From NCBI GenBank assembly GCA_902793995.1, contig CADBFP010000012.1, positions 1 to 51,048 of the forward strand: a stretch of 51,048 bases of DNA, read 5' to 3'. Under the pieces are notes generated by a model. The model did not search any database. It was not told the origin of the DNA and was given only the letters and a program-made list of their open reading frames with translations. This document shows, in pieces, positions 1 through 51,048 of this stretch. Position 1 is the stretch's first letter. Each line of letters begins with the position of its first letter. This stretch comes from an uncultured Lachnospiraceae bacterium. Lineage in GTDB: Bacteria > Bacillota > Clostridia > Lachnospirales > Lachnospiraceae. A program made the translations under genes and the position numbers.

Positions 1-50
1 ATCTCGCTGAAGGAGACCCTCGCTTTGAACCATCCGGGGAGGACAAAAAG

Positions 51-87
51 TTGTAAACCATGTCCTCGAACAACTTGTAAACCATGT
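51..87. repeat. Pair of 13-bp direct repeats, possible insertion-sequence end
   Basis: TTGTAAACCATGT occurs at 51-63 and 75-87, 24 bp apart. Short internal repeats near the tip are known for IS21-family ends, where they may bind transposase, and the two copies recall that layout. No transposase reading frame is visible in the first 50 bases, so this is only a suggestion. The rest of 1-213 holds one GTAGGGGC palindrome and no gene that I can support. Confidence 0.3.
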
Positions 88-105
88 GCTACTTGACACC
101 ATGCC

Positions 106-165
106 CGCCCCTACGCGGCAGGTTGAACTCGTCCTCGTAGGGGCGATTATTAATCGCCTTAACCC
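106..165. repeat. GTAGGGGC-type palindromic repeat
   Basis: A CGCCCCTACG tip at 111-118 and a GTAGGGGCGATTATTAATCG unit at about 138-158 belong to the interspersed palindrome family seen throughout the window. The core ATTATTAAT is flanked by complementary GGCG and CGCC arms. It is the only such element in the AT-richer first 8 kb apart from a partial copy near 8368. Confidence 0.6.
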
Positions 166-213
166 CCCGGGCGGCTGATGCAGTCAAACTTTTTTATCTT
201 TTTTTGAAAAATA

Positions 214-242
214 TGTCCGATTTTTGCTTTCTCAATCGTTCT
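214..242 (+). promoter_or_regulatory. Candidate ECF sigma promoter of the sigma/anti-sigma pair
   Basis: TGTCCG at 214-219 is followed after exactly 17 bp by CGTTCT at 237-242 and then ATA. The same two boxes with the same spacing, and a very similar spacer ending in CAAT, recur at 1679-1707 before a small secreted protein. A CGT-type -10 is typical of ECF promoters. Two copies, one before the sigma gene itself, suggest autoregulation by the factor encoded at 342. Confidence 0.65.
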
Positions 243-341
243 ATAGGTAAAGGGAATCAAAATCTGACGCGGGATGCCATCGTCACTCCTTGATTTGAGC
301 TCCGTCAAATGGTATAAATATGCCAAATTAGGAGAAGGTCA

Positions 342-869
342 ATGATGCTGTTGATACTGATGACAATCGAAAGCCCGGAGGACAGAGATCTATTCACCAG
401 GCTATATACAGATCATGCTGCTTTTTTGGTGAATGCGGCATACCGCATGCTGGATGACTGGGCGGGGGCTGAGGATGCGGTGCAGGATGTCTTCGTCAGG
501 CTTATGGATTCACCGGCACAGGTCCGCCGCATTCCCGCGGATGAGCAGAAGATATTTTTGCTTGTCTGCACGAAGAATCGAGCCAGAGATATGCTGAAAA
601 AGAAAAGCCGGATCGTGGAGCTGGAACTGGAGAGCGTTCCGGAGATACCGTTTTACCCCGAAGAAGAATCGGATATGGTAAGCAGCCTGAAGGAAGCCAT
701 GGCAAAGCTTCCGGATCATCAGCGGGAGATTCTGGAACTGCACTACTATTGGGGTTTGACATTCGATGAAATCGGGCGGATTTTGGATAAAAACCCTGCC
801 GCTGTGCAGAAAATGTCAGTCCGTGTGACAAAGGCCCTTCGCAAGCATCTGGAAGGAGGAGCGAAATGA
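342..869 (+). CDS. ECF-type RNA polymerase sigma factor
   Basis: The 175-aa protein has the two-domain ECF layout. The sigma-2 region is near residues 15-85, with YRMLDDWAGAEDAVQDVF corresponding to the core and -10-binding helix. The sigma-4 region is near 115-170, with LPDHQREILELHYYWGLTFDEIG and a following recognition helix. It should direct core polymerase to a small regulon. The SD sequence GGAGAAGG at 331-338 allows starts at 342 or 345. The ATG at 360 is a weaker third option. The gene overlaps the next one by 4 bp (ATGA), the usual coupling of an ECF factor with its anti-sigma partner. The upstream TGTCCG-N17-CGTTCT promoter, repeated at 1679, suggests autoregulation. The cognate stimulus cannot be read from the sequence. 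Confidence 0.88.
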   Translation: MMLLILMTIESPEDRDLFTRLYTDHAAFLVNAAYRMLDDWAGAEDAVQDVFVRLMDSPAQVRRIPADEQKIFLLVCTKNRARDMLKKKSRIVELELESVPEIPFYPEEESDMVSSLKEAMAKLPDHQREILELHYYWGLTFDEIGRILDKNPAAVQKMSVRVTKALRKHLEGGAK

Positions 870-1564
870 AAGCGCAGAGAATCAGTGATAAAACATTTCA
901 TGATGCTTCCGCCCTGCTATTGCAGGAAATGCTGCAGGAGGAAGAAAGGCATGCTCCCTCCGGAGAACTGTCTCCTGAATTTTGCAGCCGCATGGAAAGC
1001 CTGCTGAAACAGCAGGAGGTAAAGAAGGTGAGGAAGCGTCACGGTCACCGTCGTTTCTGGAGGGTGGCAGCCATTATTATGATCGTCCTGCTTTCCTGGC
1101 TGGCTTTCGATAAACAGGCCCGCGCCAGCGTGGCAGCGTGGATCAAATCTGTGGTAGAGAATGTCTTCCAGTATAACTTCTCCGGCAGCGCCGTGGATGG
1201 GGAAATGCCTGTTTATCGTCTGGACTGGTACCCGGAGGGCGGGGAGATAAAGCATGAAGAGAATATTCCGGAAAGAGAATACACTGTGTATGTCCAGTAT
1301 GGAGAAGAAAAGGGCTTCAGTTTTTCCTATGGCAGATTCGACGAAGGTGTTGTATTACAGCTGGATTCCCTTGGACATGAGATAATTCACAGTGTCCAGA
1401 AGATCGGAGGCCGGGAGGTGGAGGTATATTGTGATACGGTGACATTGGATTCTACTTATATATGGATGGACGAAAAGGAGAATCTGTATTTCAGTTTGTG
1501 GAGCATGTTGGATCATGAAACCAATACCCGGATAATCGAGGACATTCTGAAGGGAAAAAGGTAG
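866..1564 (+). CDS. Membrane-anchored anti-sigma-like protein (DUF4367-like)
   Basis: The 232-aa product has a charged cytoplasmic N-terminus (about 1-63), one membrane helix near 65-82 (VAAIIMIVLLSWLAF) and an outside domain of about 145 residues. The ARASVAAWIKSV segment just after the helix and the C-terminal WYPEGG...IIEDIL pattern resemble the DUF4367-type extracytoplasmic domains found beside clostridial ECF sigma factors. That family assignment is from memory of the pattern. Its start lies inside the sigma stop region (ATGA overlap), so the two are translationally coupled. The likely role is to hold the sigma factor at the membrane until an envelope signal releases it. No zinc-binding anti-sigma HxxxCxxC motif is visible, so the mode of binding is open. 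Confidence 0.7.
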   Translation: MKAQRISDKTFHDASALLLQEMLQEEERHAPSGELSPEFCSRMESLLKQQEVKKVRKRHGHRRFWRVAAIIMIVLLSWLAFDKQARASVAAWIKSVVENVFQYNFSGSAVDGEMPVYRLDWYPEGGEIKHEENIPEREYTVYVQYGEEKGFSFSYGRFDEGVVLQLDSLGHEIIHSVQKIGGREVEVYCDTVTLDSTYIWMDEKENLYFSLWSMLDHETNTRIIEDILKGKR

Positions 1565-1587
1565 TTTTCATATTAATTAACTCATTA

Positions 1588-1620
1588 ACGCCGCTGCAGC
1601 CGGAATGCAGCGGCGTTTTT
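1588..1620 (+). terminator. Intrinsic terminator after the sigma/anti-sigma pair
   Basis: ACGCCGCTGCA (1588-1598) pairs perfectly with TGCAGCGGCGT (1606-1616) around a 7-nt loop, followed by a T run. It isolates the regulatory pair from the next gene, which has its own copy of the promoter. Confidence 0.9.
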
Positions 1621-1678
1621 GCTTTGCGGCTGGCAGAAAAATGTGATTAAAAAAACTTTACAAAAAATTTCCAAACCA

Positions 1679-1707
1679 TGTCCGTTTTTGTCTTTCCCAA
1701 TCGTTCT
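1679..1707 (+). promoter_or_regulatory. Second copy of the candidate ECF promoter
   Basis: TGTCCG at 1679-1684, a 17-bp spacer and CGTTCT at 1702-1707 match the promoter at 214-242. Identity continues around both boxes (ATGTCCG, then CAATCGTTCTATA). It lies 33 bp before the start of the secreted protein gene at 1740. This places that gene, and perhaps the following lipoprotein and ABC genes, under the local sigma factor. Confidence 0.68.
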
Positions 1708-1739
1708 ATAAGTAGAATAGATAAAAGGGAGGCAGAAAA

Positions 1740-2096
1740 ATGAAAAAGAAATTTTTAGTGTATTTGTTAGCGGCAGTGATCCTTGTTCCCATGTGTTGTC
1801 CGCATTCCGTCAGTGCGGCTGCATATCGTACACTCAACCTTTATTATGAGAACAATATTGCCTATTGTGACGCAGAATGTCGAGGCCCGGGGAAAATAGA
1901 ACTGAATATGGTCCTATGGCAGGGCAATACGGTTGTTGACTCCTGGGTGCTGACGGGAAACATTTATGTGTCATTTCATAAAACATGTGACGTTCTTCCC
2001 GGATGTACCTACACGTTAAAGCTCAATGGTACTGTTGGCGGAGTTCCGTTCCAGGAAGTCCGCATTATCAGAACCAATTATGAAATGAATAAGTAA
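1740..2096 (+). CDS. Small secreted protein, probable beta-sandwich fold
   Basis: The 118-aa protein starts with a typical Sec signal peptide (KKK, hydrophobic core, cleavage expected after SVSAA near residue 27). The mature part is about 90 residues of alternating hydrophobic and polar strands with three Cys (in IAYCDAEC and KTCDV). It looks like one small immunoglobulin-like beta-sandwich of the kind found as orphan secreted proteins in Clostridia. I do not recognise a specific family. The SD site GGGAGG at 1727-1732 fits the ATG at 1740. The gene has its own ECF-type promoter. It could be an antimicrobial or signalling effector exported under sigma control, but nothing in the sequence proves that. 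The GC content is lower than in the bulk of the window. Confidence 0.7.
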   Translation: MKKKFLVYLLAAVILVPMCCPHSVSAAAYRTLNLYYENNIAYCDAECRGPGKIELNMVLWQGNTVVDSWVLTGNIYVSFHKTCDVLPGCTYTLKLNGTVGGVPFQEVRIIRTNYEMNK

Positions 2097-2130
2097 ATAC
2101 AGCCATATGAGATTTGACCGTATCTATTAA

Positions 2131-2157
2131 GGAATGGAGAGGTAATGGGATGAAAAA
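2131..2157 (+). repeat. 27-bp direct repeat, copy 1
   Basis: This stretch (GGAATGGAGAGG, then TAATGGGATGAAAAA) recurs at 3632-3658 with a single T/C difference. Both copies carry an SD-like GGAGAGG and an ATG, and both precede tiny reading frames. It may be a duplicated translation-initiation region left from gene duplication or decay. Confidence 0.75.
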
Positions 2158-2230
2158 TAAAAGGAATAGCATATTTAATTTGAGAGAGCCACCACAGATT
2201 TTGTGTTGCCCGGGCCCATGTAGACAGTGA
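2150..2230 (+). CDS. Possible 26-residue Cys-rich peptide
   Basis: An ATG 6 bases after GGAGAGG opens a 26-codon frame ending in ILCCPGPCRQ, with three Cys. Residues NLREPPQ resemble NHLRGPPR in another tiny frame at 6602-6664. It could be a peptide precursor or simply a decayed start region. There is no conservation evidence available here. Confidence 0.25.
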   Translation: MKNKRNSIFNLREPPQILCCPGPCRQ

Positions 2231-2255
2231 TTATTCAAAAAAAAGGAGAATTGCA

Positions 2256-2511
2256 ATGAAAAAGAATAAAACTATTATGTGTATGACAATCGTTTGTGCA
2301 ATGATAATGCAGATTTTGTCAGGGAACATATCATATGCGGAAGAAGGCTCAGGCATAAAGAACGAGTATGATGATTTATTCGTCGCCAAAACACTATAAT
2401 GAACCCCATCCGTGGGTTAGTTATGGATCATATTATCGCTGTGCAGATTGTGGGCTGAAATCTTCCAGTGCAATATATCCAAACAAATATTCGAATGAAA
2501 ACACGAAGTAG
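2256..2511 (+). pseudogene. Frameshifted small secreted protein gene
   Basis: AAAAGGAG at 2241-2248 precedes an ATG at 2256 that opens a signal peptide (MKKNKTIMCM onward, with ISYA near residue 28). The frame stops at 2397-2399 after 47 codons. In the +1 frame a sensible protein continues from about 2371 (YSSPKHYNEPHPWVSYG, then YYRCADCGLKSS) to a TAG at 2509-2511, just before the SD of the next gene. The most economical reading is one gene of about 84 residues, a secreted protein with a CxxC pair, broken by a 1-nt frameshift between 2371 and 2391. Programmed frameshifting or a sequencing error is also possible, since the run TTTATTCGTCGCC is not strongly slippery. Confidence 0.55.
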
Positions 2512-2523
2512 AAAGGAGACAAT

Positions 2524-3576
2524 ATGCGGTTTCGGATAAAGAGAGTACGATGGAATCTGTGCGCAGTGATGATGGGACTCTTGATCCTGTCTGTTCTTTC
2601 GGCCTGTCATAGCGGTGTGGAAGAACAGCGTTCGAGGGTGCCGCCAGAGACCCTTCCTTCATCTGAAATTGGGGCGGCAGTGCTTCCGTATCCATCTTCT
2701 GCATTTCTGGCGGAGGATTTTAGAAAAGACAACGGTAGCAAGCTGCAGTTGATACAGGAGAATGAATCTGCAGCGAATCCGTTATATTTTTTCGGGACAC
2801 TGCTCTATCATGCGGCGGAAGATGAGTCTTTCGAGCAAATCGTCCAAAGCATGGTGTCGGCGGTCTGCGACAGCTTTATGGATGCGGATGGAGAGGGCGA
2901 TCAATATCGAATCACAGAATACCGTCTTGGGGAACAATCCGTGTATAGCTGCGGTTCAGACCTGTGGCTTTTGCCGACACTGAATGTTCTCTGCCGATTC
3001 GAGGGGAAAGACCAAGGGGTTTCTTATGAGGAAATGAAACAGGCGGGGGAAGCAGACAGTTCAGGATTCGTTCGACCGAATGCATCCGGGAGCAGCCTGG
3101 TCCCGTTTCTTTTGGCAAAGCAGGGAGATCTGTATGTGCTGCGGAAGGAGCATGTTTGCTATCCCCCCGCCGGGCCGGATCATAATCTTTTGACAAGAGA
3201 AGACTTGTCCCCAATCCTGGATGCTTATTTCAAAAGCAGGGAAAAGGATTATATTCGGGATGCGCAGACACCGCCGGATCCTGCGCACGCAGAAATAGTG
3301 AGAGTCTGGTGTCAGGAGAAAAATGTGGATCCATCGGTCTGCCGGATCACTTACACGCCTGAAAAGCTGATTGAGGAATATCCTTCGGAGCATTGGTTTA
3401 AGCTCTGCGTTAGTGAGAAGGTTGAACTGAATGGAGCGGCCTTTACGACGGATCATGTTCTGGTCGTAGACTTGGAAAAGAAAGCGGTGATCGGAGATTT
3501 TTATTATGAGACGGCCACCGGCTATGTACCGTTTTTGGAACGGGACGGTCAGTCGATTCTGCTGCCGGGGCTGTAA
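2524..3576 (+). CDS. Lipoprotein of unknown function
   Basis: The 350-aa product has a lipoprotein signal with lipobox LSAC and lipidation at Cys28. It should be anchored on the outer face of the membrane. The remainder is a soluble mixed alpha/beta domain with no catalytic motif that I recognise. AAAGGAG at 2513-2519 sets the start at 2524. It precedes two permeases and an ATPase on the same strand. In similar clostridial loci such lipoproteins act as accessory or immunity factors of an ABC exporter, so an accessory role is plausible but inferred. Confidence 0.7.
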   Translation: MRFRIKRVRWNLCAVMMGLLILSVLSACHSGVEEQRSRVPPETLPSSEIGAAVLPYPSSAFLAEDFRKDNGSKLQLIQENESAANPLYFFGTLLYHAAEDESFEQIVQSMVSAVCDSFMDADGEGDQYRITEYRLGEQSVYSCGSDLWLLPTLNVLCRFEGKDQGVSYEEMKQAGEADSSGFVRPNASGSSLVPFLLAKQGDLYVLRKEHVCYPPAGPDHNLLTREDLSPILDAYFKSREKDYIRDAQTPPDPAHAEIVRVWCQEKNVDPSVCRITYTPEKLIEEYPSEHWFKLCVSEKVELNGAAFTTDHVLVVDLEKKAVIGDFYYETATGYVPFLERDGQSILLPGL

Positions 3577-3631
3577 TCTGACGAGGAGCCGATTCCTGTG
3601 TGTATGCGAATCGTATCATATAAAGAGTGAA

Positions 3632-3658
3632 GGAACGGAGAGGTAATGGGATGAAAAA
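3632..3658 (+). repeat. 27-bp direct repeat, copy 2
   Basis: This copy differs from 2131-2157 by one base. Its ATG at 3651 opens a 13-codon frame (MKKIVKETNYEIL) that ends at 3692, overlapping the real start of the permease at 3679. It may be a short leader peptide that couples translation, or a remnant of duplication. Confidence 0.75.
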
Positions 3659-3678
3659 AATTGTTAAGGAGACCAACT

Positions 3679-4740
3679 ATGAAATCCTGTAGGGCAGTAA
3701 GTATGAAAACAGTCAGGTGTATATGCAATTATCTCTTACTCCTTAGTCTCCTTTTAGCTATCGGCTACGGAGTCTCCAAGATTCACGGAGATTTTTTCCG
3801 GACAATGGATGACGGTTTCTATCGCCTGGGTGTATCGCCGGAGAGGGGGGAGGACTCCCCCCTCTCCGAAGGGGAAGTGGTTTTTCAGGAGGGATCGCCG
3901 GTGATGTTTAAGCAAGTGGCGCTTTCTCAGGCAGCCCTGAAGTCAATGAACGATTGGGCGGAGAAGGAGGACGCCCTGCTGCTCATTTCAGACTCATCCA
4001 AGCAAATCCTGTTTGCAGATACACCGCACGGCAGAACGATGCTTCGGCTTAAAAAAACGGGGGATTCTGACAGTGGCCTGTACCTTGCAGAACAATTGCT
4101 GTCTGATGATTATTATGTGCAGGCAGGTCTATTTCTTCCCTCAAGCGTAAAATATGAGATAGAAGGCAGTGCTGATCTCTCACGGATCCCCAAGTTATGG
4201 GCCGGGAATCAAGATTATTGGCTTTTCCCTATCAATCGGTATGAAGGGGATTTGCAGGAAGAGTTTTTTGTAGTGCTCACAGATTCAAGCCGTTTTGAGG
4301 AGTTGAAAACCATCCTGACACAGGAAGGCTTTTATGCGGACAGCAGCCTTTCAGCCAAGACTTCTTTTTCGGATTTCATCAAGAAACTGAGGGCAAATCT
4401 GTACTCCTACAGTTCGTTTCTGCTGCTTTTCCTTTCTCTGTGCCTGTCCTTTATCTTGATTTATGTCAGCTGGTGGAGAGGCAGGAGGGAAGCTGAAGCT
4501 ATCCGCCATTTATTTGGGAAAAGCCGGCGGAAAACCATCGGACAATTAGTGCTTTCAACTTTACTGCTCTGGGGAACGGCCAGCTTGATTTGGACACTGC
4601 TTTTCAGAAAGCTGTGGTTTTATTACAGTACAAACGGAAAGTGGGAGGTCTGTATAGGAAGCGCGGCGATTTTCCTGCTTCTCAGTATCCTGGCAGCTTT
4701 ATTAAGTGGTATAGCAGTGTTAAAACCGGCGGAGGGGTGA
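3679..4740 (+). CDS. Half-size permease-like membrane protein A of an ABC system
   Basis: The 353-aa protein has one N-terminal helix (about 14-35), roughly 200 extracytoplasmic residues, and three C-terminal helices beginning at SFLLLFLSLCLSFILIYV. This is the one-plus-three topology of FtsX/MacB-type permeases and of bacteriocin-associated 7-TM proteins, at about half their length. AAGGAG at 3666-3671 selects ATG 3679 over the upstream TTG. The next gene (4745) has the same layout and begins 4 bp later, so the two may form a heterodimeric permease. An in-gene perfect hairpin (3840-3867) encodes PERGEDSPLSEGE. Substrate unknown. Secreted small peptide is a reasonable guess from context. Confidence 0.65.
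   Translation: MKSCRAVSMKTVRCICNYLLLLSLLLAIGYGVSKIHGDFFRTMDDGFYRLGVSPERGEDSPLSEGEVVFQEGSPVMFKQVALSQAALKSMNDWAEKEDALLLISDSSKQILFADTPHGRTMLRLKKTGDSDSGLYLAEQLLSDDYYVQAGLFLPSSVKYEIEGSADLSRIPKLWAGNQDYWLFPINRYEGDLQEEFFVVLTDSSRFEELKTILTQEGFYADSSLSAKTSFSDFIKKLRANLYSYSSFLLLFLSLCLSFILIYVSWWRGRREAEAIRHLFGKSRRKTIGQLVLSTLLLWGTASLIWTLLFRKLWFYYSTNGKWEVCIGSAAIFLLLSILAALLSGIAVLKPAEG
3840..3867 (+). repeat. Perfect 13-bp inverted repeat inside a coding sequence
   Basis: GGAGAGGGGGGAG (3840-3852) and its exact reverse complement (3855-3867) are separated by 2 bp. It lies in frame in the permease gene just after the first membrane helix. It is much more GC-rich than the surrounding gene and may be a palindromic-element insertion. 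Confidence 0.8.
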
Positions 4741-4744
4741 TGAT

Positions 4745-5860
4745 ATGAAAATGATTTATGGGTTCCTTCGGGATATCGGGCGGGATCTGATTTGGTTTCT
4801 GATCATGGCTATTTTCGCCGCCTTCACTTTTTCTGCTCTTTATGCTTCCCTTGAAAGCACAGGCTTCAGCAAGGAATATGAAGAAGGCTATTACGCCTTA
4901 AAGGATCAAAAATACATGTTTGCCAATATTACAGAGATCAGCGCAATAGCTAATCAAAAGCAAAGGTCCTATGAACGGCGTGATGTGCTGGAAACCTATT
5001 TCAAAAAAGCCATGACGAAGGACGGTCCCGCCGGCATGATAGTTCTCATGGGCTTTATGCAGCAGGAAGAGTATGTGCCGGAGGGACTGTTTCTGGTGGG
5101 AACGGCCAGGGACTTGGCAAATGTACCGCTTGGCGGTTCGGAGGAGATCCGGTTTTTTGCGCCGGAAGCATTGAGAAAGGAGCGCCCCGTTCTTTCCTTT
5201 GGAGAAGAGAAAATACCCGTCGAATTATTGGCGGATGGTTTTAAAATATATACTTTGGAATCCTATTTATGGGATAACAGTTATGTTTTGATCTGTCCCG
5301 ACTTCGAAACCTTCCTGGAAATGGCGGGCGAGGGCTCCTCCCTATATCTCAAATACTATCTTAAGGACCTGATTTTGGCAGATCCTGCCCCTGAGGACAT
5401 TCTGGCCCTTAAGAAGGCGGCTCTGAGCGGCGCCAATTCCTTCCTAAGTCTTGAGGGATTGGAAGACAAGCTAAGCAAGGAATCCTTGCAGGCGGGAATG
5501 CTTCGGGTCACATCGGCTCTTTGGTTTACTGTAGCTGCAGCCGTGGGCCTCATTATTTCGATCTTGATGATTCAAAAACGGCTGATTCACCGCCGCTTCC
5601 ATGATTATGCGGTCAATCATTTGTTCGGCTCATCGTTCCATTCGCTGTTTTCACGGATCTTTTTGTACTGCCTGCTGCAATATGCGCTGGCTGCGGCAGG
5701 GGCTATGTGGCTGCTGATTAGGGTGGTGGGAATGGTCCGATCCCCTTCTCCCCTCCCCTGGACAGTTTTAGTTTTGAGTTTATCCCTTGGAATGACGGTG
5801 CTGTGCTTTACAGAATTAATAAGAAACCACCTGATATATTTACGGAGGAGCAAGGAATGA
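4745..5860 (+). CDS. Half-size permease-like membrane protein B of an ABC system
   Basis: The 371-aa product again has one N-terminal helix (about 15-33), a large extracytoplasmic region of about 220 residues, then three C-terminal helices (from LWFTVAAAVGLIISILMI; from FLYCLLQYALAAAGAMWLL; from WTVLVLSLSLGMTVL). The cytoplasmic loop with HRRFHDYAVNHLFG matches RREAEAIRHLFGKS in the neighbour, so the two are paralogues. GGAGGGG before 4745 supports the start. Its TGA overlaps the ATG of the ATPase gene (ATGA), so they are coupled. The pair with the ATPase should make a MacB-like mechanotransmission or export transporter. Confidence 0.68.
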   Translation: MKMIYGFLRDIGRDLIWFLIMAIFAAFTFSALYASLESTGFSKEYEEGYYALKDQKYMFANITEISAIANQKQRSYERRDVLETYFKKAMTKDGPAGMIVLMGFMQQEEYVPEGLFLVGTARDLANVPLGGSEEIRFFAPEALRKERPVLSFGEEKIPVELLADGFKIYTLESYLWDNSYVLICPDFETFLEMAGEGSSLYLKYYLKDLILADPAPEDILALKKAALSGANSFLSLEGLEDKLSKESLQAGMLRVTSALWFTVAAAVGLIISILMIQKRLIHRRFHDYAVNHLFGSSFHSLFSRIFLYCLLQYALAAAGAMWLLIRVVGMVRSPSPLPWTVLVLSLSLGMTVLCFTELIRNHLIYLRRSKE

Positions 5861-6561
5861 GTTTATTAGAGTTGCGTAATATTTCAAAAAGTTTTGTGGG
5901 AAACGGCTACCGGGTCAATGCGGTAAAGAACTTTAGTATGAGCCTGGAACAGGGAGAAAGCGTGGCCATCATCGGCCCCTCCGGTTCAGGAAAAAGCACT
6001 GTGCTGAATATGGCCGGATTGATTTTGCAGCCGGATGCAGGGGAGGTTCTGTTGAACGGAAAGGCAGCAGAAAGCTTAAATGACGCCCGTCGCTGTGCGC
6101 TCAGGAATGCTAACTATGGGTTTGTGACCCAGGACTATGCCCTTTTGGAGGACGATTCAGTCTATAATAATATCCGTCTTCCCTTGCTGTATCATAAAGC
6201 TATTCCGAGGAAGGAGCATAAAGAACGGATCCTTCGCGCATCCTGTTCTCTGGGGGTTGAGGACAAGCTACGCCGTCCGGTCAGCAAACTCTCCGGCGGT
6301 GAGCGCCAGAGAGTCTCCATTGCCCGAGCCTTGGTGTGTGATCAGCCTATCCTTTTAGCAGATGAGCCCACAGGAGCCCTGGATCAAAGCAACAAAGAAA
6401 TGGTGATGGATCACCTGTTTAAGCTGGTGCGCGAACAGGGCGTGGCCCTGCTCATCGTTACCCATGATCTATCCATTGCGGAACGCTGTGATAAAGTGAT
6501 TGAGCTGGTAAGCGGATCAATTATGAATGAAGGGGACCGAATAAGAAACACAATTGGATGA
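5857..6561 (+). CDS. ABC transporter ATP-binding protein, MacB / lactococcin-972 export type
   Basis: The 234-aa nucleotide-binding protein shows Walker A GPSGSGKST (about 40-48), a Q-loop in FVTQDYALLEDDSVYNNI, signature LSGGERQR, Walker B ILLADEP and the H-loop HD. The QDYALLEDDSV region resembles ATPases annotated for export of lactococcin-972-like bacteriocins. That is a pattern judgement. ATG 5857 follows GGAGG and overlaps the stop of permease B by 4 bp. An upstream in-frame TTG at 5803 is not used in this reading. It should energise the two half-size permeases. Function as exporter or as immunity/efflux pump cannot be separated on sequence alone. Confidence 0.85.
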   Translation: MSLLELRNISKSFVGNGYRVNAVKNFSMSLEQGESVAIIGPSGSGKSTVLNMAGLILQPDAGEVLLNGKAAESLNDARRCALRNANYGFVTQDYALLEDDSVYNNIRLPLLYHKAIPRKEHKERILRASCSLGVEDKLRRPVSKLSGGERQRVSIARALVCDQPILLADEPTGALDQSNKEMVMDHLFKLVREQGVALLIVTHDLSIAERCDKVIELVSGSIMNEGDRIRNTIG

Positions 6562-6601
6562 GACTTGTTCTAATCTGTATAGAAGTGACAAAGGAAGTAC
6601 T

Positions 6602-6664
6602 ATGATGAAAAAAGACGAAAGAAAAACAAACCATTTGAGGGGACCACCAAGGAAAAGCACTTGA
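6602..6664 (+). CDS. Possible 20-residue peptide
   Basis: Two tandem ATGs follow AAAGGAAG and open a basic 20-codon frame (HLRGPPRKST at the end). Its NHLRGPPR segment resembles the NLREPPQ of the tiny frame at 2150. It may be a decayed signal-peptide start or a small peptide. Weakly supported. Confidence 0.2.
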   Translation: MMKKDERKTNHLRGPPRKST

Positions 6665-6717
6665 CAATTAAACTAAGGGAGATGAGTGCTAATAAATCGC
6701 AAGGAAAGGAGATATCC

Positions 6718-7455
6718 ATGAAGAATAAATTAAGATGTTTGGGACTTTTCGTTTTTATACTTGCGCTGTCCCTGACAGCTTGCGGGAGTGCCCGTACCCT
6801 GGCTGATTCTTCAGTCGGCACGAAAGAGACATTCCCACCTACATCCGTGACATCTCAGAGGGAAGAACCTTCCACCCCGAAGGAGGCGGAAACAATAGTC
6901 TCCAGTCTGGACTTCACAGTACAGGAATTGAAGGGCATAAATGAATTCCTGTCCCGCAGCAATAACCGGATTCCCGGTATGTTTCTGATGTGCAATTATG
7001 ATAAGCCTGAAAATATCGATTATAACAAGGTTTTCTACAACGGAACCAGTTCGACTGGCGTGCCCGGCCCGGAAGAGACAGTAACGCAGGAAGAGAAGGA
7101 AGCGGTAGCTAAAGCCATAGGAAAAGAAGGTTATCTGGAATTGGGTTTGCCTGTCCAGAAGCGTCCCAAGGCCAAAGTAGAAGCATTGATTAAACAATAT
7201 ACCGGTCTCTCGGATCAGGCCATCGCTGGGATTGAATTTGCTTTTCCGTATGTGGCGGAATTTGATGCCTACTATAGTTTCTACGGAGATGGTGAACCTA
7301 TTTCACCCAAGGTCAAAACAGCCATCTGGCTGGACGAGGCACATACTCGTGCGCAGGTTGAATGGGAAGATAGTCAGAGAGCTTTTAGCGGAACTGCCGT
7401 GATGGAAAAATCTTCAGAAGGCTGGCATTTTGTTTCCAATCTGCTGAATCCGTAA
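6718..7455 (+). CDS. Lipoprotein, first of a tandem paralogous pair
   Basis: The 245-aa product has lipobox LTAC with lipidation at Cys22, a Ser/Thr-rich linker to about residue 60, then a globular domain. That domain is shared with the next gene: VFYNG, QEEKEAVAKAI, LGLPVQKRPKAKVE, YPYVAEFDAYYSFYGD and WLDEAHTRAQVEWEDS all have close counterparts. AAGGAAAGGAG ends 6 bases before ATG 6718, so the upstream TTG frame is not the start. I do not recognise the family. It follows the ABC transporter genes and is probably exposed on the membrane, where it could serve as an immunity or substrate-capture lipoprotein. Confidence 0.72.
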   Translation: MKNKLRCLGLFVFILALSLTACGSARTLADSSVGTKETFPPTSVTSQREEPSTPKEAETIVSSLDFTVQELKGINEFLSRSNNRIPGMFLMCNYDKPENIDYNKVFYNGTSSTGVPGPEETVTQEEKEAVAKAIGKEGYLELGLPVQKRPKAKVEALIKQYTGLSDQAIAGIEFAFPYVAEFDAYYSFYGDGEPISPKVKTAIWLDEAHTRAQVEWEDSQRAFSGTAVMEKSSEGWHFVSNLLNP

Positions 7456-7496
7456 ATTTCGTAAAATGTGTCCATATAAAAGAAAAAACAATCGAG

Positions 7497-7534
7497 GCGA
7501 AATCGAAGATTGTAACGGAATTCTTCGATTTCGC
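7497..7534 (+). repeat. 13-bp inverted repeat between the paired lipoprotein genes
   Basis: GCGAAATCGAAGA (7497-7509) and its exact complement (7522-7534) enclose a 12-nt loop. No T run follows, so it is more likely an mRNA-stabilising or attenuating hairpin just upstream of the SD (GGAGGT at 7540-7545) than a terminator. Confidence 0.6.
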
Positions 7535-7550
7535 TCACTGGAGGTCAGCT

Positions 7551-8261
7551 ATGAAAAAACATTGTTTGATGATTCTCACCGTCCTGTTTTTACTAACGGG
7601 CTGCAGTGGAGGAAGTCAGCCAGGGACACTTCCTGTGGTGATTGGAAATCCGAGAGAGACAACGCTTGAAACGACTACGGAAAGAGAATTCGGCGCAAAT
7701 GCATACGATTTTTCCAAAAAGGAATGGGATGTATTAAGCAGCTTCCTGAATTGGCATGTCGATCGTATTGCCTGTATGTTCCTGACCAGCAGTTACCAAA
7801 AGCCGGAGGAGATTGATTTTAACCTGGTATTCTACAACGGAGTTTCCGGCAGTATGGTTTCTATGGCGGTCCCCCAGGAGGAAAAGGAAGCTGTGGCGAA
7901 AGCAATCAATATGGAAGGCCTTCTGGAAATGGGCCTGCCAATTCAGAAACGACCCCGCAGCACCGTGATTGAGCTCATACAGAAATATACGGGGCTTTCA
8001 AAGGAGGCCGCAGAGATGGTCAAGCTCGATTATCCCTATGTGGCAGAATATGATGCCTATTACAGCTTTTATTCGGATAGTGAAGTGATCAAACCAAAGC
8101 TAAAGCAGGCAGTCTGGCTGGACGAGGCTCATACCCATGCGCAGGTCGAATGGGAAGACAGTGTGAGGGGAAGAAGCGGCGTGGCAGAGATGGCTTTTAC
8201 AGAATCCGGGTGGATCTTTCTCGCAAATCGGATTGAAAGCACGCATGCTCCGTCTCCATAA
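7551..8261 (+). CDS. Lipoprotein, second of a tandem paralogous pair
   Basis: The 236-aa protein has lipobox LTGC with lipidation at Cys18 and a short Thr-rich linker. The domain is clearly homologous to the product at 6718 along its whole length (FNLVFYNG, PQEEKEAVAKAI, MGLPIQKRPRSTV, YPYVAEYDAYYSFYSD, WLDEAHTHAQVEWEDS). The tandem copies imply recent duplication. GGAGGT sets the start. It is the last gene of the AT-richer locus. Function unknown. Two non-identical lipoproteins beside an export-type ABC system would suit immunity variants, but this is inference. Confidence 0.72.
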   Translation: MKKHCLMILTVLFLLTGCSGGSQPGTLPVVIGNPRETTLETTTEREFGANAYDFSKKEWDVLSSFLNWHVDRIACMFLTSSYQKPEEIDFNLVFYNGVSGSMVSMAVPQEEKEAVAKAINMEGLLEMGLPIQKRPRSTVIELIQKYTGLSKEAAEMVKLDYPYVAEYDAYYSFYSDSEVIKPKLKQAVWLDEAHTHAQVEWEDSVRGRSGVAEMAFTESGWIFLANRIESTHAPSP

Positions 8262-8280
8262 AATCCCACCTTCTCCGCAC

Positions 8281-8307
8281 AAAAAGGGTGCCATTAGGGC
8301 TCTTTTT
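8281..8307 (+). terminator. Probable intrinsic terminator after the lipoprotein genes
   Basis: AAAAAGGG and CTCTTTTT form an A/T-flanked imperfect hairpin ending in five T residues, 20 bases after the stop at 8261. The stem contains a G-T pair, so strength is uncertain. Confidence 0.5.
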
Positions 8308-8407
8308 GCTTGGAACTACGAAGTCGGGTTTGAACCCGAGCGCCGCGGAGCGGCGGATATCGTGCGTAGGGGCGACCAGTGGTCGACCGAGGGATTGCAA
8401 AAAATGC

Positions 8408-8437
8408 TTGCATTTTGTTTCGCTTCGGTGCTATAGT
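8408..8437 (+). promoter_or_regulatory. Sigma-A promoter of the tRNA-Asn gene
   Basis: TTGCAT (8408-8413), an 18-bp spacer and TATAGT (8432-8437) end 17 bases before the tRNA. Confidence 0.65.
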
Positions 8438-8454
8438 AAGCATGTACATAGGAT

Positions 8455-8526
8455 TCCTCGATAGCTCAATGGTAGAGCACCCGGCTGTTAACCGGGTTGT
8501 TGCAGGTTCGAGCCCTGCTCGGGGAG
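8455..8526 (+). tRNA. tRNA-Asn (anticodon GTT)
   Basis: A complete cloverleaf can be drawn. The acceptor TCCTCGA pairs with TCGGGGA (one T-G pair). The D arm is GCTC-AATGGTA-GAGC. The anticodon stem CCCGG/CCGGG encloses CTGTTAA with anticodon GTT at 8487-8489. The T arm is GCAGG-TTCGAGC-CCTGC, and the discriminator is G. CCA is not encoded. The gene has its own promoter and terminator. It sits at the boundary between the AT-richer locus and the GC-rich remainder, a common type of integration site. Confidence 0.95.
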
Positions 8527-8536
8527 CGCATTTTAG

Positions 8537-8565
8537 ACGGAAGCCCTTTGGGGCTTCCGTTTTTT
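8537..8565 (+). terminator. Intrinsic terminator of tRNA-Asn
   Basis: ACGGAAGCCC pairs with GGGCTTCCGT around TTTG and is followed by TTTTT, 10 bases after the tRNA. Confidence 0.92.
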
Positions 8566-8711
8566 AAGTGCAGCGGGCTAAAAAGTTTTGTTTGTTAATG
8601 AATCAATCCCGCTTTTTTTGACCGGAGAATGAACATAAGGCACAAAATGTGGTATTTTTACTGTTTTCCTTTTTCCATATCTTGCAAGAATCCCGCTAAA
8701 TCCCCGTTTTC

Positions 8712-8740
8712 TTGACTTTCCCCCCCGTTTTTAGTAAAAT
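8712..8740 (+). promoter_or_regulatory. Sigma-A promoter of the NlpC/P60 gene
   Basis: TTGACT (8712-8717), a 17-bp spacer and TAAAAT (8735-8740) lie 50 bp before the start at 8791. Nothing else is apparent between the tRNA terminator and this promoter. Confidence 0.65.
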
Positions 8741-8790
8741 AAAGGCGAACTATCTGAATTTGACTTCTTACTTTTTAGGAAGGAAAAAGG

Positions 8791-10572
8791 ATGAAACAGT
8801 TTAACAAAAACAGTAAACAAAACCGAATATTGACATGCTTATTGATTATATGCCTGATGCTGTCCTCGCTGTCCGTTTGGGCAGATAACGAGACTCTCCC
8901 CTCGGTAGGAACCCCTACGGGCGCCATTGAGGAAGAAAGCACGGAACCCGTGGAAACGGAAACTGAGGAAAATACGGAAGTTGATGAAACGGAAGATAGT
9001 TCAGAACCTCAGGAGACCGAGGAACGGGTCATAGAAGAGATTGTTATCGATCCCGAATTGGCAGCTGTCTATGATTACCTGAAGCTGAAGGAAGAACAGA
9101 CGGCGGGGCAGCAAGTCGTTAATGTAATCAATGAGCATACGGATAGCGCGACGCCGGGCACGGCAGACTATGAGTCCGAACTGCTGCGCAGCATGCGCTT
9201 GCGGAAGCAGGAGGAGCTAAGCGAGCTGAAAAGCATTGTTTACCGCTCCAACGGCTATGTCAATGTGCGGAGCGAGGCCAATGCGGAAGCTCCGGTGCTG
9301 GGGCGCATGCGGGAAAACGCTACCGCCGTCATCCTGGATGTGGTGTATGGGGACGATGGGGCCTGGTATCATATTGAATCCGGCCCGGTAAGCGGCTATG
9401 TGAAGGCGGAGTTCTTCGTAAGCGGGTATGAAGCGGTGGAAATCATCAGCAGCATTACGCGGGGCTATGTCAGCGTGCTGAATGACGCTCAACGCCTGTA
9501 CCGCTACGAAAACACGGACAGTGATACGCTGGCCACCCTGTATTCCGGCCAAAAGTATCAGCTGGTCAGCTGGAATGACAATTTCGTGCAGATTCTGTAT
9601 GCCCAGGGTGAACTGGGAACCGTTTACGGTTATGTGCCGCGGAACAATGTGACCATCAGCTGGGAAGCTCCGAAGGCTGTTACCATAGAGGAAGAACAGC
9701 GCAGCTTAACGGAGTCCAACCGTATCATTTACGAAATGTCTTCGGCGGACCGGAGCCGGGAGGAGTCTCTGCTTGAGTCTTCCCGCGTGGCGGAAGCCCT
9801 GGCGCTGCAGCAGTCTGTTGAAGAGTCCATCAGGGCTTCCGAAGCAGCCTATGAAGCCTGGCTGATAGCCTCCCGTAAGGCGGAGGAAGCCTCTATCAAA
9901 GCGGTGGAAGATGAATCCCGCCGGGTGGCGGAATCTCTTTGGGCAGATGAACAAAGCCGGATTGCGGAGTCTTCCTGGCTGAAAGCCAGAGAAGAGGCGG
10001 CGGCAGAAGCCAGCCGGCAGGCAGCGGCCCAGGCGGCGGCGGCGGAAGCCAGCAGGCAGGCAGCGGCCCAAGCGGCGGCGGCGGAAGCCAGCCGTCAGGC
10101 GGAGACCCAGGCCAGCCGGGAAGCGCAGCAGGCTCAGAATGTGCTTAATAACAGCTGGTATATTCCGGAGAATACTTCGGATCTGAGGCGGCGTATCGTG
10201 ACCAATGCTTTGCAGTATGTAGGCGTGCTGGATTATATCTTCGGCGGCTACAGTTTAAGCAGCGGCACCGATTGTTCCGGCTTCCTGAGCCTGATTTATT
10301 CGCAGTACGGAGTGGAGTTGGCTCACTACTCTTATTATATCGCCCACACCGGTGTGAAGGTGATGTCCATTGACCATGCCAGACCCGGAGATATTGTCTG
10401 CTGGCGGACCTGGGATGCCAGCGCCGGCCAGGGCCATGTGGCCATGTATATCGGCCGGAATGCGGAAGGCACGCCTATGGTGGTGGAGGCGCCACGGGAA
10501 GGGCTGAAGGTCCGGGTGGTTCCGCTGTGGACGGAAGGGCTGCATACCATTCAGAATGTGCTGGGAGATTGA
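8791..10572 (+). CDS. Secreted SH3-domain NlpC/P60 peptidoglycan hydrolase
   Basis: The 593-aa protein carries a signal peptide (cleavage near VWA, residue 31) and a Glu/Thr-rich acidic linker. Two SH3b-like wall-binding modules follow (about 148-215, starting SIVYRSNGYVNVRS, and about 218-290), then an Ala/Ser/Glu/Arg-rich helical linker (about 330-450) with repeated EASRQAAAQ. The C-terminal NlpC/P60 domain is about 465-593. Catalytic Cys495 is in TDCSGF and His549 in GHVAMYIG. The expected activity is cleavage of peptidoglycan stem peptides at the cell surface. A strong AGGAAGGAAAAAGG precedes the ATG. The gene is monocistronic, with its own promoter and a bidirectional terminator shared with hpf. 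Its helical linker resembles that of the PepSY protein at 28276. Confidence 0.92.
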   Translation: MKQFNKNSKQNRILTCLLIICLMLSSLSVWADNETLPSVGTPTGAIEEESTEPVETETEENTEVDETEDSSEPQETEERVIEEIVIDPELAAVYDYLKLKEEQTAGQQVVNVINEHTDSATPGTADYESELLRSMRLRKQEELSELKSIVYRSNGYVNVRSEANAEAPVLGRMRENATAVILDVVYGDDGAWYHIESGPVSGYVKAEFFVSGYEAVEIISSITRGYVSVLNDAQRLYRYENTDSDTLATLYSGQKYQLVSWNDNFVQILYAQGELGTVYGYVPRNNVTISWEAPKAVTIEEEQRSLTESNRIIYEMSSADRSREESLLESSRVAEALALQQSVEESIRASEAAYEAWLIASRKAEEASIKAVEDESRRVAESLWADEQSRIAESSWLKAREEAAAEASRQAAAQAAAAEASRQAAAQAAAAEASRQAETQASREAQQAQNVLNNSWYIPENTSDLRRRIVTNALQYVGVLDYIFGGYSLSSGTDCSGFLSLIYSQYGVELAHYSYYIAHTGVKVMSIDHARPGDIVCWRTWDASAGQGHVAMYIGRNAEGTPMVVEAPREGLKVRVVPLWTEGLHTIQNVLGD

Positions 10573-10593
10573 TGCGATTGATCGGTGCAGCAC

Positions 10594-10623
10594 AAAAAAA
10601 GAGGGGCTTCGGGCCCCTCTTTT
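10594..10623. terminator. Bidirectional terminator between convergent genes
   Basis: GAGGGGC (10601-10607) pairs with GCCCCTC (10613-10619). It is flanked by seven A on the left and four T on the right, so it can serve both the hydrolase gene and hpf. Confidence 0.88.
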
Positions 10624-10639
10624 GTATGGTCAAGATAGA

Positions 10640-11173
10640 TTATTCTTCTCCTAAAACAGGCTCGATCAGGCCGTAGGCTCCGTCGTTCCGGCGGTAAACC
10701 ACATTCACTTCCCCGGAGTCCGCATTCAGGAACATGTAGAAGCTGTGGCCCAGCAGTTCCATCTGCAGGCAGGCCTCCTCTGCATCCATAGGCTTCACGG
10801 CAAAGCGCTTGGTGCGCACGATCTTGATTTCTTCTTCTTCCACAGGAGCTTCCGGCTCATATTTGTTCAGGCCGCCGCTCTGGTAGCTGTCATGCAGTTT
10901 GCTGCGATATTTCTTCAATTGTTTTTCCATGGAATCCACGGCTTCGTCAATCAGGGCATAGACATCGCTGCCGCTCTTTTCGGAACGGATTACGCTCCCC
11001 CGCACGGGAACCGTGATTTCTACTTTGGCTCTGTTTTTGCTTTGATCCATAAAGATGTCTGCATCGGTCTTGGCTACAAAGAAACGATCCAGCTTGGCCA
11101 GTTTCTTGTCCAGCAGATCTTCGAGGGACTGGCTGGCCTTAAAGTTCTTTCCTGTTGTGAGTTTGAAATTCAT
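10640..11173 (-). CDS. hpf: Long-form ribosome hibernation promoting factor
   Basis: The 177-aa protein has the two-domain long-HPF layout. The N-terminal RaiA/HPF domain (about 1-100, MNFKLTTGKNFKASQSLEDLLDKK in part, later KVEITVPVRGSVIRSE) binds the 30S subunit. After an acidic linker, the C-terminal dimerisation domain (about 120-177) reads IVRTKRFAVKPMDAEEACLQ then MELLGHSFYMFLNADSGEVN. It joins 70S ribosomes into inactive 100S dimers in stationary phase. The SD AGGAG lies 8 bases before the ATG at 11173, so this is preferred to the in-frame GTG at 11182. It is convergent with the NlpC/P60 gene. Confidence 0.95.
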   Translation of the reverse strand: MNFKLTTGKNFKASQSLEDLLDKKLAKLDRFFVAKTDADIFMDQSKNRAKVEITVPVRGSVIRSEKSGSDVYALIDEAVDSMEKQLKKYRSKLHDSYQSGGLNKYEPEAPVEEEEIKIVRTKRFAVKPMDAEEACLQMELLGHSFYMFLNADSGEVNVVYRRNDGAYGLIEPVLGEE

Positions 11174-11314
11174 CGCATTCACTCCTTTTTATGTTCTACA
11201 GGCGGCGGAGGGGGGCGGGAGAGGCTTCCTCTGCTCCTTTCACGCACTTGGCCTGTGTTTATACTATACCATAATAAAGAGAAAAAAGGAACTGCTTTAG
11301 GGAAGAAACTTGGC

Positions 11315-11345
11315 GTGAAAAAACCGGCCCTGAAAGGGCCGGTTT
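11315..11345 (-). terminator. Intrinsic terminator of the VanW/PASTA gene
   Basis: AAACCGGCCCT (11321-11331) and AGGGCCGGTTT (11335-11345) form an 11-bp stem with a 3-nt loop. On the minus strand it ends in a T run, 19 bases after the stop of the gene at 11364. Confidence 0.9.
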
Positions 11346-11363
11346 GAAGTGGCGAAAGCAGAC

Positions 11364-13802
11364 TTACTTTTTGATGTAAAGAACGACGGTGGAGCCGGGT
11401 TCCAACCCCATATCAGGACTGATGTCCACCGTTCCTGCTTCATTGGTAATCCAGCAGATTTCACCGGGCTGATACTTGTCATCCGTGCTCTCGATTTCTT
11501 TGACGAGAACGGTAAATCCCTTGGCTTCGATGGCTGCTTTCACTGCATCCGTGTCGGAACGCCCCAGATACTCATCGCCCAGGGCTATCTTGGCTTCTGT
11601 AGGCGGCTCAGTGGGAGCCGGCGTGGTGGGCGGCTCGGTAGGCGCCGGTGTGGTAGGGGCCTCCGTAGGCGGCTCGGTGGGAGCCGGGGTGGTGGGGGCC
11701 GCCGTAGTCGTGGGCGCCTCCGTAGTGGGAGCCGCCGTGGTCGGATCTGCCGTCGTGGGAGCTTCCGTGGCGGGGACCTTGGTGGTAGGCGCTGTGGTAG
11801 TTTCCGAAGAAGCGGTATAATCCTTGCCGCCGCTCACATAGACCACCAGGGCGGAGCCCTTAGGCACGGAGGAACCGGGAGCCACATCTGTAGAGCCGTC
11901 CGGTAAGGAAACCCAGCAAATCTCACCCGTTTTGGAACTGCTCTTCACCGTTTTGGTTTCGCTTATCTTGAAGCCCAAATCAGTCAGTTCCTTCACATAA
12001 GCATCCAAGTCAGAACGCCCTTTGTACTCAGGGATGGTGAGCACAGCAGAGGAGGAAGGCTCCGTGGAAGGCGCAGCCGGCGTGGTAGGAGAGGCCGGCG
12101 TAGGCGTGGCGGGGGTGGTAGCCGAAGGCACCGGATCCCGGGGGATGGGGGAATAGCGGGCAATCAGCTTGCCGCTGCCATCGAATTTGGCCCGGCCTTC
12201 GTGATCCGTCTCGAAATCCTTTACCAGCAGATAGCCGCCGTTTCCATCGTAAATCGGCACCCCCTCCTGGTCCACCAGAAGCTGGTTGCCGTCTTTATCA
12301 TAAATCTTTTCGTAAAGCCGCTTGACTACCCGGCTGGGATCGACAGGCACATTGGTGTAGTTGACCTGCCGCACCTCCAGAAAGAGGGTGTTGGTTCCCA
12401 GGGTCACCTCCTTCATTTCACTGATGTAGGTATCATCAGCTATTATTTCAGAACTGACTACCACGCCGTCCTGGAGCACCTTTTTGGTGCAGAAGGCCTT
12501 GGCAGCCATATGGATATCGCCGCTTAAGGTGGGCTTTCCGGGGTTCTTATCGCTTCTTAAGGAGTATTTGGGACCGTATTCCACCCGCTCCACATAGGTG
12601 GTTTCAAATACCAGCTTCCGGTTGGCAGGACGGGTTTCATGGCCATAAATCCTGGCCACCACTTTATTCCCTTGCATAAAGGCTTCTATGTAGATAGGGG
12701 CGTCCGTATTGTTTCTGAATTTTAAGTCCTTGCCGCCGTAATACAGGGCGCAGTCCTGGGCCAGGTGAACATAGTTGATAACCATGGAATGGGCAAAGCG
12801 TTCTACGATCTCCATCTCCGCAAAAAGGGCTGCATTATACATAGTGGTGCTGCCCTGGCAAACGCCGCCGCCATCTTCATCCCGCAGGGTGCCGCCCACA
12901 AAGGTGCCCGCAGGCAGAAAGCCCTTTTCTTTGGTGGTATCGCCCCCGAAAGAACCGAAAGCAGAGAAAACCTCCCCGGGCATGAGAATCGTTCCGTTGA
13001 AGAAGTCCATTTCCAGGGCAATGTTGTGGTTCCGGTTTTTCCTGGCCTCGGTGAGTTCCACCGTGGTGGAAAACTCGCCCAGCACCGCATTCATCTTGGC
13101 AAAGGCATCGCTCCGGTGTTCGGGCTCCAGATAAGCCACGGTGGCGCTGCAGATGGGATCCTCGGGAATGCCTTCCTCAAAGAGGGCTAAAATGGCCTCC
13201 GCTGTGGCGGCCACATCCAGCTCATAACCGATTTTCTCCGGCTCGGACACAAAAACATTGGGATAGCTGACGGATACCTGAGCATCCGTGGCGGCGCGAT
13301 TCACCTCCGGAGAGATTTTTTCGCTGACATAGTTTTTAATGGATTCCAGACTGACGGTATAATCTAAAGGCAGGCGCTTGTTTTCGAACTTCATGTCCTG
13401 CAGATGCTTATAGCGTTCGATCAGCCGCCCGCTCTGGCCGTAAGAGGCGGCTTCCTTTAAGGTGTCCTCCACGGACCAAGTAAAACCCAGATCTCCAAAA
13501 GGAACAAAAAAACTGTTTAAGAGTGTCTGACCTTCGGTTTCGCCGGGCTTGTCTTTATTGATATAATTGTCGTAAACATAAATCTTCAAAATAGAAGATT
13601 CCACTTCTTTGAAATAGTCTTCCAAAATGGCCTTGGCTTCATCCAGCGTCTTGCCGCTTAAATCGATATCTCCCATCCAAACGCCGTCGGCAATGGTATT
13701 GCCGTTTACCAGCGCTGCCTGTACCCGGGCCGGCTTCATCAATAAGCTGCCGCACAGAAGCAGGAATAAAAGCAAGACCATCGTTTTCAGTTTGTATTTC
13801 AT
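11364..13802 (-). CDS. VanW-family surface protein with two PASTA domains
   Basis: The 812-aa product begins with a signal or anchor helix (about 7-28). A peptidoglycan-binding-4-like region follows (about 115-220, NRAATDAQVSVSYPN and neighbours), then the VanW domain (about 245-385), recognisable from MPGEVFSAFGSFGG, AGTFVGGTLRDEDGGGVCQG and YGGKDLKFRNNTDAPIYIEA. After a beta-rich G5-like stretch come a Pro/Ser/Thr linker, a PASTA domain (about 590-660), a long TTAPTT/APTEPPT linker and a terminal PASTA domain (about 735-812). PASTA modules bind muropeptides or beta-lactams and usually occur on Ser/Thr kinases or PBPs. It should act on the wall. VanW's biochemical role is not established. 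It has its own promoter. Confidence 0.88.
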   Translation of the reverse strand: MKYKLKTMVLLLFLLLCGSLLMKPARVQAALVNGNTIADGVWMGDIDLSGKTLDEAKAILEDYFKEVESSILKIYVYDNYINKDKPGETEGQTLLNSFFVPFGDLGFTWSVEDTLKEAASYGQSGRLIERYKHLQDMKFENKRLPLDYTVSLESIKNYVSEKISPEVNRAATDAQVSVSYPNVFVSEPEKIGYELDVAATAEAILALFEEGIPEDPICSATVAYLEPEHRSDAFAKMNAVLGEFSTTVELTEARKNRNHNIALEMDFFNGTILMPGEVFSAFGSFGGDTTKEKGFLPAGTFVGGTLRDEDGGGVCQGSTTMYNAALFAEMEIVERFAHSMVINYVHLAQDCALYYGGKDLKFRNNTDAPIYIEAFMQGNKVVARIYGHETRPANRKLVFETTYVERVEYGPKYSLRSDKNPGKPTLSGDIHMAAKAFCTKKVLQDGVVVSSEIIADDTYISEMKEVTLGTNTLFLEVRQVNYTNVPVDPSRVVKRLYEKIYDKDGNQLLVDQEGVPIYDGNGGYLLVKDFETDHEGRAKFDGSGKLIARYSPIPRDPVPSATTPATPTPASPTTPAAPSTEPSSSAVLTIPEYKGRSDLDAYVKELTDLGFKISETKTVKSSSKTGEICWVSLPDGSTDVAPGSSVPKGSALVVYVSGGKDYTASSETTTAPTTKVPATEAPTTADPTTAAPTTEAPTTTAAPTTPAPTEPPTEAPTTPAPTEPPTTPAPTEPPTEAKIALGDEYLGRSDTDAVKAAIEAKGFTVLVKEIESTDDKYQPGEICWITNEAGTVDISPDMGLEPGSTVVLYIKK

Positions 13803-13856
13803 AGAGATTCAACCTCTTTTCACAATAAAACTAATGCCTTTCCCAGCATCAGGCAC

Positions 13857-13885
13857 ATTATACATCACGCTTTCCGAAAAAACAA
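13857..13885 (-). promoter_or_regulatory. Sigma-A promoter of the VanW/PASTA gene
   Basis: On the minus strand TTGTTT (13885-13880), a 17-bp spacer and TATAAT (13862-13857) lie 55 bp before the start. On the plus strand TATAAT at 13920-13925 probably serves the divergent gene at 13962, though its -35 is weak. Confidence 0.6.
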
Positions 13886-13961
13886 TGATATATTCGGTAG
13901 ATTTTATGGAAAAAATGTGTATAATGATTTTGCGGTTCGGAAAGAACCACGGAGGTGAAAG

Positions 13962-14891
13962 ATGAGTAAAAAACCGGTATTGGTGGTGATGGCGGCGGGC
14001 ATCGGCAGCCGCTTCGGCAAGGGCATCAAGCAGCTGGCTGCGGTGGGCCCTTCCGGCGAAATCATTATGGACTATTCCCTTTTTGACGCCCGGGAAGCCG
14101 GCTTTGAAAAGGTGATCTTTATTATCCGCCGCTCTTTGGAGAAGGATTTCAAGGAAGTGATCGGGAAGCGGATAGAGAAGTATTTCGAGGTGGCCTACGC
14201 CTATCAGGAAATCGTGGATTTGCCGGAGGGCTTTGACTGTCCGGCAGAGAGGGAAAAACCCTGGGGCACGGGGCATGCCATCCTGGCGGCCCGGGATCTG
14301 ATCGACGGCCCCTTTGCGGTGATCAATGCGGATGATTACTACGGCAAAACCGCTTTCCGCGTGCTCTATGAGTATCTGGCCCACTTGCCGGAGGAGGAAA
14401 AGACGCCGGCCCAGTTTGCCATGGCGGGGTTTGTGGTGAAAAACACCTTAAGCGACAACGGCGAAGTGACCCGGGGTATCTGCATTCAGGATATGGCCGG
14501 CAACTTAAAGGAAATCCACGAGACCAAAGGCATTGCCCTGCGGGCAGACGGCCGGGTGACGGGCAGCTTCGAAGGAGAAGAGGTGAGCATCGATCCCGAA
14601 GGCCTGGTTTCCATGAATATGTGGGGCTTTACCCCGGCTATGATGACGGCTCTCAAGGCGGATTTTGTTCCTTTCCTGGCGGATGCCATGGAAAACAACC
14701 CCTTAAAGGCGGAGTTCCTGCTGCCTATGGTGGTGGATGGTCTCTTAAAGAGCGGCCGGGCCCAGGTTAAAGTGCTGCCTACGCCGGACACCTGGTTCGG
14801 CATTACCTTCGCAGAGGATCAGGAGGCGGTGGCGGCTCACTTTGCGGAGCTGGCCAAGGATAAGATTTATCCCACTCCTCTCTTTGCCTAA
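13962..14891 (+). CDS. NTP-transferase-fold nucleotidyltransferase
   Basis: The 309-aa protein starts with the nucleotide-binding loop of sugar-phosphate nucleotidyltransferases (VVMAAGIGSRFGKGIKQL, about 8-25, in place of GGxGTRLxPLT). It later has WGTGHAILAARD and a metal-site-like INADDYYG (about 125). It should transfer a nucleotidyl group to a phosphorylated sugar or similar acceptor. The acceptor cannot be told from sequence. The length and the ADDYYG motif fit the small stand-alone clostridial enzymes near RmlA/GlmU folds. GGAGGTG precedes the ATG. It runs 21 bp upstream of the ribU-like gene and may be co-transcribed with it. Confidence 0.8.
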   Translation: MSKKPVLVVMAAGIGSRFGKGIKQLAAVGPSGEIIMDYSLFDAREAGFEKVIFIIRRSLEKDFKEVIGKRIEKYFEVAYAYQEIVDLPEGFDCPAEREKPWGTGHAILAARDLIDGPFAVINADDYYGKTAFRVLYEYLAHLPEEEKTPAQFAMAGFVVKNTLSDNGEVTRGICIQDMAGNLKEIHETKGIALRADGRVTGSFEGEEVSIDPEGLVSMNMWGFTPAMMTALKADFVPFLADAMENNPLKAEFLLPMVVDGLLKSGRAQVKVLPTPDTWFGITFAEDQEAVAAHFAELAKDKIYPTPLFA

Positions 14892-14912
14892 ACTGAGAGT
14901 ATAAGGATTGTT

Positions 14913-15521
14913 ATGAAAAACAAGTTTTTAACCACCCGTACCATGGTGGTGACGGCGATTTTGGGGGCTGTAGCCGGCCTTTTGATGCTGGCGGAGCTTC
15001 CCCTGACTTTTGTAGCCCCGAATTTTTACAAGCTGGATCTGTCCGAGCTGCCGGTGATGATCGGCACCTTCGCTCTGGGGCCGGTGGCAGGGGTTTTAAT
15101 TGAGTTAATCAAAATCCTGGTGAAGTTTGTGATCAAAGGCACCTCCACCGGCGGGGTGGGCGAACTGGCCAACTTCCTGATCGGCTGCGCCTTTGTGATT
15201 CCGGCAGGGATTCTGTATCAGATGAAAAAAACCAAGCAGCGGGCTCTTCTGGGGCTGGCGCTGGGAACCTTGACCATGGCTCTGGCGGGGATGGTGATGA
15301 ACGCCCTGGTCTTGCTGCCCTTTTACAGCAAGATGATGCCTCTGGAAACTATTATCTCCCTGGGGGCCGCCATTTTCCCCCAGGTGAATTCGGTTTGGAG
15401 CTTTGCTCTTTGGTGCGTGGTGCCCTTCAATTTAATCAAGGGGATTGTGGTATCCGTCCTCACCATGTTTTTGTATAAGCGGGTGAGCCGTCTGATTAAA
15501 GAGGTGGGGAAAAAGGAATAA
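14913..15521 (+). CDS. ribU: ECF transporter substrate-binding component, RibU-like riboflavin transporter
   Basis: The 202-aa membrane protein has about six helices. The conserved cytoplasmic/extracellular segment LSELPVMIGTFALGPVAGVL, then IELIKILVKFVIKGTSTGGVGELANF, is characteristic of RibU. It should bind riboflavin and associate with the shared ECF ATPase/T module encoded elsewhere. No FMN riboswitch is visible in the 21-bp gap or before 13962, so it is not controlled in the usual way here. The lysine-rich C-terminus ends 4 bp before tsaE. Confidence 0.82.
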   Translation: MKNKFLTTRTMVVTAILGAVAGLLMLAELPLTFVAPNFYKLDLSELPVMIGTFALGPVAGVLIELIKILVKFVIKGTSTGGVGELANFLIGCAFVIPAGILYQMKKTKQRALLGLALGTLTMALAGMVMNALVLLPFYSKMMPLETIISLGAAIFPQVNSVWSFALWCVVPFNLIKGIVVSVLTMFLYKRVSRLIKEVGKKE

Positions 15522-15525
15522 AGGA

Positions 15526-15984
15526 ATGCAGCAGGAAAGCGGCGGAAGAATCTTATATGAAACGGCATCCCCCGGGGAAACCCGGGCCCTGGGGCAGCGC
15601 TTTGGCCTGGCCGCCCGGCCGGGACAGGTCTTTGCCTTAAGCGGCAATCTGGGGGCCGGAAAAACCGTGTTTGCCCAGGGCTTTGCGGAAGGATTGGGGA
15701 TCGGAGTTCCGGTCACCAGTCCCACCTTTACGCTGCTGCAGCTATATCCCGGGGGGCGGCTGCCTTTCTGCCATATGGACGCCTACCGCCTGGAGGATGA
15801 AGGAGAACTGGAGGCCGTGGGCGGCCATGAATACCTGGGAGGCGAAGGGGTCTGCCTGGTGGAATGGCCGGAAATGGTGGAAGCGCTCCTGCCTGAGGAT
15901 ACTGTTTGGATCCGTCTGGAGCGGCTGCCGGAAAAGGGGCCGGACATCCGGCGGATCAGTGTGGAAGAAGGTAAGGCTGTATGA
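15526..15984 (+). CDS. tsaE: tRNA t6A modification ATPase TsaE
   Basis: The 152-aa protein has Walker A GNLGAGKTVFAQG (about 44-56), followed by SPTFTLLQLY and a HMDAYRLED motif typical of TsaE. It supports threonylcarbamoyl transfer by the TsaB-TsaD complex to A37 of ANN-decoding tRNAs. The ATG is preceded by AAAGGA only. It overlaps tsaB by 4 bp, so the two are coupled. The C-terminus lacks the longer tail of some homologues but the length is normal. Confidence 0.94.
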   Translation: MQQESGGRILYETASPGETRALGQRFGLAARPGQVFALSGNLGAGKTVFAQGFAEGLGIGVPVTSPTFTLLQLYPGGRLPFCHMDAYRLEDEGELEAVGGHEYLGGEGVCLVEWPEMVEALLPEDTVWIRLERLPEKGPDIRRISVEEGKAV

Positions 15985-16697
15985 GAGTTCTGGCTATTGA
16001 AAGCGCCGCTCTGGTGGCCTCCGTGGCCCTGGTGGATGAAAAGAGCACCCTGGCGGAATATACCCTGAATACGAAACTGACCCATTCCCAGACCCTGCTG
16101 CCCTTAATTGACGAGATGTTCCGGCAGACAGGGCTTGCGGGGGCGGATCTGGATGCCATAGCGGTTTCTGCCGGCCCCGGCTCCTTTACGGGACTTCGGA
16201 TCGGGGCGGCCACCGCCAAAGCTCTGGGAACGGCCTGGCAGAAGCCTTTGGTGGCGGTGCCCACCCTGGAGGCTCTGGCCCAGGGACTGTGGGGCTGCCG
16301 CTATCTCATCTGTCCCATTATGGACGCCCGGCGGGACCAGGTATATACTGCCCTGTACCGGTTTACGGAAGCGGGCAGGCCGGAAGGCATTCGGGAGGCC
16401 CAGGCCGTAGGAATCGAGGATTTGACGGATTCTCTGATGCAGGAGGGCTCGCCGGTGCTGTTTACCGGCGACGGAGTGCCGGTCTTTCAGGATGTGATCC
16501 GGGAGAAAATGCAGGATCTGGCTCGCTTTGCCCCGCCGCATATGAGTCGCCAGCGGGCGGGGGCGGTGGGCGCCCTGGGGCTGGCAATGCTGCAGAAGGG
16601 TATCACGGTGGAAGCGGAGCGCTTCGCCCCTTTCTACCTTAGAGTTTCTCAGGCAGAGCGGGAGCGGGCAGAACGGGAGGGCCGGAAAGATGAATGA
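15981..16697 (+). CDS. tsaB: tRNA t6A modification protein TsaB
   Basis: The 238-aa ASKHA-fold protein begins MRVLAIESAALVASVALVD and has the diagnostic VSAGPGSFTGLRIG (about 55-68), then AKALGTAW and PIMDARRDQVYTALY. It dimerises with TsaD as the non-catalytic platform of the t6A machinery. It overlaps tsaE by 4 bp and rimI by 8 bp. The gene is collinear with tsaE-rimI-rnz-tsaD. Confidence 0.95.
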   Translation: MRVLAIESAALVASVALVDEKSTLAEYTLNTKLTHSQTLLPLIDEMFRQTGLAGADLDAIAVSAGPGSFTGLRIGAATAKALGTAWQKPLVAVPTLEALAQGLWGCRYLICPIMDARRDQVYTALYRFTEAGRPEGIREAQAVGIEDLTDSLMQEGSPVLFTGDGVPVFQDVIREKMQDLARFAPPHMSRQRAGAVGALGLAMLQKGITVEAERFAPFYLRVSQAERERAEREGRKDE

Positions 16698-17127
16698 ATT
16701 ATGTATCCGCCCCGGCCGGGTGGAAGACGCCCCGGCCCTGCGGAAGCTGGAACGGCAAAACTTTACGGATCCCTGGTCCGAAGAGGGCCTGGCCACCTCC
16801 CTGGCTTCCCCCCTGTATTATATCCGAGTGGCGGAGCAGACGGGAGAGATTTTCGGCTATCTGATTGCCTCCCGGGTGCTGGATGAAGGAGAATTGCTCA
16901 GGATTGCGGTCTCGCCGGACAAACGGGTCCGGGGGGTGGGCAAAGCCCTGACCCGGGCCATGATGGAGGAAAACCCGGCCACCAAAACCTGGCGGCTGGA
17001 TGTGCGGGTGAGCAATTACGGCGCCATTAAGCTGTATGAATCCCTGGGATTCAAGGCGGTGATCCGCCGCCGGAATTATTACGAAAAACCGGCGGAAGAC
17101 GGCATTATGATGATGCTGGAGTCATAG
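16690..17127 (+). CDS. rimI: Ribosomal-protein-alanine N-acetyltransferase RimI
   Basis: The 145-aa GNAT enzyme has the acetyl-CoA loop in AVSPDKRVRGVGKALTRAMM (R/Q-x-x-G-x-G/A, about 75-94) and the VRVSNYGAIKLYESLGFK motif (about 103-120) of RimI. It acetylates the N-terminus of ribosomal protein S18 in the model system. It overlaps tsaB by 8 bp, the standard clostridial arrangement. Its TAG stop lies in the TAGGGGCCGATG start of a palindromic repeat. Confidence 0.92.
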   Translation: MNELCIRPGRVEDAPALRKLERQNFTDPWSEEGLATSLASPLYYIRVAEQTGEIFGYLIASRVLDEGELLRIAVSPDKRVRGVGKALTRAMMEENPATKTWRLDVRVSNYGAIKLYESLGFKAVIRRRNYYEKPAEDGIMMMLES

Positions 17128-17149
17128 GGGCCGATGCCCTCATCGGCCC
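17125..17149. repeat. Palindromic repeat at the rimI stop codon
   Basis: GGGCCGATG (17128-17136) pairs with CATCGGCCC (17141-17149) around CCCT. The leading TAGGGGC-like tip supplies the rimI stop. It belongs to the interspersed palindrome family or a close relative, and separates rimI from rnz. Confidence 0.7.
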
Positions 17150-17180
17150 GCATAAGCAATAAAAGACTGCAAGGACAACT

Positions 17181-18092
17181 ATGTTAGACATTTGCCTGGC
17201 CGGCACCGGAGGGATGATGCCCCTGCCCTACCGGCACTTAACCTGCCTTATGCTGCGGCATGAGGGATCACAGCTTTTAATCGATTGCGGGGAAGGCACC
17301 CAGATTGCCCTGAAGCGGCGGGGCTGGAGCTTCAATCCCATCGACTATATTTTGTTTACCCATTTTCATGCGGATCATATCAGCGGCCTCATCGGCCTGC
17401 TGCTTTCCATCGGCAATGCGGAGCGGAAGGACCCCGTGACCCTGGTGGGCCCCCGGGGCCTAAAGCAGGTGGTTTCCAGCCTGCGGATTATTGCGCCGGA
17501 GCTGCCTTTTGAACTGGAATACATGGAACTGGGCGCCCAGCCCCAGGAAAGTCTGCAGCTGGGGGCTTTTCACATCACCGCCTTTAAGGCGAGACACCGG
17601 ATTCCCTGCTATGGCTATACCGTGGAGATTCCCCGGCAGGGCCGCTTTCAGCTGGAGCAGGCCCGGGCTTTGGGACTGCCGGTGCAACTCTGGGGGATCC
17701 TCCAGCGGGGGGAGACGGTGGAATATGAAGGGGAGACCTATTTCCCGGAAATGGTGATGGGACCGCCCCGGAAGGGCCTTAAAGTCAGCTATTGCACCGA
17801 TTCCCGGCCCACGGACAATATCGTGGAGGGGGTCCGGGAAGCGGATCTGTTTATCTGCGAGGGCATGTACGGAGAGGCCGGATCCCAGCAGCGGGCGGCG
17901 GAGCACATGCATATGAACTTTGAGGAGGCGGCGGACCTGGCCCGGGAGGCGGCGGTGAAGGAACTTTGGCTGACCCATTTTTCCCCGGCCATGCCCCATC
18001 CGGAAGAGTATCTGGAGGTGGCGCAGGCCATTTTCCCCAATGCTTTGGTGGGAAAAGACGGCTTAAGCAAAACTCTGAAGTTTGAGGAATAA
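17181..18092 (+). CDS. rnz: Ribonuclease Z
   Basis: The 303-aa metallo-beta-lactamase-fold enzyme carries the zinc motif THFHADHISGL (about 59-69), an upstream LLIDCGEGTQIAL typical of tRNase Z, KARHRIPCYGY, the CTDSRPT region and a late TLWLTHFSPA-type motif (about 266-275). It cuts tRNA precursors after the discriminator base, which matters here because the tRNA-Asn in this window lacks an encoded CCA. It sits between rimI and tsaD, so three tRNA or ribosome maturation functions share one unit. Confidence 0.94.
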   Translation: MLDICLAGTGGMMPLPYRHLTCLMLRHEGSQLLIDCGEGTQIALKRRGWSFNPIDYILFTHFHADHISGLIGLLLSIGNAERKDPVTLVGPRGLKQVVSSLRIIAPELPFELEYMELGAQPQESLQLGAFHITAFKARHRIPCYGYTVEIPRQGRFQLEQARALGLPVQLWGILQRGETVEYEGETYFPEMVMGPPRKGLKVSYCTDSRPTDNIVEGVREADLFICEGMYGEAGSQQRAAEHMHMNFEEAADLAREAAVKELWLTHFSPAMPHPEEYLEVAQAIFPNALVGKDGLSKTLKFEE

Positions 18093-18093
18093 T

Positions 18094-18112
18094 TGGGGTG
18101 AGGGCGACTTGA
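18094..18112 (+). repeat. Partial GTGAGGGCGACTTG element before tsaD
   Basis: GGGGTGAGGGCGACTTGAGG is the 3' tip of the second palindrome family (complete at 47757 and 48590). It lies in the 30-bp rnz-tsaD gap, where its G-rich part may act as a distal ribosome-binding region. Confidence 0.55.
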
Positions 18113-18122
18113 GGACGACTAC

Positions 18123-19127
18123 ATGAACATCTTAGCAATCGAAACTTCCTGTGACGAGACCGCCGCCGCCGTGGTGGCAGATGGCCGTCATATTTTAAGC
18201 AATATCATATCTTCCCAGGTGCCCCTTCATACCCTCTACGGCGGGGTGGTGCCGGAGCTGGCCTCCCGTGCCCATATTGAGCGCATAGACCAGGTGGTGC
18301 AGGAGGCCTTAAAGGAGGCAGGAACGACTTTAGAGGCGGTGGACGCCATCGCCGTCACCTACGGTTCCGGTCTGGTGGGAGCCCTTTTGGTGGGAGTGGC
18401 CTATGCCAAGGCCCTGGCCTTTGGCTTGAAGAAGCCCCTGATAGGGGTTCATCATATCGAAGGCCATGTAGCCGCCAATTTCCTGGCCCATCCGGAGCTG
18501 GAGCCTCCTTTTCTCAGCCTGATTGTTTCCGGCGGCCATACCAATCTGGCTTTTATGAAGGATTACGGGGTTTTTGAGATCATCGGCCGCACCCGGGACG
18601 ATGCGGCGGGAGAGGCCTTTGACAAGGTGGCCCGGGCCATCGGGCTGGGCTATCCCGGCGGTCCGAAAATAGAGAATGCCGCCCGGGAGGGCAATCCGGA
18701 AGCCATTCATTTTCCCCGGGGGAAGGTGGATGAAGCCCCTTATGATTTTACTTTCAGCGGTATGAAATCCGCGGTGCTGAATTATCTGAATCACGCGGAA
18801 ATGACGGGAGAAACCGTATCCCGGGCGGATGTGGCGGCTTCCTTTCAGGCAGCGGCGGTGGAGGTGCTGGTGAGCCGGGCCATGGCTGCAGCCAGGGAGT
18901 TTGGGCAGGATAAGCTGGTGCTGGCCGGCGGCGTAGCCGCCAATGGGGCTCTGCGGGCCGCCCTGCAGGAGGCCTGCGATAAGGCCGGGGTGGCGCTGTA
19001 TGCTCCGCCTCTCATTCTCTGCACGGACAATGCGGCCATGATTGGCGCCGCAGGATATTACCGTTATTTGAAAGGCGATTTGGCCGGCTGGGACTTAAAC
19101 GCCGTGCCGTATCTGGAATTGGGATAG
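18123..19127 (+). CDS. tsaD: tRNA N6-adenosine threonylcarbamoyltransferase TsaD
   Basis: The 334-aa enzyme begins [18 protein letters not shown] and shows [11 protein letters not shown], the metal ligands in [13 protein letters not shown] (His at about 109 and 113), [28 protein letters not shown] and [10 protein letters not shown]. It transfers the threonylcarbamoyl group from TC-AMP to A37 of tRNA. All residues of the catalytic core look intact. It follows rnz after 30 bp that hold part of a palindromic repeat. With tsaE and tsaB upstream, only tsaC/tywC activity (TC-AMP synthesis) is missing from this cluster and must lie elsewhere. Confidence 0.96.
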
Positions 19128-19145
19128 GACGCGTGAGGTTTGTGG

Positions 19146-19199
19146 CGTAGGGGCGGCTATTAGCCGCACGAGTAGGGGCGAGCATGGCTCGTCCGCCGA
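19146..19199. repeat. Two GTAGGGGC palindromes after tsaD
   Basis: CGTAGGGGCGGCTATTAGCCG (19146-19166) and GTAGGGGCGAGCATGGCTCG (from about 19172) lie side by side. The inner arms differ (GGCT/AGCC against GAGC/GCTC) but each is self-complementary. Confidence 0.75.
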
Positions 19200-19229
19200 T
19201 TACAGGGAAGTGCAAGGCAGAAGCAAGTG

Positions 19230-20774
19230 ATGAACAGCAGAAATCAAAAACACATTGTCGGTTTTGTGGCGGGGGTTTTCTTCTTATCCCTCATCCCTTT
19301 GTATGCCCTGGGCTTTTTCGCCCATCCCAGCGTGGATGATTATTATTATGGGGTGGAAACCGCCGGCGTCTGGCAGGAGACAGGCAGCCTGGGGGCTGTG
19401 ATGAGCAAATCCTGGGAACTGATGAAAGACAGCTATGAGACCTGGCAGGGAAACTTCGCCGCCATTTTTCTGATGCGTCTCCAGCCCGGCATTTTCGGAG
19501 AAAGTGCTTATTGGATTGCCCCGGCCATTCTGCTGACATCCCTTGCGGCCTCTATGCTTTTCTTCTTTTATACCGCCCTGCGGAAGCTGGCAAGCACCGG
19601 CCGGCCCGCGGCCTGGGGCATATCCCTGGCACTGACCTTTTGCGCCATACAGTTTTGCTATAAACCCTCGGATTCCTTCTACTGGTTTAACGGAGGAATT
19701 TATTATACCTTCTTCTTTGCCCTGAGCTATGTTTTGCTGGGGCTGCTGACTCTGGCGGTAAAGGGGGAAAGCAACAAAGCCCGGGCTTTGGCAGCCATCC
19801 CCTTGGCTCCCCTGGCTTTCCTCATAGGCGGCGGCAATTATTCCACTGCCCTGAGCCTGGCGGTGCTGCTGGGCAGCTTGCTGGGATATGCCATATGGAG
19901 GAGAAGGGGTTACTCTAAGCGGCGGGAAGCGGAGTCGAAGAATCCCTTCCCTCCCCTCCTCCTGGCCTTCCTTCCTCTCCTGATCTCCCTTGCTCTAAGC
20001 ATTCTGGCGCCGGGCAATGCCGTCCGCCAGTCCGTAACGGGCGAGAGCGCCGGGGTGGTGAAAGCGCTGCTGTTTTCCTTCGCTTATGGCGGATATTCTC
20101 TGATGGAAGGGCTGAAACTGCCGGTGGCGGTTTTATGGCTGGGGCTGACGCCTGTCCTGTATCATCTCAGCCGGCGGGTGCCGGGAAAATATCCCCTGCC
20201 CCTTTTCGTGCTGCTTTTCAGCTTCGGCATTTATGCCTCCCAGGGGACGGCCCTGTTTTATGCCCAGGGGCTTCGGATGCCTCCCCGCATGAGCAATATC
20301 ATTTACTTTAATGCCTACCTTTTCACCGGCTTCAACCTCTTTTATCTTTGCGGCTGGCTTAGGCGCCGTTATCCGGGGAATCCCCTGGAACGCTTTGGCG
20401 AAAAACTGGCGGAGAGTCCGAAAGCGCTGCTTCGCTTTTCCGCTTTGATGGCCCTGTGCTTTTCTCTTTCCTGCCTGGGGCTTTGGCAGGTGACGGAGAA
20501 GGAAGGGGGCGGCGCCGATTTCCAGGTGGAGCCCTTAAGTGTCAGTGCGGCCTATTCTCTGCTGAAAGGGGAGGCGGCACTCTATGACAGGCAGCTGGCG
20601 GAGCGGGCGGCCTTTCTGGCGGCCCAGCCGGAGGGGGAGGAGGTGACGGTGCCGCCTTTATCGGTCTATCCCTCGGCTTTGACCCATTCGGAGATAACGG
20701 CGGATCCCCTGGATTTCAAAAACGACCACCTGGCCCGGTTTTATCACCTGGGCAGTGTGAGGCTGGAACCGTAG
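19230..20774 (+). CDS. DUF6056-like polytopic membrane protein
   Basis: The protein of about 514 residues has roughly ten or more hydrophobic helices. Its N-terminal loop reads FFAHPSVDDYYYGVETAGVW, then YETWQGNFAAIFLMRLQP, the pattern I associate with DUF6056 membrane proteins, which resemble glycosyltransferase-C or wall-polymer flippase architectures. The catalytic role is unproven. The paired Asp in SVDDYYYG resembles the acidic motif of GT-C enzymes. The start may be GTG 19227 or ATG 19230. The SD is weak. Its TAG stop (20772-20774) falls inside the CGTAGGGACGA tip of a palindromic repeat. It stands alone between tsaD and the YjjI gene. Confidence 0.65.
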   Translation: MNSRNQKHIVGFVAGVFFLSLIPLYALGFFAHPSVDDYYYGVETAGVWQETGSLGAVMSKSWELMKDSYETWQGNFAAIFLMRLQPGIFGESAYWIAPAILLTSLAASMLFFFYTALRKLASTGRPAAWGISLALTFCAIQFCYKPSDSFYWFNGGIYYTFFFALSYVLLGLLTLAVKGESNKARALAAIPLAPLAFLIGGGNYSTALSLAVLLGSLLGYAIWRRRGYSKRREAESKNPFPPLLLAFLPLLISLALSILAPGNAVRQSVTGESAGVVKALLFSFAYGGYSLMEGLKLPVAVLWLGLTPVLYHLSRRVPGKYPLPLFVLLFSFGIYASQGTALFYAQGLRMPPRMSNIIYFNAYLFTGFNLFYLCGWLRRRYPGNPLERFGEKLAESPKALLRFSALMALCFSLSCLGLWQVTEKEGGGADFQVEPLSVSAAYSLLKGEAALYDRQLAERAAFLAAQPEGEEVTVPPLSVYPSALTHSEITADPLDFKNDHLARFYHLGSVRLEP

Positions 20775-20877
20775 GGACGATTAATAATTGCCCCTACAGA
20801 GGATGCGTGAAGCCTGCCGCGTAGGGGCGAGCATTGCTCGCCCGCAGTATCAGGGCGATTGATAATCGCCCCTACGC
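20771..20877. repeat. Cluster of three GTAGGGGC palindromes
   Basis: Units at 20771-20800, 20821-20843 and 20848-20877 follow one another with cores ATTAATAAT, GAGCATTGCTC and ATTGATAAT. The first carries the TAG stop of the preceding gene. The last ends in GCCCCTACGCAG, 8 bp before the promoter of the YjjI gene. Confidence 0.8.
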
Positions 20878-20886
20878 AGATATGTA

Positions 20887-20915
20887 TTGCCTGTGGAACC
20901 GTCCCGTGCTACAAT
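20887..20915 (+). promoter_or_regulatory. Sigma-A promoter of the YjjI/YjjW pair
   Basis: TTGCCT (20887-20892), a 17-bp spacer and TACAAT (20910-20915) lie just after the repeat cluster and 33 bp before the ATG. Confidence 0.6.
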
Positions 20916-20947
20916 CAAAGCATAAAACCAAAAGTGAGGAAACACCC

Positions 20948-22468
20948 ATGAGTGCTGCTTTAGATATTATCAAAGATCCTACCCTGACTTATAAGCAGGA
21001 ATTGCTGGCTCTGGCCCGCCTGGGGGAGGCCACGGACAATACCCTGCGCTACAGCGACGACTACTACGCCGCCAAGGAAAGCCGGGCCCTTTGCGACTTA
21101 AACGAAGGCCCCATGCCTTACCGACCCCGCTACATCTGCCCGGATTACAGCGTGCTTTTCAAGAAGGGCTCTGTTTTTCTGGAGCTGGAGCCCCCGAAGG
21201 ATCTGGCGGAGGCCTTAAACTCCCTGATGATCCTCTATCATCATGTGCCTTCCATAACGGCCTATCCCGTCTATCTGGGGGATCTGGACGCTTTGCTGGA
21301 GCCCTTTGTGCTGAAGGAAGAGCGGGCCTACGCCAAAAAGCTGCTGGGGCTGTTTTTAAAGCAGATCGATAAGACCCTGACGGATTCCTTCGTCCATGCG
21401 GACCTGGGGCCCCAGGCCAGCATCACCGGGGAGCTTTTGATGGAGCTGACGGAGGAGATGCAGCTGGCTATCCCCAATCTGACTTTGAAATACGACCCAG
21501 CGGTGACCCCGGAGGATTTCGCCTTAAAGGCGGTGCAGTGTATGCTGAAGACCGCCAAACCCTCCTTCGCCAACCACGGCATGTTTGTGAAGGAGTGGGG
21601 TGAAAAGTACGCCATTGCATCCTGCTACAACGGGCTGATGCAGGCCGGCGGCGGCTTTACCCTGCCCCGGCTGCGGCTGTATGAATGCTCCCTGGCGGCG
21701 AAGGATGCGGAGGATTTCCTGAACCGGGTGCTCCCGTATTACGCCGACCTGCAGTTTGAATATATGGACAAGCGGGTGAAATTCATTGTAGAGGAATCCA
21801 GCTTTTTTAAGACCAACTTCCTGGTGACGGAGGGCTTTGTGAAGCAGGAGAATTTCACCGGCATGTTCGGCCTGGTGGGGCTGGCGGAATGCTGCAACCA
21901 TTTACTGGGAATCACGGATCCCAAGAAAGGTTTTGGCCTGAATGAGGAAGCCACCGCCCTGGGACGGCGGATCATGGATAAATTGACGGAACTGGTGGAG
22001 GCCCACGAGGCGCCCTATTGTGAATCCACCGGCCACCGCTACCGTTTGCACGCCCAGGTGGGCATTGATTCCGACGGGCGGGAGGACGCCCCCGGCACCC
22101 GGATTCCCATAGGCGCCGAGCCGGCCATGCTGGACCAGCTGGCGGTGAACGAGCAGTTTCATCCCTACTTCCCTACCGGCACCGGGGATATCTTCAAATT
22201 CGAAGAGACCTATTTGAAGACCCCGGAGGCGGTGCTGCCCATTATTCAGGGGAGCTTGAAGCGGGGCCTCAGGTACTTCAGCGGCTATCTGGAAAATAAT
22301 GATGTGGTGCGGGTCACCGACTATCTGGTGAAGCGCTCCGAGATCGATAAACTCACGGCAGGGAAGCAGTCCCTGAACAATGTGACCATCTTCGGCAAGG
22401 GAGCCAAGGACTTTGGCGGGGCCCTGGACAGAAGAGTGCAGCATCATGAAGAAGATAGGAATCATTAA
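20948..22468 (+). CDS. yjjI: YjjI-type glycyl-radical enzyme homologue with Asp at the radical position
   Basis: The 506-aa protein has the reach of YjjI/DUF3029 proteins and pairs with a YjjW-type activase. The thiyl-radical loop is visible as GLVGLAECCNHLLG, with Cys315-Cys316. The C-terminal glycyl-radical loop aligns as VVRVTDYLV, where the family motif R-V-(S/T)-G-Y has Gly. Here codon GAC at 22319-22321 gives Asp458, one transition away from GGC. If real, no glycyl radical can form at this site. ATG 20948 has GAGGAAA 6 bases upstream, and the longer frame from 20834 runs through a repeat. The gene overlaps yjjW by 23 bp. Natural substrate of the family is unknown. Whether this copy works is doubtful. 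Confidence 0.82.
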   Translation: MSAALDIIKDPTLTYKQELLALARLGEATDNTLRYSDDYYAAKESRALCDLNEGPMPYRPRYICPDYSVLFKKGSVFLELEPPKDLAEALNSLMILYHHVPSITAYPVYLGDLDALLEPFVLKEERAYAKKLLGLFLKQIDKTLTDSFVHADLGPQASITGELLMELTEEMQLAIPNLTLKYDPAVTPEDFALKAVQCMLKTAKPSFANHGMFVKEWGEKYAIASCYNGLMQAGGGFTLPRLRLYECSLAAKDAEDFLNRVLPYYADLQFEYMDKRVKFIVEESSFFKTNFLVTEGFVKQENFTGMFGLVGLAECCNHLLGITDPKKGFGLNEEATALGRRIMDKLTELVEAHEAPYCESTGHRYRLHAQVGIDSDGREDAPGTRIPIGAEPAMLDQLAVNEQFHPYFPTGTGDIFKFEETYLKTPEAVLPIIQGSLKRGLRYFSGYLENNDVVRVTDYLVKRSEIDKLTAGKQSLNNVTIFGKGAKDFGGALDRRVQHHEEDRNH

Positions 22469-23495
22469 CAAAATCATTGCTTTTTCCAATGTGGACGGCC
22501 CCGGGAATCGGACGGCCGTCTTTTTCCAGGGCTGCAATCTGCATTGCCTGTATTGCCATAACCCGGAGACCATCCACTTTTGTGTGGGCTGCAGCGCCTG
22601 CTTAGCAGTCTGTCCGACGGGAGCTTTGGAAGGGGGGCACGGCAAAGCCGTGATGGGTGAGGGCGACATGCTGCAACCCGTCACCTGGCACCCCCAAAAA
22701 TGCATCTCCTGCGACGCCTGTATCAAGGCCTGCCCCCATCTGGCTTCTCCCAAAACCCGCCGGATGACAGCGGAGGAGCTGCTCACTGAAATCAAAAAAA
22801 CCGCCCCTTACATCAACGGTGTCAGTTTTTCCGGCGGCGAATGCACTCTGCAGCGGGACTTTTTGGTGGAGGTCATCCCCCTGATCCGTCAGCTGGGCCT
22901 GGGGGTTTTATTGGACTCCAACGGCACCTATGATTTTGAAAAAGATCCTGAGCTGCTGGAAATGATAGACGGCGTCATGCTGGACATCAAAGCGGTGGAT
23001 CCGGCCGTTTGCCGCACTCTCACCGGCGCCGGGCCGGAAATGCCCATAAAGAACCTAAAATACCTGCAATCCGTGGGCAAATTGGCGGAAGTCCGCACGG
23101 TTTTATTGCCGGAAGAAGGCGGCTCCTTGCCGGGTGAGGGGCAAAATCGTCGAAGCGCTGCCAGTGGCAGAGGAAGCGAGACGATTTTGGTGACATCGTC
23201 CGAAAAAGCGACCAGCGAGGGAAGCTTTTTCGATGACGATGGAGGGTGGCACGGCGAAGCCGTGACGGGTGAGGGCGACTTGCACCCACCCAATTCCATG
23301 AACGAACTTACCGTCCGCACCGTAGCCTCCCTGTTGTCTCCTGCCATCCCCTACAAACTCCTGCGTTACCGCCCTTTTGGCGTCCGGCAGGAGGGGATCG
23401 ATATCATCGGCAACACCATCACGGAGGAATCTGCCGCCGAGGCTCTGGCCGCTCTGGCACGCTCCCTGGGGGCAGAAAACTGCCGGGTGGTGTAA
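22446..23495 (+). CDS. yjjW: YjjW-type glycyl-radical enzyme activase with in-frame repeat insertions
   Basis: The 349-aa radical SAM enzyme has CNLHCLYC (CxxxCxxC for the SAM cluster, about 34-41), two ferredoxin-like clusters (CVGCSACLAVCP and CISCDACIKACP), SFSGGECTLQ and LLDSNGT. It should cleave SAM and abstract a hydrogen from the partner's glycine. Homologues are about 285-290 residues from memory. This one is about 60 longer because of two stretches: residues 63-74 between the ferredoxin motifs, and about 225-280 before YKLLRYRPFGVR. Both match the GTGAGGGCGACTTG palindrome family at DNA level and are read in the same frame. All cluster cysteines remain, so the fold may tolerate them. 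It starts inside yjjI with a weak SD. Confidence 0.88.
   Translation: MKKIGIINKIIAFSNVDGPGNRTAVFFQGCNLHCLYCHNPETIHFCVGCSACLAVCPTGALEGGHGKAVMGEGDMLQPVTWHPQKCISCDACIKACPHLASPKTRRMTAEELLTEIKKTAPYINGVSFSGGECTLQRDFLVEVIPLIRQLGLGVLLDSNGTYDFEKDPELLEMIDGVMLDIKAVDPAVCRTLTGAGPEMPIKNLKYLQSVGKLAEVRTVLLPEEGGSLPGEGQNRRSAASGRGSETILVTSSEKATSEGSFFDDDGGWHGEAVTGEGDLHPPNSMNELTVRTVASLLSPAIPYKLLRYRPFGVRQEGIDIIGNTITEESAAEALAALARSLGAENCRVV
22632..22670 (+). repeat. Palindromic element inside yjjW, copy 1
   Basis: GGGGGGCACGGCAAAGCCGT, then GATGGGTGAGGGCGACATG. It holds the stem CACGGC/GCCGTG and the GGGTGAGGGCGAC tip. It is translated GGHGKAVMGEGDM between the two ferredoxin motifs. Copy 2 at 23241-23282 is closely similar and in the same frame. 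Confidence 0.85.
23118..23282 (+). repeat. Composite palindromic insertion inside yjjW, copy 2
   Basis: Three hairpins follow one another: CAAAATCGTC (23142-23151) with GACGATTTTG (23180-23189); CGAAAAAGC with GCTTTTTCG (about 23200-23232), extended by ATCGTC/GACGAT; and CACGGC-GAA-GCCGTG (about 23249-23263) followed by GGGTGAGGGCGACTTG. It is translated in frame, ending GGWHGEAVTGEGDL, matching copy 1. Confidence 0.85.
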
Positions 23496-23501
23496 ATGGG
23501 A

Positions 23502-23528
23502 GATGACAGAGATACGTCCCCTGTCACC
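23502..23528. repeat. TGACAG/CTGTCA hairpin repeat, copy 1
   Basis: GATGACAGAGATACGTCCCC, then TGTCACC, forms a 6-bp hairpin and is closely similar to 35150-35178. It lies just after the yjjW stop. The remainder of the 166-bp gap up to 23662 shows no gene. Confidence 0.7.
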
Positions 23529-23661
23529 TCATCCGGCCCATTATGATGCCTGATGCAACCGGGCGTTGCCCTGCTTCCACGGAGCGTTTCTTGATTGTCG
23601 GGTCTCTCTCAGGCCATAATCAAAGCGCCGAAAGGCCAATAATCGGAAAGAGAGAAAGAAT

Positions 23662-24306
23662 ATGACACTCGGAGAAAAACTGAAAAAGGCACGTTTGGAA
23701 GCAGGTCTTACCCAGGATGAGCTCGCAGCCAGGTTGATGATTTCCCGCCAGGCTGTATCAAAATGGGAAAGCGACAGGGGGATGCCGGATATCAATAATA
23801 TCAAGGCCATATCGGATCTTTTGGATATTTCCATCGATTATCTGCTGGATGATGGCAGTTCCCTGGATCTAAATGTGACACGGGAGAGGATCGATCTTTC
23901 CGCCTACAGCTATGATCAGGCCGAGGCCAATTGGAGGGAGAAACTCAAAAACAAGATCTTAGGGAAAAAAGGAATCAAAAACAGGATCGTATGCGAAAAG
24001 TTTCCCGGCGCCAGGGTATTTATGCTTATGCCTGAGTCAAAAGCATCCACCAAGGGCGAAAAGCTGGTCGATACGGCAGTATTTCTGCTTACAGACGCAC
24101 CTCTGGGTACGATCGACCTTGCCAAAACCGCCAATTTGATCGGCACAGAATACTATCTGGTGGAAAGGGGAGAAGAGCAATACCTGGTCACCGTGTCCGA
24201 TGAGTTTATGGAAAGCCGCCGGCTCGCCGATCGGGTGAGCGGAAAGAAGTTTACCGTCGGTGACATCCTTTTTAGGATCGTCCAGCGGGATATATCGAAG
24301 GATTAG
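23662..24306 (+). CDS. XRE-family transcriptional regulator
   Basis: The 214-aa protein starts with a classic Cro/CI-type HTH (about 1-60: LGEKLKKARLEAGLTQDELA, then RLMISRQAVSKWESDRGMPD). The C-terminal part of about 130 residues contains a basic KNKILGKKGIKNRIV and a mixed alpha/beta domain with no recognised ligand motif. It should bind DNA as a dimer. The SD AGAGAGAAAG is modest. A GNAT gene follows after 15 bp, so the regulator may control it. The target operator cannot be named. Codon usage looks less GC-rich than in the neighbouring yjjW and GNAT genes. Confidence 0.85.
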   Translation: MTLGEKLKKARLEAGLTQDELAARLMISRQAVSKWESDRGMPDINNIKAISDLLDISIDYLLDDGSSLDLNVTRERIDLSAYSYDQAEANWREKLKNKILGKKGIKNRIVCEKFPGARVFMLMPESKASTKGEKLVDTAVFLLTDAPLGTIDLAKTANLIGTEYYLVERGEEQYLVTVSDEFMESRRLADRVSGKKFTVGDILFRIVQRDISKD

Positions 24307-24321
24307 GGAGGGAGAATTCGG

Positions 24322-24861
24322 ATGCTTTACCATCTGACCGAATACAAGCAAATCAACCCCCGCCTTCTCATGGATCTCTACGCGGAAGGCAACGAGGAAA
24401 ATGCCAAAGATGCCATGGGGGAAGACCCGGAGCTGCCCTTCGAGACGGCCCTGGCCCAGGCGGAAGAAGGATTTCTGGCTTTCCTTCGGGAAACCTTCTT
24501 CTCCCGCCCCGGCAGTTCCTATTGGATCTGGGAAGAGGAGGGGGTCTACCTCTCCGCTCTGCGGCTCAGCACCATAGAGCCAGGGTTTTATTATCTGGAA
24601 GCCTTGGAAACCCATCCGGATTACCGCCGCCGGGGTTATGCTGCGGGACTCCTGCGGGCCGTCATAGCGGAGCTGAAAAAGGAAGGCCCTTTCCGCATCT
24701 GCGACTGCGTCCACAAGAAGAATCTGCCCTCCCTGGCCACCCATCTGGCCTGCGGCTTCACCGTCGCCGCCGAGGCCGGCATCGACTATCTTTACGGCGG
24801 CGAAGTCAAGGACTGGAGCTATGGGATGGAATACCGCTATGATGCACTGGCATCCCTGTGA
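24322..24861 (+). CDS. GNAT-family N-acetyltransferase
   Basis: The 179-aa protein has an N-terminal extension of about 80 residues and a GNAT fold. The acetyl-CoA loop is in LEALETHPDYRRRGYAAGLL (R-R-R-G-Y-A/G, about 93-112), followed by VHKKNLPSLATHLACGFTVA typical of motif B. It acetylates an unknown amine. GGGAGGGAG precedes the ATG at a good distance. The 134-bp gap to the next gene contains no supported feature beyond that gene's SD site. Confidence 0.78.
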   Translation: MLYHLTEYKQINPRLLMDLYAEGNEENAKDAMGEDPELPFETALAQAEEGFLAFLRETFFSRPGSSYWIWEEEGVYLSALRLSTIEPGFYYLEALETHPDYRRRGYAAGLLRAVIAELKKEGPFRICDCVHKKNLPSLATHLACGFTVAAEAGIDYLYGGEVKDWSYGMEYRYDALASL

Positions 24862-24995
24862 TATGAATTGCCTGTTCGGAATGAAGAGTGAACCATGAGA
24901 CTCTTTCCGGCAGTGGCGGCTTCCATACAGCTGCCGTTTCAGCCTTGCTTCCGGGGTGGAATCGTAGCATAATGGCGGCGAGGAGGGAAAAATCT

Positions 24996-25970
24996 ATGCA
25001 AACTATAGGAATTCAGGAAATGGCCGGGCTGCGTATCGGCCAGGTTGAGGACGCTAAGGCCGGCACCGGCTGCACGGTGCTGCTGTGCCCGGAGGGCATG
25101 CGGGCAGGGCTGGATGTGCGGGGCGGCGGACCTTCTTCCCGGGAAAGCCAGCTGCTGAATCCTTTGATGGCGGCGGAAGTCCTCCACGGCATTGTGCTGG
25201 CGGGGGGCAGTTCCTTCGGCCTGGGCGCCGCGGACGGGGTCATGCGCTTTCTGGAGGAGAAGGGCGTGGGCCTGGATGTGGGAATCACCAAGGTGCCCCT
25301 GGTGGCCCAGTCGGATATATTTGATTTGACGGTGGGAGACAGCCATCTGCGGCCGGACAGCGCCATGGGCTATGAGGCCGCCCGCCTCGCCTGGGAGGCC
25401 CCTAATTACAAAGACGGCAATTTCGGCGCCGGCTGCGGGGCTTCTGCGGGCAAGTGGTGCGGCATGGAATACGCTATGAAAACAGGGGTGGGCAGCTATG
25501 TGATGCGGCTGGGTTCCCTTGAGGTGGGGGCTCTGGTGGTGCTGAACGCCTTGGGGGATGTGTTCGACTGGAAAAACGCCCGTCAGGTGGCCGGTCTGCT
25601 GGGAGAAGATAAAAAAAGCCTCCGGGACAGCTTTCAGGTGATGAAGGAGGCTTCCCACATAGCGGATAATAAATTTGTGAACAACACCACCATCGGCGTG
25701 GTGTTTACGAATGCATATTTTGAGAAAGCGGCTCTCTGCAAGATTGCCGGTATGGCCCAGGATGGCATGGCCAGGGCCATCAACCCGGTGCACACCTCTG
25801 CGGACGGGGACAGCCTCTACGCCGTTTCCCTGGGGGATACCCGGGCGGATCGGGATCTGGTGGGCACCCTGGCGGCGGAGGCGGTGAGCGAGGCCATTCT
25901 GCAGGCGGTCTCTGCCGCAGAGAGCGCTTACGGCCTGCCGGCAGCGAGGGACCTGGGGTTCCTGCCCTAA
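24996..25970 (+). CDS. P1 family (DmpA/BapA-like) Ntn peptidase
   Basis: The 324-aa protein matches the P1/S58 peptidases: RIGQVEDAKAGTGCTVLL, VRGGGPSSRES, VLAGGSSFGLGAADGVMRFL, FGAGCGASAGKW and KFVNNTTIGVVFTNA. In this family the precursor cuts itself before a Ser or Thr that becomes the N-terminal nucleophile. The NTTIGVV segment places a Thr there (about residue 230). The mature enzyme is an aminopeptidase or amidase on short or beta-amino substrates. AGGAGGG at 24981-24987 sets ATG 24996. The longer frame from 24888 is not supported. A short T-rich hairpin around the stop may terminate it. Confidence 0.87.
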   Translation: MQTIGIQEMAGLRIGQVEDAKAGTGCTVLLCPEGMRAGLDVRGGGPSSRESQLLNPLMAAEVLHGIVLAGGSSFGLGAADGVMRFLEEKGVGLDVGITKVPLVAQSDIFDLTVGDSHLRPDSAMGYEAARLAWEAPNYKDGNFGAGCGASAGKWCGMEYAMKTGVGSYVMRLGSLEVGALVVLNALGDVFDWKNARQVAGLLGEDKKSLRDSFQVMKEASHIADNKFVNNTTIGVVFTNAYFEKAALCKIAGMAQDGMARAINPVHTSADGDSLYAVSLGDTRADRDLVGTLAAEAVSEAILQAVSAAESAYGLPAARDLGFLP

Positions 25971-26052
25971 GCAGGGATCTCTTTTTCTGCTTTTTTTTAT
26001 CCTTGACGGGCCCCTATCATCCCGCTGCATTCCGGTGCATTTTGGTGCGCTC

Positions 26053-26086
26053 TAATCTTGCTTTAATCTTTCTCCTGTAGCATAAT
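26053..26086 (+). promoter_or_regulatory. Candidate response-regulator operator and promoter before the two-component genes
   Basis: TAATCTT at 26053-26059 and again at 26064-26070 are 11 bp apart, the helical spacing of OmpR-family half-sites, followed by CATAAT (26081-26086). A matching pair stands before the PepSY gene at 28196-28213. This suggests autoregulation. Confidence 0.5.
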
Positions 26087-26103
26087 AACAGGAGGAGATT
26101 ATT

Positions 26104-26784
26104 ATGCGTTTACTGTTTGCGGAAGATGAAGAAGACTTAAACCGAATCCTGAGCCTGCGCCTGAAGGAAGAGGGCTACAGTGTGGATTCCTGCTTAAACG
26201 GCAGGGATGCCTTGGACTATCTGGAAATGGCACCTTACGACGGCGCTATTTTGGATGTGATGATGCCCGGCCTGGACGGCTTTTCCTTGCTCAAAAAAAT
26301 ACGGGAGAAGGGCATCCAGACCCCGGTGCTTTTTCTCACGGCCCGGGATTCTATAGAAGATAAAGTGAAAGGCCTGGACCTGGGGGCGGCGGATTATCTG
26401 GTAAAGCCCTTCTCCCTGGAGGAGCTTCTGGCCCGGGTGCGGGCCCTTACCCGCAGCGCCACCGGAGCCGCCAGCAGTTTGCTGACGGCAGGGGATCTGA
26501 CCCTGGACACCGCCACCCATCAGGTCACCAGGGCAGGGAATACTATCGAACTTTCCGCCAAGGAATATGCCCTATTGGAGTATTTGATGTCCCAGAAGGA
26601 AAAGGTTCTTTCCCGGGAACAGATTGAGGACCATATCTGGAACTTCGATTACGAAGGGGGCACCAATGTGGTGGATGTATATATCAGTTATCTCCGGCGG
26701 AAAATCGACTTCGGCCACGAGCTGAAACTCATCCGCACCGTCCGGGGGGCAGGCTACCGCTTGTCCGATGCGCCCCAGCATTAA
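26104..26784 (+). CDS. OmpR-family response regulator
   Basis: The 226-aa protein has a receiver domain with acidic pocket EDEE (7-10), phosphoacceptor Asp51 in AILDVMMPG, Thr79 and Lys101 in YLVKPF. A winged-helix DNA-binding domain (about 128-222) follows, with LSAKEYALLEYLM and RGAGYRL. It is phosphorylated by the kinase at 26794, 9 bp downstream. AGGAGGAG precedes the ATG. Tandem TAATCTT half-sites upstream suggest it controls itself and the PepSY gene. Confidence 0.95.
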   Translation: MRLLFAEDEEDLNRILSLRLKEEGYSVDSCLNGRDALDYLEMAPYDGAILDVMMPGLDGFSLLKKIREKGIQTPVLFLTARDSIEDKVKGLDLGAADYLVKPFSLEELLARVRALTRSATGAASSLLTAGDLTLDTATHQVTRAGNTIELSAKEYALLEYLMSQKEKVLSREQIEDHIWNFDYEGGTNVVDVYISYLRRKIDFGHELKLIRTVRGAGYRLSDAPQH

Positions 26785-26793
26785 GGAAAACCC

Positions 26794-28203
26794 ATGAAAA
26801 AAGGTCCCGGTATCCGTTTAAAAATAGCCTTCTGGTTCACCATCCTGCTGATGCTGGTGGTGAGCCTTTCTTTTCTGGCAATTCTCCTGACCAGCCGCAT
26901 GGTTTTAAAAAGCGTGAACCGGGATTATCTCATCAGCGCGGTGGAAAAAAATGCAGGAATGATCTGGTTCAGTCAAACGCCGCGGAATACGGAGGACAAC
27001 TTCTATATTCCTTACGAAGAGGGCTATCTGGAAATAGACAATAATTTCCTGGACGCCATGGGCGGAGTGTTTGCGGCTCTCTATGACCAGGACGGAACCT
27101 TGCTTTACGGCGAAAACCCCCTGGCCCGGCAGACCGTATCCCAGCCCTTTCAGGATACCCGCATCTGGCATACCCAAGGGAAAAACGAGAGCTTTATCCT
27201 CTATGACCGCATCATCCGCCTGGATCTGCCCCGGCCCCTTTGGCTAAGGGGCATGGTGTCGGAGACCCAGTCCCTGGCGCCGCTGACCACCATCACCCGT
27301 TTGTCGCTTTTGATGCTGCCGCTTCTGGTTCTATTGGCGGTGCTGCTGATTCATTTTATCCTGGACCGGATGCTGGCGCCATTAAAAAATGTGGAAGAGA
27401 CCGCCCGGGAAATCAGCGAAGGCCGGGATTTGGACCGGCGGATCGAGGGAATCCGCTCCCGGGATGAGGTGGGACAGCTGGCCCATACCTTTAACCAGAT
27501 GATGGATCAGCTGGAGGAATCCTTCGAACGGGAACGGCGCTTCACCTCGGATGCTTCCCATGAGCTTCGCACCCCCACTTCCGTGATTCTGGCTCAGACG
27601 GAATATACCTTGGAAAAAGAGCGGAGCGCCGCAGAGTATAAAGAGGCGCTGGAAGTGGTGGAAAAGCAGGGCCGGCGTATGAGCCGCCTCATTGGGGATA
27701 TGCTGGATTATTCCCGTATGGATCTTTCTGCAGATCGCTATCCCATGGAAGATTTGGATTTCTCCGCCCTGGTGGAGGAAACGGCGGGGGCCCTAAAACC
27801 GGTGGGAGCCAGCCGGGTCCGTTATCAGGTGGCGGTGGAAGAGGGCATTCATATAGAAGGCAATGCAGGGCTTTTGTCCCGTCTGCTGCAAAATCTGGTG
27901 AGCAATGCCTACCGCTATGGAAAAGAAGATGGCGTGATTCAGGTGGCCTTGCAGCGGCAGGAGGGGGGCTGCCGGCTTTCCGTCAGGGACGACGGCCCCG
28001 GCATTCCGCCGGAGGAGCAGGAGAGGATTTTCGAACGCTTCTACCGCAGCGATGCCTCCCGCAGCGCCCAGGGGACCGGCCTGGGGCTGTCTCTGGTGAA
28101 AAAAATCGCGGAGCTCCACGGCGCCGAGGTGCAGTTGGAAAGCAAAACGGGGCAGGGAAGCTGTCTTATGGTTTTTTTCAAAAATAAGGAATCTCTAATA
28201 TAG
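26794..28203 (+). CDS. Sensor histidine kinase
   Basis: The 469-aa protein has two membrane helices (about 11-33 and 170-190) around an external sensor of about 135 residues. A HAMP domain (about 190-243) follows, then HisKA with His256 in DASHELRTP, and the ATPase domain with N box NLVSNAYRYG, G1 DDGPGIPPEE, F box ERFYR and G2 GTGLGLSLV. The architecture is of the CusS/ArlS type. The ligand is unknown. The linked PepSY protein may report or modulate the signal. The stop codon lies within the first half-site of the downstream operator. Confidence 0.95.
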   Translation: MKKGPGIRLKIAFWFTILLMLVVSLSFLAILLTSRMVLKSVNRDYLISAVEKNAGMIWFSQTPRNTEDNFYIPYEEGYLEIDNNFLDAMGGVFAALYDQDGTLLYGENPLARQTVSQPFQDTRIWHTQGKNESFILYDRIIRLDLPRPLWLRGMVSETQSLAPLTTITRLSLLMLPLLVLLAVLLIHFILDRMLAPLKNVEETAREISEGRDLDRRIEGIRSRDEVGQLAHTFNQMMDQLEESFERERRFTSDASHELRTPTSVILAQTEYTLEKERSAAEYKEALEVVEKQGRRMSRLIGDMLDYSRMDLSADRYPMEDLDFSALVEETAGALKPVGASRVRYQVAVEEGIHIEGNAGLLSRLLQNLVSNAYRYGKEDGVIQVALQRQEGGCRLSVRDDGPGIPPEEQERIFERFYRSDASRSAQGTGLGLSLVKKIAELHGAEVQLESKTGQGSCLMVFFKNKESLI

Positions 28204-28226
28204 CTTTAATCTTGACATGTCATAAT
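28196..28226 (+). promoter_or_regulatory. Candidate response-regulator operator before the PepSY gene
   Basis: TAATATA (28196-28202) and TAATCTT (28207-28213) repeat with 11-bp spacing inside CTAATNTNGCTTTAATCTT, shared with 26052-26070. CATAAT (28221-28226) follows as a candidate -10. It probably lets the response regulator activate the PepSY gene. Confidence 0.52.
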
Positions 28227-28275
28227 CGGGCCATACAAAAGAGAAAGGCCTGACTCAGTTTGGAGGAATAAGATT

Positions 28276-30081
28276 ATGAAAAAGTCATCTCTGATTGCCC
28301 TGGCCCTGGCGGCCACCCTGATTTTGGGCGGCGGCGGCGTATATGCCGCCGGACAGATTGCCCGCAGCAATGCCATCAGCGAAGAAAATGCCCGCAGCTT
28401 TGCCTATGTGGATGCGGGGATCCTGCCGGAAGAGGCGGAATATGTACGGACGAAATTCGACTTCAGCAGAGGGCGTTTTGTATATGAAATCGAATTTATT
28501 GCCCAGGGAATGCATTACGAATATACCCTGGATTCCGTTACCGGCGCTGTGATGGAGAAAGAAATAGAGACGGCCCAGAATGCCGTGGCCCGCTATACGG
28601 AACCTGCCTCGGCCCAGACTCTGCCCCAGCCGGAAACCTTGCCGGCGCAGCCCTCCCAGGCTGCCGCGGCGGCACAGATACTGACCTCGGAAGAGGCCAA
28701 ACAGCTTGTGCTGGCGCATCTGCAGCTGGATGAATCCTCTGCCCGCATCCTGGAAGCGAAACTGGATCGGGAAGACGGACAGCAGCTGTATGAAATTAAA
28801 GTAAAGGATCCCGCGGGATCCACCCATGAGTACAAATTGCATGCCGTAAACGGCAATATTGTGAAAGAAGTCCATAAGATCGCGGCGGCGGTGGTGCCGG
28901 GAAGCCAGGCGGCGGAATCTTCCGCAGCAGAAGCAACCCTCCCTACTCAGCCGGCGGGGCAGGGGACCTCCCAACCTGTAGCCCCTACGGTGCCTTCTGA
29001 GGCGAAGACGAGCGCGGCTCCTTCCCCCACCACCCACACGCCTGGCACAAAGCCGGTAGCCACACAGCCGGCAGCGACCCAGCCTGCGGTAACACGGCCG
29101 GCGGCGACTCAGCCTGCGGCGACGCAACCTTCGGCTACCCAGCCGGCGACAACGCAAGCTCCGGCCACCCAGCCAGCGACAACGCAAGCTCCGGCTACCC
29201 AGCCTGCGACGACGCAGCCTTCGGCTACCCAGCCGGCAACTACCCAGCCTCCGGCTACGCGGCCCGCAGCCACGCAGCCGACCCAGCCCGCCCAGCCCCA
29301 GGCCATAGGGGTGGAGGCGGCCAAGGCCATCGCCTTAAAGGATGCGGGGCAAACGGCGGCCGCTGTGGTTTTCACCAAGGCTCGGCAGGAAAAAGAGGAC
29401 GGAAGGCTCATTTACGACATTGAGTTTTACGTAAGCGGTCAAATGGAATATGAATATGAAATCGATGCCTACAGCGGTGCCATCCTGGAAAAGGATGTGG
29501 AGGCCACGGAAGCCTTAAAGGCAGCCCAGAGAGCCTCGGCGGAAGCTTCCCGCCAGGCAGCGGAAGCGGCTAAAGAAGCCTCTCGGAAAGCTGCGGAGGA
29601 AGCGGCGCGGAAATCCTCGGAAGAAGCAGCCCGTCAGGCTGCGGCGGAAGCCTCCCGTCAGGCAGCGGAAGCGGCCCGGAAAGCTTCTGAGGAAGCCTCC
29701 CGGAAAGCAGCCGAAGAAGCCTCCCGCCAGGCAGCGGAGGCAGCCCGGAAAGCTTCTGAAGAGGCCTCCCGGAAAGCAGCCGAAGAGGCCTCCCGGAAAG
29801 CCGCAGCCGAGGCAGCCCGCCAGGCCGCTGCCGCCAGCAGTGCCGCCGCAGCCACCCAGCCCCAGGTCATCTCCGTGGATAAAGCCAAAGAAATCGCCTT
29901 AAAGGACGCAGGTCTTGCTGTCTCCCAGGTTCAATTTGAAAAGGCGAAACTGGAGAGAGAAGACGGCCGTCTGGTGTACGAGATAGAGTTCTTTATCCGG
30001 GGGCAGAAAGAGTACGACTATGAAATCGATGCCTACACAGGGCGCATCCTGGAGAAGGATGTAGAGGATTGGGACGATTAA
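28276..30081 (+). CDS. Secreted four-domain PepSY protein
   Basis: The 601-aa protein has an N-terminal signal or anchor (about 4-24) and four PepSY-type units: about 33-98, 135-205, 340-410 and 535-600. Each ends in a Y-(E/K)-(I/L)-(D/H)-A-x-(S/T/N)-G-x-I-(L/V) motif. Units 3 and 4 are almost duplicates (AIALKDAG, DGRLIYDIEF/DGRLVYEIEF, ILEKDVE). Between units 2 and 3 lies a Thr/Pro linker of ATQPA repeats. Between 3 and 4 lies a long Ala/Ser/Glu/Arg helix with EASRQAAEAARKAS repeats. PepSY domains are thought to inhibit peptidases or sense wall state. It follows the two-component genes and shares their candidate operator. A strong terminator follows. Confidence 0.88.
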   Translation: MKKSSLIALALAATLILGGGGVYAAGQIARSNAISEENARSFAYVDAGILPEEAEYVRTKFDFSRGRFVYEIEFIAQGMHYEYTLDSVTGAVMEKEIETAQNAVARYTEPASAQTLPQPETLPAQPSQAAAAAQILTSEEAKQLVLAHLQLDESSARILEAKLDREDGQQLYEIKVKDPAGSTHEYKLHAVNGNIVKEVHKIAAAVVPGSQAAESSAAEATLPTQPAGQGTSQPVAPTVPSEAKTSAAPSPTTHTPGTKPVATQPAATQPAVTRPAATQPAATQPSATQPATTQAPATQPATTQAPATQPATTQPSATQPATTQPPATRPAATQPTQPAQPQAIGVEAAKAIALKDAGQTAAAVVFTKARQEKEDGRLIYDIEFYVSGQMEYEYEIDAYSGAILEKDVEATEALKAAQRASAEASRQAAEAAKEASRKAAEEAARKSSEEAARQAAAEASRQAAEAARKASEEASRKAAEEASRQAAEAARKASEEASRKAAEEASRKAAAEAARQAAAASSAAAATQPQVISVDKAKEIALKDAGLAVSQVQFEKAKLEREDGRLVYEIEFFIRGQKEYDYEIDAYTGRILEKDVEDWDD

Positions 30082-30098
30082 AAAATGCATAAAAAATG

Positions 30099-30125
30099 GG
30101 CGGCCGGGAAATCCGGCCGCCTTTT
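30099..30125 (+). terminator. Intrinsic terminator after the PepSY gene
   Basis: GGCGGCCGG (30099-30107) pairs with CCGGCCGCC (30113-30121), loop GAAAT, then TTTT. The A run on the left lets it also act for the convergent hsp20 gene. Confidence 0.9.
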
Positions 30126-30157
30126 GTATGAGAACCCCCTAAGGGGATGGGGGGCCC

Positions 30158-30616
30158 TTAGCCCTCGATGGCAATGTGCCGCTTTTCTTCCACCTTCGGC
30201 ACTTCTTCCTTCTTCGGGATGGTGAGCATCAGCACCCCGTTTTCGAATTTGGCTTTGATGTCCTCTTCGGTAAGCAGGTCTCCTACATAGAAGCTGCGGC
30301 TCACCTGGCCTACATAACGCTCCCGGCGCAGGAACTTCTTGCCTTCCTCGCTTTCGTGGCTGCGGCTGGCTTCCACCGTCAGATAACCGTCTTTGAGGCT
30401 GGCGGTCACATCTTCCTTCTTGAAACCGGGCAGGTCAATGTGCACCTCATAGCCCTTTTCGTCTTCTTTCACATCCGTGCGCATCAGGCCTCCCAGACCG
30501 TTGAACTCGTGCTCCATGCGGCGCAGCTGGCGCTGGGACTCACGGCCTCTGTCCCAGCTGGGGAAGTTCATAAAATCCTCAAAGAAATCGTTTCCAAAAA
30601 TGCTCGGTAATAACAT
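30158..30616 (-). CDS. hsp20: Small heat-shock protein, Hsp20/alpha-crystallin family
   Basis: The 152-aa chaperone has an N-terminal arm (MLLPSIFGNDFFEDF), then the alpha-crystallin domain from about residue 45: MRTDVKEDEKGYEVHIDLPG, GYLTVEAS, RRERYVGQVSRSFYVG. It ends with GVLMLTIPKK and a short tail. It holds unfolded proteins in oligomers. AGGAGG lies 8 bases before ATG 30616, so the longer frame into the leader is not used. Upstream, on the same strand, a perfect CIRCE operator overlaps its -35 box, giving HrcA repression at normal temperature. Confidence 0.95.
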   Translation of the reverse strand: MLLPSIFGNDFFEDFMNFPSWDRGRESQRQLRRMEHEFNGLGGLMRTDVKEDEKGYEVHIDLPGFKKEDVTASLKDGYLTVEASRSHESEEGKKFLRRERYVGQVSRSFYVGDLLTEEDIKAKFENGVLMLTIPKKEEVPKVEEKRHIAIEG

Positions 30617-30713
30617 GGTCTTTTCCTCCTTTTTATGAATGGGATGGGGAATCCGGGATTCCTTCCATCCGTTTGTTGTGGACTCCGAGATGCTTTCCTC
30701 ATCTCTTGGCCCT

Positions 30714-30742
30714 ACTATAGCACGGTTGTTAGCACTCGTCAA
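30714..30742 (-). promoter_or_regulatory. Sigma-A promoter of hsp20
   Basis: On the minus strand TTGACG (30742-30737), a 17-bp spacer and TATAGT (30719-30714). The -35 hexamer lies in the CIRCE spacer and overlaps the last base of an arm. Confidence 0.82.
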
Positions 30743-30755
30743 GAGTGAGTGCTAA
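30729..30755. promoter_or_regulatory. CIRCE element (HrcA operator)
   Basis: TTAGCACTC-N9-GAGTGCTAA is an exact match to the CIRCE consensus. It sits over the -35 region of hsp20 and about 113 bp before its start codon, so bound HrcA would block polymerase. Confidence 0.96.
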
Positions 30756-30839
30756 CAATTTTTGTGAAGTTTCTGTGAAGATTTGTGTCATCCTGAAGCC
30801 CTTAGGCCTAATGCTCCCCTCATACAGATGCCCCACCCC

Positions 30840-30867
30840 TTGCAATAATGCCAAATCCCTGTATAAT
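30840..30867 (+). promoter_or_regulatory. Sigma-A promoter of the M42 peptidase gene
   Basis: TTGCAA (30840-30845), a 16-bp spacer and TATAAT (30862-30867), 29 bp before the start. Confidence 0.65.
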
Positions 30868-30896
30868 GAAGGTATCAAACAAATCCGAGGTGTATC

Positions 30897-31928
30897 ATGG
30901 CTAAGAAATTTGACGAGAAATATTGTCTCTCCGTTTTTGAGCGTCTGCTGGCGGCGGACTCCACCACCGGCCAGTACGAGGAAGTGCAGCGGGTTCTCTG
31001 CGATATCCTGGAGGAGCAGGGCTATCCTTATCAGATTACCCACAAGGGCGGGGTGATAGCCGATCTGGGAGGCGAAGGCAATCCGCTGGTGGTGACGGCC
31101 CATTTGGACGATATCGGCCTCATGGTGCGGCATGTGAATACGGACGGCACCCTGAATGTCTGCCCGGTAGGGGGCCTCTATCCCTTCTACTGCGTCACGG
31201 AAAATGTGCGGATTTATACCCGGGCGGGAAAGGTTTTCACCGGCGCCATTTGCCGCACCCCCAACTCCATCCATGTGACGGAAGAGGAACTGCGGAGCGT
31301 TCATCCGGATTTCAGGACCAATGTGTGCGTGGTGCTGGATGAGGATGTGAAAACGGCGGCGGATACCAATGCCCTGGGCATTGACACCGGAGATATGATT
31401 GCCCTGGAACCCCGGCTTCAGTATGCCAACGGCTATATCAAGTCCCGTTTTATCGATGATAAGGCCTGCGCCGCCGTGGTATTGACGGCCATGAAGGCGC
31501 AGAAGAGGAAGAAGCTGCCCCGGAAGGTATATGCCTATTTTGCCATGTTTGAGGAAATCGGCCACGGCACCACCTGGATGCCGGAGGGCGTGAAGGATGT
31601 ACTGGCGGTGGATATTGCGCCTACCGGGCCGCAGCAGAATTCCGACGAGCGGAAGGTATCCATTTTTGCCAAGGATTCCCGCTTCCCCTATCACTGGGCC
31701 ATGACCAATGAGCTGATCCAGGCGGCCAAGGCAGCGGGGGTGGATTATGTGATGGATATTTTCACGCCTCATTATGGCACGGATGCGGACGGTTCCGTGA
31801 TGGCGGGCTATGATATCCGCCATGCCGCCATGGGCCCCGGCACCGCCAATTCCCACGGCTATGAGCGGACCCATGTGGAGGGGTTGAAGAATACCTACGA
31901 TTTGTTGATGGCGTATTGGATGATGTGA
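30897..31928 (+). CDS. M42-family metallo-aminopeptidase
   Basis: The 343-aa enzyme has the co-catalytic metal motifs of the M20/M28/M42 clan: TAHLDDIGLMV (His and Asp about 65-67), FIDDKACAAV (bridging Asp about 185), FEEIGHGT (general base Glu-Glu), AVDIAPTG and a final NSHGYERTHVEG. It should remove N-terminal residues from peptides in the cytoplasm as a large tetrahedral particle, in common with the family. The SD is GAGGTG. It is transcribed alone, from its own promoter, and its 3' flank is a cluster of palindromic repeats. Confidence 0.88.
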   Translation: MAKKFDEKYCLSVFERLLAADSTTGQYEEVQRVLCDILEEQGYPYQITHKGGVIADLGGEGNPLVVTAHLDDIGLMVRHVNTDGTLNVCPVGGLYPFYCVTENVRIYTRAGKVFTGAICRTPNSIHVTEEELRSVHPDFRTNVCVVLDEDVKTAADTNALGIDTGDMIALEPRLQYANGYIKSRFIDDKACAAVVLTAMKAQKRKKLPRKVYAYFAMFEEIGHGTTWMPEGVKDVLAVDIAPTGPQQNSDERKVSIFAKDSRFPYHWAMTNELIQAAKAAGVDYVMDIFTPHYGTDADGSVMAGYDIRHAAMGPGTANSHGYERTHVEGLKNTYDLLMAYWMM

Positions 31929-31951
31929 CGCCGCGGGGGGATGCATCCTCT

Positions 31952-32068
31952 GCGTAGGGGCAGGCATTGCGACGGCGCGCAGCGCCTAGTCCTTTAGGGC
32001 CCGCCCTCAGGATGGAACGCGTCAAGGAGCTCGGGCGGCTGATAGCCGCCCCTACGCAGTAGGGCCCG
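31952..32068. repeat. Palindrome cluster with a 30-bp inserted unit
   Basis: The palindrome GTAGGGGCAGGCATTG...CCCGCCC is split at its centre by a 30-bp unit at 31970-31999 (CGACGGCGCGCAGCGCC, then TAGTCCTTTAGGG). An intact relative without the unit stands at 36124-36147 on the other strand. A second palindrome, GGGCGGCTGATAGCCGCCCC with TACGCAG, follows at about 32034-32060. The unit recurs exactly at 50915-50944. Confidence 0.85.
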
Positions 32069-32088
32069 CCCATTTTTTGAGGAAAACT

Positions 32089-32664
32089 ATGACAATACAA
32101 GAACAAAAGGAATACGAATCCCTCCGGGAAATCCGGCTGGAATCCACCACCCTGCGGGACGGTGTCATCCTGAAAATGCAGGTGGACAAGGTCCGGGTCT
32201 GCAACGGCAACATTGCCACCCGGGAGCTGGTGCGCCACCTGGGGGCGGTCTGCATCGTCCCCCTTACGGAGGACGGCCGCATTATTCTGGAGCGCCAGTA
32301 CCGCTATCCCCTGGACCGGGTGATTACGGAGATCCCGGCGGGCAAGCTGGACGCCGCCGCAGAGGATCCCCTGGAAGCGGCCAAACGGGAACTGAGGGAA
32401 GAAACCGGCTACCAGGCGGCGGAATGGATCGACCTGGGAGATTTTTATCCTGCTCCGGCTTACACGGATGAGAAGATCCGCATGTTTCTGGCCCGGGGGC
32501 TGACCCTGGGGGAGCGGGAGCTGGATGCGGATGAGATGATTAACGTCTTTTCCCTGCCCCTGGAGGAGGCCCTGGCCGCCGTCATGCGGGGGGAGATCCC
32601 CGACGCCAAAACTCAGATGGGGATTTTGAAGGCGGCGGCATATCTGCGGACAATCCACCCGTAG
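32089..32664 (+). CDS. NUDIX hydrolase, ADP-ribose pyrophosphatase type
   Basis: The 191-aa protein has ERQYRYPLDRVITEIPAGKL followed by the NUDIX box, ending EAAKRELREETGY. It should cleave ADP-ribose or a related nucleoside diphosphate into AMP and a phosphate ester with Mg2+. The box begins GKLDAAAEDP, so six residues rather than five separate the first Gly and Glu, a small deviation from GX5E. GAGGAAAA supports ATG 32089 over the upstream TTG. The TAG stop lies in CGTAGGGGCAATT, the tip of a palindromic repeat. Confidence 0.9.
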   Translation: MTIQEQKEYESLREIRLESTTLRDGVILKMQVDKVRVCNGNIATRELVRHLGAVCIVPLTEDGRIILERQYRYPLDRVITEIPAGKLDAAAEDPLEAAKRELREETGYQAAEWIDLGDFYPAPAYTDEKIRMFLARGLTLGERELDADEMINVFSLPLEEALAAVMRGEIPDAKTQMGILKAAAYLRTIHP

Positions 32665-32684
32665 GGGCAATTATCAATCGCCCA
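32661..32684. repeat. GTAGGGGC palindrome at the NUDIX stop codon
   Basis: CGTAGGGGCAATTATCAATC then GCCC carries the stop of the gene at 32089. The core is AATTATCAATC, slightly imperfect. Confidence 0.7.
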
Positions 32685-32701
32685 AGGAAAGTAAAGAATA
32701 G

Positions 32702-32735
32702 TGCACCAGGCGGACGGGTCTCCTGGTGCAGTTTT
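32702..32735 (+). terminator. Probable terminator after the NUDIX gene
   Basis: TGCACCAGG (32702-32710) pairs with CCTGGTGCA (32722-32730) around an 11-nt loop, followed by GTTTTG. The T run is short. Confidence 0.6.
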
Positions 32736-32759
32736 GTTAGATTCCTTCTTTTTTTACGA

Positions 32760-32783
32760 TATAATAAGTGAAAACGTTTTCAC
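32760..32783 (+). promoter_or_regulatory. Promoter -10 and perfect cre-like palindrome before the sigma/serpin genes
   Basis: TATAAT (32760-32765) is followed 3 bp later by the perfect palindrome GTGAAAACGTTTTCAC (32768-32783). The core TGAAAACGTTTTCA fits the CcpA cre consensus for LacI-family repressors. Its place over the transcription start would repress the operon. The -35 is unclear (TTAGAT at 17 bp). Confidence 0.65.
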
Positions 32784-32798
32784 GCATCGGAGGCCGAT

Positions 32799-33362
32799 AT
32801 GGAGGATCAAAGGATCATCGACCTGTTTTTTGCAAGAGATGAGGAAGCCCTGAGCCTTATTCAGGAACAATACGGAAAAGCCCTTTTGGGTATGGCTGGC
32901 CGTGTGCTTGCATCCCGGGAGGATGCGGAGGAGGTGGTGAGCGATGCCTTGCTGGATGCCTGGCAGGCCATCCCGCCCCACAGGCCGCTGCCGCTTTTGC
33001 CCTTTCTGTACCGGATTGTAAGGCGTCGGGCCGCAGACCGCTACCGCCGGGAAAATGCCCAAAAGCGGGGCGGCAGCGAAATGAGTCTGGCCCTGGAGGA
33101 GTGGGAAGGGAGCTTGCAGGCGGCGGGCAAAAGTCCGGAGCAGCAATGGGAGAGCAAGGCCCTGGCAGAGGCGGTGGCCCGGTTCGTAAAAACGCTGAAG
33201 GAACCCGCCCGGGAGATCTTCGTCCGCCGCTACTGGTATATGGAACCGGTAAACGAAATCGCGGCTCATTTCGGCTGCAACCGGGGCCGGGTGGACATGA
33301 TCCTGTCCCGCAGCCGGAAAAAGCTGCTGGTTCATTTGAAGGAAAAGGAGTGGATCGAATGA
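32799..33362 (+). CDS. ECF-type RNA polymerase sigma factor, second in window
   Basis: The 187-aa protein has region 2 (about 15-80: YGKALLGMAGRVLASREDAE, then EVVSDALLDAWQAI) and region 4 (about 125-180: LKEPAREIFVRRYWYMEPVN, then EIAAHFGCNRGRVDMILSRS). It should direct transcription of its own operon and a small regulon. GGAGG precedes the ATG. Its stop overlaps the start of the membrane-anchored serpin gene (ATGA), the position where an anti-sigma gene is usually found. It has a cre-like operator upstream rather than the ECF promoter type seen at 214. Confidence 0.9.
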   Translation: MEDQRIIDLFFARDEEALSLIQEQYGKALLGMAGRVLASREDAEEVVSDALLDAWQAIPPHRPLPLLPFLYRIVRRRAADRYRRENAQKRGGSEMSLALEEWEGSLQAAGKSPEQQWESKALAEAVARFVKTLKEPAREIFVRRYWYMEPVNEIAAHFGCNRGRVDMILSRSRKKLLVHLKEKEWIE

Positions 33363-34837
33363 AAAGCGAAGAGTTGATGGAGGCCATCGGGGATCTGGAG
33401 GATGATTTGCTGAAAACCAGCGAACCCGCTCAGATCCATAGAAAAAGAAGGAAATGGTATATACTGGCGGCCTGCGCCCTTCTGGCAGCGGCCCTGCTTT
33501 GGGGCGGCGTTCAGATTTTCGGACGGGGAGAGGTCATTCAAAGCCCGAAGGCCAAGGCGGCCGCCTTGGGAGAGCCGGAGTATCCGCCTCAAAAACAGTG
33601 GGAGGATTATTACAACAATCAGACGGCTAATCTGCCGGATCCGATTTATGATAGATGGCAGAAAAACCGGGGGGCCGGTGAAGGGCTGGGGGGCTTCTTT
33701 GCCGATACCATTTTGCAGCTTTTAGGAGAAGAGAATGAGGAAAATGCGGTGATGTCGCCCCTGAATATTTTCATGGCTACGGCCATGCTGGGAGAGGTCA
33801 CCGGGGGAGAAAGCCGGCAGGAGATTTTGAAGGCCCTGGGGGTGGAAAGCCCGGAGGCCCTCAGGCAAAAAGCCCGGGGAGTTTGGGAGCTTTGTTATTA
33901 TGACAATGGAAAGGAAAAGATTATTCCCGCCAATTCTCTCTGGCTTTCCAATGATTGGGATTATCATCAGGAGACGGTGGATCGCCTGGCCAGGGAATAT
34001 TACGCTTCTGTTTTCCGGGGAGAAATGGGGGACCCGGAATATGACAAGCTGCTGCAGGAGTGGCTGGATGAAAAAACCGGGGGCCTGCTGACGGATCGGA
34101 TCCGGCAACTTTCCTTTGAGCCTGATACGGCGATGAGGCTCATCAGCACTCTGTTTTTACAAACGAAGTGGGTCGTTCCTTTTGATCCGGCCCAGAACCG
34201 GGAGTTGCCCTTCCACGGAAGCAAGGGGGATCAGACCGCTACCTTTATGCACGGTGATGATTATACCCGCATCTATTACTATGGGGATAAGTTCATCATC
34301 ATACCGCTGAGTACTTTTGAGGGAACCGTCTGGTTTTTCCTGCCGGATGAGGGAGTGAGTCTTAAGGAAATGATGCAGGAAGAGGCTTTTAAGGCATTTT
34401 TAGAGGAACCCTCCAGTGACAAATATTACAAGTATGACAGCGTCAAGGACGCCTATATCCCTCAAACCTACCGGGGGGTAACGGCCGGCGACTTTATCAA
34501 AATCAATCTTTCCATCCCTAAGCTGGATATCAGCTGCCAGATGGATTTGAAGGAAAGTCTGGGGGCTTTGGGAATCCGGAGCTGTCTGGAGGTGGGGAAG
34601 GCGGATTATTCTCCGCTGCTGAAGAATGGGATGGCTTTTCTGCAGGAGGCTTCCCATACCAGTCGTCTAATTATGGATGAGGAGGGAATTACCGCCGCTT
34701 CCTATGTGGATTTTGCGGCCGGCGGCGCCCTGCCGCCTCAGGAGGAGATTGATATAGTCCTGGACCGGCCCTTCTTCTTCCTGATTACGAACACAGGCGC
34801 TTTGCCTCTCTATGCGGGGGTGGTAAACCAGCCCTAA
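33359..34837 (+). CDS. Membrane-anchored serpin, coupled to an ECF sigma gene
   Basis: The 492-aa protein has a charged cytoplasmic N-terminus (about 1-35) and one membrane helix (about 36-56: WYILAACALLAAALLWGGVQ). A full serpin domain follows (about 110-492), with NAVMSPLNIFMATAMLGEVT, then NSLWLSNDW, STLFLQTKW and a C-terminal DRPFFFLITNTGALPLYAGV. Serpins trap target proteases through the reactive loop. The hinge here is EEGITAASYV from Glu441, with Ile at P14 and Tyr at P9 where inhibitors prefer Thr and small residues. The scissile bond may lie near Ala457-Leu458. ATGA overlap with the sigma gene and the single-pass topology suggest it doubles as an anti-sigma or sensor protein. Both roles are inferred. 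Confidence 0.87.
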   Translation: MKSEELMEAIGDLEDDLLKTSEPAQIHRKRRKWYILAACALLAAALLWGGVQIFGRGEVIQSPKAKAAALGEPEYPPQKQWEDYYNNQTANLPDPIYDRWQKNRGAGEGLGGFFADTILQLLGEENEENAVMSPLNIFMATAMLGEVTGGESRQEILKALGVESPEALRQKARGVWELCYYDNGKEKIIPANSLWLSNDWDYHQETVDRLAREYYASVFRGEMGDPEYDKLLQEWLDEKTGGLLTDRIRQLSFEPDTAMRLISTLFLQTKWVVPFDPAQNRELPFHGSKGDQTATFMHGDDYTRIYYYGDKFIIIPLSTFEGTVWFFLPDEGVSLKEMMQEEAFKAFLEEPSSDKYYKYDSVKDAYIPQTYRGVTAGDFIKINLSIPKLDISCQMDLKESLGALGIRSCLEVGKADYSPLLKNGMAFLQEASHTSRLIMDEEGITAASYVDFAAGGALPPQEEIDIVLDRPFFFLITNTGALPLYAGVVNQP

Positions 34838-34857
34838 GGGCGGGAAGCAGGTGGCTT

Positions 34858-35136
34858 TGTCCTGCGGGCGGCTGGTAGCCGCCCCTACATTAGAAGGAAG
34901 GCCCTGCTGCGCGCAGGGCCTATTGAATGAGAATCTGCCTAAAGGCAGATAAGGCGGCTGGTAGCCGCCCCTACGCTGCGGGAGCTGCGCATTCTGCAGA
35001 TGAACCAATTGAGGACATCTTCTGCGTAGGGGCGATGGCCCAGGCCACCTTCTCTTGCACCTTCGGTGCAATTCACCTTGTTATCAATCGCCCGGGGACT
35101 GCTACTGGTCAAAATACGCGGGCGGCTGGTAGCCGC
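34858..35136. repeat. Intergenic cluster of palindromic repeats
   Basis: This 358-bp gap contains no gene. It holds GGGCGGCTGGTAGCCGCCCC units at about 34866, 34953 and 35120, a GGCCCTGC/GCAGGGCC hairpin (about 34902-34920) and an AATCTGCC/GGCAGAT hairpin. It also holds a composite element at 35021-35094, whose reverse complement recurs, carrying an extra 30 bp, at 50863-50960. The composite contains the hairpin TTGCACC-TTC-GGTGCAA. Confidence 0.85.
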
Positions 35137-35145
35137 CCCTACATT

Positions 35146-35178
35146 AAAAGGATGACAGAGGTACATCCCCTGTCATCC
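35146..35178 (-). terminator. TGACAG/CTGTCA repeat acting as terminator of the acyltransferase gene
   Basis: GGATGACAG (35150-35158) pairs with CTGTCATCC (35170-35178). On the minus strand it is followed by TTTT. A related hairpin stands at 23502-23528. Confidence 0.7.
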
Positions 35179-35194
35179 ATAGTACACTTTTTTC

Positions 35195-36106
35195 TTATTC
35201 AAAGATGGCGATGGAGGCTGCCAGGGAGAGGAAGGCGTGCTCCGCGGATTCGCTGCGGCCGGAGAGGGCGATGGGGATGTTGGCCCCTGCCAGAATCCCG
35301 AAACCGGTGGCCTGCATATGGGTGTCCAGGAACTTGCAGATCAGGTTTCCGGAGAGGAGATTGGGCACCACGATGCCGTCAAACTCCCCGCAGTATTCGC
35401 AGTCGAACTTCTTTAGCCGGGCCGCTTCTTTGCTCATGATCAAATCATAAGTGATGGGCCCCACCAGATTGCACTCCGCCAGAGGCTCTTCCTGGTGATG
35501 CAGCACAATGGTCTGGGCCTCCACCGTGTCCCGCATATGGAAGCTGGGCTTCTCCACCAGAGCCAGCAGGGCGATATTGGGATTGGCAATGCCGAAACGG
35601 TGCAGCAGCCAGGCCATATTCCGCACCACTTCCTCCCGCTGTTCCAGGGAAGGCTCCACCAGCAGGGTGCAGTCGGAAACCGCCAGAGGCTTCTCGTAGC
35701 CCGGCACCTTCAGCACCACGATATGGGTAATCAGCTGGTCTTCTTTCACCAGGTGATTGGTTTTATTCAGCACCGGCAATAGGAAATCCCGGGTCTGAGT
35801 ATTGCCCCGCATCAGCACATCCGCGCCCCCGGCCTTAATCATTTCAATGGCAAACTGCACCGGGCTGGCGTCCGCGTGCACCGGCTGGAAATCAAAGGAA
35901 CGGTCGGCCAGACCCAGATCGTCCAAAATGGCTTTGATTTTCCGGAAGCTGCCGATGAGGATGGGCTCCGCAATGCCGGCTTCCTGAGCGGCAAAAACGC
36001 CCTTTAAAATATTTTCATTATCGGCGCCGGCCACCGCCACCCGCTTGGGGCCGGCGGCTTTGGCTTTCTCCACGATGCGTTTAAATTCTTCGGGATACGT
36101 TAACAT
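35195..36106 (-). CDS. Phosphate acetyl/butyryltransferase-family protein
   Basis: The 303-aa protein fits the phosphate butyryltransferase/acetyltransferase family: VAVAGADNENILKGV, ADVLMRGNTQTRDFLLPVLN and GPITYDLIMSKEAA, with the final GADIPIALSGRSES-like GANIPIALSGRSES. It should interconvert an acyl-CoA and acyl phosphate. No butyrate or acetate kinase gene is adjacent, so the acyl group is uncertain. AGGAGG precedes ATG 36106. It lies 37 bp after hppA on the same strand and probably belongs to the same transcript, which would link substrate-level phosphorylation to pyrophosphate use. Confidence 0.82.
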   Translation of the reverse strand: MLTYPEEFKRIVEKAKAAGPKRVAVAGADNENILKGVFAAQEAGIAEPILIGSFRKIKAILDDLGLADRSFDFQPVHADASPVQFAIEMIKAGGADVLMRGNTQTRDFLLPVLNKTNHLVKEDQLITHIVVLKVPGYEKPLAVSDCTLLVEPSLEQREEVVRNMAWLLHRFGIANPNIALLALVEKPSFHMRDTVEAQTIVLHHQEEPLAECNLVGPITYDLIMSKEAARLKKFDCEYCGEFDGIVVPNLLSGNLICKFLDTHMQATGFGILAGANIPIALSGRSESAEHAFLSLAASIAIFE

Positions 36107-36123
36107 AATACCTCCTTCTTCCT

Positions 36124-36147
36124 CGGGCGGGCAATGCCCGCCCCTAC
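36124..36147. repeat. Uninterrupted palindrome at the hppA stop codon
   Basis: CGGGCGGGCAATGCCCGCCC then CTAC. Read on the minus strand it is GTAGGGGCGGGCATTGCCCG with CCCG. Its TAG is the stop of hppA (36146-36144). It is the uninserted form of the palindrome that is split by the 30-bp unit at 31970. Confidence 0.8.
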
Positions 36148-38135
36148 TTAATCAATCCCCCGATAGCTAAAAACAAAGGCGCAAACACCAGGGAAACCAC
36201 TGTCATCAATTTGATCAAAATGTTGATGGATGGACCGGAGGTATCCTTAAAGGGATCCCCCACCGTATCTCCTACCACCGCCGCATGATGGGTATCAGAC
36301 CCCTTGCCGCCGTGGTGGCCGTCTTCCACATACTTCTTGGCATTATCCCAGGCGCCGCCGGAATTGGACATGAAGATGGCCAGCATCACGCCGGTCACCA
36401 GGGCCCCCGCCAGCATGCCGCCTAAAGCCGTAGGCCCCAGCAAGAGGCCGATGAGCACCGGCGCCAGCACGGACATAATCCCCGGCAGCAGCATTTCTTT
36501 CAGAGCTGCCTGGGTGGAGATAGCTACGCATTTCTTGTAATCCGGCTTGCCCGTGCCTTCCAGCAGGCCGGGAATGGTCCGGAACTGATTCCGCACTTCT
36601 TCAATCATCTTGTAAGCCGCCTTGGACACGGAATCCATGGTCATGGAAGAGAAGAGGAAAGGCAGCATGCCGCCGATAAACAGACCTACAATGACTTTAT
36701 AATCCAGCAGGTTGATGCCGCTCTCGAAAAGTTTTACCGCCTGGGCGTAGGACACAAAGAGGGCCAGAGCCGTGAGGGCCGCGGAGCCGATGGCAAAGCC
36801 CTTGCCCATGGCCGCCGTGGTATTGCCCACCGCATCCAGCTTATCCGTGATTTTCCGCACATTCTTGGGCAGGCCGCTCATTTCCGCAATGCCGCCGGCA
36901 TTGTCCGCAATGGGGCCGTAAGCATCCACCGCCACGGTAATCCCCGTGGTGGAAAGCATGCCCACCGCCGCCAGGGCGATGCCGTAAAGGCCGAAGGAAA
37001 TGTAAGCGCCGATGATCCCCACCGCGATCAGCAGGATGGGCACCGCCGTGGACTGCATGCCCACCGCAATGCCGCTGATGACCGTGGTGGCAGGGCCGGT
37101 TTCCGACTGCTGGGCAATCTTTTTGACGAAACGGTAGTCCGCAGAGGTATAAATCTCCGTCACCGTGCCGATGATCAAGCCCACCACCAGGCCGCAGATG
37201 ATGGCAATGGCGGCATTCAGGTTCTTAAAGAAAAGCAGGGAAAGGCCCAGAGATCCGGCCACCACAATGGCGGAGGCCACATAGCTCCCCAGCTTTAAGG
37301 CCTTGTGAGGATTGGCATTTTCATCCCCTTTCACAAAGAAGCAGCCGATAATGCCCGCCAGAATTCCCAGGGCCGCGATCAGCAGGGGGAAGAAAGCCCC
37401 GTTGGCCTGATAGCCGATGACTCCCAGGGTCACGGCGGAAATCAGAGAGCCCACATAGGATTCGAAGAGGTCCGCCCCCATGCCGGCCACATCCCCCACA
37501 TTGTCCCCCACGTTGTCTGCAATCACGGCGGGGTTCCGGGGATCGTCCTCGGGAATGCCGGCTTCCACCTTGCCCACCAGGTCCGCGCCTACATCCGCCG
37601 CCTTGGTGTAAATGCCTCCGCCCACCCGGGCGAAGAGGGCGATGGAAGAGGCCCCCAGGGAGAAGCCGGAGAGGGCATCCGCATTGCCGGTAATAAGATA
37701 AATGGCGCAGGCCCCCAGCAAACCGAAGCCCACCACGCACATGCCCATGACGGCGCCCCCGGAGAAGGCCACGGAGAGGGCTCCGTTCATGCCTTTATCC
37801 TTGGCCGCTGCCGCAGTGCGCACATTGGCTTTGGTGGCAATATTCATGCCGATATAGCCCGCCAGGGTGGAAAAGGCCGCTCCTACCAGGAAGCAGACGG
37901 CGGTAATCCAGCCGATGCCCACGCCGATCAGCACGAAAAGCACCGCCACGAAAATAATCAGAATACGGTACTCCGCCATGAGAAAGGCTTTGGCGCCCTC
38001 GTGAATATAGGCGGCGATTTCCTTCATCCGCTCCGTGCCGGGATCCGCCTTGCTGACCTTTTGAATCAGGTAATAGGCAAAAGCCAGGGCCAGAACCCCC
38101 AGAAGAAGGGGTAAAACGCGTTGCAACACATCCAT
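36144..38135 (-). CDS. hppA: Membrane-bound ion-pumping pyrophosphatase, K+-dependent type
   Basis: The 663-aa protein has about 16 helices and the hallmark substrate site [20 protein letters not shown] followed by [21 protein letters not shown] late KKYVEDG...[27 protein letters not shown] segment binds Mg-PPi. The [10 protein letters not shown] motif has Ala where K+-independent enzymes carry Lys, so it should need K+. Whether it pumps Na+ or H+ is not settled from sequence. It recovers energy from the PPi released by biosynthesis. The SD is AAAGGAG. It is 20 bp after the second permease gene. Its stop codon is supplied by a palindromic repeat. Confidence 0.95.
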
Positions 38136-38155
38136 AAAATAAAATCTCCTTTAAT

Positions 38156-39100
38156 CTATCTTGCCTTCAGGAAGGGCTTGCCGCTGGCGCTGGGCACCCG
38201 GGACCGGCCCACAAAGAGAATCAATACGATGACCGTCACCACATAAGGGATCATGGAAATCAGCTGGGTATCAATGCCGGAGGAGCCTCCCAGCACCGTC
38301 TTTAATCCGGAGCAGAAGCCGAAAAGCAGGCAGCCCAGCAAAGCGCCATGGGGCCGGAACTTTCCGAAAATCACCGCCGCAATGGCAATGAAGCCCTGGC
38401 CCACAATGGAGATGGGCCGGAACTGGTTGGAAATGGCCATGGTGACGCAGGCGCCGCCCAAACCGGATAAAAAGCCGGAAATCATCACGCAGAGAAAGCG
38501 GGTCTTTAACACGTGAATGCCCAGGGTTTCACAGGCCTGGGGATGTTCGCCGCAGGCCCGCATCCGCAGGCCGAAACGGGTCTTATAGAAAATAAACCAC
38601 ACCAGAATCACCGCTATAAATACCAGATAGGTGGAGGCGTAGGTGGAAAACACATTGTCCATGAAACGCCCGAAGGTGGTGGAGGTGTCAAACACGCCGG
38701 TGAAAAGCCGGGGGATCCGCTGGGAGGGTTCCAGGGGAATGGTGTCCGTGGAATTAAAGAGCACCCGGGCAATCATAATCACCAGGCCGGGGCCCAGCAT
38801 ATTGATGGCGGTGCCGGCGATGGTCTGGTCCGCCCCCAGGCGTACCGTAGCCAGGGCGTGGAGGGCGCCGAAGAGCATGCCCGCCAGGCCGCCGCACAAA
38901 AAGCCGAGCCAGGGGCTGCCGGTGAAATAGGCCACCACCGTGCCGGTAAAGGCGCCGGCGGTCATCATGCCTTCAATCCCGATGTTCACCACACCGGAAA
39001 CTTCGGAGAAGCAGGATCCCAGGGCCGCATAAATCAAGGGCGTGCCGTAGGCCAGGGTGGCGAATAATAAAATGCCTAAGCTGTTAATTATGTCTGTCAT
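38156..39100 (-). CDS. Nucleoside ABC transporter permease 2 (BMP-type system)
   Basis: The 314-aa membrane protein (about 8-9 helices) fits the branched-chain/ribose-type permease fold used by BMP nucleoside importers: YGTPLIYAALGSCFSEVSGV, VNIGIEGMMTAGAF, GADQTIAGTAINM and KTRFGLRMRACGEHPQACET. It pairs with the permease encoded at 39097-40254, overlapping by 4 bp. It should carry purine or other nucleosides inward, judging from the lipoprotein type and the adjacent purine operon. Confidence 0.86.
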   Translation of the reverse strand: MTDIINSLGILLFATLAYGTPLIYAALGSCFSEVSGVVNIGIEGMMTAGAFTGTVVAYFTGSPWLGFLCGGLAGMLFGALHALATVRLGADQTIAGTAINMLGPGLVIMIARVLFNSTDTIPLEPSQRIPRLFTGVFDTSTTFGRFMDNVFSTYASTYLVFIAVILVWFIFYKTRFGLRMRACGEHPQACETLGIHVLKTRFLCVMISGFLSGLGGACVTMAISNQFRPISIVGQGFIAIAAVIFGKFRPHGALLGCLLFGFCSGLKTVLGGSSGIDTQLISMIPYVVTVIVLILFVGRSRVPSASGKPFLKAR

Positions 39101-40254
39101 TGTGCATCACCCTCCTTGCTGGATTCCTTTTGCGGGCCGCCGGCCGGGGCCTTCTCCGCATCCTCCCGGTTGATTACGTTTTTCCGGGCTCTTAAGCCGC
39201 CTCCCAGGCGCTCCAGTACCACGGAGATGGCGATAAAGAACACCACCGTCCCGATAATCACGCTGATCAGCTGGGTGGGGGCTCCCACCAAGTTCAGTTT
39301 GGATCCGCCGTAGGTCAGGGCTCCGTAGAAAAGTCCCGCTGCCAGGGCCCCGAAGGGATTGGAGCAGCCGATGAGAGCCACCACAATGCCGCCGAAGCCG
39401 AAGCCTTCCTGGGAAGAAAAGATGCTGATACGGCCTCCCATGCCCATCACCTGCAGGGCGCCACCCAGGCCCGCCAGGGCACCGGAAATGGCCAGGGCCG
39501 TCAGGATGGATTTGTTGACGCCGATGCCGCCGTATTCCGCCGCAAACTTATTGGAACCCACGGCCTTCAGTTCATAGCCCAGGGTGGTTTTATCAATGAT
39601 GAACCACACCAACAGCATGGCGCCAAGGGCCATGAGGATCCCCCAGTTGGCGGTGGGGGCCAGCCCCAGATCCGCAATGGTGCTCTTGGAAAGCAGAGTC
39701 CGGGCATTTTCGGAAATGGTCTGGGTGGCTTCCGCCGTCCCGGTGTTCTTGATGCCCGGCAGCCCCGCGATATAATTGCTCAGATAAAAGGCAATCCAGT
39801 TAAACATGATCATGGCCAGCACTTCATTGATGCCCCATTTGGTTTTCAGGAAGCCCACGATGATGCCCCAGACGGCCCCCGCCAGCATGGCGGCCAAAAA
39901 GCAAAGGGGGATCAGCAGAGGCTTCGGCAGATTCCCCAGCAAAATGCCGGTGACGGCGGCTGCCATGGAGCCCACCACAAACTGGCCCTCGGCGCCGATG
40001 TTAAAGACGCCGGTTTTGAAGGAGAAGGCCACGGAGAGACCCGTCAGGATGTAGGGCGTGGCATAAACCACCACATAGGAAAGCCCTTTCACCGTGGTGA
40101 CGCTGTCCAGCAGCTTGCCGTAGGCATCTCCCACGGAAATGCCCATAATGGCCAAAAAGCCGGCGCCGATCAGAAAGCCAATGAGAATGGCCAGCAAAAT
40201 ATGCAGAAAGCGCATGGTGGAGATGATTTCTACAACACTTCTTTTCTGTTTCAT
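39097..40254 (-). CDS. Nucleoside ABC transporter permease 1 (BMP-type system)
   Basis: The 385-aa permease has about ten helices with TPYILTGLSVAFSFKTGVFN, then IGAEGQFVVGS, WGINEVLAMIMFNWIAFYLS and KTTLGYELKAVGSNKFAAEY. These are typical of the first permease of BMP-family nucleoside importers. It has a charged C-terminal tail of about 30 residues (VINREDAEKAPAGGPQKESS). Its start overlaps the ATPase stop by 4 bp and its stop overlaps the next permease start by 4 bp. The three genes are thus fully coupled. Confidence 0.87.
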   Translation of the reverse strand: MKQKRSVVEIISTMRFLHILLAILIGFLIGAGFLAIMGISVGDAYGKLLDSVTTVKGLSYVVVYATPYILTGLSVAFSFKTGVFNIGAEGQFVVGSMAAAVTGILLGNLPKPLLIPLCFLAAMLAGAVWGIIVGFLKTKWGINEVLAMIMFNWIAFYLSNYIAGLPGIKNTGTAEATQTISENARTLLSKSTIADLGLAPTANWGILMALGAMLLVWFIIDKTTLGYELKAVGSNKFAAEYGGIGVNKSILTALAISGALAGLGGALQVMGMGGRISIFSSQEGFGFGGIVVALIGCSNPFGALAAGLFYGALTYGGSKLNLVGAPTQLISVIIGTVVFFIAISVVLERLGGGLRARKNVINREDAEKAPAGGPQKESSKEGDAQ

Positions 40255-41789
40255 GCCTTATCACCTCCTGCCATCATCAGGCCCAATTGCTTCTCGTCCG
40301 CTTCCTTCCCGGGCACCCGGCTTACCAGCTGCCCGTCGAAAATCACTTCAATCACATCGGACAAACTCATAATCTCATCCAGTTCGAAGGATACCAGGAG
40401 AATGGCCTTGCCTTTGTTCCGCTGCTCCACCAGGTAAGCGTGGACATATTCAATGGCCCCTACATCCAGACCCCGGGTGGGATTTACCGCGATCAGCAAG
40501 TCCTTGTCATTGTACACTTCCCGGGCGATAATCACCTTTTGCTGATTGCCGCCGGAGAGGGTGCCCGCTGCCCGCTTTTCGCTGCCGCCGGGCCGGATAT
40601 CGAACTTCTTCACCGCCTCCTCCGCGTGAGCGAAGATGGGCTTGCGCTGGAGAATGCCGCCTTTGGCATAGGGGTCCCGTTTATAATTCTGTAAAATCAG
40701 ATTGTCTTCCACGGAGTGGGCCAGCACCAGACCGTGCTTCTGCCGGTCCGCGGGAATGCTGGATACTCCGTGCTCAAAGCCGAAACGGGGAGGTTTGTTA
40801 TAGACGCTGACGCCGCCTACCAGTACCTCGCCGGCGGTGCCTTTTTTCAGACCGGTAATGATTTCCACCAGTTCTGTCTGGCCGTTGCCGTCTATGCCGG
40901 CAATGCCCACGATCTCGCCCCGCCGTACCTTCAGATTCAGACCCTTTAAGATTTCCACGCCCCGGTAGTCCTTGGCGTGCAGGTCCTTCACCTCCAGCAC
41001 CACTTCTCCCGGCTCCATTTCCGGCTTGTCTACCTTAAAGGTTACGTTCCGGCCCACCATTAAATTGGCCAGATCGCTTTCCGTTACCTGCTCCACATCC
41101 ACGGTATCGATGTATTTTCCCAGGCGGATGATGGTGCAGAAGTCTGCGGATTCCTTGATTTCCTTCAGTTTGTGGGTGATCAGGATGATGCTCTTGCCGT
41201 CTGCCGTCAGCTTGTGCATGATCTGAATCAGCTCCAGGATTTCCTGGGGCGTTAAGGAGGAGGTGGGCTCGTCCAGAATCAGAATATCCGCGCCCCGGTA
41301 CAGGGCTTTTAAGATTTCCACCCGCTGCTGCATACCCACGGAGATGTCCTCGATCCGGGCGTCCGGGTCGATGGAAAGGCCGTATTGCTTGGAAATGTCC
41401 AATACATTTTGCCGGGCGGCGGCCATATCCAGGGCCACCCCCTTCACCGGTTCCGTGCCCAGAACGATGTTTTCCGTTACCGTAAAAGGCTGTACCAGCA
41501 TAAAGTGCTGGTGCACCATGCCGATGCCGGCTTTGATGGCATCCCGGGGATTGTTCATCTCGATTTTCTGCCCGTGCACAAGAATATCCCCGGAGGTGGG
41601 TTTAATCAGGCCGTAAAGCTGGTTCATCAAAGTGGATTTCCCGGCCCCGTTTTCCCCCAAAATGGCGTGGATTTCTCCTTTGTGGACGGTGAGATTGATG
41701 CCGTCATTGGCGGTGAAATGTCCGAATTTTTTCACGATATTCCGCATTTCAATGACGGGCTTTGTTAAGTCCACATGTTCTTTTCCCAA
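40251..41789 (-). CDS. Nucleoside ABC transporter tandem ATPase (BMP-type system)
   Basis: The 512-aa protein carries two nucleotide-binding domains. The first has Walker A GENGAGKST (about 42-50), signature SVGMQQRVEIL and Walker B LILDEPTSSL. The second has a degenerate Walker A region (GIDGNGQTEL) and signature LSGGNQQKVI, as usual in RbsA/MglA-type ATPases, where one site is catalytic. The start appears to be TTG at 41789, 9 bases after an AAGGGGG SD. The alternative ATG would remove 14 residues. It has its own promoter, separated from the binding-protein gene by a terminator. Confidence 0.9.
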   Translation of the reverse strand: MGKEHVDLTKPVIEMRNIVKKFGHFTANDGINLTVHKGEIHAILGENGAGKSTLMNQLYGLIKPTSGDILVHGQKIEMNNPRDAIKAGIGMVHQHFMLVQPFTVTENIVLGTEPVKGVALDMAAARQNVLDISKQYGLSIDPDARIEDISVGMQQRVEILKALYRGADILILDEPTSSLTPQEILELIQIMHKLTADGKSIILITHKLKEIKESADFCTIIRLGKYIDTVDVEQVTESDLANLMVGRNVTFKVDKPEMEPGEVVLEVKDLHAKDYRGVEILKGLNLKVRRGEIVGIAGIDGNGQTELVEIITGLKKGTAGEVLVGGVSVYNKPPRFGFEHGVSSIPADRQKHGLVLAHSVEDNLILQNYKRDPYAKGGILQRKPIFAHAEEAVKKFDIRPGGSEKRAAGTLSGGNQQKVIIAREVYNDKDLLIAVNPTRGLDVGAIEYVHAYLVEQRNKGKAILLVSFELDEIMSLSDVIEVIFDGQLVSRVPGKEADEKQLGLMMAGGDKA

Positions 41790-41868
41790 GTGTATTCCCC
41801 CTTCCCCTTATTTGAAGTGTTTTGACGAAAGAATGAATCTTTTTCAGGTTCGTACTTATTATCCTTAT

Positions 41869-41897
41869 ATAATAAGGGGAAGAAGAGGAAAAGTCAA
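41869..41897 (-). promoter_or_regulatory. Promoter of the ABC ATPase/permease/hppA unit
   Basis: On the minus strand TTGACT (41897-41892), a 17-bp spacer and TATTAT (41874-41869), 80 bp before the TTG start. Confidence 0.55.
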
Positions 41898-41930
41898 ACG
41901 AAAATAAAATCAGTATGACGGAGGGAACAC

Positions 41931-41956
41931 AAAAAAAGGGGCGGCCGAAGCCGCCC
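41931..41956 (-). terminator. Intrinsic terminator of the binding-protein gene
   Basis: GGGCGGC (41939-41945) pairs with GCCGCCC (41950-41956), loop CGAA, and a seven-T run on the minus strand. It lies 20 bp after the lipoprotein stop. Some readthrough would feed the transporter genes. Confidence 0.88.
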
Positions 41957-41975
41957 GCTATGAGGGTATTCCCGA

Positions 41976-43118
41976 TTATTTCAGCTCGAAAGCAGGGCAA
42001 TCCGCCACAGTGGTGGGAACTTTGTACTTGCCGGCAATGATATCGGCCTTCTTTTCTTCCACCAGCTTCAGCACATCTTCAGGGATGTGGGTCCGGGTAG
42101 GAGCCAGGTCCACACCGCCGTTGGACAGGTCATACTTGTATTCGCCGCCCTTGTAGGTGCCGGCCTTCACAGCCTTGGAAATATCCTGAGCCGCCACGTC
42201 CACCCGCTTCATGGCGGAGGTGATTACGTGCTCGGGAGACAGAGAAGCCTGGTCCGTATCTACGCCGATGGCCCAGATGCCTTCTTCCGCACAGGCGTTA
42301 ATCACACCGATACCGGTGCCGCCGGCCGCGTGGTAAATCACATCAGCGCCCTTGGTGATCATATCCTTGGCAGCGGTCTGGCCGCCGGGGATATCGCCGA
42401 AAGCGTTGGCATTGTACTGCAGAACCTTCGCATCGGGGCAGGCTTCCAGCACGCCGGTGATGTAGCCGATGCCGAAGAGGTTCATGGTATCGGATACCAT
42501 GCCCTGCACATAGCCGACGGTTTTGCTCTTGGTGACGGAACCGGCCACCAGGCCTACCAGGTAGGAGGCTTCTTCCTGAGCGAACATCAGGCAAGCCACA
42601 TTGGGCAGGTCGGCGCAGGTAGCATCGTCAATGATGGCGAACTTCTGGTCGGGGTTGGCCGTGGCGGCTTCCTTGGTGGCATCCGCCAGCATGTAGCCTA
42701 CGCAGATGATCAGGTCGTAGCCGTCATCGATAAAGGTGTTGATGTTGGTCTGGTAGTCCGCATCCGTCTTGGATTCCAGATACTTGACTTCAAAGGTGGG
42801 GTCTTCCGCCTGCAGGGCCTGCAGACCTTCCCAGGAAGTCTGGTTAAAGGACTTGTCGTTCACGCCGCCTACGTCCGTTACCATACCGATTTTGATTTTA
42901 TCGGAAGTGGGAGCGGGAGCCACGGTGGTCTCCGGGGCTTTGGTGGTCTCGGGAGCCTTGGTGGTCTCCGGGGCTTTGGTGGTCTCAGGAGCCTTGGTGG
43001 TCTCCGGGGCCTTGGTGGTCTCAGGGGCCGCCGTGGTGGTGGGCGTGCTGCCGCCGCCGCAGGCCGCCAGACCCAGTACCAGGCAGATAGACAGGGTAAG
43101 TGCCAGGATCTTCTTCAT
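41976..43118 (-). CDS. BMP-family nucleoside-binding lipoprotein
   Basis: The 380-aa protein has lipobox LAAC with Cys20, then a linker of five or more APETTK units (18-bp tandem repeats), then the BMP domain with KIGMVTDVGGVNDKSFNQTS, WEGLQALQ, FAQEEASYLVGLVAG and YHAAGGTGIGVINAC. The family binds purine nucleosides on the membrane surface and hands them to the permeases at 39097 and 38156. It is transcribed from its own promoter, divergent from the purine operon, with a terminator behind it. This usually gives more binding protein than transporter. Confidence 0.93.
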   Translation of the reverse strand: MKKILALTLSICLVLGLAACGGGSTPTTTAAPETTKAPETTKAPETTKAPETTKAPETTKAPETTVAPAPTSDKIKIGMVTDVGGVNDKSFNQTSWEGLQALQAEDPTFEVKYLESKTDADYQTNINTFIDDGYDLIICVGYMLADATKEAATANPDQKFAIIDDATCADLPNVACLMFAQEEASYLVGLVAGSVTKSKTVGYVQGMVSDTMNLFGIGYITGVLEACPDAKVLQYNANAFGDIPGGQTAAKDMITKGADVIYHAAGGTGIGVINACAEEGIWAIGVDTDQASLSPEHVITSAMKRVDVAAQDISKAVKAGTYKGGEYKYDLSNGGVDLAPTRTHIPEDVLKLVEEKKADIIAGKYKVPTTVADCPAFELK

Positions 43119-43173
43119 TTGTCTCTTCCTCCGTTTATTTCGGCCTTGTATCTGCAGGCCGTATTCGGGCTAT

Positions 43174-43203
43174 ACTATATCATAGAAGAGGCAGAGATTG
43201 CAA
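43174..43203 (-). promoter_or_regulatory. Promoter of the nucleoside-binding lipoprotein gene
   Basis: On the minus strand TTGCAA (43203-43198), an 18-bp spacer and TATAGT (43179-43174), 56 bp before ATG 43118. No purine riboswitch is visible in the leader. Confidence 0.6.
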
Positions 43204-43287
43204 GGGTTTTTTGAGGAGAACCGTCCCGTCCCAAACCTGTCCCATAATCTTATCACAATCTTTTTCTCTCAAAAGCCGGATTTTCCC

Positions 43288-43317
43288 TTGACAGTTTTCC
43301 CCCCTTCCCTTTATACT
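43288..43317 (+). promoter_or_regulatory. Sigma-A promoter of the purine operon
   Basis: Consensus TTGACA (43288-43293), an 18-bp spacer and TATACT (43312-43317), 20 bp before the riboswitch. Confidence 0.82.
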
Positions 43318-43336
43318 TAAAAAGCAATTGAAACGG

Positions 43337-43406
43337 TTTCTTTGTGACTGACGGAAGCGGGGAGCACCCCGGGGGAACAAAGAAATAGTCGGCCGACCGT
43401 CTGGGC
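43337..43406 (+). ncRNA. ZTP riboswitch (pfl motif)
   Basis: Helix P1 is TTTCTTTGT (43337-43345) with ACAAAGAAA (43377-43385). The conserved GUGACUGACGG follows its first strand, then GGGGAGCACCCC hairpin sequence. After a short linker comes the 3' hallmark GGCCGACCGTCTGGGCA (43391-43407). This layout matches the pfl/ZTP aptamer, which binds the AICAR nucleotides ZMP and ZTP when 10-formyl-tetrahydrofolate is short. A terminator overlaps the 3' segment, so ligand binding should let transcription continue into purE. Confidence 0.9.
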
Positions 43407-43438
43407 ACACGAAACGAGTTGTTTTTGTGGCCTTTTTT
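43402..43438 (+). terminator. Riboswitch-controlled terminator before purE
   Basis: GGGCACACGAAAC can pair, with a bulged A, with GTTTTTGTGGCC, followed by TTTTTTCTTTT. The left arm uses the GGGCA needed by the aptamer, so the two structures compete. Confidence 0.8.
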
Positions 43439-43488
43439 CTTTTCGCAGATGGGCTGCAAGTCGCAGAATCATACAGTAAGAGGTTCTT

Positions 43489-43971
43489 ATGAAAAAAATC
43501 GGTATCATTATGGGAAGCGATAGCGATCTGCCGGTGGTGCAGAAGGCTGTCGATACTTTGATTGCCCTGGACATTCCTTATGAAGTCCACATTTATTCCG
43601 CTCACCGGACCCCGGAAGAGGCCCGGGATTTTGCGGTGAATGCCCGGAACAACGGCTTCGGCGCCATCATTGCGGCGGCGGGCATGGCGGCCCATCTGGC
43701 TGGGGCCCTGGCGGCGAATACCACCCTGCCGGTGATCGGAATTCCGCTGAAGTCCTCCGTGCTGGATGGCATGGACGCCCTGCTTTCCACGGTGATGATG
43801 CCCCGGGGCATTCCCGTGGCCACGGTGGCCATAGACGGGGCGGTGAATGCGGCCCTGCTGGCGGCGGAGATTCTGGCGGTGAGCGATGAGTCCCTGGCGG
43901 AAAAACTGGCCCTGCGCCGGGCGGCGGAAGCCGTGGCGGTATTGGAAAAGGATAAGAGTCTGACGATATAA
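43489..43971 (+). CDS. purE: N5-carboxyaminoimidazole ribonucleotide mutase PurE
   Basis: The 160-aa enzyme shows [16 protein letters not shown] (about 4-19), [13 protein letters not shown] with the catalytic His (about 40-52), [15 protein letters not shown] and [12 protein letters not shown]. It moves the carboxyl group of N5-CAIR to give CAIR in de novo purine synthesis, provided a PurK is present. PurK is not in this window. A class II PurE using CO2 directly cannot be excluded. It is the first gene after the ZTP riboswitch. The SD is AAGAGG. Confidence 0.95.
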
Positions 43972-43992
43972 CTAAAAAAAGGGGAGAACAAA

Positions 43993-44679
43993 ATGAGCAA
44001 GTTAGTGTACACCGGCAAAACCAAAAATGTTTACGCCCTGGAAAACGGCAACTACCTGCTGAAATTCAAGGACGATGTCACCGGCAAGGACGGGGTCTTC
44101 GATCCCGGCGAGAACAGCGTGGGCCTTACCATCGAGGGCGTGGGGGATGTGAACCTCAGGATGAGCATTTATTTCTTTGAAATCCTGAAGGAAAAGGGCA
44201 TTCCCACCCATTATGTCAGCGCCAATCTCCAGGATACCACCATGGAAGTAAAACCTGCCAAGGTATTCGGCCAGGGGCTGGAAGTCATTTGCCGCCTGCG
44301 GGCCGTGGGCAGCTTCCTGCGCCGCTACGCCGAGTATGCGGAAGAGGGCGCCAAACTGCCTTATTATGTGGAAACCACCTTCAAGAACGATGCCAAGGGC
44401 GATCCCTTAGTGACCCGGGACGGCCTGGTGGTGCTGGGAGTCATGACGGAAGAGCAGTACGACGATATGAAGTGCCAGACCCAGGAAATTACCGCCGTGG
44501 TGGCGGAGGAGATGGAAAAACGGGGCATGGAGCTGTATGACATCAAGTTCGAGTTCGGCTATGATGAGGACGGGAATGTCATGCTGATCGACGAAATCGC
44601 CTCCGGCAATATGCGGGTTTACAAGGACGGGCAGTACATCCAGCCCATGGAATTGTCGAAACTGTTTTTTGAGAAGTAA
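43993..44679 (+). CDS. purC: SAICAR synthetase PurC
   Basis: The 228-aa ATP-dependent ligase has [20 protein letters not shown], then [10 protein letters not shown] and [13 protein letters not shown] (matching the VRNxxAGS segment of PurC). The ending [20 protein letters not shown] supplies acidic metal and ADP contacts. It condenses CAIR with aspartate. A GGGGAG SD precedes the ATG. The gap to purE is 21 bp and purF follows 2 bp later, as in a compact operon. Confidence 0.94.
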
Positions 44680-44681
44680 AT

Positions 44682-46106
44682 ATGGGCGGATTTTTTGGTA
44701 TTGCATCAAAAAATGATTGTTTGACGGATGTCTTTTTCGGGGTGGATTACCACTCCCATTTGGGCACCCGTCTGGCGGGGATGGCGGCCTACGATGCGGA
44801 AACAGGCCTGCAGCGCACCATTCACAGCATTTCCGATGCCCCCTTCCGCACCAAGTTTGCGGAGGTCTTCGGCTCCATGAAGGGCAGCAGCGTGATGGGC
44901 TGTATCAGCGACACGGATCCCCAGCCCCTTATTGTCCGCTCCCGCCATGGGAATTACGCCATTTGCGTCACCGGGGTGGTGAATAACGCAGCGGCGCTGA
45001 TCGATCATTATCTGGAGCTTCCCGGTGCCCATATGGGGGGCATGGGAGGCGGCCGGATCAATAATACGGAACTGGTGGCATCCCTCATCAGCGAGCAGCC
45101 CACCCTGGAAGAGGGCATTCATTTTGCCCAGGCCCAGGTGGAGGGCACCGTGTCCGTGCTGATTCTGAAAAATGACGGAACCCTGATAGCGGCCCGGGAC
45201 CGTTTCGGCCGGCTGCCGGTGCATATCGGCCGGCGGCAGGACGGCTACGCCGTGAGTCTGGAATCCTTTGCCTATCAAAAGCTGGGCTTTGAGGACGAGC
45301 AGGAGCTGGGGCCGGGAGAAGTGGTGCAGGTCACCCCGGAAGGCATCATCCAGCTGGCGCCTCCCGGCAAGGAAAAGCGGATCTGCGCCTTTTTGTGGAG
45401 TTATTTCGGCTTCCCCACCGCCGCTTATGAAGGGGTCAGCGTGGAAGCCATGCGCTACCGGAACGGCGCCATTATGGCGCAGAACGAGGCGGAGAGCCTA
45501 AGGGAAATGCAGATCGATTATGTGGGCGGCGTACCGGATTCCGGAACCCCTCACGCCATCGGCTTTTCCAACGAGAGCCATTTGCCCTTCGCCCGGGCCT
45601 TCATCAAATACACTCCCACCTGGAACCGGAGCTTTATGCCACCCACCCAGGCGGACCGGGAGCGGATTGCCAAAATGAAGCAAATCCCGGTGAAGGAATT
45701 GATCGAAGATAAGAACCTTTTATTTGTGGACGATTCCATTGTCCGGGGCACCCAGCTGAAGGAAACCGTGGACTTCCTTTACGAAAGCGGGGCCAAAACC
45801 GTGCATATGCGTTCCGCCTGTCCTCCCATCATGTACGGCTGCAAATTTCTGAATTTCAGCCGCTCCGTTTCGGATATGGATCTGATCGCCCGGCGGGTGA
45901 TCCGGGATCTGGAAGGGGAGGAAGGCCTCCGATATATCGAAGAATACAGCGACGGAAACACGGAGCGGGGCAAGGCCCTGCGGAAAGCCATCAGCGAGCA
46001 GTTCCATTTTGCTTCCCTGGATTTCCAGACCCTGGAGGGGGTGATTCAGGCCATCGGCCTGCCCCGGGAGGATCTGTGCACCTATTGCTGGAACGGAAAG
46101 GAGTAG
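44682..46106 (+). CDS. purF: PurF-type amidophosphoribosyltransferase lacking the N-terminal Cys
   Basis: The 474-aa protein keeps the phosphoribosyltransferase half: PRPP loop LLFVDDSIVRGTQ (about 346-358), RICAFLWSYFGFP, and iron-sulfur-type cysteines in ACPPIMYGC and LCTYCWNGKE. The glutaminase half is recognisable (HLGTRLAGMA, SRHGNYAICVTGVVNN, RDRFGRLPV) but begins MGGFFGIAS instead of MCGI. The nucleophilic Cys expected at position 2 is Gly, and the next Cys is at 13. Without it, glutamine hydrolysis should fail, so the enzyme may use free ammonia or another supplier. I recall similar MGGFFG-starting homologues in other Clostridia, so it is likely a real variant rather than a wrong start. 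It follows purC after 2 bp. Confidence 0.88.
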   Translation: MGGFFGIASKNDCLTDVFFGVDYHSHLGTRLAGMAAYDAETGLQRTIHSISDAPFRTKFAEVFGSMKGSSVMGCISDTDPQPLIVRSRHGNYAICVTGVVNNAAALIDHYLELPGAHMGGMGGGRINNTELVASLISEQPTLEEGIHFAQAQVEGTVSVLILKNDGTLIAARDRFGRLPVHIGRRQDGYAVSLESFAYQKLGFEDEQELGPGEVVQVTPEGIIQLAPPGKEKRICAFLWSYFGFPTAAYEGVSVEAMRYRNGAIMAQNEAESLREMQIDYVGGVPDSGTPHAIGFSNESHLPFARAFIKYTPTWNRSFMPPTQADRERIAKMKQIPVKELIEDKNLLFVDDSIVRGTQLKETVDFLYESGAKTVHMRSACPPIMYGCKFLNFSRSVSDMDLIARRVIRDLEGEEGLRYIEEYSDGNTERGKALRKAISEQFHFASLDFQTLEGVIQAIGLPREDLCTYCWNGKE

Positions 46107-46109
46107 GCT

Positions 46110-47153
46110 ATGGCCGAGCAGTCCCATTCCGCCTCTTATGCGGCGGCAGGCGTGAATATTGAAGCGGGGTATGAAGGGGTGCGCCTCATGAAAAAACATG
46201 TGGAGCGGACCCTGATTCCCGGCGTGGTTTCGGATATAGGCGGTTTCGGGGGGCTCTTTGCCCCGGATCTGGCCGGAATGGAGGAGCCGGTGCTGGTATC
46301 CGGCACCGATGGGGTGGGTACCAAGCAGCGCATTGCCCAGCTGATGGGGGTGCATGATACGGTGGGCATCGACTGCGTGGCCATGTGCGTCAACGATATT
46401 ATCTGCTGCGGCGCCAAGCCTCTGTTTTTCCTGGATTATATTGCCATCGGCAAAAATGAGCCGGAAAAGGTGGCGGAGTTGGTGAGCGGCGTGGCGGAGG
46501 GCTGCGTCCAGGCGGGCTGCGCCTTAATCGGCGGCGAGACGGCGGAGCATCCCGGCACCATGGAACCCGAGGATTACGATCTGGCGGGCTTTTCCGTAGG
46601 CATCGTGGATAAGGCCAAAATCATCGATCACGGCCAAATGGAAGCCGGGGATGCGGTGATTGCCCTGGCATCCTCCGGCATTCATTCCAACGGCTTTTCC
46701 CTGGTGCGGAAGGTCTTTGATGTGGAGCATTGCGATCTGCAGGCCCCGCTGCCGGAGCTGGGGGGAAAGTCCCTGGGAGAGGTGCTGCTGACCCCTACGA
46801 GGATTTATGTAAAACCGGTGCTGGCCCTGCTGGAGCAGATGGCGGTGAAGGGCATTTCCCATATTACCGGGGGCGGTTTTTATGAGAATATCCCCCGGAG
46901 CATTCCTGCGGGCCTGGGGGCCCGGATCCGGAAAGAGGATGTGCGGGTGCTGCCGATTTTCAAATTGCTGCAGGAGAAGGGAAACATCCCGGAACGGGAT
47001 ATGTTCAACACCTTCAATATGGGGGTGGGGATGAGCATCGTGGTGCCTGCCGCAGAGGCGGAGAAGGCGATCCGCATCCTGAAGGAGGCGGGAGAAGAGG
47101 CCTATGTGATAGGCGAGATCATAACTTCTGACGAAAAGGTAGTTTTATGTTAA
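46110..47153 (+). CDS. purM: AIR synthetase PurM
   Basis: The 347-aa enzyme shows [65 protein letters not shown], then [16 protein letters not shown] and [12 protein letters not shown]. It closes FGAM to AIR with ATP. Its stop overlaps the next gene by 7 bp. It starts 3 bp after purF stop. Confidence 0.96.
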
Positions 47154-47752
47154 AAAAGATCATTTCCGGCATTACGGCGTCTTCCATCGTGAGTATGGGG
47201 GGCTCGGCTTTTTTGTCCAGCGAGTATAAGTTCGTCGGGGCTTTTCTGTTCACCCTGGGGCTTTTGGGGGTTTCGTATTACGGCCTGAATCTGTACACGG
47301 GAAAAATCGGATACATGATTCAAAAGCACGACCGGGAGGCCTGGTCCACCCTGCTCTGGGGGCTTTTGGGAAACCTGATAGGCGGCGTGCTTTGCGGCCT
47401 GGCTATGGCGGCGGCTTCCCCGGCCCTGGCGGAGAAGGCCAGGGCGGTTTGCGAGGCGAAGCTGGCTCTGTCTCCTTTGGCGGGGCTGATTAAGGGCTTT
47501 TTCTGCGGGGTTCTGATTTATTTGGGGGTGGATATGTTCCGGAATAAGGGGACTCTGGCAGGGATCCTGGTAGGGGTGCCGGTTTTTGTGTTAAGCGGCT
47601 TTGAGCATTCCGTGGCGGATATGTTTTACTTTACCGCCGCCGGGATTTTTTCCCTGAAGGCCCTGGGCTTTGTGGCTTTGATCGTGCTGGGCAACGGCAT
47701 CGGATCTTTGGTTTTCGACCGCCTGCTCTACGGCGCGGGGGTGAAGGAATAA
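47147..47752 (+). CDS. Formate/nitrite-transporter (FNT) family channel
   Basis: The 201-aa protein has about six hydrophobic helices. It shows [24 protein letters not shown] and the family landmark [13 protein letters not shown] (about 143-155), where FocA/NirC members carry GFEHSVANMF and a pore His. It is shorter at the N-terminus than the usual 260-280 residues, so it is a compact member. It should conduct formate or a similar small anion. It overlaps purM by 7 bp and precedes purN, which uses 10-formyl-THF made from formate. A role in balancing the formate pool for purine synthesis is a plausible inference. Confidence 0.8.
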
Positions 47753-47756
47753 TCTC

Positions 47757-47823
47757 GCCCTCCCCCTGACGAGGGGGAGGGTGTCACAGCCTCTATGAGG
47801 CTGTGACGGGAGGGGGCGACTTT
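47757..47823 (+). repeat. Complete GTGAGGGCGACTTG-family palindromic element
   Basis: CCCTCCCCCTGACGAGGGGG with AGGG forms the first hairpin. GTCACAGCCTC-TAT-GAGGCTGTGAC is a perfect 11-bp second hairpin. GGGAGGGGGCGACTTT is the tip. The tip's GGGAGGGG lies 8-15 bases before ATG 47824 and is the only SD for purN. Confidence 0.88.
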
Positions 47824-48432
47824 ATGCAAACTACCATCAACACAGCTATTCTGGTTTCCGGGGGCGGCACCAATCTGCAGGCCATCATCGATGCTTCCGG
47901 GCGGGGGGAACTCCCCCATGTGAAGCTGTCCCTGGTGCTTTCTTCCAAAGAAGGGGCCTATGCCCTGGACCGGGCGGCGGCGGCCGGCATCCCGGCTTTT
48001 GTTTGCAGCAAAAAGGCTTTGGGATCTCAGGCGGCCTTTGAAGAAGCGCTGCTGGAAAAGCTGTCGGAATATCAAATCGATATTATTGTCCTGGCGGGGT
48101 TTTTATCGATTCTCAGCGAGGACTTTGTGAAACGCTACGAAAACCGCATACTCAATGTGCATCCTTCCCTGATTCCCGCTTTCTGCGGGGATGGTTTTTA
48201 CGGGCTGAAGGTGCATGAGGCGGCCCTGGCCCGGGGGGTCAAGCTTACCGGGGCCACGGTGCATTTGGTGAATGCGGAGACGGACGGAGGGCCGATTTTG
48301 GCCCAGAAGGCGGTGCGGGTGTATCCGGGGGATACGCCGGAGAGGCTGCAGAAACGCGTGATGCGGCAGGCAGAGTGGAAGCTGCTCCCCGCCGCCCTGG
48401 AGCAGGTAGCGAAGGGGCTCGCCGAAGGATAG
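47824..48432 (+). CDS. purN: GAR transformylase PurN
   Basis: The 202-aa enzyme has VSGGGTNLQAIIDA (about 10-23), then LAGFLSILSEDFV, the catalytic NVHPSLIPAFCG (Asn-x-His) and TGATVHLVNAETDGGPILAQKAV with the Asp (about 140-155). It transfers the formyl group of 10-formyl-THF to GAR. The GTG at 47803 would begin inside the palindromic repeat, so ATG 47824 is chosen. Its SD comes from that repeat. Its TAG stop is followed by GGGGC, similar to the repeat-linked stops elsewhere. Confidence 0.95.
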   Translation: MQTTINTAILVSGGGTNLQAIIDASGRGELPHVKLSLVLSSKEGAYALDRAAAAGIPAFVCSKKALGSQAAFEEALLEKLSEYQIDIIVLAGFLSILSEDFVKRYENRILNVHPSLIPAFCGDGFYGLKVHEAALARGVKLTGATVHLVNAETDGGPILAQKAVRVYPGDTPERLQKRVMRQAEWKLLPAALEQVAKGLAEG

Positions 48433-48761
48433 GGGCTTCGCGGAAACGACGAAAACTTTTCTCGCCCCGCTTCGCAGAAGGGGCATCGAAAAGTATTGTC
48501 GTTCCGCTGCGCCCTGCGCGTAGGGGCGACCATTGGTCGCCCGCTCCCGGGCGGCTCCCCCCTGGGGATCGCAGGCAACGCTTGCCCTCCCCCTGACGAG
48601 GGGGAGGGATGTCAGCGAAGCTGACAGGGAGGGGGCGACTTGCCGCAACCTTCATCGCCCGCTCCCGGGCGGCTCCCCCCTGGGAATCGCAGGCAACGCT
48701 TGCCCTCCCCCTGACGAGGGGGAGGGATGTCAGCGAAGCTGACAGGGTGAGGGCGACTTGC
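48433..48761. repeat. Tandem repeat block between purN and the IMP cyclohydrolase gene
   Basis: No gene is seen here. ACGACGAAAACTTTTC (about 48447) and GAAAAGTATTGTCGT (about 48487) form an imperfect long hairpin. A GTAGGGGCGACCATTGGTCG unit follows. Two copies of a 107-bp unit lie at 48537-48643 and 48655-48761, 118 bp apart, with three differences. Each contains the CCCTCCCCCTGACGAGGGGG hairpin, GTCAGC/GCTGAC and the GGCGACTTG tip. Confidence 0.88.
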
Positions 48762-48829
48762 AGGACAGCAATATCCGACTATCATTATCAACCACCCATA
48801 TAGTAATACTTTATTTTACGGAGGAAACC

Positions 48830-49549
48830 ATGGCTATCTACGAAAAGAAATCCTTGAATGAACTGCTGGTCTGGAATACCTACCCGGGCCGGGGCATCAT
48901 CGTGGGCATGACACCGGACGGGGATCATGCGGTGGCGGCGTATTTCATCATGGGCCGCAGTGCCAATTCCCGGAACCGCATTTTCGTGAAGAAGGACGGG
49001 GCGGTGTTTACGGAGGCTTTTGATCCTTCCAAATTGGAGGATCCCAGCCTGATTATTTATGCGGCTCTGCGGCAGTTCAAGAACCACCTGATTGTCACCA
49101 ACGGGGATCAGACGGATACCATCCGGGATGGTTTCCTGGAGGGAAAGAGCTTTGAGGAGGCCCTGAGCTACCGCCAGTTCGAGCCGGATTCCCCCAATTT
49201 TACCCCTCGTATCAGCGCGGTGCTGAATTTCGAGCCCCGGCATTTTAATTATGAAATGAGTATTCTAAAGAGTGTGGACGAGCACGGCAGCGCCTGTGCC
49301 CGCTACCATTTCTGCTATCCTGGGATTCCCGGCCTGGGCCATTTCCTGCACACTTATGTCTGCGACGGAAATCCTCTGCCGTCCTTCCAGGGGGAGCCGG
49401 AGCGGGTGGAAATCGATAATGATTTTGATGTATTCTGCGATACTCTGTGGGATGCCCTGGATGCGGAGAATAAGATTTCCCTTTATTGCGTGAGCGTGAA
49501 TGTGAAGAACGGCAGCAGCCGGGATAAATTGTATAATAAGAACGCATAA
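48830..49549 (+). CDS. purO: PurO-type IMP cyclohydrolase
   Basis: The 239-aa protein resembles archaeal-type IMP cyclohydrolases: NTYPGRGIIVGMTPDGDHAV, then YFIMGRSANSRNR, DPSLIIYAALRQF and DNPNFTPRIS-like DSPNFTPRISAVLN. It closes FAICAR to IMP, the last step of de novo purine synthesis, and replaces the N-terminal domain of bifunctional PurH. GGAGGAAA sets ATG 48830. The longer frame would begin inside the repeat block. It is followed by a separate AICAR transformylase, which confirms the split arrangement. Confidence 0.87.
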   Translation: MAIYEKKSLNELLVWNTYPGRGIIVGMTPDGDHAVAAYFIMGRSANSRNRIFVKKDGAVFTEAFDPSKLEDPSLIIYAALRQFKNHLIVTNGDQTDTIRDGFLEGKSFEEALSYRQFEPDSPNFTPRISAVLNFEPRHFNYEMSILKSVDEHGSACARYHFCYPGIPGLGHFLHTYVCDGNPLPSFQGEPERVEIDNDFDVFCDTLWDALDAENKISLYCVSVNVKNGSSRDKLYNKNA

Positions 49550-49553
49550 ATAT

Positions 49554-49580
49554 CGGGCGCATGAGGGCATGCGCCCCTAC
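49554..49580. repeat. GCCCCTAC palindrome before the transformylase gene
   Basis: GGGCGCATGAGGGCATGCGCCCC with TAC is a member of the interspersed family with core GCATGAGGGCATGC. A second imperfect unit, CGTAGGGCGATGTCTGCATCG, follows at about 49601-49621. Confidence 0.7.
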
Positions 49581-49646
49581 GGAGAAGGCGGATGACTTAA
49601 TCGTAGGGCGATGTCTGCATCGACCCACATCACAAAGGAGTAACCC

Positions 49647-50831
49647 ATGAACGAACTGGAACTGAAATACGGCTGCAACCCTAATCAAAAACCCGCCCGC
49701 ATTTATATGGCGGACGGCTCTGACCTGCCCATTACCGTGTTAAACGGGCGGCCGGGCTTTATCAATCTGCTGGATGCCTTTAATGCCTGGCAGCTGGTAA
49801 AGGAATTAAAGGAGGCTCTGGGCCTGCCTGCCGCTACTTCTTTTAAGCATGTTTCGCCTACCTCCGCTGCCGTGGGGCTGCCCCTGCCGGCGGATCTGAA
49901 GAAGGCTTGCTTTGTGGAGGATGTAGAAGGACTGGACGAGTCTCCTCTGGCCTGCGCTTACGCCCGGGCCCGGGGCACGGACCGGCTCTGCTCCTTCGGG
50001 GATTTTATCGCGCTATCCGATGAATGCGATGCCGTCACCGCCCGGCTGATCCAGCGGGAGGTGTCCGACGGGGTCATTGCCCCCGGCTATTCGGCCGAGG
50101 CCTTGGAAATTCTGAAAACCAAGCGGAAGGGCGGCTATAATGTGATTGCCATCGACCCGGCTTATGTGCCCCAGGAGCAGGAGACCAAGCAGGTTTTCGG
50201 CGTATCCTTTGAGCAGGGCCGGAACAATTTCCGCATTGATCGGGAACTGCTGAACAATATCGTAACGAAGAATCAGGAGCTGCCGGACAGCGCGGCCCGG
50301 GATTTGATTATTTCCCTGATCACTCTGAAATATACCCAGTCCAATTCCGTGTGCTTCGCGGTGGACGGCCAGGCCATCGGCGTGGGGGCGGGGCAGCAGT
50401 CCCGGATTCATTGTACCCGGCTGGCGGGCTCCAAGGCGGATACCTGGTGGCTGCGTCAGAGCCCGAAGGTGCTAAGCCTGCCTTTTAAGCCGGAGCTGGG
50501 CCGCCCGGAGCGGGACAATGTGATTGACGGTTACATCAACCAGAACGAAGAGGATGTATGCGCGGAGGGGATTTGGCAGAAGTATTTCACGGAGCAGCCG
50601 GCGCCCCTTACCCAGGCGGATAAGCGGGCCTGGCTGGATACCAAGACCGGGGTGGCCCTGGGTTCCGATGCCTTCTTCCCCTTCTCCGATTCCATTGAGC
50701 GGGGCAAGCTTTCCGGTGTGAGTTATGTGGCGGAACCCGGGGGCTCCATCCGGGACGATGCGGTCATCGAGGCCTGCGACAAGTACGGCATGGTGATGGC
50801 CTTCACCGGCATGCGGCTCTTCCATCATTGA
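49647..50831 (+). CDS. purH: Stand-alone AICAR transformylase (PurH C-terminal function)
   Basis: The 394-aa protein begins ELELKYGCNPNQKPARIYMA, matching the start of the transformylase half of PurH. It shows ATSFKHVSPTSAAVGLPL with the Lys-His pair, GDFIALSDECDAVTARLIQR, KYTQSNSVCFAVDGQAIGVG, then GQQSRIHCTRLAGSKAD and DAFFPFSDSIERGKLSGVSY. It formylates AICAR with 10-formyl-THF. No cyclohydrolase (MGS-like) domain is present. That activity is in the gene at 48830. AAAGGAG precedes the ATG. As consumer of ZMP, it is the natural target of the riboswitch at 43337. It is the last gene of the visible operon. Confidence 0.94.
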   Translation: MNELELKYGCNPNQKPARIYMADGSDLPITVLNGRPGFINLLDAFNAWQLVKELKEALGLPAATSFKHVSPTSAAVGLPLPADLKKACFVEDVEGLDESPLACAYARARGTDRLCSFGDFIALSDECDAVTARLIQREVSDGVIAPGYSAEALEILKTKRKGGYNVIAIDPAYVPQEQETKQVFGVSFEQGRNNFRIDRELLNNIVTKNQELPDSAARDLIISLITLKYTQSNSVCFAVDGQAIGVGAGQQSRIHCTRLAGSKADTWWLRQSPKVLSLPFKPELGRPERDNVIDGYINQNEEDVCAEGIWQKYFTEQPAPLTQADKRAWLDTKTGVALGSDAFFPFSDSIERGKLSGVSYVAEPGGSIRDDAVIEACDKYGMVMAFTGMRLFHH

Positions 50832-50862
50832 TTTAAGAAGATAATCCGCCTACGGCGGATGA

Positions 50863-51002
50863 GGCGATTGATAACAAGGTGAATTGCACCGAAGGTGCAA
50901 GAGAAGGTGGCCTGCGACGGCGCGCAGCGCCTAGTCCTTTAGGGGGCCATCGTCCCTACGCAGCGAGTGTCACGCATCCTCTGCACAGCGCATAGTCCTT
51001 TA
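50863..51002. repeat. Composite repeat carrying the 30-bp unit
   Basis: From 50863 to 50914 the sequence is the reverse complement of 35041-35092. The 30-bp unit follows at 50915-50944, and the reverse-complement match resumes (GGCCATCGTCCCTACGCAG). A degenerate copy of the unit's end (CAGCGCATAGTCCTTTAG) lies at about 50985-51002. The remaining bases to 51048 show nothing identifiable. Confidence 0.88.
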
Positions 51003-51048
51003 GCCTGTCTGGGATTGAAGGAAAGTGGTATGGAAATAAAAGTGCACC

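Follow-up and report, generated by a model that had tools for sequence, protein, structure and literature searches.

The stretch of DNA analysed here (the window) was 51,048 nt in length, came from an uncultured Lachnospiraceae bacterium and contained yjjW, a glycyl-radical-enzyme activase gene with two in-frame insertions (Table 1). The yjjW product matched TIGR04041 with 293.7 bits (cut-off 250.2; E 1.3e-87) over residues 5-223, and it was also matched by the family models Radical_SAM and Fer4. The TIGR04041 match stopped at residue 223, just ahead of insertion 2; the later part of the protein was backed by the conserved C-terminus of its orthologues. The first-pass annotation had stated that the reading frame survives the insertions, and this was upheld by the open ORF and the matched Radical_SAM and Fer4 motifs.

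Two segments of yjjW had been described as copies of one element translated in the same frame, and both parts of this description held. Positions 22631-22679 and 23243-23291 were 86% identical over 49 nt, and the tips of the two copies, at 22652 and 23264, started 612 nt (204 codons) apart and therefore shared one frame. Insertion 1 was located between two Fer4 (ferredoxin) motifs. A minimum free energy fold of a single 66-nt RNA stretch at this site paired otherwise than hairpin 2, with a z-score of -1.64, which was not significant. Insertion 2 was about 165 nt long (about 55 residues), and the two further hairpins noticed in it proved to be P1 and P2 of a repeated 106-nt module. With the ATG at 22446 taken as residue 1, the inserts corresponded to about residues 62-78 and 228-283; the two sites proposed earlier were retained, while their extents were shifted, the second starting near 23128 and not at 23241. 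The strand preceding insertion 2 aligned to residue 171 of pyruvate formate-lyase activase (3c8f), and both insertion sites are plausible as putative loops.

Table 1. Features of the yjjW locus, intergenic copies of the element in the window and module copies in Vescimonas fastidiosa.
Feature	Location	Strand	Basis
yjjW, YjjW-family glycyl-radical-enzyme activase with both insertions	22446-23495	+	ORF, TIGR04041, Radical_SAM/Fer4, orthologue C-terminus
Insertion 1: 5'-truncated element (hairpin 2 and right tail), read as GGHGKAVMGEGDMLQP	22631-22679	+	identity to 23243-23291, genome search
Hairpin 2 of insertion 1, CACGGC / AAA / GCCGTG	22638-22652	+	stem scan
Insertion 2: composite of remnant left arm, 106-nt module, hairpin 2 and right tail	23128-23292	+	repeat matches, orthologues; left end (~23128) placed by eye
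106-nt two-hairpin module, second repeat family	23140-23245	+	model R1 match, E 3.3e-27 (this copy was also among the 14 used to build R1)
Module hairpin P1, conserved internal loop	23142-23189	+	fold and covariation
Module hairpin P2	23194-23241	+	fold and covariation
Hairpin 2 of insertion 2, CACGGC / GAA / GCCGTG	23250-23264	+	stem scan
Intergenic element copy, two hairpins and tail	47757-47822	+	sequence matches, fold
Intergenic element copy	48582-48643	+	sequence match, fold
Intergenic element copy, query for the genome search	48700-48762	+	sequence match, fold
Vescimonas fastidiosa intergenic module copy	L265:1497-1602		R1
Vescimonas fastidiosa intergenic module copy	L265:1974-2078		R1
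Vescimonas fastidiosa intergenic module copy	L266:1510-1615		R1

The full unit of the basic element consisted of hairpin 1 (CCCTC...GAGGG, with arms of the type CCCTCTCCC...GGGAGAGGG), hairpin 2 (CACGGC...GCCGTG type) and the tail GGGTGAGGGCGACTTGC; the 106-nt module could stand between the two hairpins. With up to 3 mismatches allowed, the window contained 5 occurrences of the tip GACRGGNGAGGGCGACTT; shuffling gave an expectation of 0.30, and none of 100 shuffles reached a count of 5. With up to 2 mismatches, the draft genome (G000; 2.17 Mb in 64 contigs, the window being contig C12; 93.05% complete, 2.26% contaminated) contained 47, against 1 for the backward pattern. Three genome searches were combined, with neighbours within 80 nt joined, and gave at least 73 element sites, a lower bound, since two of the searches had 63 and 62 candidates, of which 40 each were scored. 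The element was thus present elsewhere in the genome, as the first-pass annotation had anticipated. Another tip-like match, with 3 mismatches, was seen at 18093-18110.

Stems were inspected in 33 copies, namely 31 of the 47 genome tips and two from the window whose tips were weaker. Directly 5' of the tail, 18 of the 33 had a perfect stem of 5 bp or more; their 5' arms were of 10 different kinds, and a few of the 5-bp stems are possibly due to chance. In 12 of the remaining 15 copies, the loop was replaced by TGTCGAAGG, a part of the palindrome CCCTGAGCTTGTCGAAGGG, so that a second palindrome is nested at hairpin 2. A stretch related to CCCTGAGCTTGTCGAAGGG was translated as LSLSKG in purL (L058, L059).

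At ≤1 mismatch, the tip was found 38 times in G000, 22 times in G006, 10 times in G012, 5 times in G010, twice in G009 and once in each of three other members of the genus; it was absent from eight genus members and from all 45 genomes searched outside the genus. The backward control of this search matched G002 at 2 places, and G018 and G036 at one place each. An exact tip was present in G000 alone among 391 genomes of a class sample in which no other genus member was included. No match was obtained in phage records. A viral origin was considered and rejected: the sole exact match in viral contigs (L264) lay inside a coding sequence and looked like chance. Two weak Rhizobium plasmid matches were seen in the plasmid search.

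The 106-nt module gave at least 14 long matches in G000, the yjjW copy included, and at least 16 matches to model R1. An alignment of 14 copies (12 from G000 and two from Lachnospiraceae goat-omasum MAGs, L126 and L127) was used for the covariation count, after exclusion of the rearranged copies L071 and L072. In this alignment 15 of 35 pairs were changed on both sides, and 98.8% of 490 cells paired, a figure that is favoured by the derivation of the structure from the same 14 sequences; double-sided differences were seen in 52 cells and one-sided differences in 2, and 6 cells were unpaired. The covariation score was reached by 0 of 500 shuffles, and the fold of the yjjW copy had a z-score of -3.73. 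Because G-U intermediates were nearly absent, the pairing in the module is suggested to be kept at the DNA level. Search of Rfam revealed nothing above the gathering score at the module (10 loci at E up to 1; 3 loci at E up to 5). Below it, L126 gave two matches to Atu_C8 (27.1 and 22.6 bits; gathering 50) and one to the edge of sX4 (31.4; gathering 70).

Nine of the 16 genus members were matched by model R1, as was, weakly, 1 of 45 other genomes; the match in G052 was weak and without most of P2. P1-like stretches of Vescimonas fastidiosa (Oscillospiraceae) were found through the plasmid search, and R1 matched this species at full length with E values of 6.8e-15, 4.4e-14 and 5.3e-12; therefore, the module family appears to be wider than the genus. 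In the Vescimonas copies the apex of P1 was nearly unchanged, P2 had diverged, and several pairs, mostly in P2, were non-standard. No Rfam match was present among those listed for locus L265. In relatives, 5 of the 25 module loci scanned had a through-frame of at least 45 codons on both sides, none of them gene-like by eye. Some module copies were near tRNA genes: one tRNA lay about 75 nt from the module at L126:4104-4371, five tRNA matches were near the copy at L079, and the flanks at L073 and L074 resembled tRNA 3' halves by eye.

Eleven of 72 examined element sites (one of the 73 was without a locus) were in frame within open genes, in nine functionally unrelated proteins: yjjW (2), purL (2), mutL, ecfA1-ecfA2, nadD-HAD, DUF2344, DUF1385, CobW and GNAT. 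The suggested search for the element inside other genes thus yielded eight proteins besides yjjW. In purL, TIGR01857 continued over the insert (135-623 and 629-1239); in mutL, the TIGR00585 match spanned it. In the ecfA ORF the element (441-492) lay between ECF_ATPase_1 (147-422) and ECF_ATPase_2 (498-771), and in nadD-HAD the element (242-274) followed NadD (30-240), with HAD from about 273. TIGR03936 was also matched in two stretches in this set of hosts, CobW was supported in an NCBIfam-type search, and DUF1385, cobW and DUF2344 were supported in a second search. GNAT was a weaker case, with family support on one side of the element only. No Pfam match was obtained for the long ORFs over elements at L010, L022, L055 and L076, which were left out of the count.

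The 11 sites were chosen for an open frame, so their openness is no test in itself, and genes that an element had destroyed in the distant past would escape recognition. A codon model that uses no families, partly trained on window genes (there 203 of 250 positions right and 27 uncalled), called an open, in-frame reading at 8 of the 72 element sites. For comparison, it assigned 487 out of 1000 random positions of the window to one frame, with intervening stops ignored. The model made no call on either side at 33 of the 72 sites and missed 3 of the 11 in-frame sites (yjjW site 1, one purL site and ecfA). These results showed that the elements are scarce in genes and that the recognised intragenic ones keep the frame. 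A conserved gene split by an element was also looked for. Six same-strand sites were flagged (five were inspected; the sixth is intergenic within the window), and all lay between genes, some giving C-terminal tails. At L005:1501-1559 and L026:1501-1574, elements at gene ends supplied C-terminal tails and stops, e.g., in an RlmL-type methyltransferase.

YjjW orthologues were found in 7 genomes besides G000 among 61 (E ≤ 1e-30), and a YjjW scan of the genome-contig collection revealed no relative. Six of the seven orthologues, five of the six from the same genus and the one from another genus, had no recognisable element; the inserted residues were thus not shared by the one orthologue from outside the genus, and the earlier interpretation was not refuted on this point. 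Site 2 was without insert in G003, G007, G010, G011, G015 and G031 (G010 and G031 compared as protein only), and site 1 lay in a linker of variable length. The linker at site 1 was long also in relatives without the element, and the elements thus explain just part of its length variation. G006, of the same genus, carried a tail-derived partial copy at each yjjW site, both with GEGD and in the same frame.

Orthologue alignments covered yjjW, purL, mutL, nadD-HAD and ecfA. Within the genus, the inserts of purL (15 rows), mutL (16) and nadD-HAD (8) were in variable linkers between conserved blocks. Linker A of purL held the element reversed in G000 and forward in G006 and G012, and linker B held it also in G012. 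In G000, ecfA1 and ecfA2 were joined by a composite element. Thirteen of 15 relatives were examined for this gene pair (G004 was without a match, and the parts were on different contigs in G001): EcfA1 and EcfA2 were separate ORFs in nine, and were fused with a different, element-free linker in G014, G013, G008 and G005. A TTG six codons ahead of the conserved LRL of ecfA2 is a possible separate start. Gene fusion as a general outcome was not retained; nadD-HAD is fused in relatives without the element, and ecfA1-ecfA2 is therefore the sole remaining candidate.

Very probably, the yjjW copies are non-autonomous modular palindromic repeats, a REP/MITE-like selfish DNA, tolerated as passive linkers where length, frame and position allow. 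The basis for this reading is formed by the repeat families, the in-frame placement, the linker positions in the proteins with aligned orthologues, the different frames and orientations, the occupation of one purL linker by elements in each of three species, and the partial yjjW copies of G006. The palindromic repeats would have multiplied within one genus, and copies landing in genes would persist only where the net gain in length is a whole number of codons, no stop occurs in the frame that runs through the element, and the site is a flexible linker, a junction or a protein end. The element would then be translated in vivo as a passive extra linker, the added peptides would be neutral, and an enzyme acting on hairpin DNA may provide the mobility. 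More tentatively, and with greater doubt than belief, the modular, nested palindromes might be a continuing source of linkers that recolonises the same linkers across species and bridges ecfA1 and ecfA2, and the module common with Vescimonas, together with its nearly strict Watson-Crick covariation, might reflect an undescribed mobilisation or correction of hairpin DNA.

The inserted peptides could instead be functional and selected, for example with a GEGD-type motif as a binding or regulatory segment. The forward copies in yjjW (two), mutL, ecfA and DUF2344 were all read in the GEGD/GAGD frame, and GEGD was kept at both yjjW sites in G006. Of the three forward frames of the element itself, however, GEGD was open in the most copies (over 48 nt in 19 of 33, against 7 and 6 for the other two; the reverse frames were open in 32, 32 and 22), and the common frame of the yjjW copies is for this reason no sign of peptide selection. 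A frame preference, which had been raised for testing, was rejected as a sign of selection for the peptide. Unrelated peptides were produced by the reverse copies in purL, nadD-HAD, CobW and GNAT, the nine hosts share no function, and the module copies of yjjW and ecfA, identical at 98 of 106 positions, were read in phases 1 and 0. Because a near-identical module is read in two frames, the conserved unit looks to be the DNA and the peptide incidental, as judged from sequence, and a functional peptide is very unlikely.

It is unlikely as well that the module is a structured regulatory RNA, either riboswitch-like or an sRNA, and overlaps the coding sequences of yjjW and ecfA by chance. Such an RNA would agree with the two hairpins and their conserved internal loops, the low z-score of the yjjW copy, the covarying pairs, the matches in another family (Vescimonas) and the tRNA genes near some copies; however, the changes were almost all from Watson-Crick to Watson-Crick pairs (52 double-sided against 2 one-sided cells), where a constraint at the RNA level would be expected to leave G-U intermediates, and Rfam had no match above the gathering score at the module. 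A misplacement of repeats into genes by assembly or binning could be feared in a draft of this contig number, completeness and contamination. It is highly improbable: in-frame purL elements were present in G006 and G012 too, G006 had its partial yjjW copies, and the protein families continued over the inserts. That the inserts are removed from the RNA or skipped in translation is scarcely credible; the module would form strong hairpins in the mRNA, but open frames through the inserts would then be needless, and we know of no excision signal for such inserts.

A RAYT was considered as the mobiliser. PF01797 (RAYT-type) had two matches in the genome, one above the cut-off; no tip at ≤4 edits was found within 3.2-3.3 kb around either match, and the candidate was rejected. 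An ORF of 286 aa at L124 (C4:81727-82053), encoding a RAYT-like Y1 transposase, was flanked by a different repeat, translated as GTRGRFFPSH, which was not the tip. In the comparison with MITEs, outer CCCTC/GAGGG arms and many copies were observed, the element ends being approximate.

Rickettsia palindromic elements (RPEs) are described, in passages of PMC10969869 and PMC3733652, as palindromic repeats that lie between and inside unrelated genes, in frame, and add peptides. The intragenic share differed: 11 of 72 examined sites here, against nearly half of the RPE copies of R. conorii as given in a passage of PMC10969869. Like RPEs, the present element was found inside and outside genes, in frame, in unrelated hosts and with the ORF preserved; unlike them, it has a clostridial host, is modular and nested, and is read in several frames and both orientations. 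NCBIfam includes RPE models, and no RPE-domain model was among the NCBIfam matches listed for the host proteins; no Rickettsia record was among the plasmid matches. Because RPE homology was compared just through family models and plasmid records, in which no relation was apparent, the element is not filed as an RPE and is set apart as an in-frame palindromic element.

GTAG/CGTC REPs were reported inside ORFs of several species by Di Nocera and colleagues in 2013; according to passages of that paper, dimers or groups encode 20-30 residues and clusters 43-82, several are in DNA-repair genes, and REP ends often give stop codons (PMC3733652). The first-pass annotation had proposed an independent clostridial case resembling RPEs. 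This was supported, as a further lineage and not the second, because in-frame intragenic REPs outside Rickettsia are already described in the passages of PMC3733652. The insert in mutL and the elements forming C-terminal tails are points of likeness to these REPs. Unlike GTAG REPs, the present repeat has a hairpin foot without GTAG, a two-hairpin unit of about 65 nt, the 106-nt module and no linked RAYT. GTAG was not found at the hairpin foot in 33 copies; it was present in 2 of 33 upstream stretches and absent from the tip. CGTC, counted irrespective of its position, was present in 6 of 33 copies, and module P2 has CGTC within the stem.

Pneumococcal BOX elements are modular, with interchangeable sub-units, and the present element resembles them in this build. 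Enterobacterial RU/ERIC MITEs are, according to PMC2759123, small mobile repeats in genes with open frames maintained; the open frames are alike, while size and host differ. In Nematomorpha mitochondria, inverted repeats are in translated genes and both arms code for conserved protein regions, as stated in a passage of PMC6649704, whereas the present repeats are in variable linkers. Among the open-access matches listed, none was recognised by title or abstract start as a report of in-frame palindromic elements from Clostridia, Lachnospiraceae included, which does not prove absence.

Sixteen genomes from a single genus, some with and some without elements, form a comparative system for palindrome insertion into proteins that is far from Rickettsia. 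The results suggest that selfish DNA can drive the lengthening of linkers and, possibly, the fusion of genes. That one DNA unit is read in more than one frame shows why function need not be expected of such peptides; for annotation, genes with such inserts need not be pseudogenes.

The window held other repeats. Short palindromes, of the GCGTAGGGGCGACCATTGGTCGCCCG and GGGCGGCTGATAGCCGCCCCTAC types, were located at 8364-8389, 19145-19195, 20819-20844 and 48518-48543, and at 32031-32065 and 34864-35152. Tandem repeats at 29006-29305, 29521-29834 and 42907-43055, with spacings of 15, 21-24 and 18 bp, are probably low-complexity protein segments of different origin.
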